A DNA stretch of 64,000 bases, taken from contig NZ_CP082333.1 in the NCBI RefSeq assembly GCF_019890935.1, positions 1,390,001 to 1,454,000 on the forward strand, read 5' to 3'. Both the position numbers and the translations under genes were made by a program. The notes under the pieces are model-generated. The model worked only from the letters and a program-made list of their open reading frames with translations. It was not told the DNA's origin and ran no database searches. Origin of the DNA: Exiguobacterium acetylicum. GTDB lineage: Bacteria > Bacillota > Bacilli > Exiguobacteriales > Exiguobacteriaceae. Positions 1 through 64,000 of the stretch are shown one piece after another; positions within the stretch are counted from its first letter, which is position 1, and every line of letters begins with the position of its first letter.

Positions 1-143
1 CTTCATCATCTTTTCTCGTAAATAGTTTGTTTAAGTACTTCAATAATGAACATTTAAAATGGAAATATATAATAGAAAATGAAATGGATTGATAAGATTC
101 GGAATAAAACGACGTTCGTAAATCCGGGTGTACGGTTAACGAG

Positions 144-425
144 CTATTTTGTTCCGCCACCTAATCCAACAAAGGTAATAAATATACCTACTGTGATGGC
201 GGTAGCAAGTACGATGTTTTGATAAATACCAGTTGGAAAAAAATCAACGATGAAGAGTAGTAAAAATAGTGATGCGACAATTAGTCGTGCATCTCGTACG
301 GAAGAATCTAATGTACGCCATTTGATGAAAAGTAAGATGTAAGCTAAAGGTGCAAATAAATAAGAAATAATAAAGAAGGGGATTCTTCTTAAATAATAAG
401 GTACTTTTTCTTCCTTATCTTCCAT
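144..425 (-). CDS. small membrane protein, unknown function
   Basis: 93-residue protein with a charged N-terminus (MEDKEEK) and three hydrophobic stretches (about residues 17-36, 49-64 and 68-90), so an integral membrane protein. The ATG at 425 is chosen because GGAGTG lies six bases upstream; the GTG three codons earlier sits inside that ribosome site. A TTATAA/TATAAA-like -10 lies about 40 bases upstream on the minus strand. It stands alone, divergent from the acyltransferase gene. I do not recognise the family. Positions 1-143 beyond its end are AT-rich and I see no gene there. Confidence 0.7.
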   Translation of the reverse strand: MEDKEEKVPYYLRRIPFFIISYLFAPLAYILLFIKWRTLDSSVRDARLIVASLFLLLFIVDFFPTGIYQNIVLATAITVGIFITFVGLGGGTK

Positions 426-734
426 TATTATCACTCCAAAAACTCATTTTTTTGAATTAACTTTATAATACACCAATTAAAAGTCATGCAACGGATATTT
501 GACGACTACTTATACCGGTTTCTAACGTAATCTTTCATCAGTGCACTTCTTTTACATATTTTCCAAGTTTCTTGCGGCAATATAGTTCAGTAGCATTGTA
601 TTTTTTGAAATATGTTCTATCATAGTGAATGGAAACGTTTTCTTAAAATGGTGAGTACATACCGAACTGTACAAGAAATGCGCTGCAATCGTCAGGATTC
701 GTAGGTGTAGAAGTAGATGGAGGGACATAGAAGC

Positions 735-2777
735 ATGCAGGAATGGAAAGTATCTGGTCATCCGGGTCAGAAACGGATTGATATTGAAAGCCGGTTTCGC
801 CCGGAAATCGAAGGGCTACGCACGGTAGCTGCTTTACTCGTCGCAATCTATCATATTTGGTTCAATCGTGTCTCAGGAGGTGTCGATGTCTTCTTCGTCA
901 TTTCGGGTTTTTTGATCACGACATCGATCATCTCGACGATCAACCGGACAGGGGAGTTCAAATTCCTGCCGTACGTGACAAAGTTGCTGAAACGACTCTT
1001 GCCATCCGTTTTGTTCATCTTAGGCGTCGTGTTAGTACTAAGCACATTTTTATTACCGGCATCGATTCTCGGGAAAACAATTCGTGAAGTCGTCGCCTCG
1101 ATGTTCTTTTATCAAAACTGGCAACTCGCCGTCTCGAGTACGGATTACTTGGACGCGACCCAGATGAAGTCACCCGTTGAACATTTTTGGGCGCTATCGA
1201 TCCAGTGGCAGTTTTATATGATTTGGTTCGTCTTATTCTCGTTCATCTTATGGCTGATGAACAAGTATCAGATCCGGTCGATTAAAGCCGTCCTCAACGG
1301 TCTGCTTGGCTTCTTGTTCGTCACGTCACTCGCGTACTCGATCTACCTGACAGAAGTCAATCAGCCGTGGGCGTATTTCATTACGCCGACGCGGGTCTGG
1401 GAATTTGCCTTAGGTAGTCTGTTATGTGTGAACTTATCGGCGATTCGTGTTCCGAAGTGGATAGCGACGATCATCGGCTGGGTGGGACTGATCGGCTTGC
1501 TAACGACTGGTGTTTTGTTTAACGTCTCGCAAATGTTCCCTGGCTATATCGCACTCTGGCCGATGACGTGCGCTTTGATGATCGTGTTATCAGGAACGCA
1601 AGAGACACGATTCGGATTAAAACGATTCCTCGGATCAAAGCCGATGGTCAAGCTCGGAGGGATTGCGTTCGGGATTTACCTTTGGCACTGGGTGTTGCTT
1701 GAGTTCTATCGCTACAATGTTCAACAAACGCCAGGTTTGCTCGTCGGTACACTGATTATCGTTGCATCGATCGGTTTATCCTACTTGATGACGGAATGGG
1801 TTGAGAAACCGATTCGCACTTCGACCGTCAATCGGACAGCGTTTAAGAAGCTAGGTGCACTGTTGACGGTCAACGTTTTGTTGATTGGATCCTTACTCGG
1901 ACTCGCTTATCTGGAAGAGCAAGAGCTGAAACAAGCTGTCAGCAAGAATAAGTATCCGGGTGCTTTAGCGATCGAACAGACACTGCCTGTACCGAAGCAA
2001 GATCCGTTCCCGTCTTATGCGAACGTCTTCAATGACTTACCGCTCGTCCATACGGATGGTAGCAACCAAGGGCTGCAAAAGACGGAAGCGAAAGTCGGTG
2101 TATACGGGAAGACGAAGGATTATAAAGCGACGATTGCGCTCGTCGGAAGCTCGCACTCGGAGCAATGGTTCGGTGCATTACATGAAGCGATCAAAGGAAC
2201 GGACATCCGTTTACTCAATCTGACGCGGTCAGGAACACGTTTTTCGACCGGCTATGAACCGGACTCCTTAAAAGGAATCTGGAACCAGAACGTCTTGAAC
2301 TATTTGAAGGATGCCGATGTTGATTTGATCATCTCGCACGTGACTGCAGCGGATGCTTCAAAAGACAGCATCCATCAACAAATGGTCGACCAGATGCAGT
2401 TCGTCAAAGACGAGTATGGGATCGATGGTCTAGCACTCCGGGATAATCCACGGTATGACTTCAACGTACTCGAGGCGCTCGAGACGACAAGCATCGCGGA
2501 TACGACGAAACAGATGAATACGCAACCGAATCAAACGGATGAGGCGTACTGGAAACAGTTCGAAAAAACGAATCAGTCGCTTCATAAGCTGGATTTGACG
2601 CGTTACTTCCATGTCAAAGGTGAGTATCGCCCCGTCATCGGCAATGTCGTCATCTATCGTGACAACAGCCATATGACGAATACGTATGCGGAAAGCTTTG
2701 CTCCGATGTTTAAGAAAAAGCTCGACGAAGTGCTCGCGGACAAATTAGCGAGTACAACAGCTAACACGAACCAATAG
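735..2777 (+). CDS. OatA-like membrane O-acyltransferase (AT3 plus SGNH domain)
   Basis: 680-residue integral membrane acyltransferase. Residues about 20-365 form the acyltransferase-3 domain with ten or so membrane helices, beginning EIEGLRTVAALLVAIYHIW (conserved His near residue 37) and GGVDVFFVISGF. Residues about 440-670 are an extracellular SGNH-type domain with block I GSSHSEQW (about 470) and block V DNSH (about 642) holding the likely Ser and Asp/His triad. Proteins of this build, such as OatA, O-acetylate peptidoglycan or other wall sugars; the substrate here is inferred only. The start at 735 is preferred over 717 because GGAGGG at 719-724 is correctly placed for it. The wall teichoic acid genes lie 1.3 kb downstream on the other strand. 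Confidence 0.9.
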   Translation: MQEWKVSGHPGQKRIDIESRFRPEIEGLRTVAALLVAIYHIWFNRVSGGVDVFFVISGFLITTSIISTINRTGEFKFLPYVTKLLKRLLPSVLFILGVVLVLSTFLLPASILGKTIREVVASMFFYQNWQLAVSSTDYLDATQMKSPVEHFWALSIQWQFYMIWFVLFSFILWLMNKYQIRSIKAVLNGLLGFLFVTSLAYSIYLTEVNQPWAYFITPTRVWEFALGSLLCVNLSAIRVPKWIATIIGWVGLIGLLTTGVLFNVSQMFPGYIALWPMTCALMIVLSGTQETRFGLKRFLGSKPMVKLGGIAFGIYLWHWVLLEFYRYNVQQTPGLLVGTLIIVASIGLSYLMTEWVEKPIRTSTVNRTAFKKLGALLTVNVLLIGSLLGLAYLEEQELKQAVSKNKYPGALAIEQTLPVPKQDPFPSYANVFNDLPLVHTDGSNQGLQKTEAKVGVYGKTKDYKATIALVGSSHSEQWFGALHEAIKGTDIRLLNLTRSGTRFSTGYEPDSLKGIWNQNVLNYLKDADVDLIISHVTAADASKDSIHQQMVDQMQFVKDEYGIDGLALRDNPRYDFNVLEALETTSIADTTKQMNTQPNQTDEAYWKQFEKTNQSLHKLDLTRYFHVKGEYRPVIGNVVIYRDNSHMTNTYAESFAPMFKKKLDEVLADKLASTTANTNQ

Positions 2778-2826
2778 AAATTGAGAGCGTGTCGTGAAGC
2801 TTAACGAGGAGGCAATGAAAGAAACC

Positions 2827-3834
2827 ATGGCAAATGTTAAGGCAAAGTTTAATCGGTGTTTAAAACTAATCGAAAAATACCCGCAAGCTTTCATAGTGGG
2901 GAATGGGTCAACGGAAAATGAGATTCTTGAAGTCGAACATCGTCTTCAGGTCACGTTTCCGCCAATGTACAAAGAATTTCTAAAAAAGTTTAGTTATCTG
3001 GCTACGCATGATGAAGAGATCTGGGGAATCAGTCCATCAAACAACCAGTTAGATCTTGTATTTAGACTTGAAAAATATAACGAGGAACTCCGTAGCAAAT
3101 CTCAAAATGAAGTTCCTTCACATTTAATCGGAATACAAATGGAAGACTTTAGTTCGTCGCTCATTTGTCTAGACTTACAAGCCTTGACCTACAATGATCA
3201 AGAGGCAAAAGTATGTTTTTACCCAAGTGATGACGAACCTTACTATGCAGATTCCTTCACGGAAAGATTATTTGAGGTGTGTGATAGTGCCGTGTCAACG
3301 TATTTAGAGGATACAGAGGACGAATCTTCTACTACGATTGAAAAGGTGAGTGCGATCAAGACGGAGCACAAGGATGTTTATTTCGAAGCAAAAGCGTTGA
3401 TTCATGCACATCCAGAGTTATCTGAGTTTGGAGAAGGGATTTCGGACGCTGAAGTCGAGGTAATTGAAAAAGAGTTAAACGTCACCTTACCTGAAAGTTA
3501 CGTGACATTCATGAAAGAATTCGGAGGGGGTATCTTTGGAGACAACCAGTTTTTTACGATGTTCAATGATGAATTAGTAAAAACGAATCTCGAATTGTAT
3601 CATCCAACAGAATTTGAGCATGCTCTTTCAAAACATCTAGTAGCTGTCTATTTTGATGATCTTGAGGAATTTTATGCGTGTCTTGATTTCAAAAATGTAG
3701 TGAATGGTGAGCCTAAAGTAGTGTATCGAGAAGTGAACGTACCGGAAGAAGACTATGATGATCGTGATGCATTCAAATCGTTCTCCGATTTTCTCTACTA
3801 CATTATTCAAGACACCATTGAGGTCAATAGCTAA
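2827..3834 (+). CDS. double SUKH (SMI1/KNR4) domain protein
   Basis: Soluble, acidic protein with two tandem SUKH-like domains (first about residues 30-155, second about 195-335). Each starts with the family's helix-turn pattern: EVEHRLQVTFPPMYKEFLKK, then VEVIEKELNVTLPESYVTFM followed by FGGGIFG. SUKH proteins are the largest immunity superfamily of polymorphic toxin systems (established knowledge); no toxin gene adjoins this one. The start is uncertain: GAGGAGG at 2806-2812 is two bases from an ATG at 2815 and fourteen from the ATG used here, and a GTG at 2794 is also in frame. It follows the acyltransferase gene closely without a terminator between and ends at a strong terminator. Confidence 0.8.
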   Translation: MANVKAKFNRCLKLIEKYPQAFIVGNGSTENEILEVEHRLQVTFPPMYKEFLKKFSYLATHDEEIWGISPSNNQLDLVFRLEKYNEELRSKSQNEVPSHLIGIQMEDFSSSLICLDLQALTYNDQEAKVCFYPSDDEPYYADSFTERLFEVCDSAVSTYLEDTEDESSTTIEKVSAIKTEHKDVYFEAKALIHAHPELSEFGEGISDAEVEVIEKELNVTLPESYVTFMKEFGGGIFGDNQFFTMFNDELVKTNLELYHPTEFEHALSKHLVAVYFDDLEEFYACLDFKNVVNGEPKVVYREVNVPEEDYDDRDAFKSFSDFLYYIIQDTIEVNS

Positions 3835-3895
3835 TATCATCCGATCGACTACGTAAATGCTCGATTTTTCCGTCAAACGAATAAGCAACGCAATG

Positions 3896-3937
3896 AAACG
3901 GCTTGAGTCCAGAATTCAAAAGGACTCAAGCCGTTTT
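3896..3937 (+). terminator. rho-independent terminator
   Basis: Perfect stem of 15 bp, AAACGGCTTGAGTCC pairing with GGACTCAAGCCGTTT, around an 11-base loop and followed by a short T run. It closes the acyltransferase/SUKH unit. Confidence 0.85.
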
Positions 3938-3995
3938 CCTATTCTCAGCATGACTTAACGTATGAACCATGCAGAAGGGCTGAACGAAAACACAG

Positions 3996-4053
3996 AAAAA
4001 CTCCCTTCAAAATAAACGGTTGAAAGAATGAAACCGTCTGTTTTGAGAGGGAG
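3996..4053 (-). terminator. terminator of the glycerophosphotransferase gene
   Basis: Read on the minus strand, CTCCCTCTCAAAA pairs with TTTTGAAGGGAG, with an inner ACGGT/ACCGT stem, then TTTTT. It lies just past the stop codon at 4077. Confidence 0.8.
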
Positions 4054-4076
4054 CGTTTATTCAACAGATTGAAGCA

Positions 4077-7000
4077 TTAAACGGAATAACTGCCATCCGG
4101 TTGCTCACGTAATTCGAGTGCTTCAGTGCGAACCTGTGGATTTGTTCCGAAGTACGCATCGACGACGCGGGAAGCGGCGAAGCCGTCCTCCATCGGACCG
4201 TATGTCGCACGGAACGTATCGAGTTGCGCTTGATACATTTTCGTCAGACACGGAATGTCCGATAAGGCGTGAAGCAAAGCCTCTTCTGTCTCTAAGATTG
4301 GTCCCGGAAGATCGTTGTAGTAATCGAGATAGAATCCGCGTAGCGTGTCCCGATAGAGATCAAGGTCATACGCATAGAACATCATCGGTCGATTCATGTT
4401 CGCGAAGTCGAAGAAGACAGAGGAATAGTCCGTGATCAGCAGATCCGTGATCAAATACAATTCCTGAATATCCGGATAGGCTGTCGCATCGATAAATCGT
4501 TCCCGGTGCTGTACTGGAATCTTCGGTTTTTTCGTGACAAGCACGTGCGTCCGAATCAAGAAGACGTACTCATCGCCTAACGCTTCCGCGACCCGGTCGA
4601 AATCAAACGGATAGTCGAAGTAGAACTTCCCTTTGCCAAGCGATTGATGATCGCGGAAGGTCGGTGCATACAAGATGACTTTTTTGCCTTCCGGCAGTTG
4701 CAACTGCGTCCGAATCCGATCGATCGTTGCCTCATCATTTGCTGTAAAGAAGAGGTCATTTCGCGGATAACCAGATTCGACGACAGGACCGCTATACTGG
4801 AACGCACTTCTAAAGATATTCGTCGCGTAAGGACTCGGAGACAAGAGGACGCTCCATTGCGCGATCGAATTCGTCACTCGTTCGACGTAGCCTTCATCCC
4901 GTCCATGGATCTCATCTAAGTCAAACAACATCTTCTTCAGCGGTGTGCCGTGCCACGTCTGGATGTACGTCGTCTCTTTTCGACGCGTCATGTAGTGCGG
5001 GAAGTTCTGATTGTTGACCCAGAACTTCGCCGTTGCCATGTAATAGAAGTAGGCGGGAGACAGGCGTTTGACGACTTTTGCATTCGGATCACTCAGATAG
5101 AGCTTTTTGTTATAGATCCAGACGACTTTATAGCCGAGTGCTTGTTTCTTCAGTTCTTCGTAAATATAGCGCGGGCTGTCCGCGTAATGTTTGCCGAGAC
5201 CGCTCTCGAAGACGACGAGTTTCGGGTCGACCGGTAAGACGCGTTGCATGAGTCGGTATCCTGCCTTCATCGTCGGGAAGTAGAAACGGCTACGACGATA
5301 GACCTTAAAGAGGATGTTCGCCGCTTCGTTCGTCTGAATCTTCTCTAAAAGACTCGTCTGCTTCGTATAGTTCGCGATCGTTTGATAGACCTGATCGGAA
5401 TAGGTCGTATCTGTTTTCGTCAGGAAGACGTCAGCGCGGCGTTTGAATTCGTCATCCATCTCAAAATGACGGCGTGCTGTTGCGTCGAGATCCTCGAACA
5501 AGTCATCGATCGTCTTTGAGATCCGACCCGGTAATTCGTTTTCGAGATCGAGATACGAACCGAGCGGACCGATGAAGCGTTTCGGATCGAATTGCAGGTA
5601 ATGGACCGGTCGCTTCAAGAAACTGAAGTCAAAGGCGACACTCGAGTAGTCGGTGACAAGCAAGAGGCTCTCTTTTAACAACCCTTGGACATCACGTTCG
5701 CCCTGATGGATGACCGTGATCGGTAAGTTCTCGAAGTGACTCGAGTATTGCTGCATGTTCGGGTGCAGGCAAAGGACGATATCGAGACGATGTTGTTTTG
5801 CGTATGCATGCAGACGCTCACTCGATAGGAACGCTTGGTACTGCTGATAATATTCCGATTCGAAGAACTGGAGTGGCGTCTGTAGCCACGAGCGCCACGT
5901 CGGAATGACGAGCATCTGACGTTTGACTGGGACGTCATCATTCAAGAGGGCATCAAAACGAGACAAACCGGTGATTTTGACCTCTCGCTCAGCGTAGCCC
6001 ATGTCTTGTGTGACAAGTCGTTTCTCACGCTCGGAACTGACGAGGAACAGATCCGTATCGAAGGCAGCGGCAAATTTCCCGTATTGGTCATTCATGTTCT
6101 TCGTTCCGAGAACCCCGTGTTGGATGAAGACACGATCCGCCCGCATCTTCCGTTTGAACGGTTCGGACCGGAGCGGATACAAGTATTCCGCATGATGTGT
6201 CCCGATGACCTTCTTCGCCATCAACGAGTGATAGATGTGTTCCTTCGATTTGATCGGCAAGACGTTTCCGAGCGGAGCGACTTGTGCGTATTCGTTCGAC
6301 GTCGGATCGATGACGTAATAGACCGGTCGCTCCGGATAGGTCTCGCGCATGTATTTGAAGAAATGATACCCGTTGTCCTGCGCTTTATACGGGCGTTCTC
6401 CGACGAGCCACGTGTTCTTCTCGGCAAACAGCCGGTAGAGCGGGGCGAACGTCATCAGGTGATTCAGATAGGCGTAATTTTCATTCGTAAACTCGGTCAT
6501 CTCAAATGATAGATTCCGGTGACCGACCGTGTAGTACGGAATGATGTGCATTGTCGACGTATCATCTTTCCCTAACGCTTCCGGTGTCAGTTGACGCGTG
6601 ATGTACCGGGCGCGACCGAGACGGTGTAATTTTGGCTCCGACCGGTGATAGAAGTCGAGTGCGACGAAGGCGTCATACACCCCTTCTTGTAATTGCGCTG
6701 CTTGATGGAGTTGCGACCAGTGGATCGTCGCCGTGTAGTGATAACGATACAATCCGAATTTTTTCGCGCTCGTCTCATTTTGATACAACCAATCGATCGG
6801 GACCGGGACTTGATTGCCACTTTCCCGGTGCACGAGGAGCAACCGTCCCGTCTTGATGAACGCGTGACGCGTAAAGGCTTTCCCGCTGATGATTGTTGTC
6901 GCTTTCGTCTCATTGTGGACCGCATCAATCTGAATCTTCGGCTTCGTCTGCGGTTCTTTATTCAACAATAGACGGAGGTTGCCTTTTAAATCCGTATACA

Positions 7001-7598
7001 ACTGGACGAATTCGTTGAACGTCTCATCCATCAACGGCGCGAGCGGCGCAGGAATCTGCGTGTCAACGAAACGTCCTAGCAGAATCTCGCGGGTGAAGAC
7101 GGACGCGTCGAGCGTAGCGTGACTCGGTAAGCCGTCAGATTCCCATTTTTGTATTTGCTCTGGTGTAAGGTGTTCGACTTTTTTCGTGAACGTCAGCCAG
7201 AGTGAAAAACGACCGACTGGATAGGCAGTCTCTTGATCGACTTCGACAGACTCGATCTCAGCAAGACCGTCCTCTTCGACCGTCGGAACGTCCGCATCCT
7301 GCATCTGAGCAGCATGTTGACTCAGCTGAGAGACGAGCGTATGCGGCAGTTGGAAAGAGAAGCGATGATCGTGCTGTTGGTTCGGCACTTCAAGGACCGT
7401 CTCTTGCAATCGATCGCGAATGAGTAAGGACTTGATCGTCAGCAACGGATCGTTTAATTGACCGGATAGCGTATAGGCTGTCGGCGAGGATTGAATCTGT
7501 AACGACTCTTTTAACGCCGATCGTTTAAGTTTCTTTGGTTTCTTCGGAAGTACAGTGTGCCCGAATTGGAGCACCCGGAGAACAGATTTAAACAGCAT
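4077..7598 (-). CDS. tandem-domain CDP-glycerol glycerophosphotransferase (TagF-like)
   Basis: 1173-residue cytoplasmic or membrane-associated enzyme of wall teichoic acid synthesis. It carries two complete glycerophosphotransferase domains: the first about residues 395-720 (HGVLGTKNMND near 493, LVTDYSSVAFDF near 646), the second about 790-1140 (TWHGTPLKKM near 878, LITDYSSVFFDF near 1053). The His of HGx and the TDYSS motif are the family's CDP-glycerol active-site motifs. Residues 1-350 are a beta-rich region of unknown role. TagF/TarF enzymes normally have one catalytic domain, so priming and polymerisation may be fused here (inference). The ATG follows AGGAGGTCCC on the minus strand. Two teichoic acid glycosyltransferase-like genes lie directly upstream. 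Confidence 0.88.
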   Translation of the reverse strand: MLFKSVLRVLQFGHTVLPKKPKKLKRSALKESLQIQSSPTAYTLSGQLNDPLLTIKSLLIRDRLQETVLEVPNQQHDHRFSFQLPHTLVSQLSQHAAQMQDADVPTVEEDGLAEIESVEVDQETAYPVGRFSLWLTFTKKVEHLTPEQIQKWESDGLPSHATLDASVFTREILLGRFVDTQIPAPLAPLMDETFNEFVQLYTDLKGNLRLLLNKEPQTKPKIQIDAVHNETKATTIISGKAFTRHAFIKTGRLLLVHRESGNQVPVPIDWLYQNETSAKKFGLYRYHYTATIHWSQLHQAAQLQEGVYDAFVALDFYHRSEPKLHRLGRARYITRQLTPEALGKDDTSTMHIIPYYTVGHRNLSFEMTEFTNENYAYLNHLMTFAPLYRLFAEKNTWLVGERPYKAQDNGYHFFKYMRETYPERPVYYVIDPTSNEYAQVAPLGNVLPIKSKEHIYHSLMAKKVIGTHHAEYLYPLRSEPFKRKMRADRVFIQHGVLGTKNMNDQYGKFAAAFDTDLFLVSSEREKRLVTQDMGYAEREVKITGLSRFDALLNDDVPVKRQMLVIPTWRSWLQTPLQFFESEYYQQYQAFLSSERLHAYAKQHRLDIVLCLHPNMQQYSSHFENLPITVIHQGERDVQGLLKESLLLVTDYSSVAFDFSFLKRPVHYLQFDPKRFIGPLGSYLDLENELPGRISKTIDDLFEDLDATARRHFEMDDEFKRRADVFLTKTDTTYSDQVYQTIANYTKQTSLLEKIQTNEAANILFKVYRRSRFYFPTMKAGYRLMQRVLPVDPKLVVFESGLGKHYADSPRYIYEELKKQALGYKVVWIYNKKLYLSDPNAKVVKRLSPAYFYYMATAKFWVNNQNFPHYMTRRKETTYIQTWHGTPLKKMLFDLDEIHGRDEGYVERVTNSIAQWSVLLSPSPYATNIFRSAFQYSGPVVESGYPRNDLFFTANDEATIDRIRTQLQLPEGKKVILYAPTFRDHQSLGKGKFYFDYPFDFDRVAEALGDEYVFLIRTHVLVTKKPKIPVQHRERFIDATAYPDIQELYLITDLLITDYSSVFFDFANMNRPMMFYAYDLDLYRDTLRGFYLDYYNDLPGPILETEEALLHALSDIPCLTKMYQAQLDTFRATYGPMEDGFAASRVVDAYFGTNPQVRTEALELREQPDGSYSV

Positions 7599-7723
7599 GG
7601 AATCAAGGGACCTCCTACTAGGTGATATTTTATGAAAGCGTTATCTTCCATTAGCATTCTATCACAATCAATAGCTAAAACATCCCAAATTTTGAAAAAC
7701 AATACGGACTTTGGTGGATAGAC

Positions 7724-7752
7724 GAAAAAAACCTTCTCACAGAGGAGAAGGT
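7724..7752 (-). terminator. terminator after the TarM-like gene
   Basis: Minus-strand hairpin ACCTTCTC / GAGAAGGT with a 6-base loop followed by seven T residues. Confidence 0.85.
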
Positions 7753-7762
7753 CAATAACCGA

Positions 7763-9334
7763 TTAGTCGAGCTCACTCAAAAGCGTTAACCAGTTTGTCG
7801 TAAAGAGATCATCAGAAAACCGATTGATCGAGTGCAGGGCGGCTTCTCCCATTTGACGGCGTAGAGCGGGCTGCTCCATCAAGCGGATCGCTGCTGCTGC
7901 AAAAGCTGACGTGTCACCGGGTGGAACGATATAACCGGTCGTCCCGTGCGCGATGATTTCACGCGGACCATAACAGATGTCATAGGCGATGACCGGAACA
8001 CCGTGCCCCATACTCTCAAGGATCGCCATCCCGAACCCTTCGGATTGCGACGTGAAGATCGTTGCGACGGCGCCATGATAGGCGTCTTGAATGTTCGTGA
8101 TGAATCCGTTGAACCGGATCTGTTTCGTCAGTGACAGTTCCTTAACCAACGCGTGAAGATCCTTTTCGAGTTGATCGTTGTAACCGAAGCCATAGAAATC
8201 AAGGAAAGCATTCGGATGCTGGTCGACGATCTTCCGCATGATACGGATACTGGCAGCGACATCCTTTTTGATTTGAATGCGCGAGACGACGATGAACCGA
8301 TTTGGATCAGGTTCAGGAAGAACCGTATAATCCGCTTCCGGCACCGCACCGACACCGTGAGGAATCGCATGGAACGTCTCCGGATGACCGAACTGATCGG
8401 TCATATGTGCTTGTTGCCGAGGGGTTGCCGTGATGACTCGATCCCACTCGTCGATGCGACCGAATAACGTATCCCAGACACCGCTGACCGTTGCCGTCTC
8501 GTTGAAGGGGGAGACGAAGTGATTGCTGTGTCCGAAGGCGATTTTTTTGATATTCGGATGCTTGATGTCCAAGATGACTGCGTCTAAATTCTTTTTCGGT
8601 AGGTTGGCAAGACGATCCCGGTATTCGGACGAGATCAAGACCGCCTCATGCTGACCTAACAGTTTGTTCAATACGAACGTATTAAAGGTTGCCGGATCAT
8701 TGAACTGTCTTTCCTGACCGGCTTCGAAATGAAACAGATGACTCCAGTCCGCTGAGTTGATTTTGTGCCAAATCGTCAAATAACATGTCCCGTCACTATG
8801 GAAGAAGGAACGAGAGACCGGCTTGTTCGATGTAAACGAATACTGGATCGTCTGCACCAACTGCCCGTTATCCAAGTATTCTTCGCGGCGCAGACGATGA
8901 CGATTCTCTGAAAAATAATCGATGAAGCTAAGCTGACCGTTAGCATCAAACCGGGCGTACTGGACGTATGTACCATTGTCGAACAACCGATACGAATCTT
9001 TTTCGGCGCGACTCGCGTCGAGGAACAACGTATACCGTTTTTCCCAGCGTGGAATCAATTCGGCTTTCGAAGAGACGACAGACCGTTTGTCTGCCTGGCG
9101 ACGTGCTAAAAAATTGATGACATTGACGACCTGGATGCGAGGATCAAGTAACCGTGCCTCGACCATCTCTTGACGAATCGTTTCGAGATTCGGTTGAATC
9201 CCTAACGTCACGAGCGTCACGTTTCGCTCCGGATCCGCCGCGATGATCGCGTTCGCTCGTTTAATGACTGCTTTTGATAAACCGCCACGTTGGGTCGCTA
9301 ACGTATTCAATGTAAAAAACAAATCTCGTTTCAT
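7763..9334 (-). CDS. TarM/TagE-like teichoic acid glycosyltransferase (GT4)
   Basis: 523-residue retaining GT-B glycosyltransferase. The N-terminus (FFTLNTLATQRGGLSKAVIK), the beta-rich insert around residues 100-200 and the C-terminal motif EGFGMAILESMGHGVPVIAY (about 425-445) followed by YGPREII match the poly(glycerol/ribitol-phosphate) alpha-glycosyltransferases TagE and TarM. It would add glucose or GlcNAc to wall teichoic acid in the cytoplasm. The sugar cannot be read from the sequence. AAGGAG lies upstream of the ATG. It sits between a glycerophosphotransferase and a TarS-like enzyme, each with its own terminator. Confidence 0.85.
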   Translation of the reverse strand: MKRDLFFTLNTLATQRGGLSKAVIKRANAIIAADPERNVTLVTLGIQPNLETIRQEMVEARLLDPRIQVVNVINFLARRQADKRSVVSSKAELIPRWEKRYTLFLDASRAEKDSYRLFDNGTYVQYARFDANGQLSFIDYFSENRHRLRREEYLDNGQLVQTIQYSFTSNKPVSRSFFHSDGTCYLTIWHKINSADWSHLFHFEAGQERQFNDPATFNTFVLNKLLGQHEAVLISSEYRDRLANLPKKNLDAVILDIKHPNIKKIAFGHSNHFVSPFNETATVSGVWDTLFGRIDEWDRVITATPRQQAHMTDQFGHPETFHAIPHGVGAVPEADYTVLPEPDPNRFIVVSRIQIKKDVAASIRIMRKIVDQHPNAFLDFYGFGYNDQLEKDLHALVKELSLTKQIRFNGFITNIQDAYHGAVATIFTSQSEGFGMAILESMGHGVPVIAYDICYGPREIIAHGTTGYIVPPGDTSAFAAAAIRLMEQPALRRQMGEAALHSINRFSDDLFTTNWLTLLSELD

Positions 9335-9443
9335 AGGGCATCTCCTTATATAGCGCTTACAATTTTAATGAGCGTCATGAAATGTGAATCTCTTTGGTGA
9401 ACCTTGCCAATACTATAGCATACAATGTTGGAATAATAAGGAA

Positions 9444-9472
9444 CCTAGGGATGAAATGAAGATGTCCCTAGG
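9444..9472 (-). terminator. possible terminator after the TarS-like gene
   Basis: Perfect 8-bp stem CCTAGGGA/TCCCTAGG on the minus strand with a 13-base loop; only a weak T-rich tail (TTCCTTATTATT). Confidence 0.5.
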
Positions 9473-9479
9473 CGTATCG

Positions 9480-11375
9480 TTAAGCTTCATGAATGGGTTG
9501 AACGAATGAACGATTGGCTGTGATGTACGTATCCTGAGCCGTTTTTAAGCGTGGGGTGCCTTTGGATGACAGAACGATCTTCTCAATCGAAAGAACCGTA
9601 CCCGGTGTATTTTTCGTTGGTAGTTCGTTTTTAAAGTCACGATCAGCATACTGTTTACAAGTCTTTAAAATCCGGACTGTTGTCGGAAGATCAGTCAGAT
9701 ACGTCTCGTCATCAATCATAGGCGGAAGATGGACGTATTTTTTGTTTGCCGTGACGTAAGCACCATCAACCGTGACGAGTCGTGGTGTGCCGGCCAGTGT
9801 CAACTGAAGATCGGAAATCGCCAGCAATTGCCCGACTTCAAGTGCTGTCTGCTTATGCTCAAATTCCAGATCGTCATACAAGAAAGCCTTCTCGAGTACA
9901 ACGACTTGCGTCGGTGCATCGACATGATATTTCGTCGCGTCGATTTTCTGTACAGGTGATCTGGATTCCGCTGGACGAAACTCGACTTTAAGTTGCTGGT
10001 AATGCAGATGCATCCCATTGACACTACTCGGTAACGTCATCCGGACGACGAACGGATGATAGTCGTCATGGATCAGCATCAATTGGAATGGATATGAATG
10101 TCGTTCGAGTCCCTCCGTCGAAATGAATAATTCAGTCCCTTCGATATGGAATGGAACGACGGTTTCCGTTGCTTCATCGTTAGGCGCGATTAAGAGAACT
10201 TGATCGACCGAAGCCGTGTCGTCTTTGAGTAATTGTACGACTTCATAGAAGACACCATCAACGAGACGCGTGCCTGCATACGTGGCAAAGAACGGCTCAA
10301 GGACAGGTCCGAGATGGTGTAGTGATTCCGGCATTCTATAAAAAAGACGGTTCTCCGATACATAGCGCCGCGCTTTATGTTTTTGAACAAGCAGCGTGAT
10401 GAAGGTGACGAAGCTGTCGTAATCTTGTTGCTGCAGCAAGGCGTACTGCTTTTGGAAGATGTCATCGAAAATGAAATCGGATGGATCTGCACCATGTCGT
10501 TCAAAGATCGCAATCATCTCGCGGAATAAATCAAAGAAGGTCTGGTGTTGCGGATGCTCAAGGAACCGTTTGTTGTTGAACAGACGGGAGAGGAAATCCA
10601 TCTCGATCAGACGGCTCAAGGCATGAGTCTTGGCGACTGTCGGAATATCCAGTTCAAGCGTTTTCTCAAGCACCTGTAAATTAAATGTCGTCTTCTCGAA
10701 GATGCTCGTCTGTCCGACTAACGAGTCATTCATCGCGAATCGATTGACGTGATAGACAGGTGCCGGATTCATCGAAGCCGTTTGACATTTGGAGATGGCT
10801 TCGAAGAAGAAGAGTTTATCTTCACCGAACTTCATTGGACTGAACCGGATGTTATGCTCGATCAAGACGGAGCGCTTCAGGATTTTCCCCGGAGGTCCAA
10901 CCGCGCGAAATACTTTGTCGATTTCATATGGAACAATCTGATTGGCAGTCGTGAACGATGCGAACCGCCCGACTTTTTGTATCGACGTGTCGGTATGTTT
11001 GATCGTTTGACCGAATGCGATATCGGCATCGTTTGAAGCGGCTTGCGCGACGAGCTGAGGAAATCCGACCGGATCGAGGCGATCATCAGCATCTAAGAAC
11101 GTGACGTATCTACCTGTCGCTTCTTCGATTCCGACGTTTCGCGGATGGGCAGGACTTCCCGTATTTTCGGGAATTTCGATGATGCGAATGAAATCCATCG
11201 TTTGTGCAGCCGTATGGAGAATCGACAACGATTCATCCGTCGAACCGTCATCAACGAAAATCGCTTCCATCGTTGAATGGTCAAGCGTGAGTGCCTGAAT
11301 CGACGCGATACACGTCGAGAGATCCGTCGCTTTATTGTATACAGGAATGATAATTGAAACAATTTTTCCCAACAT
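9480..11375 (-). CDS. TarS-like family 2 glycosyltransferase with DUF5776-like C-terminal repeats
   Basis: 631-residue inverting GT-A glycosyltransferase. The N-terminal domain has VSIIIPVYNKA, VDDGSTDES (about 44), NTGSPAHPRN, LDADDR (the metal-binding DXD region, about 97) and FGEDKLFF (about 185), all as in TarS-type beta-GlcNAc transferases for teichoic acid. The middle (about 280-490) is uncharacterised. The end carries two copies of a DUF5776-like repeat: GTPRLVTVDGAYVTANKKYV and GTPRLKTAQDTYITANRSFV. DUF5776 is usually found in surface proteins, so its place on a cytoplasmic transferase is unusual. The start at 11375 has AAGGTGGG in front; an ATG 39 bases further upstream lacks one. 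Confidence 0.85.
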   Translation of the reverse strand: MLGKIVSIIIPVYNKATDLSTCIASIQALTLDHSTMEAIFVDDGSTDESLSILHTAAQTMDFIRIIEIPENTGSPAHPRNVGIEEATGRYVTFLDADDRLDPVGFPQLVAQAASNDADIAFGQTIKHTDTSIQKVGRFASFTTANQIVPYEIDKVFRAVGPPGKILKRSVLIEHNIRFSPMKFGEDKLFFFEAISKCQTASMNPAPVYHVNRFAMNDSLVGQTSIFEKTTFNLQVLEKTLELDIPTVAKTHALSRLIEMDFLSRLFNNKRFLEHPQHQTFFDLFREMIAIFERHGADPSDFIFDDIFQKQYALLQQQDYDSFVTFITLLVQKHKARRYVSENRLFYRMPESLHHLGPVLEPFFATYAGTRLVDGVFYEVVQLLKDDTASVDQVLLIAPNDEATETVVPFHIEGTELFISTEGLERHSYPFQLMLIHDDYHPFVVRMTLPSSVNGMHLHYQQLKVEFRPAESRSPVQKIDATKYHVDAPTQVVVLEKAFLYDDLEFEHKQTALEVGQLLAISDLQLTLAGTPRLVTVDGAYVTANKKYVHLPPMIDDETYLTDLPTTVRILKTCKQYADRDFKNELPTKNTPGTVLSIEKIVLSSKGTPRLKTAQDTYITANRSFVQPIHEA

Positions 11376-11469
11376 TAATTCCCACCTTAAAGAAAATATT
11401 TTAAAAAATACCATTTGAACTGTACCACAAAATGGATGCTCTTAAGCGTAAGAAAGGTGAGAACATACA

Positions 11470-11508
11470 AAAAAAGGACGATGACCCAATCAAAGAAGGG
11501 AGTCATCG
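11470..11508 (-). terminator. terminator of the small lipoprotein gene
   Basis: Minus-strand CGATGACTCCC pairs with GGGTCATCG, followed by a run of seven T residues. It lies past the 11540 stop codon. Confidence 0.8.
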
Positions 11509-11539
11509 ACCATTTAAATGCGGTCATAAAAAATTGAAA

Positions 11540-11926
11540 TTACTTGATTCCAATGTTCTCAAGATATTTTTTTTCAGAGTCATCGATTTTACGGCTGATT
11601 TGTTTCGTATACGTCTTCCGCGCGTAAGTAGATCCTTTTTTCTGATAAATGGCTCTTTCTCCTCCAGATGATTGGTCGTAATAGATTTCGATTAAATCTT
11701 GATCCTCATAGACGATGACGCCCGTTTCTCCAGAATTTCGCTTTAGTTGTCGATCAACCTGTTGTTTCTTCAAGTATTGATTTTCAGATTTAATGACTTG
11801 ATTGATAGCTGCATCGTATTTCTGTTTTGCTTTCTCGCTTGTCGTATTTCCGTCTTGATCGTAATCGCTACATCCTGCTAGGCAGGTTACCAGAAAGAGC
11901 AGTATCGATAAAAGCTTCACTTTCAA
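11540..11926 (-). CDS. small lipoprotein, unknown function
   Basis: 128-residue precursor with a typical lipoprotein signal peptide and lipobox LAGC (Cys19), then SDYDQDGN and a lysine/glutamine-rich mature part. It should be anchored to the outer face of the membrane. The start is TTG, with CGGAGGTG well placed upstream. Monocistronic with its own terminator. No recognisable domain. Confidence 0.8.
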   Translation of the reverse strand: MKVKLLSILLFLVTCLAGCSDYDQDGNTTSEKAKQKYDAAINQVIKSENQYLKKQQVDRQLKRNSGETGVIVYEDQDLIEIYYDQSSGGERAIYQKKGSTYARKTYTKQISRKIDDSEKKYLENIGIK

Positions 11927-12039
11927 ATGCGAACACCTCCGAAATACACTTTTGCTTTAACGATAGTGTACATCAAGGCAACGCTTCATATGTAGCGCAC
12001 TTGAGAAATAGGGAAGTGCTTTAGAGTAGAATAGGCATA

Positions 12040-12279
12040 TTATAGTTCAATCGCATCGATGACGCCTTCAGGATACTCCCAGACGTTTCCTTCGATGAGC
12101 CATTGGTGGTGGCAGTTCGGACAAGCGACTTCCGAAGAGAAGTCATACTGGATTTCAACACCTAATCGCCGCTCCTCGTGCGATACACTATGTAAATCTT
12201 CAATGAGAATCTTATCCTTGAATTTCTCACTACAACGTGGGCATTTGAATTTCGAATAATGACTGATGACCGTATCCAT
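12040..12279 (-). CDS. small zinc-ribbon protein
   Basis: 79-residue protein with two CPxC knuckles, FKCPRCSEKF (about residue 12) and VACPNCHHQW (about 55), spaced as in a zinc ribbon that binds one zinc ion. The start at 12279 has TAGGAG nine bases upstream; an upstream in-frame TTG overlaps that site. A soluble domain of unknown role, possibly nucleic-acid or protein binding. The next 280 bases (12280-12559) hold only AT-rich, promoter-like sequence. Confidence 0.75.
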   Translation of the reverse strand: MDTVISHYSKFKCPRCSEKFKDKILIEDLHSVSHEERRLGVEIQYDFSSEVACPNCHHQWLIEGNVWEYPEGVIDAIEL

Positions 12280-12559
12280 TCGATTCAACTCCTAAACAAA
12301 GAATTAGTATCGTTTACAGTATAATGATAACGCTTACATATAAACGTGTTAATTTTGAATTGTAATCAAAATGGAATATATCAACTGAATTGGATTTTGA
12401 TATATAGAGATCTCGAAAAAAATTTTAAAAGGAATTACCCTTACTTATACATCCGTTCAATCCAATTGAGGCATATTTTTCGTCTAGATCAGTAAAAAGT
12501 GCCTTAAGATATAAGTTGAAACCACCATATCATTACAACTTTTTAGAAAGGTGAAAATC

Positions 12560-13300
12560 ATGTTAGAACTCGAAGTGTTATATATTGAGAAAAATGCAAA
12601 TAATGAGTTGGATATTAACTATTTTGATCCAAAAAATGAACCATTGATCTTTATGTTTCAAAGGATGTTGAAAAAATTAAAGGTACAATTTCCGAAATAC
12701 AGTTCGCTTTATGTTATTTTTTATGAAAGTTTAACAGAAGAAGAAAAACTAAAAATCAGAAGTGAAAATGGTGAAGGACGCGAATATTATTTTAAAGAAA
12801 CTAAGATGGAGGAATTAAAGTCAAAAAAGAATTTAGATTTTTTAAAAGAAACGTTGAGGACTTTATTAGAAGGAATTAGACATTCAATATTCCGAGAATG
12901 TATAACCGATGATGAATTAAATAAAATAGAAAATTATGTGTATGAACAGAACTTTATATTCGTACAGAACATATCTAGGAAAAATAACAAAACGAAAACA
13001 ATGAGAGCTACTCTAAAAGCAAAATTGACACCTGTTAACCTAAATTTGTTTCTAGTGATTACTGATATGAAGTCTCGGAAAAGCCTATATGATGGATGTA
13101 TATTTGAATTACCGCAATCAGTCATTATACCGTTAAGAAGTATATTGAACCCTATCTCTTTATATGGATATGAATTGTACTGGGAAAATGAGAATACGAT
13201 CGACATCATCATAAACACGGTGGGAGATAGATTACGAACGAAAATTTACCGGAAGAATGATGACTCTGTTTTGATTAAGCAACAAAAAATAAAGGCTTAA
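12560..13300 (+). CDS. AT-rich orphan protein, unknown function
   Basis: 246-residue soluble protein, rich in Lys, Asn, Ile and Glu, beginning MLELEVLYIEKN. AAAGGTG six bases upstream supports the ATG at 12560 over the GTG at 12551. Base and codon use is much more AT-rich than the neighbouring wall-synthesis genes, which suggests recent acquisition. The first 120 residues are helical and charged, and the last 100 look beta-rich. I do not recognise a domain. It lies just upstream of the immunity-like array and may be part of the same accessory region. Confidence 0.7.
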   Translation: MLELEVLYIEKNANNELDINYFDPKNEPLIFMFQRMLKKLKVQFPKYSSLYVIFYESLTEEEKLKIRSENGEGREYYFKETKMEELKSKKNLDFLKETLRTLLEGIRHSIFRECITDDELNKIENYVYEQNFIFVQNISRKNNKTKTMRATLKAKLTPVNLNLFLVITDMKSRKSLYDGCIFELPQSVIIPLRSILNPISLYGYELYWENENTIDIIINTVGDRLRTKIYRKNDDSVLIKQQKIKA

Positions 13301-13421
13301 AGAAAGCATCATTTTTTTCCAAGTGATTGCGACATGGAGTCGCTCTTAACATGCAATTCGTTTCTTCTGTTCACTAGATGCTACACTTAAACCAACTATT
13401 ACACATAAAAGGATGATATGG

Positions 13422-13643
13422 ATGTGGAAGGCACTATTGTTTAATTCTGTTTGGATGGGTATCACATTGCCGATTCTTTTAAGTATTACTTTTACAATTT
13501 TACACCCTCTATTCGTTTCTGGTAATAATGGTGTTCTCATGATTGTTGTTGCGTTAATCATTGGTATAATTGATGTTTACCTATCAATTCGGATTTGGAC
13601 ATGGATCGAAGGAAAGTCCTACAAACGAAAACGGTACATGTGA
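13422..13643 (+). CDS. small two-helix membrane protein
   Basis: 73-residue protein with two long hydrophobic segments (about residues 4-30 and 37-58) and a basic tail KSYKRKRYM. The start at 13422 follows AAAAGG at nine bases; an ATG three codons upstream is too close to it. Strand choice rests on this start and the helix pattern, because a 71-codon frame exists on the other strand. Unknown function. The next 230 bases up to 13874 are AT-rich, with a TATAAT at 13804-13809, and hold no convincing gene. Confidence 0.6.
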   Translation: MWKALLFNSVWMGITLPILLSITFTILHPLFVSGNNGVLMIVVALIIGIIDVYLSIRIWTWIEGKSYKRKRYM

Positions 13644-13873
13644 GTGAATCCTAACGGATGAACACTTTAAAAAGTCGCTTTATCTTTTTACATTGCTATG
13701 AGATGGCTTCGGTATTGAACCGGAGTCATTTTTGTCGTTTTCAGATGTCACGATACCCTCCATTAGGAAAAAATAAAAAATCCCAAAATTGTATTATGAA
13801 ATATATAATATATGGTAGAAGATATTTATTGGAAATGACATTTTTTAATGTCATGAAATGAGGATATAAAAAT

Positions 13874-15175
13874 ATGAATTACATAGAACACTTAGAAGCC
13901 CATTGTGGTGAAAGTACTGGTCACCTTGAGATGGAAGAATTACAAGATCATGCGATTCAAATGTTGCAGTTTCAAAATGCACCGTTTGCGAATGCGAATA
14001 CCGTGACATCACTTGGATTATTGCATCACCCATTGCAATTCGAGAACGGTTCCGTTGTCCATCAAGAAGTGATGCTATCTGTCATGCAACAAGATGCCGA
14101 GTCGGATTTAATTGAATTGATCTATCGCTTGACGCTGGAAGCATTAAAGACTGGACACGCTTATGATTTAGGCGAGTACTTACCAATGCCGGTTGGGTTG
14201 TTATCGAAGTACGACTTCGCTGCTCTATACGTGACGACACCGTTCTACTTTGAAGAATCATTTCAAGTCTATAAAGGGAACGCGGCATTCGGGGAACCGG
14301 AGACGGTGTTACCAGTCTGGTTCGTACCCATCTTTGCTTCGGAAGTCGCTTACATCGAACAATACGGTACTGAAGAATTTAATGAGATGTTATATGAAAC
14401 TGAGATGCAGCTGCTTAATTTAAAACGACATCCGCTCGTGGGAGACAATGAAGAAATTGAAGAATCGATTTTTAACAGGGAGGTATTCGTTTGCGAATGC
14501 GAAATTACCGGCGCCCTTTTTGAAGACGATATCCAACGACCATTAGTACTAAATGGACCGCTAGCGAAAGCGTATCACGTGAGTGTTGAATCGGGAGAAC
14601 AAGGCGATACAGATCAAAATGAAACTTTCCTGTTTGATTTTCTAAATCATCAAAATCGTTTTCCGATCTACGCGACCTTTTTTGCTTTTGAAGAGGAAGA
14701 CAAGCAAAACAAAGCCTTCTTCATGCAGCATAATATGTCGTTCACTTCACATGTCTTGTCTAGGCAGAAACAATCGAACGGTTGGTTACGTGGAAAACGA
14801 ACATCGACAAGTGAGAGTCATTTTTTCACGGTAAAGATTGAAAATGCTAGGATGCTCGAACTCATCCTTGAACACGCTTATGGAGTTGCATCGATGGACG
14901 AACTGTTCATGTTTTCGTATTCCGATCGCTTGTCGATTCAACAAGAGGTCGAAACGACGTACCGAAAAACACGTGTCTTAGAAGATCGGTTCGTTTATCC
15001 GGAAGATACGACCGTCGTGATTGTCGGCCATGATGGAACAATGCTTTATCTGCTCTCGAACGAAGAACACTTCGCTTATGATCTTCGGACGGACTGGGCG
15101 AAACGACTACGACAACAGTTACCGAACGATACGATCATTCGCCAGCTGAATGGCGAATTGTTCGCAGACCTATAA
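13874..15175 (+). CDS. SUFU-domain protein fused to an RFPI-family domain
   Basis: 433-residue soluble protein and the first gene of the immunity-like array. Residues 1-190 are a Suppressor-of-fused (SUFU) domain: NYIEHLEAHCGE, TVTSLGLLHHPLQFENGS, TVLPVWFVPIFASEVAYIE. Bacterial SUFU proteins are predicted immunity proteins of polymorphic toxins (established). Residues about 240-430 belong to the same unnamed family as the genes at 15761, 25428, 26073 and 26755 (FLNHQNRFPIYATFFAF; MLELILEHAYGVASMDELFM; MLYLLSNEEHF). The SUFU half has a free-standing paralogue at the far end of the array (31081). Translation starts at ATG after GAGGATA. Seventeen bases separate it from the next gene, consistent with one operon. 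Confidence 0.85.
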   Translation: MNYIEHLEAHCGESTGHLEMEELQDHAIQMLQFQNAPFANANTVTSLGLLHHPLQFENGSVVHQEVMLSVMQQDAESDLIELIYRLTLEALKTGHAYDLGEYLPMPVGLLSKYDFAALYVTTPFYFEESFQVYKGNAAFGEPETVLPVWFVPIFASEVAYIEQYGTEEFNEMLYETEMQLLNLKRHPLVGDNEEIEESIFNREVFVCECEITGALFEDDIQRPLVLNGPLAKAYHVSVESGEQGDTDQNETFLFDFLNHQNRFPIYATFFAFEEEDKQNKAFFMQHNMSFTSHVLSRQKQSNGWLRGKRTSTSESHFFTVKIENARMLELILEHAYGVASMDELFMFSYSDRLSIQQEVETTYRKTRVLEDRFVYPEDTTVVIVGHDGTMLYLLSNEEHFAYDLRTDWAKRLRQQLPNDTIIRQLNGELFADL

Positions 15176-15191
15176 GAGTGGAGGGAACTTC

Positions 15192-15731
15192 ATGCAACTC
15201 ATCAAACCAATGAACGGTCAGAATCATTTTTGGCTGTTCGAAAAGGATGGACGGACACTCTACACGTTTCACGGCATCATGGGAGAGAGATTGAAAGAAT
15301 CAATGAGCGAGCAGAAGTTCTCGCGTTTTTTTAATCTAGATGCCTATATCCGAGAGCTCGTAGCTGAGAAAGAAAAGGACGGATACTCGGTCGTTCAAGA
15401 AGCGGATTACCACGAAGTTGTCGTCGAGATCTTTTGTCAGGATACAGAGTATGACGTCATCTTTGAGCGCCGTTCGAGCATTGAAGAAGACCTCAATGAA
15501 TTTCTTTTTGAAATCGGAAATGGGTATTTTGTTGAAGATGAATATGGTCCAGAAGCGATCGAATTCGTCCTTCATATCTTGGAGCCGTCTTATATCGTTG
15601 AACCCGTCATTGATTATTTTAAGGATCAGTTTAATCTGAAGAAAATCCGAATGGGGCAGGCAAAAGTTCATTACGGCAGACGTTTGACCGGACTTTATCC
15701 CGCAGGAAAGAATTTTAACCGGAAAAATTGA
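15192..15731 (+). CDS. WGR-like module protein (short form)
   Basis: 179-residue soluble protein. Residues 1-70 carry a WGR-like pattern, HFWLFEKDGRTLYTFHGIMG, then LVAEKEKDGYSVV. Residues 75-165 (YHEVVVEIF, FERRSSIEEDLNEFL, IGNGYFVED, LYPAG) match the middle of the larger protein at 22332, but the DUF2716 part of that protein is absent and the end is a short NFNRKN tail. So this is either a natural short form or a C-terminal truncation. The start at 15192 has GGAGGG upstream and agrees with the paralogues, which begin MIQ/MQL. Function unknown; immunity is inferred from context. Confidence 0.8.
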   Translation: MQLIKPMNGQNHFWLFEKDGRTLYTFHGIMGERLKESMSEQKFSRFFNLDAYIRELVAEKEKDGYSVVQEADYHEVVVEIFCQDTEYDVIFERRSSIEEDLNEFLFEIGNGYFVEDEYGPEAIEFVLHILEPSYIVEPVIDYFKDQFNLKKIRMGQAKVHYGRRLTGLYPAGKNFNRKN

Positions 15732-15760
15732 ACGATGACGACACAGATTGGAGATACAGT

Positions 15761-16417
15761 ATGAACGAGCTGACAATCGACGAATATTCTTTTCAGTCGA
15801 AGAGTATCCAACATATGCTTCAGACATCCGAAATCAACGTGCTTGGTCCATTGCAAACTATTTACGAAATCATGTGTTATGACCATACAGTAGGTAGCTT
15901 TACCAGTGAATTGACGGAGGAAGTATTATATGACACGCTGGTTCGCTTCAATCATTTTCCTTTATATATCACGACTAATTTTGATGAGATTAGAGAAGAT
16001 GAGATGGACCTCTTAGAGCGTTTAAATTCGCGACCATTCGTATGCCATGAACATCCACGGTACGAAGGCGATCAGCGACGTACCAGTTTTTACTGTTGTA
16101 TCGAAGTGCTGAATGCGAATGATCTGCGTTTCGTCTTAAAAGAGTCCTTCTTTCGAGCTGCTTATAGTGAAACGTTCCTCATCACGTTTGCACGACATAC
16201 GTTTGAGTTGAAGACTTCTGGGAGAGGGATCTTTCAAGAAGCGAAATACACGCATGTAGTTGATGCACGTGATGGATTGCCGTTTATCCTTCCATCGCAT
16301 GATGCGCTCGGTTTCATGTGGTTTTCGAATGGAGATGCCTTTCAAACCGTCGATCAGCTAAAAGCGATCTTACCAACGGATTATCAGATGGATTATGCAC
16401 TAAATACCTACAAATAA
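15761..16417 (+). CDS. RFPI-family protein, unknown function
   Basis: 218-residue soluble protein of the unnamed family that also includes 25428, 26073, 26755 and the C-terminal half of 13874. Shared landmarks are VRFNHFPLYITTNFDE (about 60-75), LRFVLKESFFRAAYSETFLI (about 125-145) and FMWFSNGDAFQTVDQLKAIL near the end. The start is ATG at 15761 with TTGGAGA upstream; the in-frame TTG at 15728 overlaps the previous stop codon and lacks a ribosome site. The most divergent copy of the family. It is probably translated in one operon with its neighbours. Confidence 0.75.
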   Translation: MNELTIDEYSFQSKSIQHMLQTSEINVLGPLQTIYEIMCYDHTVGSFTSELTEEVLYDTLVRFNHFPLYITTNFDEIREDEMDLLERLNSRPFVCHEHPRYEGDQRRTSFYCCIEVLNANDLRFVLKESFFRAAYSETFLITFARHTFELKTSGRGIFQEAKYTHVVDARDGLPFILPSHDALGFMWFSNGDAFQTVDQLKAILPTDYQMDYALNTYK

Positions 16418-16446
16418 TTTAATTTAAGATCAAAGGAGTCATATAG

Positions 16447-17169
16447 ATGACACATCAAATCGGTTTACCAGGCGTTACAGAAGAGAGATTACAAGAGGTG
16501 GAAGCAGAACTTGGCTTCGAGCTTCCGAAAGAACTACGAAATAGGTACAAGCACGAAAATAAATTCAGCATCGGCGAATGGGAGTTTCATCCGATCAAGG
16601 ACGAGCAGTATATCAAGCGGACATGGGACGACCTTGTTCGTGTCAACACGACAGATGCGGAGGACTACCCATCCGGTTTCTTACGAATTGCCAGTGACGG
16701 AACAGGTGATGAACTCGGATATCAGCTTCCGGACACAGAGACGATCGTCTTGTGGGACCACGAAGAACAAGAACTATTTCCGGTAGCACCGACGTTAAAT
16801 GCATTCGTTGAAAAGGAACAACAAATGGAACAGAGTGCTGAACAAGCAGAAGACTTCTTACAGACAGTTCTCGAGACAGGTGCTGTCTATGGTCTATCGA
16901 AGTTGGAACAGTCGGGCTGGGCGTACTGTCCGTCGAATCAAGAGGAAACAGACGTCCTATTATTCTTTTCGACGGAAGCGGCGGCAAAAGCACTGCAGAC
17001 GAAGGAATGGTCAAACTATCATCTGATTCGATTGGATTTGGAATTGTTTATTAACGGTTGGTTACCGAACATGATTGACGACGGACTGTATTGTGGCTTG
17101 GATTGGGGACCGGAGCTCGTCGGACTTGAGCTAGATCCAGAAGATGTCCTAGCAGATCTGGAGGGTTAA
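16447..17169 (+). CDS. SUKH (SMI1/KNR4) plus DUF2750 fusion protein
   Basis: 240-residue soluble protein with two domains. Residues 1-120 are SUKH-like: EERLQEVEAELGFELPKELR, YPSGFLRIASDGTGDELGYQ, FVEKE. Residues 135-240 are a DUF2750 domain: FLQTVLETGAVYGLSKLEQS, then a lysine/tryptophan segment KEWSNYHLIRLDLELFINGW and VGLELDPEDVLADL. Both families recur in polymorphic-toxin immunity loci, and a fusion would be a two-headed immunity protein (inference). ATG follows AAAGGAGTC. Its stop is one base before the GTG of the next gene, so the two are coupled. Confidence 0.85.
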   Translation: MTHQIGLPGVTEERLQEVEAELGFELPKELRNRYKHENKFSIGEWEFHPIKDEQYIKRTWDDLVRVNTTDAEDYPSGFLRIASDGTGDELGYQLPDTETIVLWDHEEQELFPVAPTLNAFVEKEQQMEQSAEQAEDFLQTVLETGAVYGLSKLEQSGWAYCPSNQEETDVLLFFSTEAAAKALQTKEWSNYHLIRLDLELFINGWLPNMIDDGLYCGLDWGPELVGLELDPEDVLADLEG

Positions 17170-17170
17170 C

Positions 17171-17749
17171 GTGATTCAGACACTCAGTAAACAGGTGGAT
17201 GGCATTACGTACTTTTGGTACTTGTATCGTGATGGTCGAACAATCCAGATCTATCACGGTGTCACCGAGCAATGGAAGCTTGATCAAGATGTCAGCGATG
17301 AGAAGGAAGAACAGTACTCGACGAGGCGTCAAGCGAAACGACGGATGGAGGAACTGATTGCCGAGAAACAAGCGGAAGGATACAAGCAGGATGATATTTA
17401 CGGGATACAACCTGGACGAAAGGAACGCGAGAAGTTTCGACGACGGACGTCCTGGTTCGCCTATCTTCTGGTGGGACTTGGTCTGTTTCAGTTCGTGACA
17501 CCGTTCTCTGTCTTACCAATTGTAGTATTTGGAATGGGTATTCCCTTGATGTTTTTAGCTTTTATCGGTAAAGATTATCTTCCTACATGGCTTCGAATTG
17601 TCTGCTTCATTAGTTACTTTTTCATGCACGTGATTCATCAGCAGGAATCGTACATCCCGTATCTTTTCCCGGTTCTTTCGATAGGCACGGGAATACTATT
17701 ATGGTTTCATCTTCGAAAAACGAGACAACAAATGAAAGTAGAGCAATGA
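17171..17749 (+). CDS. WGR-like module with C-terminal membrane helices
   Basis: 192-residue protein. Residues 1-80 carry the WGR-like module (TYFWYLYRDGRTIQIYHGVT, MEELIAEKQAEGYKQDD). Residues 95-185 contain four hydrophobic segments (WFAYLLVGLGLFQFV and following) ending in a basic tail, so the module probably faces the cytoplasm on a membrane anchor. The same two-part build recurs at 38088 and 38704. The start is GTG, preceded by GGAGGG inside the end of the SUKH-DUF2750 gene. Function unknown. Confidence 0.75.
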   Translation: MIQTLSKQVDGITYFWYLYRDGRTIQIYHGVTEQWKLDQDVSDEKEEQYSTRRQAKRRMEELIAEKQAEGYKQDDIYGIQPGRKEREKFRRRTSWFAYLLVGLGLFQFVTPFSVLPIVVFGMGIPLMFLAFIGKDYLPTWLRIVCFISYFFMHVIHQQESYIPYLFPVLSIGTGILLWFHLRKTRQQMKVEQ

Positions 17750-17771
17750 CATTTTTAAAAGGAGATGCAAC

Positions 17772-18437
17772 ATGTCGCTTCTAGATAAGTTATTACAAGA
17801 CCCTATCGTTTCTGATCTACCACGTCTTCACACCGCTCTTCTTGCCAAAAATCGTGGCTTACGCAAAGAGTGGTTAGTACATATGGATAGATTCATTGAA
17901 GAAGCGAATACGTGGAACTTCGAGCGACAACGGAAGTTTGTGAATTGGTTATTGTCCACCTGTGAAGGAGAGACAGACGCTTCGTTTCTATTGATTCATC
18001 CGCTAAAAGAACGTCTTCTAAAACCGACTTTGAAGAAGTGGATGAAAGAGTTGCCGGATGACGTCCGACCGTATCGTTGGTATGGTCTTTTCTTTGATGA
18101 AGATGATCGCTTCATCTATTTACAAGAGGCGATTACACGTGGTGGAGGACAAGAGCAGTTAGCGATCGAGAGAATGATTGATCATCACTTGTATGGACTT
18201 TGGTATTCTTTCCACCATCTCGATGAAGACTTGTATTTAGGAAAAATAGAGGAAGATGCAGCAACCTTAACAGAAGCTTGGTTACTAATCGAGCAACTCG
18301 ATGATGCGGTTTTGAAATCGGAATGTATTAACGAATGGCAGAAGATGAATCAAACCTTAACGGATTGGATTTGTTTCCGGCAAGAGCAAACCACCGGATT
18401 CATGGAGTGGCGGATGCAACAAGAATTAAAGGGTTGA
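17772..18437 (+). CDS. array protein, unknown family
   Basis: 221-residue soluble, helical, Trp-rich protein beginning MSLLDKLLQDPIVSDLPRLH. Landmarks are LSTCEGETDASFLL, WYGLFFDEDDRFIYLQEAI and a Trp-rich C-terminus. No signal peptide or membrane segment. AAAAGGAGATGCAAC precedes the ATG, 22 bases after the previous gene. I cannot place it in a family. Its position among immunity-type genes is the only hint of function. Confidence 0.75.
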   Translation: MSLLDKLLQDPIVSDLPRLHTALLAKNRGLRKEWLVHMDRFIEEANTWNFERQRKFVNWLLSTCEGETDASFLLIHPLKERLLKPTLKKWMKELPDDVRPYRWYGLFFDEDDRFIYLQEAITRGGGQEQLAIERMIDHHLYGLWYSFHHLDEDLYLGKIEEDAATLTEAWLLIEQLDDAVLKSECINEWQKMNQTLTDWICFRQEQTTGFMEWRMQQELKG

Positions 18438-18484
18438 GTTACAACAATGCAATGACCTCAGCTGTTTAGAAAGGGCGGAAACGC

Positions 18485-18967
18485 GTGGGATTCATTACTC
18501 TCGGAAATCGGCAGATGATGATACAAGCGATGAAAACGATCATGGTGCCGTACTTACGAGCACATGGATTCAAAGGAAGCTATCCTCATTTTAGACGTAA
18601 ACAAGACTCCTTTCAGGAAATCTTGATGATCTATATAACGAAATATAGTGAAGATTTTTATATGGAAACGAGTATCGTCCCATTGACTGGTTATGTCGAT
18701 TTTGAAGGGGACACGATTCTCCCAAATAAAGTGAAAGTATCTGATTTAAAAGTAGAAGAACGGTTTGTCGTCGGAGCTGATTTAGTTGAAACGCCTGACG
18801 GTGATGGAAAATCTTTCGTGATGAATGGGCTAACGACAAAACAAGAACATGAGGACTTAGCGAAAGACGCATTAACCTACCTGAACATCGAGGATCCGAG
18901 TTGGATGAAGAGAACTGTCGCATGGCAGAGAGCGCTCTATCGATCGTTTGATGAAGAGAAAGAATGA
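18485..18967 (+). CDS. DUF4304-like protein
   Basis: 160-residue soluble protein. LRAHGFKGSYPHFRRKQDSF near the N-terminus, a beta-rich middle (FYMETSIVPL) and a helical end (WQRALYRSF) match the DUF4304 pattern of a small domain with a GFk...fyR motif. DUF4304 proteins occur in toxin-immunity neighbourhoods (established knowledge, role unproven). The start is GTG, with AAAGGGCGG upstream. Confidence 0.65.
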   Translation: MGFITLGNRQMMIQAMKTIMVPYLRAHGFKGSYPHFRRKQDSFQEILMIYITKYSEDFYMETSIVPLTGYVDFEGDTILPNKVKVSDLKVEERFVVGADLVETPDGDGKSFVMNGLTTKQEHEDLAKDALTYLNIEDPSWMKRTVAWQRALYRSFDEEKE

Positions 18968-19018
18968 GCGACTATCCGTTCCGGTATGATAGAAATCTGT
19001 AAGAAAGAGGTATACACC

Positions 19019-20194
19019 ATGAAAAAACTAGGCACGTTTACAAGTCACAAAGGGAATTTGATTGTCTCGGATCCGGCTTTCCTTGAGCCGGATGTAGAAT
19101 ATAACGTGACAATTCCAGTCGAACAAGGTTCGATTTGGACGGTCTTCTATGACGAAGATAAGTTCGAATCAATCAATTTGCTTTACCTAACAATGAATCA
19201 AGAAACGAAGATGGATCCATCCAATTTCGAACCGTTATCCGATCTAGTCGTCGTCGATTCAGCGCAGCTCGTCGTCATGAACACAGCGGATTACGGGAGA
19301 CGGGAAGCCATCGATTGGGAGATTCGAAATACGCTAGAGTTCGACGAAGAAATCGACCCGTTCTATATCGCGATCTCAGACGAAATGATGGAAGACGAGA
19401 TATTCCTGTTTCCGTTCGGTGTCGCCGTTCAGTTAATGGGGGACGGACACTATGAAGTCCTTGTCCGACGAGAAGACGGTAACGTGACAGGGATCGCAAT
19501 CCTCCTCGGAGAACATGAGGCTTTTGAAGAACACGATGACGAGGAAGACGTGTCATTAGAAGACGTTGAAATGCCAATCATCAAGAAAGAAAGAAATCCA
19601 TCAGGAGCTGATGATAGGTTTCTGGCGAATGTACTAGCTTCCATGGAGAGATTTTATGGAAAAGACCACAAAAAACTAAAATACAGTATTCCAATCAAGG
19701 GGCAAAAGGTAAGTCACGAGCTTTGTTTGTATGATCGCTTACCAAAAATTCAAAGCTACCGAGTGTCCGTGGAGAGTCCTTGTCCGGAAGCCCGTATTCA
19801 AGCATTCGAGACCGATCATTTCGCGATTCCGGAGTGGTATAAAGAGATTTTGAGAGTCTGTAACGGTATGCGTTTTTCCGAAGAGTTGAACTTATACGGT
19901 ATACCGCTGACGAGCTGGAACGGGTTATCGCATGAGATCCAATACAATCTCTCGGTTAGTCTTGATGAATACGCGTTAACCGATTTCGATGCGATCCGCG
20001 ACAAATACTTCTTTTTTGGTTCGTCGTTTAAACAGGACGAATACTATGCGGTATTGAAAGAGCGTCCGGACGAAGCCGTCTATCGCTTCGATTATAGAAC
20101 GTTAAAACTCAAACCGAAGGCAACGACTTTCCAAGATATCGTCCGTGATGCATGGCGCGCGTGTAATCTGAAAGCACTCCATAAAAGAATGTGA
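19019..20194 (+). CDS. DUF4241-like plus SUKH-like fusion protein
   Basis: 391-residue acidic soluble protein. The N-terminal 170 residues (GTFTSHKGNLIVSDPAFLEP, then GDGHYEVLVRREDGNVTGIA) resemble DUF4241. An acidic linker (EEHDDEEDVSLEDVE) follows, then about 180 residues with a SUKH-like core (FAIPEWYKEILRVCNGMRFS, ELNLYGI, FFFGSSFKQDEYYAVL). Both assignments are by eye; SUKH is the firmer of the two. The start at 19019 follows AAGAAAGAGG; an upstream in-frame ATG at 18986 has no ribosome site. A further two-domain immunity-like fusion in this array. Confidence 0.7.
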   Translation: MKKLGTFTSHKGNLIVSDPAFLEPDVEYNVTIPVEQGSIWTVFYDEDKFESINLLYLTMNQETKMDPSNFEPLSDLVVVDSAQLVVMNTADYGRREAIDWEIRNTLEFDEEIDPFYIAISDEMMEDEIFLFPFGVAVQLMGDGHYEVLVRREDGNVTGIAILLGEHEAFEEHDDEEDVSLEDVEMPIIKKERNPSGADDRFLANVLASMERFYGKDHKKLKYSIPIKGQKVSHELCLYDRLPKIQSYRVSVESPCPEARIQAFETDHFAIPEWYKEILRVCNGMRFSEELNLYGIPLTSWNGLSHEIQYNLSVSLDEYALTDFDAIRDKYFFFGSSFKQDEYYAVLKERPDEAVYRFDYRTLKLKPKATTFQDIVRDAWRACNLKALHKRM

Positions 20195-20204
20195 GGATGA
20201 TCTC

Positions 20205-20684
20205 ATGAAAATAATCTATTCCCATGAAGACTTACTCGCTCTCGAAGATCCCTTTGAATATGAAGTGGGTCTGCCGATTCGCATCAGAGAACTGCCGGCT
20301 TCCGTCATCGAAGAGGAGCTTCCGGATAGCCGCGAACAACTGAACCATCTTCTGAAAGACGGCTATACCTTGGTCATTCAGAAACCGCGAATTCCGAACC
20401 TTCCCGTATTTGCGGGGTTACCCGTGATAGCGGAGAATACGGTCATGAAATTATATGTCTACGAGACGAATCATTGTGAGGAAGCGTTATGGGAGGCTCT
20501 CTCCGAGAATGAATACGATTGGCACTGGGCATCCTTTTTACTGAAAAAAATCGAAAGTGTCAGATTCGAATTGCCTTATACGCATGAAGCTCAAAGTTCG
20601 CTGAAACTGTCTAATCTCAAAACAAATGAACTCGTACATCTACGATTTGAAACCAATCAAAGCGTAACGTGTCAATGGGAATGA
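20205..20684 (+). CDS. array protein, unknown family
   Basis: 159-residue soluble acidic protein starting MKIIYSHEDLLALEDPFEYE. Landmarks are LPIRIRELP, PVFAGLPVIAENTVMKLYVY and a C-terminal beta-rich stretch. The ATG follows GAGGATGA, ten bases after the previous stop, and the next ribosome site (AAGGAG) begins just past its own stop. No family recognised. Confidence 0.7.
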   Translation: MKIIYSHEDLLALEDPFEYEVGLPIRIRELPASVIEEELPDSREQLNHLLKDGYTLVIQKPRIPNLPVFAGLPVIAENTVMKLYVYETNHCEEALWEALSENEYDWHWASFLLKKIESVRFELPYTHEAQSSLKLSNLKTNELVHLRFETNQSVTCQWE

Positions 20685-20699
20685 AAAAGGAGATGCTTC

Positions 20700-21331
20700 A
20701 TGAAAACGTATCTTGAAGAGCATAGCGATACGACCCGCGTCTACCCTTGACTTGCGGATGCGAGTTCATCAATTCGCTGACTATGTGTGGTCGGTGAGAT
20801 GCTTTTGTTTCCAGAAGATATCGTCCAGTTCAAACAAATCAGTAGTGAGATGTTCCGTAACGAGCTAACGCAAAAGCATGCGCTAAGCACGTATCGCTTT
20901 TATGTAGTAGTGTGTGTCAGAAATGAGTTTCAGTCCAAAAGAATCTTTGATTATTACAAGCTGTGGCGTCTACTCGAACGAGAAGAGACGCTCGAGGGCT
21001 TCACCTCTCGAAAGAAGTACTGGTCCAAGTGGGGAAAGAACCGTACTACGTTGGGATTGCTGAATTTGGCATCGAACAGCTCACAACAGCCATCGAGATG
21101 ATTAGTGATTCTCCAGCTATGTATACCATTATTTGTGCAAATCATGATCGACCGTCACACTGTCAGGAGTTACTTGATCAGGTGCTCGACATCGGCTTAA
21201 CAGGAAGTGGAGGTTTGCCAGTCGTCGAGATGGTCACGACACTGACCGCACAAGGTTATGCCGTCTGCACGTGGGGAAGTTCGAGTGAAGAACAGGAACT
21301 ACAGTGTTTTTATACGGCAGCCTTCTTATAA
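20700..21331 (+). pseudogene. frameshifted array gene
   Basis: A good AAGGAG ribosome site and ATG (20700) begin MKTYLEEHSDTTRVYP, then TGA at 20748. The sense continues in frame +1 (LDLRMRVHQFADYVW), returns to the first frame near 20790 (GEMLLFPEDIVQFKQ to FTSRKKYWSK), and moves to a third frame near 21020 (VGKEPYYVGIAEFGIEQLTT to FYTAAFL, stop at 21331). So at least two and probably three indels break a gene of about 210 codons. Family unknown. Sequencing error cannot be excluded, but every neighbour is intact. Confidence 0.75.
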
Positions 21332-21353
21332 CAATGTAGAAAGAAGGAATTCG

Positions 21354-21836
21354 ATGAGTCTGCGTGGCGTATCGTTTAAAATCCCGAATGAACCGGGACG
21401 TGTCTTGCTCGACATATTAAGTGCGATCGAGATGAACGCGTATGACTGGTTTCTTCGTAACTTTGATTTTCCGATCCAAACCATGGATGGGGACTTGTAT
21501 GACAGTTTAGAAGAGTTTTCAATCGATCGGAAAGCGACAGGACATGAACTAGCGAAATGGCTAAGGGGACCAAGCAATTACCTGATCTTTGCTGAATTGT
21601 TTGCATTTCAAAGTGGTCAGACTGAAGAAGTGGGAACGACGTATGAGTGGTTTCAGGAAAGCAATTGTCAAATCGCGATTTTGGTGTACGACTGCACGTA
21701 CGTCGATATCTATTGTAAGGAGCAGCACGTATCTGAAGCGTTTTATGAGAATGCGAAGAAACGTGGGTATACCGGAATCAAGTGGGTGACCGATGATAAT
21801 GATCCTCGGACTCGTTTGTCGGTATGGGCAGAATAA
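21354..21836 (+). CDS. DUF2691 family protein
   Basis: 160-residue soluble protein matching DUF2691 along its length: SLRGVSFKIPNEPGRVLLDI, YDWFLRN, YLIFAELFAFQSG, CQIAILVYDCTYVDIYCK, GYTGIKWVTDDNDPRTRLSV. DUF2691 is a Bacillus-type family of unknown function, often found in clusters of small accessory genes. The start at 21354 follows AAGAAGG; an in-frame upstream ATG at 21258 overlaps the broken gene and is not used. Confidence 0.85.
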   Translation: MSLRGVSFKIPNEPGRVLLDILSAIEMNAYDWFLRNFDFPIQTMDGDLYDSLEEFSIDRKATGHELAKWLRGPSNYLIFAELFAFQSGQTEEVGTTYEWFQESNCQIAILVYDCTYVDIYCKEQHVSEAFYENAKKRGYTGIKWVTDDNDPRTRLSVWAE

Positions 21837-21924
21837 GACACTGTTCAGACGAATAGATGTAATCGGTAAGCGTTCAAGATGAGAGGTATGAACTACGAAC
21901 TGTTGATAAAAGGAGAGAAAAATC

Positions 21925-22311
21925 ATGAATCAAGAGATGGAAGAGTTTGTTCAAGCGGTCCATCGGACGGTCGTTCAGGACGGTATGGCAGATTATAAGG
22001 ACATCTATGAAGAAGAAGTCGATCCAAACGTCAATGACTATACGGCCTGCATCGCGTTTTACCAACAGTCGAGCGAAGCGGATCAAAAACGAATGAGACA
22101 GATGATTGAACAGACGATCATCGATACGGTTTCCCATGTATTTAGTATCATTGATGGGAGTTCAGGACTAAATGGATCTGCGCTTGAAGCGAAACTGGCA
22201 CTTGTCCGAGTCGACGAAGCAGGAGATCCGGTCGATACCGTAGAGACAGATGGTGCATTGCAAGATACGTTTTTAGGCTACATAGAAGATCGTGACTTGA
22301 ACGCATTGTGA
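21925..22311 (+). CDS. array protein, unknown family
   Basis: 128-residue acidic helical protein, MNQEMEEFVQAVHRTVVQDG onward. AAAGGAG is placed correctly before the ATG. Its stop (TGA at 22309-22311) overlaps an ATG of the next reading frame, so the pair are probably translationally linked. No domain recognised. The 88 bases before it are non-coding. Confidence 0.7.
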   Translation: MNQEMEEFVQAVHRTVVQDGMADYKDIYEEEVDPNVNDYTACIAFYQQSSEADQKRMRQMIEQTIIDTVSHVFSIIDGSSGLNGSALEAKLALVRVDEAGDPVDTVETDGALQDTFLGYIEDRDLNAL

Positions 22312-22331
22312 TGGAGGGAGCGAAACCACTC

Positions 22332-23336
22332 ATGATCCAACTGACAAAACAAGGCGAATCCGGTACGTTTTACCAAACAATCTATACGGAGGGACGCCTC
22401 ATCGTTCAACATCAAGGAATCGTTGGAGCATGGGTGAGAGCGGAAGACGTAAGACAGATGCGTGTCTCGCGCTTCAAACGATTAGGTGTACAGATTTTGC
22501 AGCTGATCGAGAAGTTTGAACGTCAAGGCTATCGCGAGCTGAACGAGACCGATTATACAGAACTGGTTGTCCAGTTTTCTTATGACGAGGGTCAGGCAGA
22601 AGCAGCACTCGAGCGACGTCACATGATGGAAGAAGTAATCAATGATGGTTTGCTTCATACGGGGAACGGCTACTGCGAAGGGGGAGATATTGGTAGTGGT
22701 ACGACGAATATCTTTTACCATGTCCTTGATGTCGAAGCAGCCGTCTCATTGATCTTTGAAGAAATAAAAGCACGCGATGTACAGGACGAACTGAAAATCG
22801 CAGTACAAGAAGGAGAAAAATACACCGTTCTGCATCCTGAAGGAGCGACGTTCGAACTGATTGGCGAGGGGAAACCGTGGAGCTGGATTCCGATGACGCA
22901 AGAGGAGGACGAGAAGGTATGGCACGTCATCGATCAACAATTTCAGTTCGCACCCAGTACAACGGTTTTCCCCTCATACCATGCCCCGAGTCCGTTCATC
23001 ACATACGAAGTGGATTACGAGAAACGCGAAGAGATCGAGCAAACGTTAAAGCGTATTCTGACCGACCTGACCGTTGAAGGAGAACGCGTCATGGCACTCG
23101 ATTGGAATCATCAAGGATACTGGATCGACCCAAGACGTCCGTTTCTTCGCAATGAAGAAGGAGACTGGATGATTCCAGCAGTTCCAGATGGCGATTACTC
23201 CTTTTTCATCGCTCGTGATTTTCGCTGGGGATATCTCGGTCATCCCTGGGAGGGTAGCATCACGTTGTTTGGAGAAGACATGATCTCTGCGTTTCAAAGA
23301 ACGGAGAGTTTTTCGAATGAAATCCGAAGAGGATAA
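22332..23336 (+). CDS. WGR-like module plus DUF2716 protein
   Basis: 334-residue soluble protein in three parts. (1) A WGR-like module, residues 1-75 (TEGRLIVQHQGIVGAW, QLIEKFERQGYRELNETDY). (2) A middle domain shared with 15192 (LERRHMMEEVINDGLLHTGN, FYHVLDVEAAV, LHPEGATF). (3) A full DUF2716 domain, about 185-330: WSWIPMTQEEDEKVW, FAPSTTVFPSYHAPSPFITY, ALDWNHQGYWIDP, PDGDYSFFIARDF and GHPWEGSITLFG. DUF2716 has no proven activity. The start at 22332 follows GGGAG and matches paralogues; the ATG at 22308 overlaps the upstream stop. Confidence 0.85.
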   Translation: MIQLTKQGESGTFYQTIYTEGRLIVQHQGIVGAWVRAEDVRQMRVSRFKRLGVQILQLIEKFERQGYRELNETDYTELVVQFSYDEGQAEAALERRHMMEEVINDGLLHTGNGYCEGGDIGSGTTNIFYHVLDVEAAVSLIFEEIKARDVQDELKIAVQEGEKYTVLHPEGATFELIGEGKPWSWIPMTQEEDEKVWHVIDQQFQFAPSTTVFPSYHAPSPFITYEVDYEKREEIEQTLKRILTDLTVEGERVMALDWNHQGYWIDPRRPFLRNEEGDWMIPAVPDGDYSFFIARDFRWGYLGHPWEGSITLFGEDMISAFQRTESFSNEIRRG

Positions 23337-23350
23337 AAGGAGGACCGGAA

Positions 23351-23518
23351 GTGAGAACACCATACGACGAGTATCACGGAACCGCATTATGGCAGGTCAT
23401 CTCGGAGACAATCAATGAATTAGTCGACAATGATGATCTTGAAGAACGGACGACGCATGAACATATCGTGGGCTATCTTTGTAGCAAACTAGAAGGTCGG
23501 ATGAAAGATGAAAAATAA
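23351..23518 (+). CDS. 55-residue array protein
   Basis: A short gene that is easily missed. AAAGGAGG at 23337-23345 precedes GTG at 23351, giving RTPYDEYHGTALWQVISETI, then INELVDNDDLEERTTHEHIV and GYLCSKLEGR, ending at 23518. The Y-HGT-LW and IVGYLC patterns look like a compact folded helical protein, and I have the impression of similar small proteins in Bacillus, but I cannot name a family. Its end overlaps the next gene's start (23508) by 11 bases, so the two are coupled. Confidence 0.75.
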   Translation: MRTPYDEYHGTALWQVISETINELVDNDDLEERTTHEHIVGYLCSKLEGRMKDEK

Positions 23519-24290
23519 GAATAGGATGCTACTTGACCGAAACGACTGGATCGATGTGTTCCGGGAACTGCTATCACGCGATGATTGGCAAGACCTCGTT
23601 CGTCTTCAAGTAAGTCAGCATTCGTATCCATTTGAAGTAAAGTTACTGGAACGACCAATCAAGCAGAATCCAAACATCGACGGTTTTTCAGATTGGACGG
23701 TCCGATCTCATATGATTATGACCGACGACTCACAGCTTGAAAGATTTCTCGAACACCTTGTCATCGAACAGCAGGAAATGGCGACTAAAGCACAAGTGAC
23801 GCTCATTATCCAAAAACAAGGACAAGGAATCGTCCGGGTCACGAACGATTGTGTCTCGATGTATGGAGTCGCGTATGAGGAACTTGATGACGTTGGAACA
23901 GAGTATGAGAACTTTTTCGATGCAGTTTTACCGAATGCCTCGTTTCCGGTCGAGGTCGTCTTTTGTTGTCGGGATGTTCTAGATAATGACGATTCGATTC
24001 ACGTGATGACGTTGCACGATTCCAATTGGCAAGCGGTATTTGAAGAGCAATTATTGCATTTACTGAATCGAGGAGAAATAACGACAGGATTATTTTCGAA
24101 AGATGCACGTCCCACGCAGCAAACGCTTGAGGACTTCATGTCTGAATTCTCGTTATTGATGCCCTATAACTTCATCGTGACCCGCGATGCAACAGATCGA
24201 TTTGGCATGCTCGATCACTTTTGTACGAATGGAAAGATCGCGCATTTTGGAAAGATGAACAATGGAAAGACGTCTTTCAACTACCGATGA
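23508..24290 (+). CDS. array protein, unknown family
   Basis: 260-residue soluble acidic protein, MKNKNRMLLDRNDWIDVFRE onward. The middle (about 95-165) is beta-rich (AQVTLIIQKQGQGIVRVTND, PVEVVFCCRDVLDNDD), and the last 60 residues contain FMSEFSLLMPYNFIVTRDAT. It overlaps the 55-residue gene and uses a GAAGGTCGG ribosome site inside it. No family recognised. Confidence 0.75.
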   Translation: MKNKNRMLLDRNDWIDVFRELLSRDDWQDLVRLQVSQHSYPFEVKLLERPIKQNPNIDGFSDWTVRSHMIMTDDSQLERFLEHLVIEQQEMATKAQVTLIIQKQGQGIVRVTNDCVSMYGVAYEELDDVGTEYENFFDAVLPNASFPVEVVFCCRDVLDNDDSIHVMTLHDSNWQAVFEEQLLHLLNRGEITTGLFSKDARPTQQTLEDFMSEFSLLMPYNFIVTRDATDRFGMLDHFCTNGKIAHFGKMNNGKTSFNYR

Positions 24291-24317
24291 AAACATCACA
24301 CATAAGGAGGAAGCACA

Positions 24318-24752
24318 ATGAGCTTAGCATCATATATTTGTATGGAAAGACAAATTCCTGAACAGTATCTCAATTTAGATGAAAAAGATGAAACTGTTCC
24401 TTTATATATCGGTCCCTGTTTTGCGGATGAAGACTGTCTGTATGAAGTAAAAACGAAGCATTTTCATAAATGGTATGTATATGAAATTTCGAGTCACTGG
24501 GGCATCGAGATTGTTGAACCTTTTGATTCCGAAATTGCACTGGAATCGAAAGAAAAGCTGCGTTATCTGTTTACGTTCATGAATGACTTCTTAGACGAGG
24601 GTGAATCGTTCGAATTGTATACTTGTTGGATTGGGGAAGAATCCGATCCGCAAGTGAAAAGTATGACGTTATCATTGGCACTTGATCAGTTAGAAGACAT
24701 TGAGATTCCTGAAAGAACGCATATTTTGATCACGAAACAGAGTAAAAACTAA
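24318..24752 (+). CDS. array protein, unknown family
   Basis: 144-residue soluble acidic protein, MSLASYICMERQIPEQYLNL onward, with KWYVYEISSHWGIEIVEPF in the middle and an acidic C-terminal half (FELYTCWIGEESDP). It follows AAGGAGG. It is the last gene of the first plus-strand run and ends at a hairpin shared with the convergent DUF2199 gene. No family recognised. Confidence 0.75.
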   Translation: MSLASYICMERQIPEQYLNLDEKDETVPLYIGPCFADEDCLYEVKTKHFHKWYVYEISSHWGIEIVEPFDSEIALESKEKLRYLFTFMNDFLDEGESFELYTCWIGEESDPQVKSMTLSLALDQLEDIEIPERTHILITKQSKN

Positions 24753-24780
24753 AAAGCCGCTGCTTCACAGCGGCTTCAGT
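24751..24780. terminator. bidirectional terminator
   Basis: Stem GCCGCTG/CAGCGGC with a 5-base loop. T-rich tracts follow on both strands (TTCAGTTT on plus, TTTTTAG on minus). It ends the 13.9-24.75 kb run and the convergent 24790 gene. I saw no other clear terminator between 13874 and here. Confidence 0.85.
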
Positions 24781-24789
24781 TTATTTGGT

Positions 24790-25293
24790 TCACTCTTGTG
24801 CATAGACGATGTCTGCGATGGCATGGACCTGAGCAAGCGTCATTTCGGAATAGAATTCGATCGACAAAGGATGATCCGTCGGCTCGAGTTCAAAGAAAGG
24901 GAGTTGACCGGTTCCTTCATCATGAACCATCACTTTTAAGTTGACGGTATCCGGGTAAGCGGGTAGATCGCTTGAAAACCAGCCGAACATCGGCTCCTCG
25001 ATGCGAGGACGTTTCTTCTCGATGAAGCGAGCGAAGTTTTCGGGGCTCAGGCTAACCCATGTAATCCACCAGAAGGGTTCGTCTTGTCCAGCAATCGGAA
25101 GTTCAAGAATGCCCTTCACGAAATAATGCGGACCGTTCAGTTCTAAGACACACCACGTATCATGCATCTCGCTTTTCGTTTCTTGCTCTTTCTCAGACAT
25201 TTGTTCGTAGTAGACCGGTCCGAGTGTTTCATATTCAGTAGGGAGTTCGTCGTGGCGTTCGCCACAGATGGCGCAAGGCATAAGTTTTTTCAC
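24790..25293 (-). CDS. DUF2199 family protein
   Basis: 167-residue soluble protein. The N-terminal CAICGERHDELP looks like half a zinc knuckle. FVKGILELPI, FWWITWVSLSPENFARFIEK, FGWFSSDLPAYPDTVNLKV and FELEPTDHPLSIEF are the conserved DUF2199 blocks. The start is GTG at 25293, with AGAGGTGA correctly spaced; a GTG three codons earlier overlaps that site. The only minus-strand gene inside the first 14 kb of the array, so it is probably expressed separately. Function unknown. Confidence 0.85.
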   Translation of the reverse strand: MKKLMPCAICGERHDELPTEYETLGPVYYEQMSEKEQETKSEMHDTWCVLELNGPHYFVKGILELPIAGQDEPFWWITWVSLSPENFARFIEKKRPRIEEPMFGWFSSDLPAYPDTVNLKVMVHDEGTGQLPFFELEPTDHPLSIEFYSEMTLAQVHAIADIVYAQE

Positions 25294-25427
25294 TGGAATC
25301 ACCTCTAAGTTGAGTTATGTATGTCTCGTTATCGAACGTTAGTAGAGAGCATACTTGTAGTGTAACACCCGTTAGTAGAGAATCCTGATGGAGACCGTGA
25401 CAATCCAGAGAAAGTGAGGGGATTAGG

Positions 25428-26045
25428 GTGCATATTTACATCGAAGAACAGCAAAATCATGCGAAGACGATTAAAGAATATCATCTGACAGTGAAAGGAC
25501 AAGACCGAATCACATCCATTTTTTCTTTCGAGTATTATGACGATGATTCAAAAGAAGATGAAGTCATCTCTTACGAAATAGTGTTAACCCAGTTATTCTC
25601 GCGGTTAAATCGTTTTCCAATCTATCTCTCTTTTGGATTCCATGAACTGACTGATTTAGAAAAAGAAGATTTGCTGTCTACGGTTAAGCACAAACAATTA
25701 CCATATACAGAGATCCTAATCACTAAGCGTGAAAGATACATGACCATCGAAGTGAATCAACCGACTGACTTATTGCAAATACTAGCGAAGACCATTTCAT
25801 TGGCTTGGAACAACGGTTACTATTTGATTGCTTTCACTGATGTATTGAAGTTTGAAACGAGGAGAGTAAGACGCTGGTTGATCAAAAAAGAGAGAGTAGT
25901 GCCAGTAATCGATACGACGAAACCGACGACATTTTTTAAAACCGGCTTTGATTTCGAGAATGTCCTGATCTTTTCGAATGAAACAGATTTCGATACGTTA
26001 GAAAAAATAGAAGCACTGTTTCCAGAAGATGAAATCGAGCGGTAA
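25428..26045 (+). CDS. RFPI-family protein, copy 2
   Basis: 205-residue soluble protein: HIYIEEQQNHAKTIKEYHLT, LFSRLNRFPIYLSFGF, LLQILAKTISLAWNNGYYLI, VLIFSNETDFDTLEKIEALF. These blocks align with 26073 and 26755 and, more distantly, with 15761 and the end of 13874. The start is GTG after GAGGGG. It begins a second plus-strand run, 125 bases after the divergent DUF2199 gene. Function unknown. Confidence 0.8.
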   Translation: MHIYIEEQQNHAKTIKEYHLTVKGQDRITSIFSFEYYDDDSKEDEVISYEIVLTQLFSRLNRFPIYLSFGFHELTDLEKEDLLSTVKHKQLPYTEILITKRERYMTIEVNQPTDLLQILAKTISLAWNNGYYLIAFTDVLKFETRRVRRWLIKKERVVPVIDTTKPTTFFKTGFDFENVLIFSNETDFDTLEKIEALFPEDEIER

Positions 26046-26072
26046 TAAAGTGATTGAGAGAGGAGTGGAATC

Positions 26073-26687
26073 GTGTTATATGTCTATTTTGAGAAGCATA
26101 TGAATCACGCACAAGTGTTCAAAGACAGATACTTGTACGTTGATCGACCGGAACGTATCGATTTCATCTATTCGATGGGGTGTCTACCGGATATGGAAAC
26201 TAAAAGAGACTATCAAGGCGATTCAAATCGAGTCTTAAAACAATTTTTGACGCGTCTCAATCGCTACCCGATTTTCATCACGTTCGGTGGAGGTTTTACG
26301 GACGAGGAGGTCGAGCCGTACTTTCAAAAGCATGATCTATCGTATACAAAGGTTCGACCAAACAAGAACCTATACTATCACGTTCAAGTGCATGACGCGA
26401 CCGAACTGGAGTTGTTGCTAGATGAGACCTATTGGTATGGGGCTGTGAACGAAGACTTTTTTATATCGTTTACGAATCTCCTGACATTTGAGCGGAGAAT
26501 GGTCAAAGGATGGTTTTTCAAAAAAGAACGTACCGTGCCCGTCATTCGTGTGAAAAAAGAAATGTCGTTCATCACTATGGAACATGATTTCATGGGCTAT
26601 TACCTGTTTTCGAATGAACCCTGTTTTAATACCGAGGACAAGGTGAAAGCCATCTTTCCTGACGACGGTACCATTGAATTCTATTGA
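26073..26687 (+). CDS. RFPI-family protein, copy 3
   Basis: 204-residue soluble protein, clearly a recent paralogue of 26755: NHAQVFKDRYLYVD, SIYSMGCLP-type block (IYSMGCLPDMETKRDYQ), FLTRLNRYPIFITFGGGFT, TYWYGAVNEDFFISFTNLLT, MEHDFMGYYLFSNEPCF. The start is GTG behind AGGAGTGG. A 67-base gap to the next copy's start supports tandem duplication. Confidence 0.8.
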   Translation: MLYVYFEKHMNHAQVFKDRYLYVDRPERIDFIYSMGCLPDMETKRDYQGDSNRVLKQFLTRLNRYPIFITFGGGFTDEEVEPYFQKHDLSYTKVRPNKNLYYHVQVHDATELELLLDETYWYGAVNEDFFISFTNLLTFERRMVKGWFFKKERTVPVIRVKKEMSFITMEHDFMGYYLFSNEPCFNTEDKVKAIFPDDGTIEFY

Positions 26688-26754
26688 TGAAACCAGCAAC
26701 TCGATTTAGTTGGATGATGTAGATGGATCAAGCAGAATACGTGGAGGGATTTCC

Positions 26755-27372
26755 ATGTTATACATCGATCTCGAAGAACATACGAATCATGCAAAAGTGA
26801 TCAAAGACCGTAATCTCGATATTGATCAACCAGGTGCTATTAAGTCGATTTATTCGATGGGATGTCTTCCGAATGACGAGAAACGCGACTATCAACATGA
26901 TTCCAATGAAGTACTGAAGCATTTTTTGACGCGTCTAAATCGCTTTCCAATATTCGTCACGTTCGGGGGTGGTTTTACGAATGAAGAAGTGGAACCGTTT
27001 TTTCATAAGGAAAACCTATGCTATACAAAGATTCAACCAGATAAGAGCAGTCTTTTTTATAGCGTTCAAGTGAACGATGCGAGCGAACTTGAGCGTCTGC
27101 TGGATGAAACGTATTGGTATGCGGCAGTAAACGATTTTTATTTCCTATCCTTTACGAATCTCCTGACGTTTGAGCGGAAAATGGTCAAAGGGTGGTTTTT
27201 CAAAAAAGAACGTATCGTTCCAGTCATTCGTGCGACGAAAGAGATGTCGTTCATCACGATGGAGCATGATTTCATGGGCTATTATCTGTTTTCGAATGAA
27301 GCTTGTTTTGATAGTGAAGACAAGGTAAAAGCATTTCTTCCAAAAGGAGAAGGCATCGACTACTATGATTGA
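26755..27372 (+). CDS. RFPI-family protein, copy 4
   Basis: 205-residue soluble protein nearly collinear with 26073: FLTRLNRFPIFVTFGGGFT, TYWYAAVNDFYFLSFTNLLT, MVKGWFFKKERIVPVI, MEHDFMGYYLFSNEACF. The ATG at 26755 follows GGAGGG; an in-frame ATG 45 bases upstream lacks a ribosome site. Differences from 26073 are spread along the sequence, so both copies look functional and under selection. Function unknown. Confidence 0.8.
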   Translation: MLYIDLEEHTNHAKVIKDRNLDIDQPGAIKSIYSMGCLPNDEKRDYQHDSNEVLKHFLTRLNRFPIFVTFGGGFTNEEVEPFFHKENLCYTKIQPDKSSLFYSVQVNDASELERLLDETYWYAAVNDFYFLSFTNLLTFERKMVKGWFFKKERIVPVIRATKEMSFITMEHDFMGYYLFSNEACFDSEDKVKAFLPKGEGIDYYD

Positions 27373-27404
27373 CATTCATAGGAACGATATAAAGGAGGAC
27401 GATC

Positions 27405-27800
27405 ATGTTTGGGATTAGTACGAGTTTAAAAGAAGTGCCAGAAAACGAAAAAGAGATTCTCCCATTTCCGAGTCACGTCCAACGCTTTTTAAGAGAAAAA
27501 TTCTCAAGTACCTCCAATCGCTGTGACCTCTTGATTGATCTCGATCCTTACGGCGATAAGTTGTTTAGAGCGAGAGAAGTAAATGAGTTGATTGGAATTT
27601 GCGAGTTGCTTATTCAACGCTATTGCACACCGAAGGAAGCGTGGATGATGAATCAAGCGAATCATTATGCGAATGAGCCGTGGACGATGCATCAGTCAGA
27701 TAAACGAATGATGGAATTACATCAATTTTTAGAATTGTTGAAGCGGATGTGCATCGCGTCTGTCGAACAGAATACGTTGGTTTGTTTTTGGGGCGACTAA
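27405..27800 (+). CDS. array protein, unknown family
   Basis: 131-residue soluble helical protein, MFGISTSLKEVPENEKEILP onward, with CDLLIDLDPYGDKLF and AREVNELIGICELLIQRY. A strong AAAGGAGG site precedes the ATG. It follows the RFPI copies directly and is probably co-transcribed with them. No family recognised. Confidence 0.7.
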   Translation: MFGISTSLKEVPENEKEILPFPSHVQRFLREKFSSTSNRCDLLIDLDPYGDKLFRAREVNELIGICELLIQRYCTPKEAWMMNQANHYANEPWTMHQSDKRMMELHQFLELLKRMCIASVEQNTLVCFWGD

Positions 27801-27844
27801 ACGATTGAATGTTGAAGAATATATAAAAATTGGAGTTTTGAAAA

Positions 27845-28225
27845 GTGAGAAAAAAACTGAAGATAACGGGAATCATAGCAGGTGTAAGTCTTTCGATATA
27901 TGTCGTGTGGACGATCTATCGACTATTTTTCTTGGTTGATATCAATGTTGTACCAAAAGAAGACTATATCTCAAAAAGCACCTCGCCCGATCAGGCGTAC
28001 ACGATTCGCTTTTACCGCGCGAATGGTGGCGCGACGGTGGATTATGCGATGCTCGGCATTATCGAGAATAAGAACGGAGAAAAGCGCAGGATGTACTGGG
28101 AGTATCCTTGTCGCGAAATAAAAGAAGTGAAGTGGACGAAGGATACGGTGACGATCAATGGCACTAAAATCAAGATATGGAGTCAAGTGTATGACTTCAG
28201 AGAGGGCATATACGAAGCAGACTAA
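27845..28225 (+). CDS. DUF5412 family membrane-anchored protein
   Basis: 126-residue protein with one N-terminal membrane helix (about residues 8-33), then an extracytoplasmic domain matching DUF5412: YISKSTSPDQAYTIRFYRAN, GGATVDYAMLGII, MYWEYPC, DTVTINGTKIKIW and a final YDFREGIY. DUF5412 is common in Bacillus, with unknown function. The start is GTG, with GGAG about nine bases upstream. Confidence 0.85.
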   Translation: MRKKLKITGIIAGVSLSIYVVWTIYRLFFLVDINVVPKEDYISKSTSPDQAYTIRFYRANGGATVDYAMLGIIENKNGEKRRMYWEYPCREIKEVKWTKDTVTINGTKIKIWSQVYDFREGIYEAD

Positions 28226-28317
28226 GAGGAACATGAGGATGATGATATGCATTCAGCAAATTTTGGCGTACGACCACGTGACGTAGTTGTTAGAAACCAA
28301 GCATGCAAGGATGAAGA

Positions 28318-28740
28318 TTAACGATTGCTTGGTTTCTTCAACAAATAGCGAGGTGGTGGACCGAAAGATTGCTCCGCTTCGAAATACGCCAATTCGCCTG
28401 GAATACAAGAAATGATCGAGGCGAATCCAAAGCCGATGGCGTGTTCGAGTGCCTCACGGAGAGGTAACGTTTTCCCGCTGATCAGCTCGTTTTCTGATAG
28501 ACAATAGCACGTATCCGGTGCACCATATTGTTTCAACAAATCATACGTATCGTCTGGCCATGAATTAGGTGGTTTGATTTCAATCAAATAATCATTCTTC
28601 AGCATGCTTAAATACCGGTGATCTAACCGCTGAAGCGCCATATCTCGTTTTTTTGGCGTGAACAATTCATGTAGAACGCGCTCTTGAACGCGCTTGACAA
28701 AAAATGATTGGACGAGCACTCTTTCTTGTTCTTTATCCAT
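28318..28740 (-). CDS. hypothetical protein (LPL / ISCIPGELAYFE type)
   Basis: 140-residue soluble protein on the opposite strand to the array. The C-terminal half has a strongly patterned core: CYCLSENELISGKTLPLREA, then SIISCIPGELAYFEAEQ and PRYLLKK. I have the impression of similar proteins in Bacillus accessory regions but cannot give a family name. ATG follows AAAGGA. Its 3' end lies inside an inverted repeat (GAAACCAAGCA at 28293-28303 with TGCTTGGTTTC at 28326-28336) that may act as its terminator. Confidence 0.7.
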   Translation of the reverse strand: MDKEQERVLVQSFFVKRVQERVLHELFTPKKRDMALQRLDHRYLSMLKNDYLIEIKPPNSWPDDTYDLLKQYGAPDTCYCLSENELISGKTLPLREALEHAIGFGFASIISCIPGELAYFEAEQSFGPPPRYLLKKPSNR

Positions 28741-28827
28741 GTTTTCAGTTCCTTTCTACTCAATTTAGCGAATCAAATCCATTACATACACTCATTGAAT
28801 TCATTTTACATGACAAGGAGCCAATTT

Positions 28828-29535
28828 ATGAGCTACCTATCTGCGGGATACTATCTTATTCTGCCAACTCCTCGAAAAGAATACATGGACAAGGCTGTTG
28901 TTCATGAGTCCGTTCTATCCGTAAGTGAATGCATCTGTACACACTATCCTGACATCAGTATCTTATGGGGAAACTCGGAATTAAAGAAAGACCGTTATAT
29001 GGAGCAACTTGGTCTCTCACTTACCACCTTTCAGTTACTCGAACAATGGATAGAAGAACATCGGAAGACAGGAGATATGTTGTTTCCTCAAGTGTTCTCT
29101 AACTTAAATGTTGCGCAAACGTTCGTAGATCGTTTTTTGAATCATCTTCCTGAAATACGTATCATTAGCATCGGTTTGCCTGAGCAGTATAAAGTGGATT
29201 TTCTGGAAGATGTAGCGGCTTTTAGTAGTAAAAATTCAGAGCCTTATGGAGTAGAAAAAATGGTATCACAACATCTCAGCCCTGACACGGACGGTGCCAA
29301 AAAAATCGGGTACGAAGTCTTAGGATTTGATTCGGGATCATTTCATTCGTATTTGTGTAACGGACTGGAACGCGATTTCAGTCACCATTTCAACTTATCA
29401 CTAAACAGCCATGGTTTGATCCATACGTTCGAAGAAGTGAATCGTTACTCAGACTATTGTAATGAATTAGGCGAGGCGACAGAAAAAGTCTTATGGCTGC
29501 CGTGGGCGATTTTTGAATATGAACGCAGTAATTAG
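28828..29535 (+). CDS. array protein, unknown family
   Basis: 235-residue soluble protein, MSYLSAGYYLILPTPRKEYM onward, with ISILWGN, FLNHLPEIRIISIGLP and a Trp/Tyr-rich end (LWLPWAIFEYERSN). ATG at 28828 follows AAGGAG. The frame stays open 40 codons further upstream, but that part overlaps the divergent 28318 gene and is not used. No family recognised. Confidence 0.7.
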   Translation: MSYLSAGYYLILPTPRKEYMDKAVVHESVLSVSECICTHYPDISILWGNSELKKDRYMEQLGLSLTTFQLLEQWIEEHRKTGDMLFPQVFSNLNVAQTFVDRFLNHLPEIRIISIGLPEQYKVDFLEDVAAFSSKNSEPYGVEKMVSQHLSPDTDGAKKIGYEVLGFDSGSFHSYLCNGLERDFSHHFNLSLNSHGLIHTFEEVNRYSDYCNELGEATEKVLWLPWAIFEYERSN

Positions 29536-29598
29536 AAGTAAAGATGCTACTAATCAAGTAACAATCTTTAGCGTAATGGATCAGGAGGATAAAAAACA

Positions 29599-30300
29599 AT
29601 GGAATCGACCGAACAATTAGAACAGCATGTAAATCAATTAAGAAATACACTTTATGAATTCGAAAAGAAGATGGAACGCAAATTTTCGATTGAGGAATGG
29701 CGGTACCTTCTGGAGAACGGATTAAATAGTCTTTTGAGCACACGTGAAGACACACAGCAAATGATTTCAAAGCTCTCCATTCGAACGAAAAAAAGGCCTA
29801 TTCGTTGGAATCTAACATCTGGAGTTGTCTATGCTATTCCGTTACCTCGACTTGGAGGATACGGATATGCAGAGATGAGAATTTCGCAAGATGAGAATCA
29901 TGAGACTGGAAAGATAGAGTCTATGGATTACATTCAATACTATAATCTTAGAACAGAAAGAATTCTTTCGCTCCAGGAGTTAGACCAAAAGAATCCTGAG
30001 ACTTGTATCATCATAGATACGGGGTATTACGGGATTACAGAGGGAGAATGGATCGTACTTGGAAAACGGCATCGAGAAAAAGAAACGTTTGAGACGCCAT
30101 TACTATTTGGTAGTGTACCTAGTTTAAATTCTGATGGGGAAAACTACTATGTTACTCGAGGTATCAATGGAGAAAGAATGTTTGTGGAAGAAGAAAAGGC
30201 ACGAGAGGTGATAAATCCTTCTGCAACCTGTGGTGATTTATCTGCTGTATACAAATATGAAGAACGATTAAAAATAATGAATGATTTTAAGAATTCATAA
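29599..30300 (+). CDS. Imm26-like immunity protein, copy A
   Basis: 233-residue soluble protein. The block RWNLTSGVVYAIPLPRLGGY followed by GYAEMRIS resembles the core of immunity protein 26 (Imm26: entry motif 'diFaIPL...ygfg'). The rest (helical N-terminus EQHVNQLRNTLYEFEKKMER; end YKYEERLKIMNDF) is specific to this pair. GGAGGATAAAAAACA precedes the ATG. It has a close tandem copy at 30324. AT-richer than the earlier array genes. Function inferred from family resemblance only. Confidence 0.7.
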   Translation: MESTEQLEQHVNQLRNTLYEFEKKMERKFSIEEWRYLLENGLNSLLSTREDTQQMISKLSIRTKKRPIRWNLTSGVVYAIPLPRLGGYGYAEMRISQDENHETGKIESMDYIQYYNLRTERILSLQELDQKNPETCIIIDTGYYGITEGEWIVLGKRHREKETFETPLLFGSVPSLNSDGENYYVTRGINGERMFVEEEKAREVINPSATCGDLSAVYKYEERLKIMNDFKNS

Positions 30301-30720
30301 TAAGTTAACGGGGATACAAAACATTGAAAAATAAAGAGCAATTAGAACTGTATGTAAATCAATTAAGAAATACACTTCAAGAATTCGAAAAGAAGATGGA
30401 TAACGAATTTTCTGTTGAAGAGTGGTGTTACCTGCTCGAACATGGACTAAATAGCTTATTGAGTACACGGAAAGATGAACAACAAGTGATTTCAAGCGTC
30501 TCGATTCGTATGAAAGAGAAACCTTCGCGATGGAATTTATCATCAGGAGTTGTCTATGCGATTCCTTTACCTCGACTTGGAGGGTATGGATATGCAGAAA
30601 TGAGAATCTCTAAAGATGAGAACCATGAGACTGGAAAACTAGAGTCTATGGATTACATCCAATACTATAATCTTAGAACAGAAAGAATTCTTTCACTTCA
30701 TGAGTTAAATAAAAAAAATC
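29635..30720 (+). repeat. tandem duplication of an Imm26-like gene
   Basis: Two direct copies about 721 bases apart (29635-29995 and 30356-30716). Identity is highest over the stretch encoding the IPLPRLGGYGYAEMR and MDYIQYYNLRTERI motifs. Marks a recent duplication inside the array. Confidence 0.75.
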
Positions 30721-31013
30721 CTGAACCTTGTATAGTCATTAGAACGGGTCACTATGGTATAAAAAATCGGGAATGGATTGTACTTGGAAGACGCCATCGA
30801 GAAGAAGGAACATTTTCAACTCCGTTGTTATTTGACACTTTAGAATCGAATGATGAAGAGTATTTCATCACGAAAGGCTTATGGGGAGAGAAAATTTTTG
30901 TGGATGAAAAAGAGGCTAAGGCAGTCGTAAATCCATATGGTTCAAGTGGGGATATAGCTGCTGTTTGCAAATACGAAGAACGATTAAAAGAAATCAATGA
31001 CAATTTGAAATGA
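30324..31013 (+). CDS. Imm26-like immunity protein, copy B
   Basis: 229-residue paralogue of 29599; long nucleotide stretches are almost identical (around 30541-30710 against 29821-29990). It keeps VVYAIPLPRLGGYGYAEMRI and SMDYIQYYNLRTERILSL. The divergence is at the C-terminal third, where binding specificity often changes in duplicated immunity genes (inference). The start is TTG at 30324, with GGGGA ten bases upstream, weaker than for copy A. Confidence 0.7.
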   Translation: MKNKEQLELYVNQLRNTLQEFEKKMDNEFSVEEWCYLLEHGLNSLLSTRKDEQQVISSVSIRMKEKPSRWNLSSGVVYAIPLPRLGGYGYAEMRISKDENHETGKLESMDYIQYYNLRTERILSLHELNKKNPEPCIVIRTGHYGIKNREWIVLGRRHREEGTFSTPLLFDTLESNDEEYFITKGLWGEKIFVDEKEAKAVVNPYGSSGDIAAVCKYEERLKEINDNLK

Positions 31014-31080
31014 CTATTTATGTTGGGATCACAGATTGGTTTAGAAGTATTAAAACGATACTCAAACGGAGGTTGATTTA

Positions 31081-31650
31081 ATGAATTATCTTGATCATTT
31101 AGAACAGCATTGCGGAGAATTCACGGAAGCATTTCCAATTGAGGAACTTGAACAAAAGAACGTCCAAATCTTGAAATTCAAAGATGCACCATTTAAGGAA
31201 ACCTATACGATTGCATCCCTTGGATTACTTTTTCATCCACTCAAAATGGAAGACGGTTCACTGATGCATCAAGAAATAATGATGTCAGCGAAACAACCAG
31301 ACGTTCAGGACGAGATCATTTATTTACTCTGGCAATTGGCTGAGTACGCTATGAGAACAGGACATGCATTTATTGCAGCAGAATATTATCCACTCCCTGA
31401 AGGAATATTTGAAAAGTATCAGTTCTCCTCTGTTTATGTTACAAGTCCTGTGTACTTTGATGAATCCTTCTTCCTATTTGAAACAGATTCTAATGTTGGG
31501 AATGAGCCAGATACCGTATTGCCAGTCTGGTTCGTACCGATTTTTGAATCTGAGGAGAAATATATTGAAAAGTATGGAGCAGATCGATTCGAAGATCTTT
31601 TGTTCGAGACAGATGAGTTAGTAGATTTTAACCGTAAGCCTTTAATCTAA
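31081..31650 (+). CDS. SUFU-domain protein
   Basis: 189-residue single-domain SUFU protein, aligning end to end with residues 1-190 of the 13874 protein: NYLDHLEQHCGE, YTIASLGLLFHPLKMEDGS, YVTSPVYFDESFFLFE, TVLPVWFVPIFESEEKYIEK. No RFPI domain follows. ACGGAGG precedes the ATG. It is the last gene of the array. A loose inverted repeat (AAACACCTCT at 31669-31678 with AGAGGTGTTT at 31711-31720) downstream may end transcription. Confidence 0.85.
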   Translation: MNYLDHLEQHCGEFTEAFPIEELEQKNVQILKFKDAPFKETYTIASLGLLFHPLKMEDGSLMHQEIMMSAKQPDVQDEIIYLLWQLAEYAMRTGHAFIAAEYYPLPEGIFEKYQFSSVYVTSPVYFDESFFLFETDSNVGNEPDTVLPVWFVPIFESEEKYIEKYGADRFEDLLFETDELVDFNRKPLI

Positions 31651-31777
31651 AGAAAGTAGAGATGCAAAACACCTCTGATGTTAGTACTTTTTTTAAAGTG
31701 TACTATTCAAGAGGTGTTTCGTATTTCCTCAAAATTTAAGACTAGATCACTTTAAACGTACGTAAGTTCTAGTCATC

Positions 31778-32047
31778 TTATTTATAGATATCCCTACGAT
31801 GTCCGATTTCAAGAATCAAGATTATGACTTTTTCATCTTGGATGTCAGCAATCAGACGATAGTCTCCGATGCGATACCGCCATTCACCTGAGCGATTCGA
31901 AACGAGTCCTTTACCATGACGACGCGGATCATCCGTCCCGACCAGATTCTTCTTGATCCAGGACATGATGATCCGCGCTTGTTGGGGATCCATTTTCTTG
32001 AGAGATTTTTGAGCCCCGCGCTCGAACTCTACATTATAAGCTGTCAT
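31778..32047 (-). CDS. relE: RelE/ParE-family toxin
   Basis: 89-residue protein with the RelE fold pattern: YNVEFERGAQKSLKKMDPQQ, then WRYRIGDYRLIADIQDEKVI and EIGHRRDIYK. The basic Arg/Tyr-rich C-terminal half is where RelE enzymes bind the ribosome and cut mRNA (established); here this is inferred. Its ATG overlaps the stop of the antitoxin gene by 4 bases, the usual operon order antitoxin then toxin. Confidence 0.9.
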   Translation of the reverse strand: MTAYNVEFERGAQKSLKKMDPQQARIIMSWIKKNLVGTDDPRRHGKGLVSNRSGEWRYRIGDYRLIADIQDEKVIILILEIGHRRDIYK

Positions 32048-32268
32048 TCTAAATCAAGTTCCTTCATCATGTCGTCGAAAGAGATCGCTTCTGATTTTTT
32101 ACGGTGTTCTGCCATGGAATCATGATAGAGTTGTAAATCGATTTCGTCTTCGATACGGTCGAGGACGGCATCGCGAACGAGTGTAGAAATCGTGATGTTC
32201 TTTGCCTTCGCATATTCCTTGATGAGTCGTGTATCCTGATCATCCAGACGTACAGAAATGGTGCTCAT
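32044..32268 (-). CDS. relB: RelB-like ribbon-helix-helix antitoxin
   Basis: 74-residue protein. MSTISVRLDDQDTRLIKEYA is a ribbon-helix-helix DNA-binding N-terminus, followed by a helical acidic tail (SFDDMMKELDLE) that would wrap the toxin. AAGGAGC precedes the ATG. RelB-type antitoxins repress their own operon. It sits at the downstream edge of the immunity-like array. Confidence 0.9.
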   Translation of the reverse strand: MSTISVRLDDQDTRLIKEYAKAKNITISTLVRDAVLDRIEDEIDLQLYHDSMAEHRKKSEAISFDDMMKELDLE

Positions 32269-32765
32269 AATTATCAGCTCCTTTGTAATACATTGTAATA
32301 CAAAATGAGGTTTTAGTACATAGGATTGAGCGATAATCCTAAATAAAGATTCTTTGAAGTGCTGAAATTCGATTTGTAAATATCCTAGATGAGTACGATT
32401 GAGTCTAAAAAAGTGAATGAAATTATGTTCAAATTAAAGTAAATATAGTCATTTATCTTCAATTTGACCATGTTTAGGAAGGTGATGATCATGATAAGTT
32501 CTTTCATTCTCCTCGTTTGTGAAAACAGGATATGCATCAGACGACGCCGTGTATCTATTACAAGAAAACAAAAAGTGTTTTAAATTGAAGAAAGATCAAG
32601 GTACAGATCTGTTTAAAGCAACTGTATCTTGATCTTTTTTGTCATAGATATTGGTCCATATTAAGATGTTATTGAGCTCGCTAGAGAAATTTCCTTACTA
32701 CACGTAAGCTGTTCTTGTTATTTCATCTGTCTGTTTTTTTGGAATGTATCAAAAATATACTTTTC
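32269..32765. other. 500-base intergenic region with a decayed-looking reading frame
   Basis: Between relB and the 32766 gene. AGGAAGGTGAT at 32475-32485 precedes ATG at 32491 (MISSFILLVCEN, stop about 90 bases on). Shifted by one frame, a 37-codon stretch from 32519 (KTGYASDDAVYLLQENKKC onward) runs to 32632 and ends inside a terminator hairpin. This may be the remnant of a small secreted protein gene. Nothing else recognisable. Confidence 0.35.
32591..32640 (+). terminator. rho-independent terminator
   Basis: Stem AAAGATCAAGGTACAG pairing with CTGTATCTTGATCTTT (one wobble), loop of 15 bases, then T run. It reads on the plus strand although no intact plus-strand gene precedes it, supporting a decayed gene here. 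Confidence 0.75.
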
Positions 32766-33716
32766 TCACTGAAGTAACTTTTGGTATTTGTACCCTTTTA
32801 AAAGATCAGCTTCATTTTTGAAAGACCATTCCTCTATTTTAGAATCTGGGTGTAACTTAAAATAATGGTCGAGGATATCGTGTCCTAAATTGTAGTTACT
32901 CCACCGGGGGATGTCTTTTTGAGGACTACCGCCTACAAGGTCCTCGTAAGTAGCTTCACCAGTTTGAATCAACTTTGCGACATGTTTGATTGTCGTATCA
33001 TCCATGGGTTCATCCCACGGGGCCTTCACATTTTTTAAGACTCGATCAGCAAAAGCATCTGCTTTTCCCTCAACAATGACCGAATCGAGTAATTTATTCA
33101 TCTGATATTCTGGTCTATCTTGAAGGATTAAATGATGGTATTCATGTGCAACGGTATAGGCGAGAGCATCCTTATCGAAATCTTCCGCCAGATAGAGCAC
33201 GACCGCATCTTTGTACGTTCCTGCTGCTACTCCACCCATCGGTTCGGTCATCATCGTATATTCCGAGTTGATCGGTACGATGAAAATCGTACTCTTTTTC
33301 TTTGGAAGGACTTTATGCGCAGCAGTGTAGTTTTTTGTGATGATTTTTATAATCTCGTCTTGTCGTTCTTCCAGAGCATCGATTCGATCAAGCAGTGCTT
33401 GCTGATAAGCAGTCGATTGCAGCATGAAGAAACCTTTTAAAGAAGTAGTATCAAAATCTTCTTTTTCACCCGTTTTATCGATATCGTTTAGAACATATTT
33501 TATGTAATTTTGTTTACTCACTTCAATATCATTATTTTTTAGTGAAGCTTTTAAGTATTTTTGATAGGGGGAGTAAAGAGGAACGATATTCACTTCACTG
33601 TCATTGTTGATTTCAATGGACTCCGATTTAAATTTTTCGCTTTGACTTTCTTCTGAACATGCGGTTAAAACGACTAAAGGAACACATAAAAAAGGTACAA
33701 GTATTCTTTTCAACAT
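32766..33716 (-). CDS. DUF2268-like zinc-protease lipoprotein
   Basis: 316-residue lipoprotein (signal peptide with lipobox LTAC, Cys20). The mature part carries HEYHH (about residues 188-192) and, some 25 residues later, VEGKADAFADRV, the arrangement of the HExxH...E zinc site in DUF2268 (YjaZ-like) predicted metalloproteases. GTYKDAVVLYLAEDF precedes it. It should act on the outer face of the membrane; the substrate is unknown. Monocistronic. Confidence 0.8.
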   Translation of the reverse strand: MLKRILVPFLCVPLVVLTACSEESQSEKFKSESIEINNDSEVNIVPLYSPYQKYLKASLKNNDIEVSKQNYIKYVLNDIDKTGEKEDFDTTSLKGFFMLQSTAYQQALLDRIDALEERQDEIIKIITKNYTAAHKVLPKKKSTIFIVPINSEYTMMTEPMGGVAAGTYKDAVVLYLAEDFDKDALAYTVAHEYHHLILQDRPEYQMNKLLDSVIVEGKADAFADRVLKNVKAPWDEPMDDTTIKHVAKLIQTGEATYEDLVGGSPQKDIPRWSNYNLGHDILDHYFKLHPDSKIEEWSFKNEADLLKGYKYQKLLQ

Positions 33717-33928
33717 AAAATCATCCCTTCAATACATAAATGAATATCCTGGAATATTATTTAAAAAATAAATAATTGCTGTAATTAAGATAACATTCTG
33801 TCTCTTTATAGTCAAAATATGTAATTTTAGAGTCGAAAATACATGTGTTATGTTTCTATATACTAAGTGAAGGGATAAGAACTATTACTACTTGTCTTAG
33901 ACAGGATGGCTATCTCTTCGACCTTCAT

Positions 33929-33970
33929 GTAAGTAAAAAAGCCACCTTGTACGGTGACTTTTTTACTTAC
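33929..33970 (-). terminator. terminator of the aldo/keto reductase operon
   Basis: GTAAGTAAAAAAGTCACC pairs with GGTGGCTTTTTTACTTAC on the minus strand (one G-T pair), with T runs in both arms. It lies past the tautomerase stop codon. Confidence 0.8.
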
Positions 33971-33993
33971 ATCTACAGCTTTATGAATGTGGA

Positions 33994-34470
33994 TCACTCA
34001 ACTCTTCTGCTCTTCGTTAAAAAATCTTCGTGGATACCTGTGACACCGTTTTGCGCCCAATTTCCTGGGGGCATTTCTCGAATAAGAATCAATATCTTAT
34101 CTCCCGGTGCATGGGTGAAAAGCGAGAGAACTTCAGTTAACTTATTCACCCAAGCATCTTTTGTTTCTTGATCGAACGTATCCCACACATCGATCGTCAA
34201 GATAGCCATTCCTGCGACCAGAGCGGCGTCAGTTGCATAAGACGTTCGTGTCTGCCAATTTGTTATGCGACTATCGGAAGAAAAGGTTGGGTCGGATGCC
34301 ATAGCACCCGCTTTTCCAAAGTTTTCTGGTTCTTGTTCGTGAATCAAGACTTGAATCTTGTCAGGAATCATGTTCAATGTCTCGACCGTTGTATTCGTCA
34401 GTTGATGGATGAGTTGTCGTTTCGTATCACGTGACATCGCTGGCCAAGTATTTAGAGAAAGTAATGGCAT
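33994..34470 (-). CDS. double-domain 4-oxalocrotonate tautomerase-like protein
   Basis: 158-residue protein made of two 4-OT-like halves: PLLSLNTWPAMSRDTKRQLI through LIHEQEPENFGKAG, then AILTIDVWDTFDQETKDAWV through LIREMPPGNWAQNG. After Met removal, Pro1 of the first half is the catalytic base of this superfamily. The second half has Ala at the matching place and is internal, so it has no free N-terminal Pro. ATG at 34470 (GGGAGGTG upstream) overlaps the stop of the UPF0303 gene. Promiscuous keto-enol tautomerase; substrate unknown. Confidence 0.8.
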   Translation of the reverse strand: MPLLSLNTWPAMSRDTKRQLIHQLTNTTVETLNMIPDKIQVLIHEQEPENFGKAGAMASDPTFSSDSRITNWQTRTSYATDAALVAGMAILTIDVWDTFDQETKDAWVNKLTEVLSLFTHAPGDKILILIREMPPGNWAQNGVTGIHEDFLTKSRRVE

Positions 34471-34946
34471 CAATGCACCTCCCGTTCGTTTAGATAAGTA
34501 CGCAACGCATTTACTACGATCGTATGATCTTCTTCAGGAGTTAACCCTGAAACTGTGATCATTCCAACAATTAGTTCACCATCCAGTATGATCGGGAAAG
34601 AACCACCAAAAGCAGCAAAGCTTGAGTCTAGTCGATGTTCTTCGTTATACGTCATCTCACTAAGTGCAGATCCTAACTGCATGAAGTAAGAACTGTGAAG
34701 GTGATAGTCGACGACTCGTTTTTTTCGTTCGATCCATTCCTCGTTGATGCGGGTCGTACCTGGCATCTTATAATGGAACATCGACGTACCATTGACGGTA
34801 ATATCAATGGCGATGGATACGTTGTTTTTCTGTGCTTCTTGTATCAAAGTCAATCCTAACGGAAAGATATCATCGTGTGTGAATCGCTTAAAACGTAAAG
34901 TATGTTCTTCGTGTTGTGTTTGTTGTAGCAAGTCTTCGATCGACAT
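34470..34946 (-). CDS. UPF0303 family (GlcG/HbpS-like) protein
   Basis: 158-residue soluble protein: MSIEDLLQQTQHEEHTLRFK, AIDITVNGTSMFHYKMPGTT, FAAFGGSFPIILDGELIVGM, TVSGLTPEEDHTIV. These are the UPF0303 / haem-degrading-like family blocks. The activity is unproven; some relatives bind haem or cofactors. The start at 34946 follows AAAAGGAG; a longer frame starts 36 bases upstream without such a site. Middle gene of a three-gene operon. Confidence 0.85.
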   Translation of the reverse strand: MSIEDLLQQTQHEEHTLRFKRFTHDDIFPLGLTLIQEAQKNNVSIAIDITVNGTSMFHYKMPGTTRINEEWIERKKRVVDYHLHSSYFMQLGSALSEMTYNEEHRLDSSFAAFGGSFPIILDGELIVGMITVSGLTPEEDHTIVVNALRTYLNEREVH

Positions 34947-34987
34947 CGGTAAGCTCCTTTTCAGATTGGATAAAGTGTCCATGTTGA

Positions 34988-35827
34988 TTAAAAGTCAAAC
35001 GTATCTGGATCCGGTCCACTCCGAAGATTTTCATTCAATTGGTTTAATCGTTCCATATCATCTGGAAGGATTTCGAAATCAGTAATGCGTAGATTTTCTT
35101 GCATCCGTGAAGGCGTCATGGACTTAGGAATCGTGATGATATCCTGCTGAATATCCCATCGTAGAATGATTTGAGCAGCTGATTTCTTGTATTGTGTAGC
35201 GAGCTCCTGAACGACCTCATTTTCTAGAAGTTCCGCATTCATAAGCGGTGACCAGGCTTCAATTTGAATCCCATGTTCGCTACAGAATTGACGTAACTCT
35301 AACTGAGTTAGCTTCGGATGGAGTTCGATTTGATTGACGACTGGTATGATGGATGCATGTTGCAGTAAGTCCTCGAGATGGTTGATTTGAAAATTACTCA
35401 CACCAATCGCGCGGACCTTGTCCGTTTGAACCAATTCTTCAAGTGCTTTCCAAGGAGCTTGATACTTGGCTTTCCCTGGCCAATGGATCAAGTAGAGATC
35501 GAGGTACTCCAACTGCATTTTTTCTAAGGATTCTGCGTAAGCATCAAGTGTTTCTTCATATGATCCATGTGCATTCCAGACTTTTGATGTCACGAATAGT
35601 TCTTCGCGTGTTACGAGTCCTTCTTCGATAGCTTTCGCAATGCCTCTTCCAACACTTTGTTCGTTACCATAGATGGCTGCAGTATCGATACTACGATAGC
35701 CTTCGCGAATCGCAGTCACGACCGCTTGCTCGAGATTCGCACCGTCCTCTACACGAAATACGCCATATCCGACTTGTGGCATGTCCACACCATTGTTTAA
35801 CCGTACTGTAGAGATTTTCATATTCAT
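34988..35827 (-). CDS. aldo/keto reductase
   Basis: 279-residue NADPH-dependent oxidoreductase of the AKR5 group. Catalytic tetrad: Asp and Tyr in SIDTAAIYGNE, Lys in VTSKVW, His in LIHWPG. The C-terminal RMQENLRITDFEIL region binds the cofactor phosphate. The closest well-known relatives are Bacillus YvgN/YtbE-type glyoxal/methylglyoxal reductases. AAAGGAGC precedes two ATGs six bases apart (MNMKIS). First gene of the operon, with an HxlR regulator gene directly upstream, suggesting an electrophile or aldehyde response. Confidence 0.92.
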   Translation of the reverse strand: MNMKISTVRLNNGVDMPQVGYGVFRVEDGANLEQAVVTAIREGYRSIDTAAIYGNEQSVGRGIAKAIEEGLVTREELFVTSKVWNAHGSYEETLDAYAESLEKMQLEYLDLYLIHWPGKAKYQAPWKALEELVQTDKVRAIGVSNFQINHLEDLLQHASIIPVVNQIELHPKLTQLELRQFCSEHGIQIEAWSPLMNAELLENEVVQELATQYKKSAAQIILRWDIQQDIITIPKSMTPSRMQENLRITDFEILPDDMERLNQLNENLRSGPDPDTFDF

Positions 35828-35930
35828 CTAGCTCCTTTATCAAAATTACAGCAAAAAAATTATGCTGTATGTGTGACATCATCATAGCGGGAGCAATCAG
35901 AAATAAGAAGACGGCACTTTAAAGTTCCAT

Positions 35931-35948
35931 AGTCACCAAAAAGTGACT
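35931..35948. promoter_or_regulatory. possible HxlR operator
   Basis: Inverted repeat AGTCAC-CAAAAA-GTGACT, 6-bp arms and 6-base spacer, about 100 bases upstream of the aldo/keto reductase start and downstream of the HxlR gene. Size and spacing fit a site for a dimeric winged-helix regulator. AAGTGACT also occurs at 51878-51885 by the second HxlR gene. Confidence 0.5.
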
Positions 35949-35993
35949 TTTCCTAAATCACAAGGACGAGGGAAGTAAAAAAAATCAAACAGC

Positions 35994-36027
35994 AAACAGC
36001 CCTGCATTCGAAAATGCAGGGCTGTTT
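35994..36027 (-). terminator. terminator of the HxlR gene
   Basis: Perfect 15-bp stem AAACAGCCCTGCATT / AATGCAGGGCTGTTT with a 4-base loop. A T-rich tract with eight T residues follows on the minus strand. Confidence 0.9.
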
Positions 36028-36044
36028 AGGGAAGTACGGAAACA

Positions 36045-36377
36045 TTAACAGCTATTCTTCAAGTGTTCATTTTGGAGATGCTGCTCTCCCCAGTCACATA
36101 AGACATCCATGGTCGATTTTAACGATCGTCCATAGTCCGTTAACTCATATTCGACCTTAGGTGGAGCTTGGTGATAGATGACCCGTCGAATGACACCGTC
36201 CTGTTCTAATTCTCTTAATTGCTGGACCAGCATTTTTTGAGAGACATTCGGCATGAGACGTTTTAACTCACTTGTCCGGTACTTATCTTTAAACAAGTGG
36301 CACAAGATGACGACTTTCCATTTCCCGCCGATTACTTTTAAAGCAGCTTCGACAGGGATGCTAAATTTACTCAACAC
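36045..36377 (-). CDS. HxlR-family transcriptional regulator
   Basis: 110-residue winged helix-turn-helix protein: ALKVIGGKWKVVILCHLFKD, YRTSELKRLMPNVSQKMLVQ, VEYELTDYGRSL. HxlR proteins sense electrophiles, aldehydes or quinones, often through Cys residues; only Cys in LCHLF, LCDWG and the C-terminal NSC are present. The start is GTG at 36377 behind GAAGGAG; a longer frame begins 33 bases upstream. Probably controls the aldo/keto reductase operon next to it (inference). Confidence 0.9.
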   Translation of the reverse strand: MLSKFSIPVEAALKVIGGKWKVVILCHLFKDKYRTSELKRLMPNVSQKMLVQQLRELEQDGVIRRVIYHQAPPKVEYELTDYGRSLKSTMDVLCDWGEQHLQNEHLKNSC

Positions 36378-36575
36378 GATAACTCCTTCATCCATAAAAT
36401 TAAAATACAAAGACTGATTCCTTCGTTAAAAGAATTACCAAAACGAAATATAGCATAAGTTGTACTCTATTCAAAAGAAGTGAACTCGTATGACTATATC
36501 AACTAGTACTGAGCATTACTCGTGTTGTAAAGCAGGACGTTAGCAAAATATCCGATGTAGTAGCTGTACGTTATT

Positions 36576-37127
36576 TTATTTTGTTGCCTCTGCTTCATAC
36601 TTCTCTAAAAATTCATCAACAGAGACCTTCTCATTTACTTCACTCGTTGATTTACTCGAGGAAATGGTGTGAGATGATCCTTTCAAATCATCTGGACTTG
36701 ATTGGATTTCAAGCACTACTGTATCACCTAAACCCGTTTCAAGCCCACTTCCGAAGTTAAAAGTTCGTGTTACATAAGCTTCAGCATAATTTCGTTGATT
36801 TTCAGAGTACACTTTTACGTTAGAAATCTTATAACTAAATGAATGTAGCTGTTGCTTATCCACTTTTGTACTAGAGAGAAAAATTAATACAGCCTCGTCG
36901 CGAGAAGATAATCTCGATTGATTGGTGTGTGCTAACGGCGTATTGTTTAAAAAATCCGCTTTTTGTTGTTCCAGGACGTTCGTGAAAAAAGTAAAGGCTT
37001 GCTCCTTTGAAATCGCGCTTTCAGATCTTTCCTGTGAAATATTAGAAGTCGCTATTGCGTTACTGATCAAAAAGCCAGAAGATAGAAGTACACCTAAAGA
37101 GAGTGATAATAAAATAGTTTTCTTCAA
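36576..37127 (-). CDS. secreted protein, unknown function
   Basis: 183-residue precursor with a typical signal peptide (MKKTILLSLSLGVLLSSGFL, then ISNAIATS). The mature part is Ser/Thr/Glu-rich, with TRTFNFGSGLETGLGDTVVL and an acidic C-terminus. The start is TTG at 37127, supported by AGAAAGAGG upstream and by where the signal peptide begins. The frame stays open for 54 codons further, but that part overlaps the divergent gene. Family not recognised. Confidence 0.75.
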   Translation of the reverse strand: MKKTILLSLSLGVLLSSGFLISNAIATSNISQERSESAISKEQAFTFFTNVLEQQKADFLNNTPLAHTNQSRLSSRDEAVLIFLSSTKVDKQQLHSFSYKISNVKVYSENQRNYAEAYVTRTFNFGSGLETGLGDTVVLEIQSSPDDLKGSSHTISSSKSTSEVNEKVSVDEFLEKYEAEATK

Positions 37128-37203
37128 TATCAAAACCTCTTTCTGTTGTATGGATAATGTTACTATATAACAAAAAAAGCCAATAAAGGAAAGGTTGAAA
37201 AAG

Positions 37204-37536
37204 ATGGGTAAATCGAATTCTAAGAAAAAGAACAGAAAGAAAATAGTCCTGATATGTTTCGGAACGCTAGCCATCATCGTATTACTCATGCCGATCCTAT
37301 CACCGGTTCTGTTTACGGATGCTTCGCCGAGAGGTGCTCTAAGACACGAACTTTATAAAGAAGGCTATTTCTATCAAAGTTACTTTGCAATCATTACGGA
37401 ACAAGATCCACAAGCGGAGCGTTACCATATGTTTTGGTACCATTGGAAAAGTGAAACAGGCGGAACTCCTTTTGTCTGTTATTCGAAGAAAGTGAGTGAA
37501 GAAAAGTACGCGGTCTCTTGTGGTACAGGTCCATGA
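37204..37536 (+). CDS. small membrane-anchored protein, unknown function
   Basis: 110-residue protein with a very basic start (MGKSNSKKKNRKK), one membrane helix (about residues 14-36) and an extracytoplasmic domain containing YHMFWYHWKSETGGTPFVCY and a second Cys near the end (SCGTG), possibly a disulfide. ATG at 37204 follows AAAGGAAAGG. Divergent from the 36576 gene. Family not recognised. Confidence 0.7.
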   Translation: MGKSNSKKKNRKKIVLICFGTLAIIVLLMPILSPVLFTDASPRGALRHELYKEGYFYQSYFAIITEQDPQAERYHMFWYHWKSETGGTPFVCYSKKVSEEKYAVSCGTGP

Positions 37537-37591
37537 CCTGATTTTTCGGAGAAAAATCTTACATAAGAAAAGTAGATACATCATGCGAAAT

Positions 37592-37640
37592 AGGAGTGCA
37601 GACTGGTGCGATGGAAGCGTACATAGTTCTGCACTCCTTT
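37592..37640 (+). terminator. terminator of the 37204 gene
   Basis: Stem AGGAGTGCAGA / TCTGCACTCCT with a 25-base loop, followed by TTTTG. The rest of 37537-37786 is AT-rich and holds no gene. Confidence 0.65.
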
Positions 37641-37786
37641 TGTAAAAAAGAAGATGTAAAAGAAAAAATCATACATATAAAATTTTTCAATGAAACTTAA
37701 TAAAGGAAAATATCGTAATTATTAGTTGTATAATAGCTTCATGAAATAAACATATTCAAAGAATACATATGTCGGAGGAGACGTCT

Positions 37787-38044
37787 ATGGTAATATCGTT
37801 TCTTGGACTTGGTGTCGGGATATTCTTGTTGACGTTAGGCATCTATTTCATACGCTCAAAGCATGCGAAAAAGACACCGTTAGAAGGACACGGGGATAGT
37901 GTCGACACGGTAGATTCATTCGTACTCGGTATCATTTTGTCAATTGGCGTCATCCTATTTTGTTCGTTGACCGTCAGACATTATGGTTACGTCTGTGTTC
38001 TAGGTGGACTATTCATACTATACATGGTCAGCGCAGCATGGTGA
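37787..38044 (+). CDS. small membrane protein, unknown function
   Basis: 85-residue protein with three hydrophobic segments (about residues 2-20, 45-62 and 66-84) and a charged loop KHAKKTPLEGHGDSVDTVDS. ATG at 37787 follows GGAGGAG. 43 bases before the first of two WGR-like membrane proteins, probably co-transcribed with them. Confidence 0.7.
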   Translation: MVISFLGLGVGIFLLTLGIYFIRSKHAKKTPLEGHGDSVDTVDSFVLGIILSIGVILFCSLTVRHYGYVCVLGGLFILYMVSAAW

Positions 38045-38087
38045 GATCTGTAGGTATTTAGAAAGCAAGATAGAGGGAGCTCAAATC

Positions 38088-38732
38088 ATGATTCAATTAG
38101 TGAAACAAGTCGACGATCGTGTGCATCACATCGTCTTTCACCAAGAGGGGCGTACTTTATTCTGCCGGGAAGGTGTTGCCCGAAAAGAGCAGGCAATCGA
38201 TAGCGAGGATATGATGGAAAGGAATGAAGAGTCCGCAACGAAGCGGATTGTTTTTAAAAATCCGTTCCTCGCGTATCGTCAGAAAAAAACGTGGGTTCGT
38301 GAAAAATTAGACGATGGTTACATCCGGTCACCTTTTGCTCTGTCTGAAGCGATGGATTTTCGAGCCGACCGACGCATCATAAAGTTGCGTATGTTTAGCG
38401 CTTTATTGATCTTGTTCAGTGGATTACTGACGCTGACAGGTAGATTACCGATTCCAGGATACATAACACTCGTCGTTCTGATGATTTTCTGGCCGATGCA
38501 TCTCGAAGGAAAATCTGCCCGTACTCGCATGTATCGCTGGTCAGGAACACTTTTCATGTTCGCCTTAGCGGGCTCATCAAAAAACTATCTATCACCAATC
38601 AATCTCTCGATTAACGGAGCGGTCTGTCTCATCTCAGGATTCATTCTCCTGTTGTATGCGTCAGAACAATTACAGGAACTTGCGACGAAAGGAATCACAT
38701 ATCATGACGAATCAAAAAGCCAAGGTGATTGA
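38088..38732 (+). CDS. WGR-like module with membrane helices, copy A
   Basis: 214-residue protein. The N-terminus MIQLVKQVDDRVHHIVFHQE, with EGRTLFCREGVARK and WVREKLDDGYIRS, matches the WGR-like module of the array proteins at 15192, 17171 and 22332. Residues about 105-205 hold four hydrophobic segments. ATG at 38088 follows AGAGGGAGC; earlier in-frame codons overlap the previous gene. Overlaps the next gene by 29 bases. Confidence 0.7.
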   Translation: MIQLVKQVDDRVHHIVFHQEGRTLFCREGVARKEQAIDSEDMMERNEESATKRIVFKNPFLAYRQKKTWVREKLDDGYIRSPFALSEAMDFRADRRIIKLRMFSALLILFSGLLTLTGRLPIPGYITLVVLMIFWPMHLEGKSARTRMYRWSGTLFMFALAGSSKNYLSPINLSINGAVCLISGFILLLYASEQLQELATKGITYHDESKSQGD

Positions 38733-39390
38733 ACTCAAGCGTAATAATGGTCAAACGACCGACTACTGGGTCAGTTACCGGATGGGACGCACGCTGTATC
38801 AGGTATCCGTGCAAGAACAAGCGGATGGTCAAACGGATGAAGGGGAGGTCGTCAAAGAACGTTTTCCGTTTTATTTCGGGATGAAGAAACGAATGCTTGA
38901 GTTAGCGGAAGCGAAAGAAGCCCTTGGTTTTCGACCGTTGACTGAAGCGGAGAAAGCAGTGCCCGTCATCGAGGAAGAGGAAGCGCAGCTCGATCCTGCT
39001 TTCTTTAAGCCTGCAATCCGATACGCTTGGTTGATGCTCGGTCTCGGCATCCTTCTATTTCTCCTGCCTTCGCCGATCCTGAACGGTCTCGCGTTCGGAC
39101 TTGGCTTATACGTCTGGTATGAGACGTTCGGTCAGCCGGGAATGCCGCGCAACTATCAGCGATATTTTCACGGCATGCTTGCGGGATTGACGATCTTACA
39201 GGTGCTATCAGCGTTAGAGTTCGAGCGCGTCGCGCAACCGTACTATGCGACGATTTGTGTGATTTCCGCGATCGTGTTAGTGTTGCTCGTCGTTCAGCAC
39301 CGCTTGAAAGAGACCGATCAAATCGGTCAGGAGGAAAGTGTTCGGGTTAGGAAAATGAAAGACATCGATCTCGATCGTTTAGATGATTGA
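38704..39390 (+). CDS. WGR-like module with membrane helices, copy B
   Basis: 228-residue protein. Residues 1-80 hold the WGR-like pattern (TDYWVSYRMGRTLYQVSVQE, MLELAEAKEALGFRPLTEAE), and residues about 100-200 hold four hydrophobic segments. The tail is charged (RKMKDIDLDRLDD). ATG at 38704 follows AAAGGAAT and overlaps the end of copy A, so the two are translationally coupled. Function unknown. Confidence 0.7.
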   Translation: MTNQKAKVIELKRNNGQTTDYWVSYRMGRTLYQVSVQEQADGQTDEGEVVKERFPFYFGMKKRMLELAEAKEALGFRPLTEAEKAVPVIEEEEAQLDPAFFKPAIRYAWLMLGLGILLFLLPSPILNGLAFGLGLYVWYETFGQPGMPRNYQRYFHGMLAGLTILQVLSALEFERVAQPYYATICVISAIVLVLLVVQHRLKETDQIGQEESVRVRKMKDIDLDRLDD

Positions 39391-39422
39391 ACACGAGTAA
39401 ACAGGAATCGTTGGATGAACGA

Positions 39423-39452
39423 AAGCAGGCAGAGCGATTCGCCTGCTTTTTT
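39423..39452 (+). terminator. rho-independent terminator
   Basis: AAGCAGGC pairs with GCCTGCTT, loop of 10 bases, then six T residues. It separates the WGR-like pair from the alpha-galactoside operon. Confidence 0.85.
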
Positions 39453-39459
39453 CTTTGTG

Positions 39460-39505
39460 TTGAAACAAGTCTATTTGTTTAGTAAAATGAGTTCACATTT
39501 TACTA
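39460..39505 (+). promoter_or_regulatory. promoter and auto-operator of the LacI-type regulator
   Basis: TTGAAA (39460-39465), 17 bases, TAAAAT (39483-39488). The -10 lies inside a long dyad: TAGTAAAATG (39480-39489) and CATTTTACTA (39496-39505) are perfect 10-bp arms around AGTTCA. GTTTAGTAAAA at 39477 resembles the two sites ahead of the alpha-galactosidase gene, so the regulator probably represses itself. Confidence 0.7.
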
Positions 39506-39527
39506 TTGTTCAGAGGAGTGAGGAAAC

Positions 39528-40547
39528 ATGGCAAGTATTCGAGAGGTGGCAAAATTAGCTGGTGTGTCGATTGCGACGGTTTCGCGTGTGTTGAATGCGG
39601 ATGAGAAGTTATCAGTCAGTCCAGAAACCAGAGATAAGGTATTGCAAACGGCAAAACAATTGAACTATAGTCCGCGGCAAAAAAAATCGTATAACCAGCG
39701 GATTGCGACCGTTGGCTTAGTGACGACGGTCAACGAAATGCAAGAAATCGATGATCCTTATTTCAGGTCAATTCGTCGCGGCATCGAAAGTGAAGCAGAA
39801 CGCCAAAAAGTAAATGTTAATAAGGTCATTCGTCTATCTGAAAAAAAGGCGGACCTCGAAGGATTGAATCATCTAGGAGCGATTTTAGTTCTAGGTACCG
39901 TTGCGCCAGACATGTTAGAAGTCTTATATCAAAAAAATCCGAACATCATCGTGATTGATGACTCCCAAGCAGATGCACGGTTTGATGCCGTCTATTCTGA
40001 TTTTAAAAGTGCGACGATTGCGAGTCTCGAGTACTTTTATGAGCTCGGTCATCGGCAGATCGCGTTCATCGGTGGCCATCGTGTCATCATGAATCAGAAC
40101 GGTGAGTCGTTCATGAGTGAAGAAGAGGATCGCTATCAGACGTACGTCTCTTGGATGAAACAAAAAGAGTTGTCTGAGCATATACATGGGCTGCTTGGGG
40201 AATGGAAGACACTCGAAGGACTTCGTCTAGGGGAGCAGCTGGCTGAACACCAGGAGGTCACCGCGGTACTCGTCGCCAGTGATCCGATGGCAGTCGGTGT
40301 GTACCGAGCATTCCAGCGGAACGGTCACCAGATACCGGAAGACATCTCCATCTCGAGCTTTGATGATATCGAAATCGCCGAATTTTTAACACCTTCCTTG
40401 ACGACAGTGAAGGTTGAAACAGAAGAGTTAGGAAAGTTCGCCATTAAAATGGCTTTGGAACGAATTCGTGGCGAACGTCATCTGCCCATCCGTCTCATGA
40501 TTCCCGCACAACTAATCAAACGAGAAAGTGTATCTCCTAAAAATTGA
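39528..40547 (+). CDS. LacI/GalR-family regulator of alpha-galactoside use
   Basis: 339-residue repressor. The N-terminal helix-turn-helix is IREVAKLAGVSIATVSRVLN, followed by the hinge region (LNYSPRQKKSYNQRIATVGL) and a periplasmic-binding-like sugar domain (DPMAVGVYRAFQ, ISISSFDDIEIAEFLTPSLT). ATG follows GAGGAGTGAGGA. It is the first gene of the operon region, and matching palindromes occur at its own promoter and ahead of the alpha-galactosidase, which points to repression relieved by an alpha-galactoside or galactose. Confidence 0.92.
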   Translation: MASIREVAKLAGVSIATVSRVLNADEKLSVSPETRDKVLQTAKQLNYSPRQKKSYNQRIATVGLVTTVNEMQEIDDPYFRSIRRGIESEAERQKVNVNKVIRLSEKKADLEGLNHLGAILVLGTVAPDMLEVLYQKNPNIIVIDDSQADARFDAVYSDFKSATIASLEYFYELGHRQIAFIGGHRVIMNQNGESFMSEEEDRYQTYVSWMKQKELSEHIHGLLGEWKTLEGLRLGEQLAEHQEVTAVLVASDPMAVGVYRAFQRNGHQIPEDISISSFDDIEIAEFLTPSLTTVKVETEELGKFAIKMALERIRGERHLPIRLMIPAQLIKRESVSPKN

Positions 40548-40555
40548 AAATAGTG

Positions 40556-40603
40556 TTGACAAAGTGTTTACTAAACTTTAAGTTATAGATATGTTTAGTA
40601 AAC
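40556..40603 (+). promoter_or_regulatory. promoter with two LacI-type operators
   Basis: TTGACA at 40556-40561, and 17 bases on a weak TAAGTT at 40579-40584. Two near-identical palindromes, GTTTACTAAAC (40566-40576) and GTTTAGTAAAC (40593-40603), 27 bases centre to centre, lie in the spacer and just after the -10. Binding would block RNA polymerase. Confidence 0.75.
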
Positions 40604-40656
40604 GCTTTTTTCTTTTGTTTCAAAATGAAAGCGTCATCAATTGAGGGGGTTGGGTT

Positions 40657-42876
40657 TTGGAACTGATTCATGTTAACGAAACAGAAGGTATATTTCACTT
40701 AACAAATCGTCATTACAGCTATATCCTTCGGATCGAAGAAGGACAGATCGTCGCCCAGGAGTATTTCGGTCAACCCATCAAAACGTATCATGGAGCACGA
40801 AAATACCCACGGATTGATCGATCGTTTTCACCTAACTTTCCGGATGCTACGGATCGATTGTTCTCGCTCGATACGCTTCTGCAAGAGTATCCCGGTTATG
40901 GGACGGGGGATTATCGTTCACCAGCGCAACAGATCAAACACGAAGATGGGTCAGATGTAACAGACTTTCGCTATCGCTCATACGAACGAATCAACGGAAA
41001 ACCGAAGCTGGATGGTCTTCCCGCCACCTATGTCGAAATGGAGGAAGAGGCGGAGACGCTTGTCTTGATATTAGAAGATGCAAAGGAAGAACTCGAGTTG
41101 CGTCTAGCATATACCGTCTTTCAAGATCGACCGATCTTATCGCGATCCGTTCAGTTGCATAACGTCGGTACGAAAACACATGACATCCAAAAACTGATGA
41201 GTCTGTCACTGGATCTCCCGTCTCAACAATTGGAATGTCTGACGTTGAATGGTACGTGGGGACGCGAGCGGATGATAGAGCGAGAGACGATCACACGAGG
41301 CATCAAAGTGTTTGACAGTAAACGTGGTTCGAGTAGTCATCAAATGAATCCATTTCTCGCGATCGTCTCACCAGAGGCGACGGAGTACAGCGGGGAAGTC
41401 GTCGGGTTCAGCTTGGTCTATAGCGGGAGTCATCAAATGACGGTCGAGAAGGATCCTTATGGACAGACGCGGATTCAACTCGGGATCAATCCATTCGGTT
41501 TCCAGTGGCAACTGAATCCAGGCGAGTGTTTTCAAGCGCCCGAAGTCAACATCTCCTACAGCCAACACGGCATGATGCAGATGTCACACGCCTTTCACGC
41601 ACTGTATCGCGAGCGCTTGGCGCGAGGAAACTTCCGTGACACTGATCGTCCGGTTCTGATCAATAACTGGGAAGCGACGTACTTTGATTTTGATGAAACG
41701 AAAATCAAGCAAATCATGGAGGAGAGCGCGGCTCTCGGCATCGAATTGTTCGTGCTGGATGACGGCTGGTTCGGACGACGAGATGACGATTATTCCTCAC
41801 TCGGAGATTGGTTCGAATATCAAGAAAAGATACCGAACGGGCTGAAACATCTCGCGGATCATGCCCATGCTCAAGGGATGCAATTCGGATTATGGTTCGA
41901 GCCGGAAATGATTTCAAGAAGCAGTCAACTTTTCAGAAATCATCCGGACTGGACGATCCATATTCCAGGTCGTGGACGATCCAAAGGACGAGATCAGTAC
42001 GTCCTGGATTTCAGTCGAAAAGAGGTGCGAGACAATATCATCGAACAGATGACGGCTGTGCTTGATGAAGTCGAGATTGATTACATCAAATGGGACTTCA
42101 ACCGGAACGTCACGGAAGTCTTTTCGACCACGTTACCAAGCGAGTTGCAAGGCGAACTGTTGCATCGCTATGTACTCGGACTCTATGAAGTACTAGAGTT
42201 CTTGACTGCGCGTTATCCGCATATTCTGTTCGAGAGTTGTTCCGGCGGTGGCGGTCGTTTTGATCCCGGGATGTTGTATTACATGCCGCAAACATGGACG
42301 AGTGACAACACGGACGCCGTCGCGCGTCTGAAGATCCAGCACGGAACGAGCATGGTCTATCCAATCTCGTCGATGGGCGCTCATGTCTCTGCGATCCCGA
42401 ATCATCAAACGCATCGCAAGACGAGTCTTGAAATGCGAGGTCACGTTGCGATGGCGGGTGTATTCGGATATGAACTTGATGCGACACGGTTATCGGAACA
42501 GGAGAAGACAATCGTCAAACAGCAAATCGCGTTTTACAAAACGCATCGGCGTACGCTTCAATACGGAACGTTTTATCGGTTGGAGAGTGCGTTCACGAGC
42601 AATCATCCAGCTTGGATGTTCGTCTCACAGGAGCAAGATAAGATCATCGTCTGTGATGTCACCGTCTTGAGTGAAGCTGCTGCACCGATCCGGACACTAA
42701 AATTGAACGGTCTCGATCCTCAAGCGATCTACGAATTAGAAGGAACTCGTTACGGCGGAGATGAGCTCATGTACATCGGGTTGTATGTGCCACCAACCGT
42801 CAACGGAGATTTTGACAGCCGGTTATATGTCTTAAAAAAAATACAAGAACATTCAGGAGGCAATCATGATGAATAA
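40657..42876 (+). CDS. GH36 alpha-galactosidase
   Basis: 739-residue cytoplasmic enzyme that splits alpha-1,6-galactosides such as melibiose and raffinose. The N-terminal beta-sandwich (about 1-320) is followed by a TIM barrel with DDGWFGRRDDD, WFEPEMIS, the nucleophile motif YIKWDFNRN (Asp about 478), FESCSGGGGRFD and the acid/base motif TSDNTDAVARL (Asp about 548), then a C-terminal beta domain. Full family length. The start is TTG at 40657, with GAGGGGG seven bases upstream. No signal peptide, so the substrate must be imported by the ABC transporter encoded next. It overlaps the binding-protein gene by 11 bases. Confidence 0.95.
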   Translation: MELIHVNETEGIFHLTNRHYSYILRIEEGQIVAQEYFGQPIKTYHGARKYPRIDRSFSPNFPDATDRLFSLDTLLQEYPGYGTGDYRSPAQQIKHEDGSDVTDFRYRSYERINGKPKLDGLPATYVEMEEEAETLVLILEDAKEELELRLAYTVFQDRPILSRSVQLHNVGTKTHDIQKLMSLSLDLPSQQLECLTLNGTWGRERMIERETITRGIKVFDSKRGSSSHQMNPFLAIVSPEATEYSGEVVGFSLVYSGSHQMTVEKDPYGQTRIQLGINPFGFQWQLNPGECFQAPEVNISYSQHGMMQMSHAFHALYRERLARGNFRDTDRPVLINNWEATYFDFDETKIKQIMEESAALGIELFVLDDGWFGRRDDDYSSLGDWFEYQEKIPNGLKHLADHAHAQGMQFGLWFEPEMISRSSQLFRNHPDWTIHIPGRGRSKGRDQYVLDFSRKEVRDNIIEQMTAVLDEVEIDYIKWDFNRNVTEVFSTTLPSELQGELLHRYVLGLYEVLEFLTARYPHILFESCSGGGGRFDPGMLYYMPQTWTSDNTDAVARLKIQHGTSMVYPISSMGAHVSAIPNHQTHRKTSLEMRGHVAMAGVFGYELDATRLSEQEKTIVKQQIAFYKTHRRTLQYGTFYRLESAFTSNHPAWMFVSQEQDKIIVCDVTVLSEAAAPIRTLKLNGLDPQAIYELEGTRYGGDELMYIGLYVPPTVNGDFDSRLYVLKKIQEHSGGNHDE

Positions 42877-44116
42877 GTCGATGAAATTAGGAATGGCAGG
42901 CATTCTCTCGTCTTCGTTATTGTTTGGAGCAGGCTGTACGATGGGAGCGAATTCGGATCAGACCGAGATTGAGTTCTTTTCACAAAAAGTCGAGATGAAG
43001 GCAACGTTAGATCAAATCATCAAGGATTTCGAGAAGAAGAATCCCGACATCGATGTGAAGCTGACGAGCGTCAGCAATGCCGGTACCGTTTTAAAAACGC
43101 GGATTGCTGGTGGTGATGTCCCGGACATCGTTCATACCTATCCACAAAACGCGGATTTCAAAGGGTGGGCAGCAGACGGGAAGTTCGTTGATTTATCGAA
43201 GGAGTCGTTTTTAGGAAATCTCAAGGACGGTGCTGCCGAGTCGTATGCTGTTGATGGAAAAGTCTACTCGTTACCGCTGAACTCGAACGCTTGGGGCTTC
43301 TTCTACAATAAGACGAAATTCGATGAGCTCGGTCTACAGCCACCTAAAACGTGGGATGAGATGAAGGAAGTCGTCGCAAAAATCAAAGACGCGGGAGAGA
43401 CACCATTTGCGAGCGCATTGACGACAGAGGACTCGTGGACAGTGAACGGATATCATCAACTTGCCTGGGCGACGGTCACAGGTGGATTCGAACAAACACA
43501 GGATGCACTCAAGAACAGCCCGAAAAATGGCATCAAAGTCGGAGATCCGAACTTTGAAGCAGTCGCGAACGAACTGAGTCTCGTCAGCGGAAATACGCAA
43601 AAGAATGCGAACGGTGCTTCGTATAGCGATGCGGTCGCTGTATTTGCGAATCAAGAAGCGTTGATCTTCCCGAACGGCATCTGGGCACTTCCAGTCATTC
43701 GGGACCAACAGCCTGATTTCGAAGTCAGTATGTTCGCATACCCGGGAAAACAAGCAGGTGAAGAGATGACGGTCGGAGCAGCCGACTTGGCGTTATCCGT
43801 CTCAGCATCAGGATCGAAAAAAGAGCAGGCAGCTTCGAAGAAGTTCTTGTCGTACTTAACGGAAGGGGACGTCATGCAGAAATACTATGATAAGGATGGC
43901 TCTCCAACGTCCGTCAAAGCCGTGAAAGCAGACGGATCCTTCAAAGAAACAAAAGCCGTCTCGGATCTCGTCTTCTCGGATAAACAAATCATCTGGCTGC
44001 ATTCCGAGTGGCCGTCGGAAGAAGAGTTTTGGCATTTGACGGTGGATTATATGAACAAAGGGGATAAGAAGAAGCTTTCGAATGATCTCAACACGTTCTT
44101 CAATGAAATGAAATAA
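42866..44116 (+). CDS. ABC transporter sugar-binding lipoprotein
   Basis: 416-residue solute-binding protein of the multiple-sugar (MsmE-type) family. Signal peptide with lipobox FGAGC (Cys24), then TEIEFFSQKVEMKATLDQII and the family pattern GDVPDIVHTYPQNADFKGWA, LPLNSNAWGFFYNK, LIFPNGIWALPVI. It captures alpha-galactosides outside the membrane (inferred from the neighbouring GH36). AGGAGG precedes two consecutive ATGs (42866, 42869). Confidence 0.93.
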   Translation: MMNKSMKLGMAGILSSSLLFGAGCTMGANSDQTEIEFFSQKVEMKATLDQIIKDFEKKNPDIDVKLTSVSNAGTVLKTRIAGGDVPDIVHTYPQNADFKGWAADGKFVDLSKESFLGNLKDGAAESYAVDGKVYSLPLNSNAWGFFYNKTKFDELGLQPPKTWDEMKEVVAKIKDAGETPFASALTTEDSWTVNGYHQLAWATVTGGFEQTQDALKNSPKNGIKVGDPNFEAVANELSLVSGNTQKNANGASYSDAVAVFANQEALIFPNGIWALPVIRDQQPDFEVSMFAYPGKQAGEEMTVGAADLALSVSASGSKKEQAASKKFLSYLTEGDVMQKYYDKDGSPTSVKAVKADGSFKETKAVSDLVFSDKQIIWLHSEWPSEEEFWHLTVDYMNKGDKKKLSNDLNTFFNEMK

Positions 44117-44135
44117 TCGAAAGGGAGTTGCCTCC

Positions 44136-45008
44136 ATGAAAGAAAAAGGATTCGTCAACCGCTACTGGCCCTATCTCTTCATCATCGTGCCGCTCTTACT
44201 TCAAATCATATTTTTCTTCATTCCCTTGGTGCAAGGTGTCATCTTCAGCTTCACCGACTGGACAGGGCTGACTAGCTCCTATCACTTCATCGGGATCGAT
44301 AATTATATCTCGATTTTATCAGACACACGTTTCCGGGATAGCATCGGCTTTACATTACTCTTTACGATTGGTCTCGTCGCTGGTCAAATCGTGCTCGGCA
44401 TCGCGATTGCTAAATTATTGAACCGTAAGATCAAAGGAGTCGGGCTGTTTCGGACAGCCTACTTCTTTCCTGCGGTCATCAGCACCGTGACGCTCGGCTT
44501 GATTTTTAAGCAGTTCTTCAACTACGGTCTCGTACCGCTCGGTGAATACTTACAGATTGAATGGCTGTCGCAAAGCTTGATCGCAAACGAAGGAACTGCC
44601 TTCTGGGGTCTACTCTTCGTTGCGCTTTGGCAAGGGGTCGCGATTCCTGTCGTCATCTTCTTAGCGAATCTTCAAAGCATTCCAAACGAGATTCGTGAAG
44701 CGGCGTCCATTGACGGAGCAAATGCATGGCAGACATTTAAAAAAATTGAACTACCTTTTCTATCGCCAGCGATCAGCATCGTCTTGATCCTTGCCATGAA
44801 GGCGGGTTTGACGGCGTTTGATTTAATCTACGCGTTAACGGGTGGAGGACCAAGTGGCTCGACGACATCTCTCGGACTACTCGTCTACAACTATGCGTTC
44901 AAAAATAACCAGTTCGGTTATGCCAGTGCGATTGCGATCGTACTGTTCATCATCATCGCGATCGTTTCGGTCATTCAAATCAATTCGTCCAAACGGTTCG
45001 AAGTTTAA
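44136..45008 (+). CDS. ABC transporter sugar permease 1 (MsmF-type)
   Basis: 290-residue permease with six membrane helices. The EAA loop EIREAASIDGANAWQTFKKI, followed by ELPFLSP, contacts the ATPase. GLVAGQIVLGIAIAKLLNRK marks the start of the permease domain. AAAGGGAG precedes the ATG. Forms the membrane channel with the product of 45019. Confidence 0.93.
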   Translation: MKEKGFVNRYWPYLFIIVPLLLQIIFFFIPLVQGVIFSFTDWTGLTSSYHFIGIDNYISILSDTRFRDSIGFTLLFTIGLVAGQIVLGIAIAKLLNRKIKGVGLFRTAYFFPAVISTVTLGLIFKQFFNYGLVPLGEYLQIEWLSQSLIANEGTAFWGLLFVALWQGVAIPVVIFLANLQSIPNEIREAASIDGANAWQTFKKIELPFLSPAISIVLILAMKAGLTAFDLIYALTGGGPSGSTTSLGLLVYNYAFKNNQFGYASAIAIVLFIIIAIVSVIQINSSKRFEV

Positions 45009-45018
45009 GGAGGGCATC

Positions 45019-45846
45019 ATGAAAAAAGATCGCATTCATATTCCGACCTATCTATTTTTATCCATCGGACTCGTATTGATTGCTCTACCGATGTATCTGA
45101 CGATTTTAAATTCCTTCAAAGAAACGCGTCAAATCACCGGCGGATTCTTTGAATGGCCAGATCCATTCACGTTCAATAACTTCCAGCGTTTATGGGAGGA
45201 TGGTGTCGTTCAGTACTTCGCGAACTCGATGCTCATCACGACTTCAGCGATCGCGTTGATCATCCTGATTGTGCCGATGGCTGCTTTTGCGTTGGCACGT
45301 ACGATGGATCGGAGCCGTGTGTTTCAAGGCATCTACATCTTTTTAATCATCGGGATTTTCGTTCCGTTTCAAGTCATCATGATTCCAATTACTTCGATGA
45401 TGTCAGGACTCGGATTATCTAGTAAATTCGGCTTGATTCTGTTGTATTTGACGTACGCGGTACCACAATCGCTGTTCCTTTACGCAGGATATGTAAAAAC
45501 CGTCATTCCGAAAGAACTCGATGAAGCGGCAGCGATTGACGGGAGCGGGAAGTTCAATACGTACTTCAAGATCATCTTCCCGATGATGAAACCAATGCAC
45601 GCGACTGTGTTGATCTTGAATGCACTCTGGATTTGGAACGATTTCCTCTTACCGTTGCTTCTGCTGAACCGCGATGAGTCAACTTGGACCTTACCTTTGT
45701 TCCAATTCAACTATCAGGGTCAGTACTTTAGTGATTTTGGTCCTTCGTTCGCGTCGTATGTGGTCGGCATCGTATCGATCCTCGTCGTGTATCTCTTTTT
45801 CCAGCGCCATATCATTGATGGGATGGCAAACGGATCAATTAAATAA
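45019..45846 (+). CDS. ABC transporter sugar permease 2 (MsmG-type)
   Basis: 275-residue permease with six membrane helices and the EAA loop PKELDEAAAIDGSGKFNTYF. The ATG at 45019 follows AAGGAGGGC, 10 bases after the previous stop; the frame is open further upstream but only inside the previous gene. No ATP-binding subunit gene follows, so the importer probably uses a shared MsmX/MsmK-type ATPase encoded elsewhere. Confidence 0.93.
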   Translation: MKKDRIHIPTYLFLSIGLVLIALPMYLTILNSFKETRQITGGFFEWPDPFTFNNFQRLWEDGVVQYFANSMLITTSAIALIILIVPMAAFALARTMDRSRVFQGIYIFLIIGIFVPFQVIMIPITSMMSGLGLSSKFGLILLYLTYAVPQSLFLYAGYVKTVIPKELDEAAAIDGSGKFNTYFKIIFPMMKPMHATVLILNALWIWNDFLLPLLLLNRDESTWTLPLFQFNYQGQYFSDFGPSFASYVVGIVSILVVYLFFQRHIIDGMANGSIK

Positions 45847-45857
45847 GGAACTAGGGA

Positions 45858-45896
45858 AGCATGTATTTGACGCGCAAGTCGAATACATGCTTTTTG
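45858..45896 (+). terminator. terminator of the alpha-galactoside operon
   Basis: AGCATGTATT pairs with AATACATGCT (perfect 10 bp, 14-base loop), then TTTTTG. Confidence 0.85.
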
Positions 45897-45991
45897 TATG
45901 AGGAAATAAAAGGAAAACAGAATTAGAATGAAGAATAGATTACGTGTTATAGAAGCGAAACCACAAAACATTGAAAAGAGGAAAAAGAGAC

Positions 45992-46300
45992 ATGGAAGTA
46001 CAGTGGAACGATAAGACTATCCTTGAACTCATACTCATCGTCTGGGTGATCGGTGCCATCATCATCATCGTGAGTCAGGCGCGGAGTAAGAAAAGTTTGA
46101 AAGCCAGCTTGATTAGCGGAACGATCATCAATCTTCTTTATACGACGGGCATTTCATTACTGTGGTTTTACACAATTGCTGTCGATGGGATCAGTCAGGT
46201 GTTAGTCGTCTATTTCTTCGTCGGCATCTTTACGGTCCTTGAGTTTCTGTTTGTGATCGTTCTTTTGATCGTCAAACGCAAAAAATCGACTGTCTCTTGA
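45992..46300 (+). CDS. small three-helix membrane protein
   Basis: 102-residue protein with three hydrophobic segments (about residues 9-28, 42-62 and 67-94) and basic ends (QARSKKS; VKRKKSTVS). ATG at 45992 follows AGAGGAAAAAGAGA; a TTG 21 bases upstream lacks a site. Family unknown. Confidence 0.65.
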   Translation: MEVQWNDKTILELILIVWVIGAIIIIVSQARSKKSLKASLISGTIINLLYTTGISLLWFYTIAVDGISQVLVVYFFVGIFTVLEFLFVIVLLIVKRKKSTVS

Positions 46301-46619
46301 GGAGTACAGTCAACACTCATAAATAAAGATTTAGTTTACATAATGAAGTAGAAGGAGGCATGTGTCTTCTTCTACTTTTTTTGTAATTATGCAATCGATT
46401 GCATTCGTATGCTCACTTAACATCCAGGAAAAGGAATCATATTTCTTGCAAAAAACTAGTTTTTATTTCACACGATTTATGCAAAAATAGAACACAACAA
46501 ACTGCGAGAATTTTTAGAAAAGTGAATGACTAGACTATTCATCCTTTTGAGTAGAAGAGAGAAGTCATCGTTTTTCGAATTCTAAATAACTTATTTTTCG
46601 AAAGCCTGGAGGGGAATGT
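46301..46619. other. intergenic region ahead of sstT
   Basis: 320 bases without a gene. AGTAGAAGGA (46347-46356) with TTCTTCTACT (46366-46375) and a following T run is a weak terminator for the 45992 gene. The remainder is AT-rich and probably contains the sstT promoter; I see no clear riboswitch. Confidence 0.5.
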
Positions 46620-47891
46620 ATGAAATTGTTGAAGATGTGGAACCAAATCAGTTTAGTGAAACAAATCGCGATTGGCTTGATCGTAGGGATTGTTTTAGCC
46701 GTCACGATTCCTGAAGTAGCGAGTTCTTTGACCATCTTTGGAACATTATTTGTTTCCTCACTAAAGGCAGTCGCGCCGATTTTGGTCTTTTTCCTAGTTA
46801 TGGCTTCGATTGTGCAACACAAAAAAGGTCAGCAAACGAACATGAAATCCATCGTCTTCTTATATCTACTCGGTACATTCTTAGCGGGTGCGATTGCGGT
46901 CGTCGTCAGTTTCTTGTTCCCAGTGACGATTACACTGACAGAAGGCGCAGAGAAGCTGTCAGCTCCTGGAAACGCCATCGAAGTCCTTAAGAAACTTGTC
47001 TTGAACATGGTCGACAACCCCGTCAATGCGCTCATTCAAGCGAACTACATCGGAATTCTGACATGGGCGATCGTCTTAGGACTCGCATTAAAAAATGCTT
47101 CCGACACGACAAAAACGTTCATCTCGAATTTCTCAGACGGTATCGCTAAGATGGTCGGCTGGATCATCAAACTAGCACCCCTCGGAATCATGGGTCTCGT
47201 CATCGGTTCAGTCACAGAGAATGGAATTGGTTCTCTCGGTAAGTATGTAGGATTATTGGGCGTATTGATTGGTACGATGCTTATCGTCGCACTCATTGTT
47301 AATCCATTGATCGTATTCATCAACGTCCGTCAAAATCCATATCCGCTCGTCTTTAAATGTCTACGTGAAAGTGGCATCACGGCTTTCTTCACACGCAGTT
47401 CGGCAGCGAACATCCCCGTCAACATGGAATTGTGTAAGAAGCTCGGTCTCGATAAAGAGACATACGGCATCTCGATTCCGCTCGGTGCCACGATCAACAT
47501 GGCGGGGGCGGCGATTACGATTACGGTTCTGACACTTGCTGCCGTCAATACGCTCGGGATTCAAGTCGATATTCCGACAGCCATCATCTTGAGTGTACTT
47601 GCTGCGATCTGTGCATGTGGAGCGTCAGGTGTCGCTGGCGGATCACTTCTCTTGATTCCACTTGCATGTAGCTTATTCGGGATTCCGAACGATGTCGCGA
47701 TGCAAGTCGTTGCCGTTGGTTTCATCATTGGAGTGTTGCAAGATTCATTTGAAACAGGACTCAACTCTTCGACAGATGTTCTGTTCACAGCTACAGCGGA
47801 ATATCGCAAACGCTTGAAAGAAGGCGAACGACTTTCGATTAATCGTCAGTCGATGAATGAAGAAGTAGCTGAAAAGGTCGTCAACGGCTGA
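46620..47891 (+). CDS. sstT: serine/threonine:sodium symporter SstT
   Basis: 423-residue transporter of the dicarboxylate/amino acid:cation symporter family, taking up Ser and Thr with sodium. About eight membrane helices plus re-entrant loops; [20 protein letters not shown] and [20 protein letters not shown] are the substrate and sodium-binding loops, and [20 protein letters not shown] is typical of SstT. GGAGGGG precedes the ATG. Monocistronic between two terminators. Confidence 0.93.
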
Positions 47892-47920
47892 GTAACTTCT
47901 CAACCATCATCATAATGTAA

Positions 47921-47960
47921 ATAAGAAAAGGCATCCTTAGCTGAGGATGCCTTTTCTTAT
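47921..47960. terminator. bidirectional terminator
   Basis: Perfect 17-bp stem ATAAGAAAAGGCATCCT / AGGATGCCTTTTCTTAT with a 6-base loop; serves sstT and the convergent 47968 gene. Confidence 0.9.
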
Positions 47961-47967
47961 AGACAAA

Positions 47968-48354
47968 TTAACCCTCTCCTAAAGCAACGTACTTTTTTAA
48001 TTTCCCTTTGAAGCTGACTAGCAGAATTTCCTTTCTTTCCTTAGTGGAGTATAGGACGGTACCCTTAGAGAGTTTCGTAGCAGTCCCATTATCAAAATCG
48101 TCTCTATCCGAACTTCTTCTTTTAATTTCTCCGACTTTTTCCTTCTGAGTGACTTCGGTTTTTTCTGCCCATGCTACATCTGATTGGTAGATCGTATCAT
48201 TGAATTGAAAAATGTCTGCTTTAGCATCTTCGCTCAATACTTCGGATGCCGTCGGTTTTTCACTAGTACTTTGCATTATCTCTTCATTATTACAACCAAC
48301 TAATATCCACACAGCCATAATCGAGAAAGCACAAGTTAAAACGACTTTTTTCAT
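47968..48354 (-). CDS. small lipoprotein, unknown function
   Basis: 128-residue precursor with lipobox LVGC (Cys21), then NNEEIMQSTSEKPTASEVLS. The C-terminal half (GTATKLSKGTVLYSTKERKE, ILLVSFKGKLKKYVALGEG) looks like a small beta-rich domain. AAAGAGG precedes the ATG. Monocistronic. Family unknown. Confidence 0.75.
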   Translation of the reverse strand: MKKVVLTCAFSIMAVWILVGCNNEEIMQSTSEKPTASEVLSEDAKADIFQFNDTIYQSDVAWAEKTEVTQKEKVGEIKRRSSDRDDFDNGTATKLSKGTVLYSTKERKEILLVSFKGKLKKYVALGEG

Positions 48355-48514
48355 GACACGACCTCTTTCCCATTTTGTATGTTATTCCATGCCGATACAC
48401 GTTAACGTCAACTGCTTTTCACGGTCGCCATCCCATTGAATAGTGGTTTCCTTTAGTCTAGCAAATTCAAATGTTTTTCTTAGTCAGGAATCTTAACAAA
48501 AAGGGAATCCATTT

Positions 48515-49291
48515 TTATGGGATCCAGCGTCCGATCTGCTCCCCCATCTTGACGCGACGTTCAATGCCTGGTGCGAGTTCGACGGTGTCCGGTGGCAAGA
48601 CGAGGATGACGGTCGAACCGAACGAGAAGTAGCCGAACTCTGCACCACGCTCCAGCAGGCGTCCTTGATGTGTCTGAACGATCGTATTGACGTTCAGCGC
48701 ACCGACCATGACGTGCTCGATCGCTCGGTGATCGACTTGCAGACGCGTGACCCGACGATAGTTGCGTGTCAGCGGACGTTTGCTGAATCGTAGCCCCAGG
48801 TCATTGACGGGTGCCGATTCTCGCCCCAGTGTATAACTCGTCGTGATTTCGCCCGTGACTGGCGAGTGGACACGGTGGTAGTCGGTCGGACTCAAATAGA
48901 AAATTAAGGCGACTCCGTTCGCGTAATCCTGGGCGCGTTCGCTTGAGCCGATCAGCTCAGCAACGGTATAGTCTTGTCCTTTGATCGTAAACCGACTATC
49001 TTGCGTTAACGCCGGGACGATGGAGAGGACGGCGTCACTTGGACTGACGAAGGCATCCGGCGCGGTTGCGATTGGTCGCATACCAGGACGTAACTTGCGT
49101 ACGAAACAATCGTGCAGCGAGGTAAACGAATCAACGGACTTCAGCGCTTGATCCGTCTGAATGTGATAGGTGCGAATGAAAGGTCGGATGAGTAGTTTAC
49201 TAAAGCGACTCATTGCAAACCGTTTTAGTGCGTTCGCAACAACTGGTCGAGCATTTAAGTGGACGATCGTATCAAAGATGGCCTTCTTCAT
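48515..49291 (-). CDS. psd: phosphatidylserine decarboxylase proenzyme
   Basis: 258-residue membrane-associated enzyme making phosphatidylethanolamine from phosphatidylserine. Conserved blocks: FVRKLRPGMRPIA, FVSPSDAVLSIVP, FYLSPTDYHRVHSPVTGEI (catalytic Asp/His) and, near residue 222, YFSFGSTVIL, where self-cleavage between Gly and Ser forms the pyruvoyl cofactor (LGST in most relatives, FGST here). AAAGGAG precedes the ATG. No phosphatidylserine synthase gene lies beside it. Confidence 0.93.
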   Translation of the reverse strand: MKKAIFDTIVHLNARPVVANALKRFAMSRFSKLLIRPFIRTYHIQTDQALKSVDSFTSLHDCFVRKLRPGMRPIATAPDAFVSPSDAVLSIVPALTQDSRFTIKGQDYTVAELIGSSERAQDYANGVALIFYLSPTDYHRVHSPVTGEITTSYTLGRESAPVNDLGLRFSKRPLTRNYRRVTRLQVDHRAIEHVMVGALNVNTIVQTHQGRLLERGAEFGYFSFGSTVILVLPPDTVELAPGIERRVKMGEQIGRWIP

Positions 49292-49419
49292 GAGGTAAAA
49301 CTCCTTTAATGTGTAATCTACCTCTTAGGATACGGTCGAATTCTGTTGATAGACGGAGTCTTTTTCTTAAGTTTGTCTTAAGAAAAACACGTACCGAAGA
49401 GGCGGCACGTGTCAGAACG

Positions 49420-49731
49420 TCATGATTTTCGAGTCAACAAATAGAGTAGAGGTCCGAACGCACCAATTGCGAGGGTGATGATTGCCCAAAGCGGAAAACT
49501 TCGTCCGGTACGACGTGTATCATGACGGAGCCAAACGATGATGAAGAGGGCGCAGAGAATCAGGTCGACGAAAATCTGGAGCGTCGCCGTGTTTTGTGTC
49601 GCTTCCGCAAAGATGCCAAGTACACCAAAGTCAATGATCGAAAACGCAGTTAAAACAGCGAATGCGATCGTAATGATGAGCAATAAAGGTTTCGGGATGG
49701 TGTCTACAAATGAAACTTGAGATTCTTTCAT
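49420..49731 (-). CDS. DUF2834-like membrane protein
   Basis: 103-residue protein with three hydrophobic helices. The C-terminal half (FVDLILCALFIIVWLRHDTR, FPLWAIITLAIGAFGPLLYL, LTRK) follows the DUF2834 pattern. AAGGAGG precedes the ATG. Two TGTAGT-type dyads lie directly upstream (49751-49788), so it is probably under tight repressor control. Function unknown. Confidence 0.75.
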   Translation of the reverse strand: MKESQVSFVDTIPKPLLLIITIAFAVLTAFSIIDFGVLGIFAEATQNTATLQIFVDLILCALFIIVWLRHDTRRTGRSFPLWAIITLAIGAFGPLLYLLTRKS

Positions 49732-49750
49732 GAAGGATCCTCCTTATAAA

Positions 49751-49788
49751 TGTAGTGTTTACTACAAATAAATGTAGCATGTACTACA
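49751..49788. promoter_or_regulatory. paired operator upstream of the DUF2834-like gene
   Basis: Two 16-base dyads, TGTAGTGTTTACTACA (49751-49766) and TGTAGCATGTACTACA (49773-49788), 22 bases apart (about two helical turns), immediately ahead of the gene's ribosome site. They look like sites for a dimeric repressor such as a TetR-family protein; the regulator is not identified. Confidence 0.7.
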
Positions 49789-49922
49789 ATCGAACGTCAA
49801 TCGAGGATGTGTAGAAGGAAAGTTATTACCCTGATCCGTCAAATAACGAAATGTGATGCTGTTGAATTTGGTATAATACGGAAAAAGGAACGTTGGATGA
49901 TGAGAAGGGACGGAGCGAACAT

Positions 49923-50762
49923 ATGAAGGTAAAGCGATTGCGAACAATCTTCGCCTGTAGTGCGGCTGTAGCCGTATTGATGAGTGGAGCGAGTATCGGA
50001 AGTGGAAGCAGTCTTGTCGAAGCAAAAGTGGTCCAGACGAAAAAAGCGTTCGATTATAAAAAATACCGTGCCGATCAATTGAAGGTCATCACGAAGTACG
50101 GCAACATCTTATCAGATCTTAGCTCCAAATCCCCAATCAAAATTCCTTCTTATTATCAAAACGAAGCATATCGGACTGCGGTCGAGCAGTATAATCCGAA
50201 AGTAGAAAAATACGATTCAGATAACGTGAAGGAGTCAAGAAACATCAGAGCGATGCGAGTCGATCTAAAAGCAGTCGATACATCGTCTGAGAAAAAAGCG
50301 TTCGATAAACGAATGGTCGCAATGAAAAAAGAAGTCAAACGACTCGTCAAGGTCGAGCAGGCATTAGCGAAGGAAAGCAAACCACTCTATCAAGAAGTCA
50401 TGGATTACGAGCGACATCAAATGGAAGCATTCGTCGCCCAATATGGACCGATTGATCCAGCTTTGACGTTGATTAAATCACTTCCATACGTACAGGAACT
50501 CGAGCGAAAACTGATCAAGAAAAAAATCAGTAAGCAAGACCGGATCGAGCGCGTGGATCAAGCAGCAGAGGCGATGGTACGAGAACGTGAGACGTCGAGT
50601 GGGCGCGTCGGACCGGAGCGAGGGAAAATGACGATCTTGATTTACGAGAATAAATTCGAGGAAGCAGCAGCTGTCTTTGAAGAAGCGAAACAGCTGACGA
50701 AAGACGAGAACGTCCGACTGGATCTTGCTTTTAAGAAGATCATCAATCGCTATTTAAAATAG
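49923..50762 (+). CDS. secreted coiled-coil protein, unknown function
   Basis: 279-residue precursor with a signal peptide (MKVKRLRTIFACSAAVAVLM, SGASIGSG) and a mature part that is almost entirely charged helix (Lys/Glu-rich, probable coiled coils at about residues 95-170 and 185-275). No lipobox or anchor. ATG at 49923 follows GGGACGGAG; a longer frame of ten codons lacks a site. Monocistronic with a terminator behind it. Confidence 0.75.
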   Translation: MKVKRLRTIFACSAAVAVLMSGASIGSGSSLVEAKVVQTKKAFDYKKYRADQLKVITKYGNILSDLSSKSPIKIPSYYQNEAYRTAVEQYNPKVEKYDSDNVKESRNIRAMRVDLKAVDTSSEKKAFDKRMVAMKKEVKRLVKVEQALAKESKPLYQEVMDYERHQMEAFVAQYGPIDPALTLIKSLPYVQELERKLIKKKISKQDRIERVDQAAEAMVRERETSSGRVGPERGKMTILIYENKFEEAAAVFEEAKQLTKDENVRLDLAFKKIINRYLK

Positions 50763-50763
50763 A

Positions 50764-50786
50764 GCATCCCTCGTGGATGCTTTTTT
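50764..50786 (+). terminator. rho-independent terminator
   Basis: GCATCC pairs with GGATGC across a 5-base loop, then TTTTTT. Confidence 0.85.
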
Positions 50787-50843
50787 GCGTAGTGCCCGTT
50801 TCTTAAAATCGAGTATGATGGAAAGGGAAGGAGTCGATCGGAT

Positions 50844-51395
50844 ATGGATAAGTTTGAACAGAAGCGACAGGATTATACGCATCAGATCGCAAAAGCGACG
50901 TTAGCATCAAGCATCAAGGAGATGAGTCTGAAGAAGATGGCGACCGCTGCCGGGACGAGTGACCGGATGCTGATGCATTATTTCAAGGATAAACAAGACA
51001 TCGAGACCTCAGTGTTGACTGCGATCAGTCAAGAACTGATTGATTTACTGCAGCAACCAGATTTAAAACTCGAGTTCACGGCATTCGTCCGCTTTCTACG
51101 TCAAGCAATCGATGAGCCACGAATCAAGCCATATTTGAATCTTTGGTTCGAGATCACCCACCTCGCAACGAGTCAGGGGGAACCGTATACGTCCATCACG
51201 CGGACAATCGGGGAGTCGTTCGACGATTGGATTAAACAAATATACGTGCCAACAGAGGGGGAAGATGTCGATCAGCAGACTGCGTTGCTCTTTGTCTTTA
51301 CTGAGGGGCTCGTCGTCTTGAATAAAATTGGCTTACAAGAGCGGATGGATGCAGCGGTTGAAGCGATGGTCACACTGTACGATTCGCGACAATGA
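50844..51395 (+). CDS. TetR-family transcriptional regulator
   Basis: 183-residue regulator. The N-terminal helix-turn-helix is SIKEMSLKKMATAAGTSDRM, followed by LMHYFKDKQDIETSVLTAI. The C-terminal all-helical domain binds an unknown ligand (IKPYLNLWFEITHLATSQGE). ATG is preceded by GGAAGGAG. No partner gene adjoins it, so its target is not clear from context. Confidence 0.9.
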   Translation: MDKFEQKRQDYTHQIAKATLASSIKEMSLKKMATAAGTSDRMLMHYFKDKQDIETSVLTAISQELIDLLQQPDLKLEFTAFVRFLRQAIDEPRIKPYLNLWFEITHLATSQGEPYTSITRTIGESFDDWIKQIYVPTEGEDVDQQTALLFVFTEGLVVLNKIGLQERMDAAVEAMVTLYDSRQ

Positions 51396-51433
51396 GTCGT
51401 GTGAGTGAAGCAACATCTGTATTTGATGAAATG

Positions 51434-51483
51434 AAACAGGCTCTCTATCGACACGAACAATTGCGTCGATAGAGAGCCTGTTT
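51434..51483. terminator. bidirectional terminator
   Basis: Perfect 19-bp stem AAACAGGCTCTCTATCGAC / GTCGATAGAGAGCCTGTTT with a 12-base loop, between the convergent TetR and HxlR genes. Confidence 0.85.
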
Positions 51484-51504
51484 ATATAGCAGCATCTTTT
51501 CTAG

Positions 51505-51843
51505 TCAGACATTACGATCGAGTTGGATGTTACCCCATTTTGCTAACTCTTGAACGGCAATCGAAAGTCCCATTCCATTCTCCGTCAACGAATATTCGAC
51601 GCGAGGAGGGATGACATTATACTGAACACGGTTGATGACCAAATCCCGTTCCAGTTCTTTTAGAGACTGGGAAAGCATCATGTCCGTAATGCCAGGGATT
51701 TCACGTTTTAGTTCGTTGTACCGGACGACTCCGTTTAAAAATAGGGTTCTAATAATGTATGGCTTCCATTTTCCACCGATGATGTCCAAGCTCGTTTTGA
51801 CTGGACAAATCTTTAATTCTTTTAATGGTTCATTCGTTGGCAT
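51505..51843 (-). CDS. HxlR-family transcriptional regulator
   Basis: 112-residue winged helix protein: CPVKTSLDIIGGKWKPYIIR, VRYNELKREIPGITDMMLSQ, VEYSLTENGMGLSIAVQELA. Cys near residue 13 (ICPVKTSL) is the position of the redox-sensing Cys in YodB/CatR-type members of this family. Divergent from a nitroreductase/tautomerase operon, the typical target of such sensors. The start is probably ATG at 51843; a GTG 15 bases upstream overlaps the AAGGAG site. Confidence 0.9.
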   Translation of the reverse strand: MPTNEPLKELKICPVKTSLDIIGGKWKPYIIRTLFLNGVVRYNELKREIPGITDMMLSQSLKELERDLVINRVQYNVIPPRVEYSLTENGMGLSIAVQELAKWGNIQLDRNV

Positions 51844-51866
51844 GACGACGTTTTTCACTCCTTACT

Positions 51867-51897
51867 CAGTTTTTTCTAAGTGACTCATAAAAAACTG
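51867..51897. promoter_or_regulatory. dyad between HxlR and nitroreductase genes
   Basis: CAGTTTTTT (51867-51875) and AAAAAACTG (51889-51897) are 9-bp arms around CTAAGTGACTCAT, which contains AAGTGACT as at 35941-35948. Possible shared operator for HxlR control; alternatively only an A/T-rich coincidence. Confidence 0.4.
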
Positions 51898-51988
51898 CAT
51901 TCTTGTCGACGTTCTTTTTCGGTACTAGGATTATAGCATACACCGACGCCAATCGAAGATTACCGGTGATCGAAAAGGAGGCAACACC

Positions 51989-52513
51989 ATGAACGCTATG
52001 GACGCAATCATAAAAAGAAAAAGCATACGTCATTTTACGACCGAGCAAATCAAAGAAGAAGAATTGAAGCAATTGATTCATGCAGCAAATGCAGCACCAA
52101 TCAGTGGAGGAGGGCTGTCGGATTCGGATTCAGCCCGGCATATCACAGTCATTCAAAATCCAGCATTACTGGATACCTTATCAACCGCTGTTTCGAGCAT
52201 AATACCCGTTCCGCAGCCGTTCTATGGAGCACCCACCTTGTTGATTGTCTCGGCACCGCAAAACAAATACCAAGCAGAGCAATTGGACGCAGCATTAGCA
52301 CTTCAAAACATGTCGATTGCTGCGACGAGTATAGGACTGAACTCCGTCACGATGAACGGTGTCATCTACGCCTTGAATGCGACAGCATCTCTACGACAAG
52401 ACCTTGATATCCCTGAAAATTATTCACCATTCATTGCCCTGGCGGTTGGATACACGGATGACCCATCTGTCAAAGAACGACATTTCCATGACGACAATGT
52501 GAGTTACCTTTAA
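51989..52513 (+). CDS. nitroreductase-family FMN enzyme
   Basis: 174-residue flavoprotein: MDAIIKRKSIRHFTTEQIKE (FMN-binding Arg/Ser), AANAAPISGG, GAPTLLIVSAPQN, ALQNMSIAATSIGLNSVTMN, FIALAVGYTDD. Reduces quinones, nitro compounds or similar electrophiles using NAD(P)H. AAAGGAGGC precedes the ATG. Divergent from an HxlR gene and followed by a tautomerase gene, a redox-stress module like the YodB/YodC type in Bacillus. Confidence 0.9.
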   Translation: MNAMDAIIKRKSIRHFTTEQIKEEELKQLIHAANAAPISGGGLSDSDSARHITVIQNPALLDTLSTAVSSIIPVPQPFYGAPTLLIVSAPQNKYQAEQLDAALALQNMSIAATSIGLNSVTMNGVIYALNATASLRQDLDIPENYSPFIALAVGYTDDPSVKERHFHDDNVSYL

Positions 52514-52547
52514 TTAATCAAATCTAACAAAAAAGGGGACGAAAAAT

Positions 52548-52745
52548 ATGCCACTCATTACAATCGAAATCGGACCGGTCACGAAAGAACAAAAAGCAGC
52601 GTTAGTCAAAGAACTTGTTACGAAAGCGAGTGAAATCACGAAAGCACCGGAGGAGAGCTTCTTGACCTTCATCAAGGAAAATCCATTCGATAATGTCGGA
52701 AACGGAACTCGATTACTTTCGGAAATCATGAACGAACGAAACTAA
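52548..52745 (+). CDS. 4-oxalocrotonate tautomerase-like protein
   Basis: 65-residue single-domain tautomerase: Met-Pro start (PLITIEIGPVTKEQKAALVK), so Pro1 becomes the catalytic base after Met removal, then the family helix KELVTKASEITKAPEES. Forms oligomers. AAAAAGGGGACG precedes the ATG, 34 bases after the nitroreductase gene, same operon. Confidence 0.88.
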   Translation: MPLITIEIGPVTKEQKAALVKELVTKASEITKAPEESFLTFIKENPFDNVGNGTRLLSEIMNERN

Positions 52746-52783
52746 ACACCGAATCATCCACGAGGATGCTTTTAGAGTGTATG

Positions 52784-52826
52784 AAAAGGACCGCGATTTC
52801 TTTCACTAAGAAATCGCGGTCCTTTT
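52784..52826. terminator. bidirectional terminator
   Basis: 19-bp perfect stem AAAAGGACCGCGATTTCTT / AAGAAATCGCGGTCCTTTT, loop 5 bases, between the convergent tautomerase and LysE genes. Confidence 0.9.
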
Positions 52827-52840
52827 AGCGGATATCTCGA

Positions 52841-53416
52841 TTAAAAGATCGTGATGGCTGAATACAAAATCAACGTACACATGATGACGCGAAACGCGAC
52901 ATCGTACTTTTGAAATAACGAACGAAACAGAGAGCCACTTCCTGCCCAAAGCAATAAGGCAATCCAACCGAGAATGATGGCATACGAAGTGTATTGAACG
53001 ATTTCTATAGTAGACGTGCTATGCGGCAGAATGAACGTCGATAAAGCAGTTAAGAAAAAGAGGATACTCTTGACGTTGATGAGTTGGAACAACAGACCGG
53101 ATAAAAATGTCGCTGGCACGGTATCGACCTGACTTGCTGTCTGTTTTGGGAAACCAATCTTATAGGCAAGGTAGACGAGGTATGCGGCACCGAGCCACTG
53201 AAGAATCGGTTCGATCATAGGTAAGGCCGCTTGTAATACTGTCGTCCCTAATGCGCTGATCAACCCGAGTATCATGAACCCCAGTAAGATTCCGGTATTA
53301 AATCGCCAAGCACCACGAAAACCGAAGTGGCTCGATTCATGCATGACTAACAGATTACTTGGTCCAGGTGTAATGGACGTAATGATGACATAAGATAAAA
53401 GAGCAACAATATTCAT
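52841..53416 (-). CDS. LysE/RhtB-family amino acid exporter
   Basis: 191-residue permease with about six membrane helices. The N-terminal TSITPGPSNLLVMHESSHFG is the family's TPGP(N/S)N motif. It exports an amino acid or similar small molecule; substrate unknown. ATG at 53416 follows AAAGGAG. The adjacent divergent LysR regulator is the usual partner, but the two genes leave no promoter space between them. Confidence 0.9.
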   Translation of the reverse strand: MNIVALLSYVIITSITPGPSNLLVMHESSHFGFRGAWRFNTGILLGFMILGLISALGTTVLQAALPMIEPILQWLGAAYLVYLAYKIGFPKQTASQVDTVPATFLSGLLFQLINVKSILFFLTALSTFILPHSTSTIEIVQYTSYAIILGWIALLLWAGSGSLFRSLFQKYDVAFRVIMCTLILYSAITIF

Positions 53417-53432
53417 AAGAAAACTCCTTTTC

Positions 53433-54287
53433 TTGAAGATCATTGAGACAGGGAGTTATACGGCAGCTGCGAGTGAACTTGGCTACACGCAATCGACAAT
53501 CACGTCCCATATGCAATTGCTCGAGCAAGAAGTAGGCGGTGCTTTGTTTTTCTATGCCAATCGTACACTTCAGCTTACACCTTTAGGTCAGGAAATCATC
53601 CCGTTAGCTGAAGACTTACTAGCGACACATGAGAAAATTAAGTCGATTCAACAACAGGATTCCTTTGAAGGCGTCTTGAAAATCGCTGCGCCAGAGTCAC
53701 TGACGATCTCTCGTCTTGGTTCCGTCTTACAGACGTTCATGACAGCATATCCGAATATCAACATCATCTTATCGAATGGAACTTGTAAGGAAAATCAAGA
53801 CGAACTCTTACATGGACGGGTCGATGTCGCCTTGATGCTGTATCCAATGTTTTCCGCTGAACGTTGTACGCATGATGTTTTGACAGAAGAGAAGATCGTC
53901 ATCATTGGTCATCCGACGATGCCGGATCATTTTGACGCGATTCGATCTTCCGCGGACACATACGTCTATCTGACGAATGAAGACGGATGCAGTTACCGAA
54001 TGATGTTTGAGGCGTGCGTCAGCAACCAAGACATCTCGTTTCAGACACAGGAATTGTGGAGTATCGGGGCAATCAAGAAGATGGTGATGAACGGTCTGGG
54101 TTTTGCTGTGTTACCGTATGTGACGGTAGCAGATGAAGTGGAAGCAGGTGCGATAAAAATCATTCAACATGATGAGACGTTTGAACCGATGTATGCCCAT
54201 CTGCTTACGAAACAGTCGAAGTGGGGCTCACCCGTGACACGCGCGTTTCAGGAAATCGTCCTCGACCAATTCATGAAGTCAAAATGA
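53433..54287 (+). CDS. LysR-family regulator, N-terminus apparently truncated
   Basis: 284 residues from TTG at 53433. Helix-turn-helix: GSYTAAASELGYTQSTITSH, followed by LEQEVGGALFF and a substrate-binding domain. LysR proteins normally start about 10 residues earlier (M-x-L-x-x-F-x-x-I-x-E-x-GS). Here the frame is open back only to 53394 (RKLLFLKIIETGS), with no ATG/GTG/TTG start and no ribosome site, and it runs into the LysE start codon at 53414-53416. A deletion in the divergent promoter region is the simplest reading. Could still be made from the TTG. Confidence 0.75.
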   Translation: MKIIETGSYTAAASELGYTQSTITSHMQLLEQEVGGALFFYANRTLQLTPLGQEIIPLAEDLLATHEKIKSIQQQDSFEGVLKIAAPESLTISRLGSVLQTFMTAYPNINIILSNGTCKENQDELLHGRVDVALMLYPMFSAERCTHDVLTEEKIVIIGHPTMPDHFDAIRSSADTYVYLTNEDGCSYRMMFEACVSNQDISFQTQELWSIGAIKKMVMNGLGFAVLPYVTVADEVEAGAIKIIQHDETFEPMYAHLLTKQSKWGSPVTRAFQEIVLDQFMKSK

Positions 54288-54530
54288 ATCGAGTATCTCG
54301 ACCCAAACTTGATAATAGATTTCTTCATCGAGGTGAACCGTTGCCGACCGTACACGATAGTCTGGGTTTTCCGCTAAATAAAAAGCAAGAATCGTCGCGA
54401 CTTTAAAGTCAGGGGTGCAATATCCGGTGATTGAACGACCATGAATCTCATTCGTGATCGAGTCCGCCCAAACTTCGGCTTCACGAAATGTCTCGAACTG
54501 AATCATCTCTTCCTTCCAACGAATCGCCAT
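54279..54530 (-). CDS. small hypothetical protein
   Basis: 83-residue soluble protein, MAIRWKEEMIQFETFREAEV onward, with GYCTPDFKVATILAFYLAEN and YQVWVEILDSF. ATG at 54530 follows GAGGAGG at a proper distance; an ATG six bases earlier is too close. Its stop overlaps the end of the convergent LysR gene by 9 bases. Family unknown. Confidence 0.65.
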   Translation of the reverse strand: MAIRWKEEMIQFETFREAEVWADSITNEIHGRSITGYCTPDFKVATILAFYLAENPDYRVRSATVHLDEEIYYQVWVEILDSF

Positions 54531-54606
54531 CTGCATGTCCTCCTCTACTGTAGTTAATGTTAGTATATGGAAGAAATAGTGTGTTACTCAAGGGGGAACG
54601 TCAGAC

Positions 54607-55881
54607 ATGAGTCGTTTTGGAATACATCAGGAAGTAATCAATCCGCCGCTCGGTGCCGCCTTCATCGGTTATCACCGAGAAGAAGGTGTCGCGAGCATAC
54701 ACGATCCGCTATATGTCACAGCGAGCATCTTTGAGAGCGAGCAGACGACATCGGTTTTCGTCAGCATCGATAACATCGGGTTGCTCGTCGCAGATACCAA
54801 TATCATCCGTGAAGGCATCGCGGACCGGCTAGACGTGTCGAAGGAACAGGTCACGGTCGTCTACACGCATACGCATTCGGGACCAGCGACAGCGGGAACT
54901 GAACCGTTGACCGTCGCCTATAAAACGATCTTGACGCAACAAGTGATCGTTTCTGCCGTCAAAGCAAGCGAAGCGATGCAACCGGTCGAGATGGGTTGGG
55001 GTGTGACGTCCGGAAAACTCGGCGTCAACCGACGAGAGAAAAGGAATGGTCACGCGGTGATGGGGACGGATCCGCTTGGGATGACGGATGACCGAATCGG
55101 CACACTGTTGGTTCGCCGTGCCGATGATGCGAGTCTCGTCGGAGCCTTCGTTTTCTGTACAGCGCATCCGAACGTCTTGAAATCAGACAGTATCGTCTTA
55201 TCCGGTGATTACCCGGGCGTCGCTCGAACGATCCTCGAACAGGCACTCGGTTGTCCAGTCGTGATCATCCAAGGGGCGACGGGAAACGTCAATGCGAAAT
55301 ATCGCGGTGACCTAGCAAGTCTACAGAAGATGGCGTTTGCTTTAAGTGGATACGTCTTGACGACGATTCCAGACGTATCGTTTCAACCGTTAACGCAACA
55401 CCGGATTCAGTCTGTGATTTATCCGATGCGCTTAACCAAAGTACCGGTTGCGGACGTATTGCAAGACATGGCGACTTACGCTGAACAGACATGGGGCGTC
55501 AGCGCAGCACGCTGGTTGGCGTACGTTCAAGAGCAATCGGGAACAAGACTCACCATCCCTGTCGAAGTTCAATTGTTTGAACTAAATGAGGGTTCGTTCT
55601 CAGGCATCCCGATGGAGCCGTTCTGTGAGACAGCGCTACAGATTCAACAGATGCGTCAAACGGAACTCGCATTCTTCGGAGGATATACGAACGGTTACAT
55701 CGGTTACTTGCCGACTGCGGAAGAACACCCGTATGGTGGGTACGAGGTGGCAATCAATCCCGTCGTCTACGGTCCTGTGACGGGTCTATGGATGCCACCT
55801 GTACCGGAAACGGCAAACGGCATCGTGAGTCACATCCGACAACTCTATGAAACGAACAACAACCCGGCTTCTCTCGTCTGA
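54607..55881 (+). CDS. neutral/alkaline ceramidase-like protein
   Basis: 424-residue protein resembling the N-terminal domain of neutral/alkaline ceramidases: GIHQEVINPPLGAAFIGYHR, ASIFES, VVYTHTHSGPATAG (zinc-ligand His region), FCTAHPNVLKSDSIVLSGDY, VVIIQGATGNVN, FGGYTNGYIGYLPTAEEHPY. No signal peptide is visible, and the C-terminal ceramidase domain is missing, as in many bacterial members of unknown substrate. A hydrolase acting on an amide is inferred. AAGGGGGAACG precedes the ATG. Confidence 0.8.
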   Translation: MSRFGIHQEVINPPLGAAFIGYHREEGVASIHDPLYVTASIFESEQTTSVFVSIDNIGLLVADTNIIREGIADRLDVSKEQVTVVYTHTHSGPATAGTEPLTVAYKTILTQQVIVSAVKASEAMQPVEMGWGVTSGKLGVNRREKRNGHAVMGTDPLGMTDDRIGTLLVRRADDASLVGAFVFCTAHPNVLKSDSIVLSGDYPGVARTILEQALGCPVVIIQGATGNVNAKYRGDLASLQKMAFALSGYVLTTIPDVSFQPLTQHRIQSVIYPMRLTKVPVADVLQDMATYAEQTWGVSAARWLAYVQEQSGTRLTIPVEVQLFELNEGSFSGIPMEPFCETALQIQQMRQTELAFFGGYTNGYIGYLPTAEEHPYGGYEVAINPVVYGPVTGLWMPPVPETANGIVSHIRQLYETNNNPASLV

Positions 55882-55896
55882 GAGACCGGGTTGTTA
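55857..55896. terminator. terminator
   Basis: AACAACCCGG pairs with CCGGGTTGTT, with an inner CTCTC/GAGAG stem; overlaps the last codons of the ceramidase-like gene and lies at the end of the convergent 55900 gene. Confidence 0.75.
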
Positions 55897-55899
55897 TGA

Positions 55900-56004
55900 T
55901 TACGATTTGATTTTTCTGATGATCCAGAATAAAGCGAAAGCGATTCCGCATGTTAGGAAGATGAATAAAAAGAGCAGAATGAGTAAGTTAGACATTTGTA
56001 ACAT
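55900..56004 (-). CDS. 34-residue membrane peptide
   Basis: GGAGG followed by six bases and ATG at 56004 opens MLQMSNLLILLFLFIFLTCG, then IAFALFWIIRKIKS and TAA at 55900-55902. One hydrophobic helix with a basic cytoplasmic tail. The excellent ribosome site, clean length and terminator directly after make it a likely real small gene. Function unknown. Confidence 0.65.
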   Translation of the reverse strand: MLQMSNLLILLFLFIFLTCGIAFALFWIIRKIKS

Positions 56005-56141
56005 CAAAAACCTCCGTGAATAGGTATAACATTATTTTCGAACGAGTCGAATGATATTAGGGTAACATACCATTTATGGAAAAAACGGCTTACAAAAACG
56101 GTTTTGCAGATTTTTCTAAAAAATGGGTATGTTCGAAAGAC

Positions 56142-57776
56142 CTATGAGCGATTTAGATGGAACTCTGACCGAACCGTTTGAAGTGCATGCTGATAGAGTT
56201 CCGTTAACGAACAGTCGAGATGACGACGCACCAATCGCTCCATCATCAAGGTGCCACCGTCGCGTAATAGCGCAGGTAATACCGATTCCGTCACTGACTT
56301 GGAATCGATCGACTGGATGCCAAGGGCGAGGAGATATCCGAACGTATACGGAAAATTATAGAATGGTAAATCGGTCACGTAATAATGCGGAGTCCATATC
56401 CAGGCGCTACGCGGATGGTGCAACTGGAGTCCACCGAATACTTCATCATAGGTATTCACCATCAAAAGAGAGAAATCGATGTCCTGTTGTTTTTGGTGCG
56501 CCTCATATAGCTGCTGCTCAAATAAATAACGGACATCAAGAATCAAAACGTTCATCATGCTGCGGCGAATCCGTTGGTTGCGAACATCTTCTTGCAAAGC
56601 AGCGTCCCCAATCTGATCGAGATGATCAAGGACAAGTAACTCGGCGAACGTCGATGCTGTCTCAGCGATTGACATCGGATAACTACGCAAGAGGGATGGA
56701 GCACCGTGCAACACTTGATTGTGATAGGCGTGTCCTAGTTCATGGGCGAGCGCAAGTAACGAAACGAGACTCTCGTCATAGGCGATCAAGATGCGAGATG
56801 CTTTGGAAGTTGGAAACGAAGCGCAAAAGGAAACACCATGTTCTTGATCTGGAATGACTTGGATCCATTGTTTCTCGAAGCACGATGTCGCGAATGAAGC
56901 CATCTCGATACTCGTAGAAGCAAAACTATCGATGATAAGACGACAAGCGGTTTCCCATGAAAACCGTTCTGTACTCTTTTGATGCCACACATCATAACTG
57001 TTCCAGGATGTCGCTTGCGTCAGCTGTTGCATGGCAGAGTGAAGTGACTGACGTTCTTGTCGTACAGTCGTCCACATTTCTTGTAAATCCTCGACCTGTA
57101 GATGATTCGCTGTTGCTGCGACATGCAGCAATCCCTCCGTCGTCGGTGCGAGCTGTTGAAATCGGATCGAAGCGATTTCACGATAGAGTTTTTCGAATTC
57201 ATCTTGCTGAAGTCGACATGCTTCCTCCAATCCGTCAAATCCAGCTCGACGAATCACCGGATCAGCATGACTTCTCAATTGAATTGCCTCTGATAGCGAC
57301 AGTGGTTCCTCGCGTTCTTCAATATGTACTTTTAATCGTTGTGTTGCAGCTGCGTATCGTTGTCGCAGTGGTAAAAGATCTGCGACAACTTCAAGCGGTG
57401 GTATGTTTCGCCAAAAGTGAAACAGTTCGCTTAAAGAAGCATCTGTCACATCAAGTAGGATCTTGTCGAAGACATCGATGGAAGCTTCGTGTAAGTAGCG
57501 GTGAAACGCATCTTTAGCTTTCATAAAACGTTTTTTATAGTCATGAAGTTTCTGTAAGGGCCATTCTACCGAAGGAGAATCGACACATGTGATGTACGAA
57601 TCGAGTTCAGAGCAGAGAGCGAGTCCATCTCCTACTAATGTACAGCGAAGAAGCGGATATTGATGAAGTTCAAATGTATCAAGTCGATACAGCATTTCGT
57701 CCATCTGTTCGAACTCATCGTTAAATCCATTTGAAGGGGTGACAGGCGTTAAATCCCAAGTGAGGGGAAGTGACAT
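56142..57776 (-). CDS. pepF: M3-family oligoendopeptidase (PepF-like)
   Basis: 544-residue cytoplasmic zinc peptidase. LALAHELGHAYHNQVLHGAP (HELGH near residue 340) is the M3 zinc site, with the third ligand Glu in SIAETASTFAEL about 25 residues on. YYVTDLPFYNFPYTFGYLLA follows, as in PepF-type enzymes that cut short peptides. Start choice: ATG at 57776 with AAAGGA 12 bases upstream; a TTG at 57782 is also possible. A long reading frame on the opposite strand here is a codon-bias shadow. Confidence 0.88.
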   Translation of the reverse strand: MSLPLTWDLTPVTPSNGFNDEFEQMDEMLYRLDTFELHQYPLLRCTLVGDGLALCSELDSYITCVDSPSVEWPLQKLHDYKKRFMKAKDAFHRYLHEASIDVFDKILLDVTDASLSELFHFWRNIPPLEVVADLLPLRQRYAAATQRLKVHIEEREEPLSLSEAIQLRSHADPVIRRAGFDGLEEACRLQQDEFEKLYREIASIRFQQLAPTTEGLLHVAATANHLQVEDLQEMWTTVRQERQSLHSAMQQLTQATSWNSYDVWHQKSTERFSWETACRLIIDSFASTSIEMASFATSCFEKQWIQVIPDQEHGVSFCASFPTSKASRILIAYDESLVSLLALAHELGHAYHNQVLHGAPSLLRSYPMSIAETASTFAELLVLDHLDQIGDAALQEDVRNQRIRRSMMNVLILDVRYLFEQQLYEAHQKQQDIDFSLLMVNTYDEVFGGLQLHHPRSAWIWTPHYYVTDLPFYNFPYTFGYLLALGIQSIDSKSVTESVLPALLRDGGTLMMERLVRRHLDCSLTELYQHALQTVRSEFHLNRS

Positions 57777-57917
57777 GTGCAATGCATTCCTTTCTAAACA
57801 AATTGACGTATCCAAATCAGTTTTTTTCCTTATAATGGTAGTATAACCTAGTGCTGAAAAGTATGAAAACGAATCCTACAAAGCATGAATAACCAGTGAT
57901 GAGTGAGGTAGAGGCGA

Positions 57918-58145
57918 ATGAAGAAACTGATCGGAACAATCGTGACGGTGTATCTCCTGTTGAGTGTACCCTCGCTGTTAGGAATCGGACGCGTCATTGA
58001 TTGGGTACCTGAAGCAACAATATTGTAGATCATTCATATGACGGTCGTGGAAGCTTTAACAGAGGACTTCTTCCTGAAAAGTATGATCTCAATCACGATT
58101 AGTCTCTTTATCCGAACCTTTTTAATCAAGCGAACATACACATGA
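57918..58145 (+). pseudogene. small membrane protein gene interrupted by an amber codon
   Basis: GAGGCGA precedes ATG at 57918: MKKLIGTIVTVYLLLSVPSL, then LGIGRVIDWVPEATIL, TAG (58026-58028). The same frame continues without shift IIHMTVVEALTEDFFLKSMI, then SITISLFIRTFLIKRTYT, stop 58143-58145. The two halves together form a 75-codon, two-helix membrane protein; separately they are 36 and 35 codons. One nonsense substitution would explain it. Two real small proteins is the alternative. Confidence 0.5.
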
Positions 58146-58290
58146 TGCCATCATCTTTACCTTGTCACATGGCGTTATTCGTTCGTATACTTAGTTCAAC
58201 TACATATCAATTGGTTTTCTAGGGTTCCGTAGCTATCAGCTGGACTGGTCCGAGAGAAAACGTATGATTTTCGAATCATATACACGGAAG

Positions 58291-58337
58291 GAGAAAAGCC
58301 TGGGAGATGTCTTCACGACGTCCCTCGGGCTTTTCTC
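58291..58337. terminator. terminator ahead of the hydrolase gene
   Basis: GAGAAAAGCCTGGGAGA pairs with TCCCTCGGGCTTTTCTC with one mismatch, loop of 13 bases. Ends transcription from the broken gene and lies 20 bases before the next start codon. Confidence 0.75.
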
Positions 58338-58357
58338 ATGAAGAGGAGGAATAAAAC

Positions 58358-59179
58358 ATGAAAGTTTATGAACAAGGAGCAGTAACCATTTACCAGAGCG
58401 CACTTTGGAAAACGACGAGCACGATCTACGAGGGTGAACAATTCATTCTGCTTGTCGATCCGACATGGTTGCCACAAGAGGTCGAGGAGATTCGAAGCCA
58501 TGTCGAGCGAATCCGCCGAGAACGGCCATTGTATCTTTTATTCACTCACGGCGACTTTGATCATATCATCGGCTACGGTGCTTTTCCGGATGCTCAGGTC
58601 ATTGGAAGTGAGAAGATGCAGCATCATCCGAAAAAAGACTATAAGTTAGGGTTGATTGCTGACTTCGATCGCGAATATTATATCGATCGCTCGTATCCGA
58701 TCACGTTTCCGACGATTGATCATGTCATTTCAAGGAATGGTCAACAGTTGATGATCGGAGAGACGACATTAACGTTCTACTTGGCGCCTGGGCACACCCC
58801 AGACGGGCTCTTTACTGTCATTGAACCAGCAGGTGTCTGGATTACAGGTGATTATCTATCGGATTTTGAACTACCCTATTTATTTGATAGTGCCAAAGCG
58901 TATCTGAAGACACTGGACCAAGCAGAGGAAATCGTTGATCGTCATGGCATCACTTTACTGATTCCCGGTCATGGTGCCTGGACGACGAATCTGAATGAGA
59001 TGAGAGAACGGACACAGCAAGGGCGCGCTTATCTAACGCGATTAATCGAAGCCGTACGGATCGACGATGCCTTGATGATGGAGCAAATCGGGCAAGAAAT
59101 GGACTATCCGTCATCCTTTACAAGAGAATGTCATCAAGAAAATATCGCAATCATTAAGAAGGAACTAGCATTCCTGTAA
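58358..59179 (+). CDS. metallo-beta-lactamase-fold hydrolase
   Basis: 273-residue soluble metal-dependent hydrolase. Metal motifs in order: THGDFDHIIGYGAF (HxxxDH), APGHTPDGLF, ITGDYLSDFEL, IPGHGAW. The canonical first motif is HxHxDH; here the second His is replaced by Asp or shifted (HGDFDH), as in some glyoxalase-II-like subgroups. AAGAGGAGG precedes the ATG. Substrate unknown. Confidence 0.88.
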   Translation: MKVYEQGAVTIYQSALWKTTSTIYEGEQFILLVDPTWLPQEVEEIRSHVERIRRERPLYLLFTHGDFDHIIGYGAFPDAQVIGSEKMQHHPKKDYKLGLIADFDREYYIDRSYPITFPTIDHVISRNGQQLMIGETTLTFYLAPGHTPDGLFTVIEPAGVWITGDYLSDFELPYLFDSAKAYLKTLDQAEEIVDRHGITLLIPGHGAWTTNLNEMRERTQQGRAYLTRLIEAVRIDDALMMEQIGQEMDYPSSFTRECHQENIAIIKKELAFL

Positions 59180-59266
59180 GATAGGGGGAAATTTCCATTG
59201 AAATGTGAAACTTTTAAAAAATGATTACGTTTATTAGGTATAATTGGTCTACTAAAAGGAGAAGGT

Positions 59267-59749
59267 ATGATGAGAACGGGAACGGGGACAATTGCTCTAG
59301 TGAGCGGCATGTTGATACTCGGAGGTTGCGGAACAGCGGCAACACAAACCGATGTATTTGATCAACAAGGTACATATTTAGGAGATAACAGTAACGTACG
59401 AGACATCGTCCAACAGCTACCTCATGGCGATCAGTTAAAGAAAATGGAACTGTCGACGAAGGATAAACCGTATCAACTCACGTTACGTTATGCTGGATAC
59501 GAAGAAGGACAGGTCGAACAAAAAAGTAATCGTACGGCAATCTACAATGCAACAGCACTGTTCACATTGATTCCGAATGTCGACCACGTCAACATGACGA
59601 TCGAGGATGCTTCGTATCACTTTACGAAACAACAGCTGCGCGATTGGTATGGAAAAGACTTTACGGCGTACGATAATGAGAAAACACTTAAGGCGTTCAC
59701 GAAGCCTTTTATCGAAGATTCAAAGAAAGTAAACGACTTATTGAACTAA
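59267..59749 (+). CDS. DUF4825-domain lipoprotein
   Basis: 160-residue lipoprotein (lipobox LGGC, Cys21). The mature part matches DUF4825: GTYLGDNSNVRDIVQQLP, KMELSTKDKPYQLTLRY, TALFTLIPNVDHVNMTI, YHFTKQQLRDWYGKDF. DUF4825 also occurs in MecR1-like and other envelope-stress proteins; role unknown. AAGGAGAAGG precedes paired ATGs (59267, 59270). Confidence 0.85.
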   Translation: MMRTGTGTIALVSGMLILGGCGTAATQTDVFDQQGTYLGDNSNVRDIVQQLPHGDQLKKMELSTKDKPYQLTLRYAGYEEGQVEQKSNRTAIYNATALFTLIPNVDHVNMTIEDASYHFTKQQLRDWYGKDFTAYDNEKTLKAFTKPFIEDSKKVNDLLN

Positions 59750-59758
59750 ACCGACTGG

Positions 59759-59787
59759 GCACGCTCTTAAACAGGAGCGTGCTTTTT
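59759..59787 (+). terminator. rho-independent terminator
   Basis: GCACGCTC pairs with GAGCGTGC, 8-base loop, then TTTTT. Confidence 0.88.
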
Positions 59788-59882
59788 GTTGATTCATTCC
59801 CATAAGTTGTAAAAAGTACTTTGCATTACAGAGTAATTCAGTTTATCGTTAAGGTGCTGATACATCCAGAATAAGGAAGGGG

Positions 59883-60239
59883 TTGGACGGGATCGAGATT
59901 GATAAAGAGTTATTAAAGGGGCATGTCGACACGATCATCTTGTCGTTGCTGAACGAACAAGACCGATACGGGTATGAAATTGCGAAGACGATCCGGCAAA
60001 CGTCAGACGAGCAGTTCGAACTGAAAGAGGCGACACTCTATTTGTCACTCAAGCGACTCGAGAAAAAAGGGTTCGTCACATCCTATTGGAGTGACGAAGC
60101 AGCGGGCGGCGGACGGCGTAAATATTATACGCTGACGCCTGAAGGAAAAATCCTTCTTGCGAAAAAGCGACGCGAATGGCGTTTTCTGAAGCAACTACTC
60201 CCGAAGTTTCTTGAAGAGGGAGACGGTGCGCTTGAATAA
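59883..60239 (+). CDS. PadR-family transcriptional regulator
   Basis: 118-residue winged helix regulator: LKGHVDTIILSLLNEQDRYG, ATLYLSLKRLEKKGFVTSYW, GGGRRKYYTLTPEGK. PadR proteins often repress the ABC exporter operon they belong to. The start is unclear: TTG at 59883 sits directly on the GGAAGGGG site, and the next methionine-like codon is far inside. It overlaps the next gene by 8 bases. Confidence 0.9.
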   Translation: MDGIEIDKELLKGHVDTIILSLLNEQDRYGYEIAKTIRQTSDEQFELKEATLYLSLKRLEKKGFVTSYWSDEAAGGGRRKYYTLTPEGKILLAKKRREWRFLKQLLPKFLEEGDGALE

Positions 60240-60948
60240 ACTCGATCATTTCGTCCGTGACTTGTATCAAGATGCGGATGTGACGGATCCGGAAATCATC
60301 GACGTCATGGAAGAGGCGCGAAGCCATCTCGAACAATCGATGCGAGACTTGATGATTCAAGGTTACTCAGAAGAAGAAGCGACGAAGCTTGCCATGTATC
60401 GCTACGGTAGCAAGGAACATGTCGATCAGCTCTTGACGTGGGTCTATCGAAAAGAGCGGACGTTCGCTTCGTGGTTGCTCCGCATCGGAATCAGCATCGC
60501 CGCTGCGACGATATTGTTCTTTATCGGCACGATGATATTGAGCCAGCATCAGTCGCTCGCCTATGCGGATGCCTTTTATGGCAATGAACGCTCAATCGAA
60601 GCGTATGAACGTCTTCTAGAAGATCATCTGTTGCTGGTATCGATTTCCGGACAAGACGCGGCGTCATCACGTGATTTCACCATTCATAAATCGATATGGT
60701 TACCGGAGTTGTTCATTTCACACGGCATGTATCTGATTGACGAACAGCACCTGACGACGACAGAAAGCTTTGACGTCACGAAATTCGGTGCCGTGCTCGC
60801 GCTGATCGGCATGACGATCTATCTCGTGACATCGGTCATTTGGAGCATCATCAAGCTCCATCATGCAGGACGATTGCATCTATTAAGTATCGTCTCAGTC
60901 GTATTCTTTAACGTCCTGGGTTATTGGTTTTGGGCATTACGAAAATAG
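60232..60948 (+). CDS. HAAS-like signalling domain membrane protein
   Basis: 238-residue protein. Residues 1-75 (LDHFVRDLYQDADVTDPEII, SHLEQSMRDLMIQGYSEEEA, YRYGSKEHVDQLL) resemble the HAAS/permease-prefix helical domain typically fused to or paired with PadR-controlled ABC permeases. Three membrane helices follow (about 82-102, 183-204 and 215-235). The TTG at 60232 follows GAGGGAG inside the end of the PadR gene. Probably senses a signal and acts with PadR (inference). Confidence 0.75.
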   Translation: MNKLDHFVRDLYQDADVTDPEIIDVMEEARSHLEQSMRDLMIQGYSEEEATKLAMYRYGSKEHVDQLLTWVYRKERTFASWLLRIGISIAAATILFFIGTMILSQHQSLAYADAFYGNERSIEAYERLLEDHLLLVSISGQDAASSRDFTIHKSIWLPELFISHGMYLIDEQHLTTTESFDVTKFGAVLALIGMTIYLVTSVIWSIIKLHHAGRLHLLSIVSVVFFNVLGYWFWALRK

Positions 60949-60958
60949 GAGGGGTCAT

Positions 60959-61744
60959 ATGTTGCAGCAAATCAAGCTCATTTGGTCGCAAGCATTCACG
61001 GTGAAACGATGCGTGTTATATCTTCTGATCATTCTCGGGTTACCGGTGCTTCAATTCAGTTTCATTTATGAAGGCTATCAGTTCTTCTTACCGATCGAAG
61101 TGTTCGAGGAGACGCTATCAGGAACGATCCCGATGCTGTTTCCGGTACTAGCGGTCTTAATTTTCTTGCCAATCTTCATCGCTGAATACAAGGATAACTA
61201 TCTGACATATGTCCGAACGCGTGCGAGTCTAAAGGATTATCTTCTTGCGGTCGGTTTCGTCAATGCGATGCTGACAGGAATCGTATTCTTTTTAATGACA
61301 ATCGTGACGTTCGTTCTCATTCATTATGTCGAACCAATCATCGGTCTCGTTGACTATTGGTCTCTCAGCGAAAAGACGTATGAGACCTCAAATGCATTTT
61401 CGTTCTTGGCGGACATTCATCCGTTACTCTATGCCGTCCTCTATGCTGCTTGGATTGGACTCAACGGAGCCGCGTATGCGACGCTTGCTTATCTGTTGAT
61501 TTTGGCGCTCGAACAAGTCTATCTCGCAATTTCGTTACCGTTCGTCGCTTATCATATCTTTAATTTCGTTGCGGGTATCATGCAAGCACCACAGTTCTCG
61601 CCCATCAGTACGGTCTTTCCGTTCAATATCACGGAACAACCGCTTTGGACGGTGTTCGTGCCGTTTGCTATTTTGATCGTCGTTAACATCACGCTCTATC
61701 TAACGATGATTCGACCGAAACCGGAGTGGATCTTCCAATCATGA
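60959..61744 (+). CDS. ABC exporter membrane subunit 1
   Basis: 261-residue protein with six hydrophobic segments (first about residues 18-36; last about 230-252), ABC-2 type permease build. AGGAGGGG precedes the ATG at 60959. The stop overlaps the next ATG (ATGA). Pairs with the product of 61741 and the ATPase at 63235; substrate unknown, possibly a peptide antibiotic as in similar PadR-linked systems. Confidence 0.75.
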   Translation: MLQQIKLIWSQAFTVKRCVLYLLIILGLPVLQFSFIYEGYQFFLPIEVFEETLSGTIPMLFPVLAVLIFLPIFIAEYKDNYLTYVRTRASLKDYLLAVGFVNAMLTGIVFFLMTIVTFVLIHYVEPIIGLVDYWSLSEKTYETSNAFSFLADIHPLLYAVLYAAWIGLNGAAYATLAYLLILALEQVYLAISLPFVAYHIFNFVAGIMQAPQFSPISTVFPFNITEQPLWTVFVPFAILIVVNITLYLTMIRPKPEWIFQS

Positions 61745-63222
61745 AGAGGACACGAAACATTTCGATTGTACTTAACAGTCTATTCCTCCTCGTGATCAGC
61801 TACGTCGCATGGTATAGACGACAAGAAGTTCTGTCTGAGGCACAAGAATTCGGCAAAGACGTCAACGCGTGGGACATCACATTTGCGATTCAAAATGATA
61901 TGTACCTAATCCTCTTTTTCCTGATGCCGTTACTGCTGTTCCTCTCGTTTCGAACGATTGAACAGCAGTATGAACCGACGATTTTGATTCGGGTTGGCTC
62001 ATTTCGGAACTGGGTGTACTACTCGACAAAACGGTATGTACGCGCTGTTCTGACACTGTTCGGATTCGTCTTGTTGCTGAGTCTTCTTAGTGCTAGCGAT
62101 CAACCGTTTACGTTGCAGTGGAGTCCATACAGTCAACTCGCAACAAGTGGTAACATCAGTCATTATCTCATTACGACTTTCCATTCGCCCCTGTCAGTGA
62201 TTTTATTACAACCGATTTTGTGGTTGCTTACGAGCATTGTCCTACATGGATTGATGTGTCTTATGTTTCTGTTGCACGAAAAGCGTAATGGCTTGTTGCT
62301 ACAGGCGGCAGGAGTAGTGATTTGGTGTATCATCGGTTTCAAATCATCGTTTGGAATCGGGATGTTCTTGTCACCCGCCACGTACTTCTCTGTCGGGGCT
62401 ATATCCTTCAGGATGCAACCCTGGGTGGCACTCGTTGGTCTCAGTCTTGCGATCGCACTGATCTATCTACTGGCACAATGGATTCAATCGCTCCGTCAAC
62501 TATTGACTTTGCGAAAGGAGTTATTACCGTATCTCGTCTATGCGATGCTTGCTAGTCTGTACATCTTCCTCAGTAGTAGTCGAGCGTCAACTGAGCTGCA
62601 AACGATTGGTGATTTGTTCGTCGTCGTGTTTTACGGTGTCAGTGCGGAGGACAGTTCGTTTCTCCAACTCGTGTCGCATCTGATCCTTTTCTTCGGACTC
62701 GCTTACTTAAGTCAATTGCGTCTGCAGGATCAAATGACGGCAATCGGACCATACACGTGGATGCGTTACCAACGCCTCGAGAAATGGGCACTGCATGTCT
62801 TCGTAAGGGAAGGGCGTTTTTATCTACTTGCTCTCTCACTTCTGATCCTCGGAACGATTGTAATCGGAATGCTGCAAGGCGTATCGCTATCGCTTTCGAC
62901 TAGCCTTTTATCGATTTCAACGATGCAATTGTTGCTGCAACTGATTGGCATCTCGATGTTACAATTAATGCTTTATTCTCTTTTCAGCTTCATCTTGCTG
63001 TGGCAATTCCCAGATGGATACGCGATGCTCGGTTTGTTCGGCGTCTTATCGGTTTTCTTACTGCCCAATTTCAATCAGTATGGCATCTTTCCGTCCGGAT
63101 TGAATGGATTCGCCCAGTTGCAGTCGTTTAGTCTGACACATCTCTTGATCGTTTTGTTGATCTATGTTGGGCTTTCACTTGTCTGGTTATATGTTCTGTT
63201 TCAAAAAAGCATACGAATATAA
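61741..63222 (+). CDS. ABC exporter membrane subunit 2
   Basis: 493-residue protein with roughly twelve hydrophobic segments, so perhaps a duplicated six-helix permease. No recognised soluble domain. ATG at 61741 overlaps the previous stop; GGAGTGGA lies ten bases upstream within that gene. A GTG start 15 bases further upstream is possible. Unusually long compared with subunit 1. Confidence 0.75.
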   Translation: MKRTRNISIVLNSLFLLVISYVAWYRRQEVLSEAQEFGKDVNAWDITFAIQNDMYLILFFLMPLLLFLSFRTIEQQYEPTILIRVGSFRNWVYYSTKRYVRAVLTLFGFVLLLSLLSASDQPFTLQWSPYSQLATSGNISHYLITTFHSPLSVILLQPILWLLTSIVLHGLMCLMFLLHEKRNGLLLQAAGVVIWCIIGFKSSFGIGMFLSPATYFSVGAISFRMQPWVALVGLSLAIALIYLLAQWIQSLRQLLTLRKELLPYLVYAMLASLYIFLSSSRASTELQTIGDLFVVVFYGVSAEDSSFLQLVSHLILFFGLAYLSQLRLQDQMTAIGPYTWMRYQRLEKWALHVFVREGRFYLLALSLLILGTIVIGMLQGVSLSLSTSLLSISTMQLLLQLIGISMLQLMLYSLFSFILLWQFPDGYAMLGLFGVLSVFLLPNFNQYGIFPSGLNGFAQLQSFSLTHLLIVLLIYVGLSLVWLYVLFQKSIRI

Positions 63223-63234
63223 GGAGGACGTATC

Positions 63235-63873
63235 ATGGAAATGATCAAGCTCGAGCAGGTCACGAAAGGGTATCAAGGTAATCTGCTATTCGCAGACGTC
63301 GATTTGACGATTCAAAAAGGAGACATCGTCGGCATCACGGGACCGAACGGTTCAGGAAAATCCGTCTTATTCAAGATGATTTGCGGCTTTATCCATCCGG
63401 ACGCGGGAACGATCACCGTCCGGAATGAACAGCTCGGTCCGACACGACGCTTTCCGGAAAACGTCGGCGTCATCATTGATCGTCCGGGTTATATCGCCCA
63501 TAAATCAGGGTTTGAGAACTTAAAGCAACTCGCAGCGATCCGAAAAGTGATCACAGATGCTGACATCGAACAAGCGATGCGGACCGTCGGCTTACAGCCT
63601 GGCAATCGTCAGAAGGTCAAACAATATTCGCTCGGAATGAAACAAAAGCTCGCAATCGCGCAAGCCATCATGGAACAGCAGGACATTTTGATCTTGGATG
63701 AGGCATTCAATGCACTCGATCACGATAGTGTCTTGCGTCTGCGGGAACTTTTGTTGTCGTTCAAAAAAGAAGGGAAGACGATCATCTTGACGAGTCACAA
63801 TCAACAGGACATCGATGTACTTTGTGACTCTGTCTACCGGATCAATCAAGGTCGGCTCGAACAGGTCGGCTAA
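63235..63873 (+). CDS. ABC exporter ATP-binding subunit
   Basis: 212-residue ATPase: Walker A GPNGSGKS (36-43), signature YSLGMKQKLAIAQAI, Walker B ILILDEAFNALD, H-loop ILTSHNQQD. Short, lacking the C-terminal extension of BcrA-type proteins. AAGGAGGACG precedes the ATG. Last gene of the PadR-HAAS-permease-permease-ATPase operon. Confidence 0.95.
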   Translation: MEMIKLEQVTKGYQGNLLFADVDLTIQKGDIVGITGPNGSGKSVLFKMICGFIHPDAGTITVRNEQLGPTRRFPENVGVIIDRPGYIAHKSGFENLKQLAAIRKVITDADIEQAMRTVGLQPGNRQKVKQYSLGMKQKLAIAQAIMEQQDILILDEAFNALDHDSVLRLRELLLSFKKEGKTIILTSHNQQDIDVLCDSVYRINQGRLEQVG

Positions 63874-63878
63874 CACAA

Positions 63879-63910
63879 ACAGGGAGTGGATCAACGGATC
63901 CACTCCCTGT
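63879..63910. terminator. bidirectional terminator
   Basis: Perfect 14-bp stem ACAGGGAGTGGATC / GATCCACTCCCTGT with a 4-base loop, between the ABC operon and the convergent partial gene. Confidence 0.85.
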
Positions 63911-63924
63911 TGCATTACGATTGA

Positions 63925-64000
63925 TTATTTTCCTGGCTTCGTCTTGTAGAAGCTGTAGAAGACGCTGATCAAGATGACGAGGACGATCGTACCGAGTGAC
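63925..64000 (-). CDS. partial gene: C-terminus of a membrane protein
   Basis: The minus strand from the window edge reads SLGTIVLVILISVFYSFYKT, KPGK, TAA (63925-63927). A hydrophobic helix plus a short basic tail fits the last segment of a transporter; the family cannot be told from 24 residues. Confidence 0.6.
   Translation of the reverse strand, partial: SLGTIVLVILISVFYSFYKTKPGK

Follow-up and report, generated by a model that had tools for sequence, protein, structure and literature searches.

In the stretch of Exiguobacterium acetylicum DNA analysed here (64,000 nucleotides in full, hereafter the window), a lysE-type exporter gene and a lysR-type regulator gene stand head to head with next to nothing between them, and a deletion of about 140 bp very likely took away their control region, leaving lysR as a recent 5'-truncated pseudogene and lysE as an intact but uninduced gene (table 1). 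Events of this kind are well known as ordinary gene loss and decay, and the present one adds a further example; it appears to be a clean and recent case in which one short deletion would both disable a regulator and uncouple its target. In the long run, the operator predicted here for this Exiguobacterium LysR should be more useful than the deletion.

Table 1. Features at the lysE–lysR junction (positions in the window).
Feature	Position	Strand	Basis or remark
lysE-type exporter gene, 191 aa	52841..53416	-	PF01810; start codon ATG 53416-53414
Shine-Dalgarno-like sequence AAAGGAG of lysE, retained	53424..53430	-	7-nt match, 7 nt before ATG
Deletion junction	53429..53432	.	breakpoint ambiguous by 2 bp (TT); alignment and count
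lysR, with start codon and codons 2-8 missing	53430..54287	+	PF00126 and PF03466 matches; comparison with intact homologues
TTG, sole remaining common start codon ahead of the HTH	53433..53435	+	Leu10 in the four intact genes

The deletion and the intact pairs

A close LysR (E <= 1e-25) is encoded in five of the 19 genomes of the genus, i.e. in the window's own, in the uncultured Exiguobacterium MAG S3C400_SP29 (G012), in E. indicum HHS 31 (G015) and in two outgroup genomes (G009 and G011), with identities to the LysR of the window of 94%, 93% and, for both outgroups, 64%. A matching full-length LysE, encoded divergently to lysR, is found in the same five genomes; LysE matches in G008 and G013 are weak and only partial. 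Sixteen loci came from a further search, and 14 of these were distant (25–34% identity) and were left out of the comparison. In all four intact pairs, which are two pairs of close relatives and thus represent in effect two lineages, an ATG-started LysR ('MEIRHL..FLKIIET') follows a control region, and the ATG, a Shine-Dalgarno sequence and a putative LysR box are present throughout.

The two nearest relatives have the same lysE–lysR arrangement as the window and encode proteins that are 94–96% (the MAG; loci L037/L066) and 93–95% (E. indicum; L038/L067) identical to those of the window, with LysE alone at 96% and 95%. Unlike the window, however, both have the control region as well as the ribosome-binding site and ATG of lysR. 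In the alignment the window lacks 141 bp present in the MAG and 140 bp present in E. indicum, with flanks that match on both sides of one clean gap, and this bears out the original prediction that the divergent promoter region had been deleted. The gap spans the ATG and codons 2–8 of lysR, its AAAGGAG Shine-Dalgarno sequence and all of the intergenic control region; the presumed lysE promoter, picked by eye, and the palindromic T-N11-A sequence of the putative LysR box also lie in the deleted stretch. The same prediction had the start codon and the first ten residues missing, of which the loss of the start is confirmed and the residue count has to be corrected as given above. It also described the two genes as fused head to head: the orientation is correct, but they do not form one product, since 13 bases lie between the first base of lysE and Phe9 of lysR and lysE still has its own ribosome-binding site and ATG.

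A junction shared by relatives would have spoken against a deletion in this lineage. At up to three mismatches, however, it is present in one of the 19 genomes, the window's own, and absent from the other 18, all of which belong to other species (one genome per species, including that of the window). Since all four other pairs have an ATG-started LysR after a control region and two of them align with the window across one clean gap, the junction is, on this comparative evidence, neither a chance arrangement nor normal variation. That each species is represented by one genome would also fit a change confined to a single strain, or an assembly or sequencing error as the origin of the 140-bp gap, yet such an error is very improbable: a gap of this kind would be unusual inside a long contig, the genome (3.39 Mb) is rated 100% complete in three contigs, and the joint carries a natural 2-bp match. 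Slippage or end-joining at this match perhaps produced the deletion in the lineage of the window.

G009 and G011 resemble the MAG and E. indicum in control region and LysR N-terminus, so that comparison with these outgroups indicates that the long form with the control region is ancestral. The reverse order of events, with an ancestral short junction and a gain of 140 bp by insertion in the relatives, has nothing in its favour and is refuted by these two genomes, which at 64% LysR identity also share the box, and retains next to no probability.

A regulator gene without its start codon

The lysR frame is open from 53394, right after a stop codon at 53391–53393, and Phe9 (53430) is the first lysR codon that is retained. 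Between this stop codon and the HTH, the frame contains no ATG, GTG or CTG. A start at the remaining TTG (53433) would cost LysR nine residues, including positions 1–8 of the 60 positions of HTH_1, and there is no Shine-Dalgarno sequence at this TTG, with the 18 bases upstream of it matching AAAGGAGGTG over 3 nt at most. With this start, the HTH_1 profile PF00126 is matched at positions 9–60 of 60 in an 89-aa piece and at positions 10–60 in the whole protein, versus positions 1–60 in the intact homologue of the MAG. The corresponding scores of 52.2 versus 51.8 bits are practically equal, so that the profile score alone is no argument against function; it is well above the cut-off of 26.6 bits and makes the origin from the LysR family clear, but the N-terminal winged HTH domain itself is truncated. 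The C-terminal substrate-binding domain (PF03466) is matched at positions 3–208 of 209 (E 5e-29). The nearest solved structures by sequence to the TTG-started protein (E <= 1e-10, n = 3), i.e. CcpC, NtcB and a Rubisco operon regulator, carry no information on the junction.

Relative to its intact orthologues, lysR has thus lost its start codon and its ribosome-binding site. As in other 5'-truncated (promoter-deletion) pseudogenes, the frame has stayed open after loss of the start, the ribosome-binding site and the promoter region; unlike in the usual cases, one deletion hits two divergent genes, with a loss of coding sequence in lysR only. Having no start codon, no ribosome-binding site, no recognised promoter and an incomplete first DNA-binding helix, lysR is most likely a recent pseudogene. 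An alternative is a shortened but working LysR that starts at TTG 53433 and is transcribed, with no autoregulation, from a weak promoter that lies within lysE, lysE being constitutive or driven from elsewhere. We consider this unlikely. Open frames and low dN/dS values (see below) as well as the HTH profile, most of which is still matched, would be in line with it, and so would a weak plus-strand promoter-like site at 53385–53413 (9 of 12) just upstream of the truncated gene, with AATATT as its second hexamer in the window and AACATT in the MAG and in E. indicum. However, promoter-like sites in this region occur at chance level (3 found versus 3.8 expected), TTG 53433 is without a Shine-Dalgarno sequence, the first part of helix 1 (PF00126 positions 1–8) is lost, the box is gone from the genome of the window at 0–1 mismatch, and low dN/dS would be the same under recent loss or retention. 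For lysE, the consensus scan detected no minus-strand promoter-like site in the window upstream to 54561, which says little, since the control region of E. indicum, which is intact, gave no such site either, and the scan did not report the lysE promoter picked there by eye.

The pair could also have been re-wired rather than killed, with LysR starting at TTG 53433 or at an unusual ATA start a little further upstream (53409 or 53415) and the two 5' ends being cross-controlled via overlapping transcripts. Here, the antisense strand of the lysE start encodes a possible substitute for the first helix (IFIRKLLFLK versus MEIRHLISFLK), and on the longer upstream LysR frame PF00126 scores 55.9 bits versus 51.8 for the intact homologue; all the same, we regard re-wiring as highly improbable.

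Under the preferred reading, i.e. decay of lysR upon deletion of the control region, the exporter gene remains as an intact coding sequence. Its product carries a PF01810 domain across most of its length, as is characteristic of LysE-type translocators (residues 11–179, profile positions 1–175 of 193, 68.4 bits with a cut-off of 25.6, E 7e-19); the nearest NCBIfam model is PRK10323 (cysteine/O-acetylserine transporter), which at 121 bits stays below its cut-off of 193. With the regulated promoter gone, lysE would be silent or would need transcription that enters across lysR. Overall, both genes are probably silent in the window.

The predicted LysR operator

LysG/LysE of Corynebacterium consists of a divergent LysR-type regulator and its exporter target gene. 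The intact Exiguobacterium relatives agree with it in the order of the genes, their head-to-head orientation and the presence of a T-N11-A box, whereas the window has lost the control region common to both genes together with the start of the regulator gene. In an intact pair, LysR would bind to the palindromic T-N11-A box and repress its own gene from there, and together with an inducer it would activate the lysE promoter; LysE may then export a small metabolite, perhaps a cysteine-type amino acid. A literature search yielded no paper on a LysR/LysE pair in Exiguobacterium and, for promoter deletion of LysR genes, nothing seemingly relevant among the matches listed.

The predicted box is a palindrome of the T-N11-A form, CCATC-N9-GATGG, which is identical but for one base across the four intact pairs; CCATCATTTNTTTCGATGG occurs exactly, in one copy per genome, in all four. 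Such a T-N11-A box is absent from the lysE–lysR junction of the window, and the genome of the window has no copy of CCATCATTTNTTTCGATGG at 0 or 1 mismatch, with one 2-mismatch site elsewhere. Seven 2-mismatch sites occur in six genomes of the genus, i.e. in the window's own and in five of the 14 genomes that lack a close lysR, versus one site for the reversed control pattern. One 2-mismatch copy is located at G000:C1:2423881-2423899.

In all four intact pairs the centre of the box is found at -64 of the presumed transcription start of lysE, a figure that assumes the by-eye promoter TTTATT-17-TACA(A/C)T. According to PMC8407307, such LysR boxes are often located around -65. In E. indicum, however, the scan also lists the box as a terminator-like hairpin pointing in the direction of lysE, and an operator role is therefore not its sole reading. 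For a known riboswitch in the control region, no Rfam hit in L038 or L039 reached the gathering score.

Selection and loss of the pair in the genus

Neither the lysR nor the lysE frame contains frameshifts or stops. For lysR, dN/dS is 0.16 between the window and the MAG, 0.21 between the window and E. indicum and 0.18 between the MAG and E. indicum; it is also low for lysE, and neither dN/dS nor codon differences give a direct or clear sign of relaxed selection on the two genes. Against G009 and G011, lysE yielded no usable dS. Neighbouring genes served as a control with three pairwise values only, i.e. 0.16 for a tautomerase-like gene (window/MAG), 0.06 for the small gene 54279–54536 and 0.26 for the gene 54607–55881 (both window/E. 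indicum). When codon differences unique to one of these three genomes are counted as synonymous/non-synonymous, lysR shows 8/5 in the window, 16/9 in the MAG and 17/14 in E. indicum, and lysE shows 8/6, 8/0 and 11/4, respectively. For lysE there is a tendency to more change in the window, but the numbers are too low for a conclusion. Taken by themselves, open frames and low dN/dS would suggest either that the deletion is recent or that selection persists. Since the operator, the ribosome-binding site and the start codon have gone at one stroke, along with some of helix 1 and the putative promoters, recent loss is far more likely than continued selection.

Loss of the pair seems to be tolerated in Exiguobacterium, where it is often absent, as judged from the five of 19 genomes with a close lysR and from a relic that consists of the last 33 codons of lysR alone in at least three others. 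This relic is found in G016, G002 and G018 (L041, L042 and L043), i.e. in three species without a lysE–lysR pair, with identities of 97%, 91% and 91%, respectively. Its left boundary is identical in all three, which suggests one older and separate loss of the pair.

In the window, nitroreductase-like and tautomerase-like genes (51989–52745) lie between a TetR-type gene and lysE. Both are present in the MAG; in the 4-kb stretch of E. indicum (L038) they have no match and the TetR-type gene adjoins lysE. At its other end, lysR overlaps with the convergent small gene 54279–54536 by nine bases at the 3' ends (54279–54287), and a terminator-like hairpin is located at 54285–54305, by the 3' end of lysR. 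Further along the window, a guanidine-I riboswitch aptamer (RF00442, 89.5 bits) is found at 58208–58308 on the plus strand. The frame 58358–59179, about 50 bases downstream of this aptamer, encodes no obvious guanidine carboxylase or exporter and by eye resembles a hydrolase of the metallo-beta-lactamase fold (HGDFDH).
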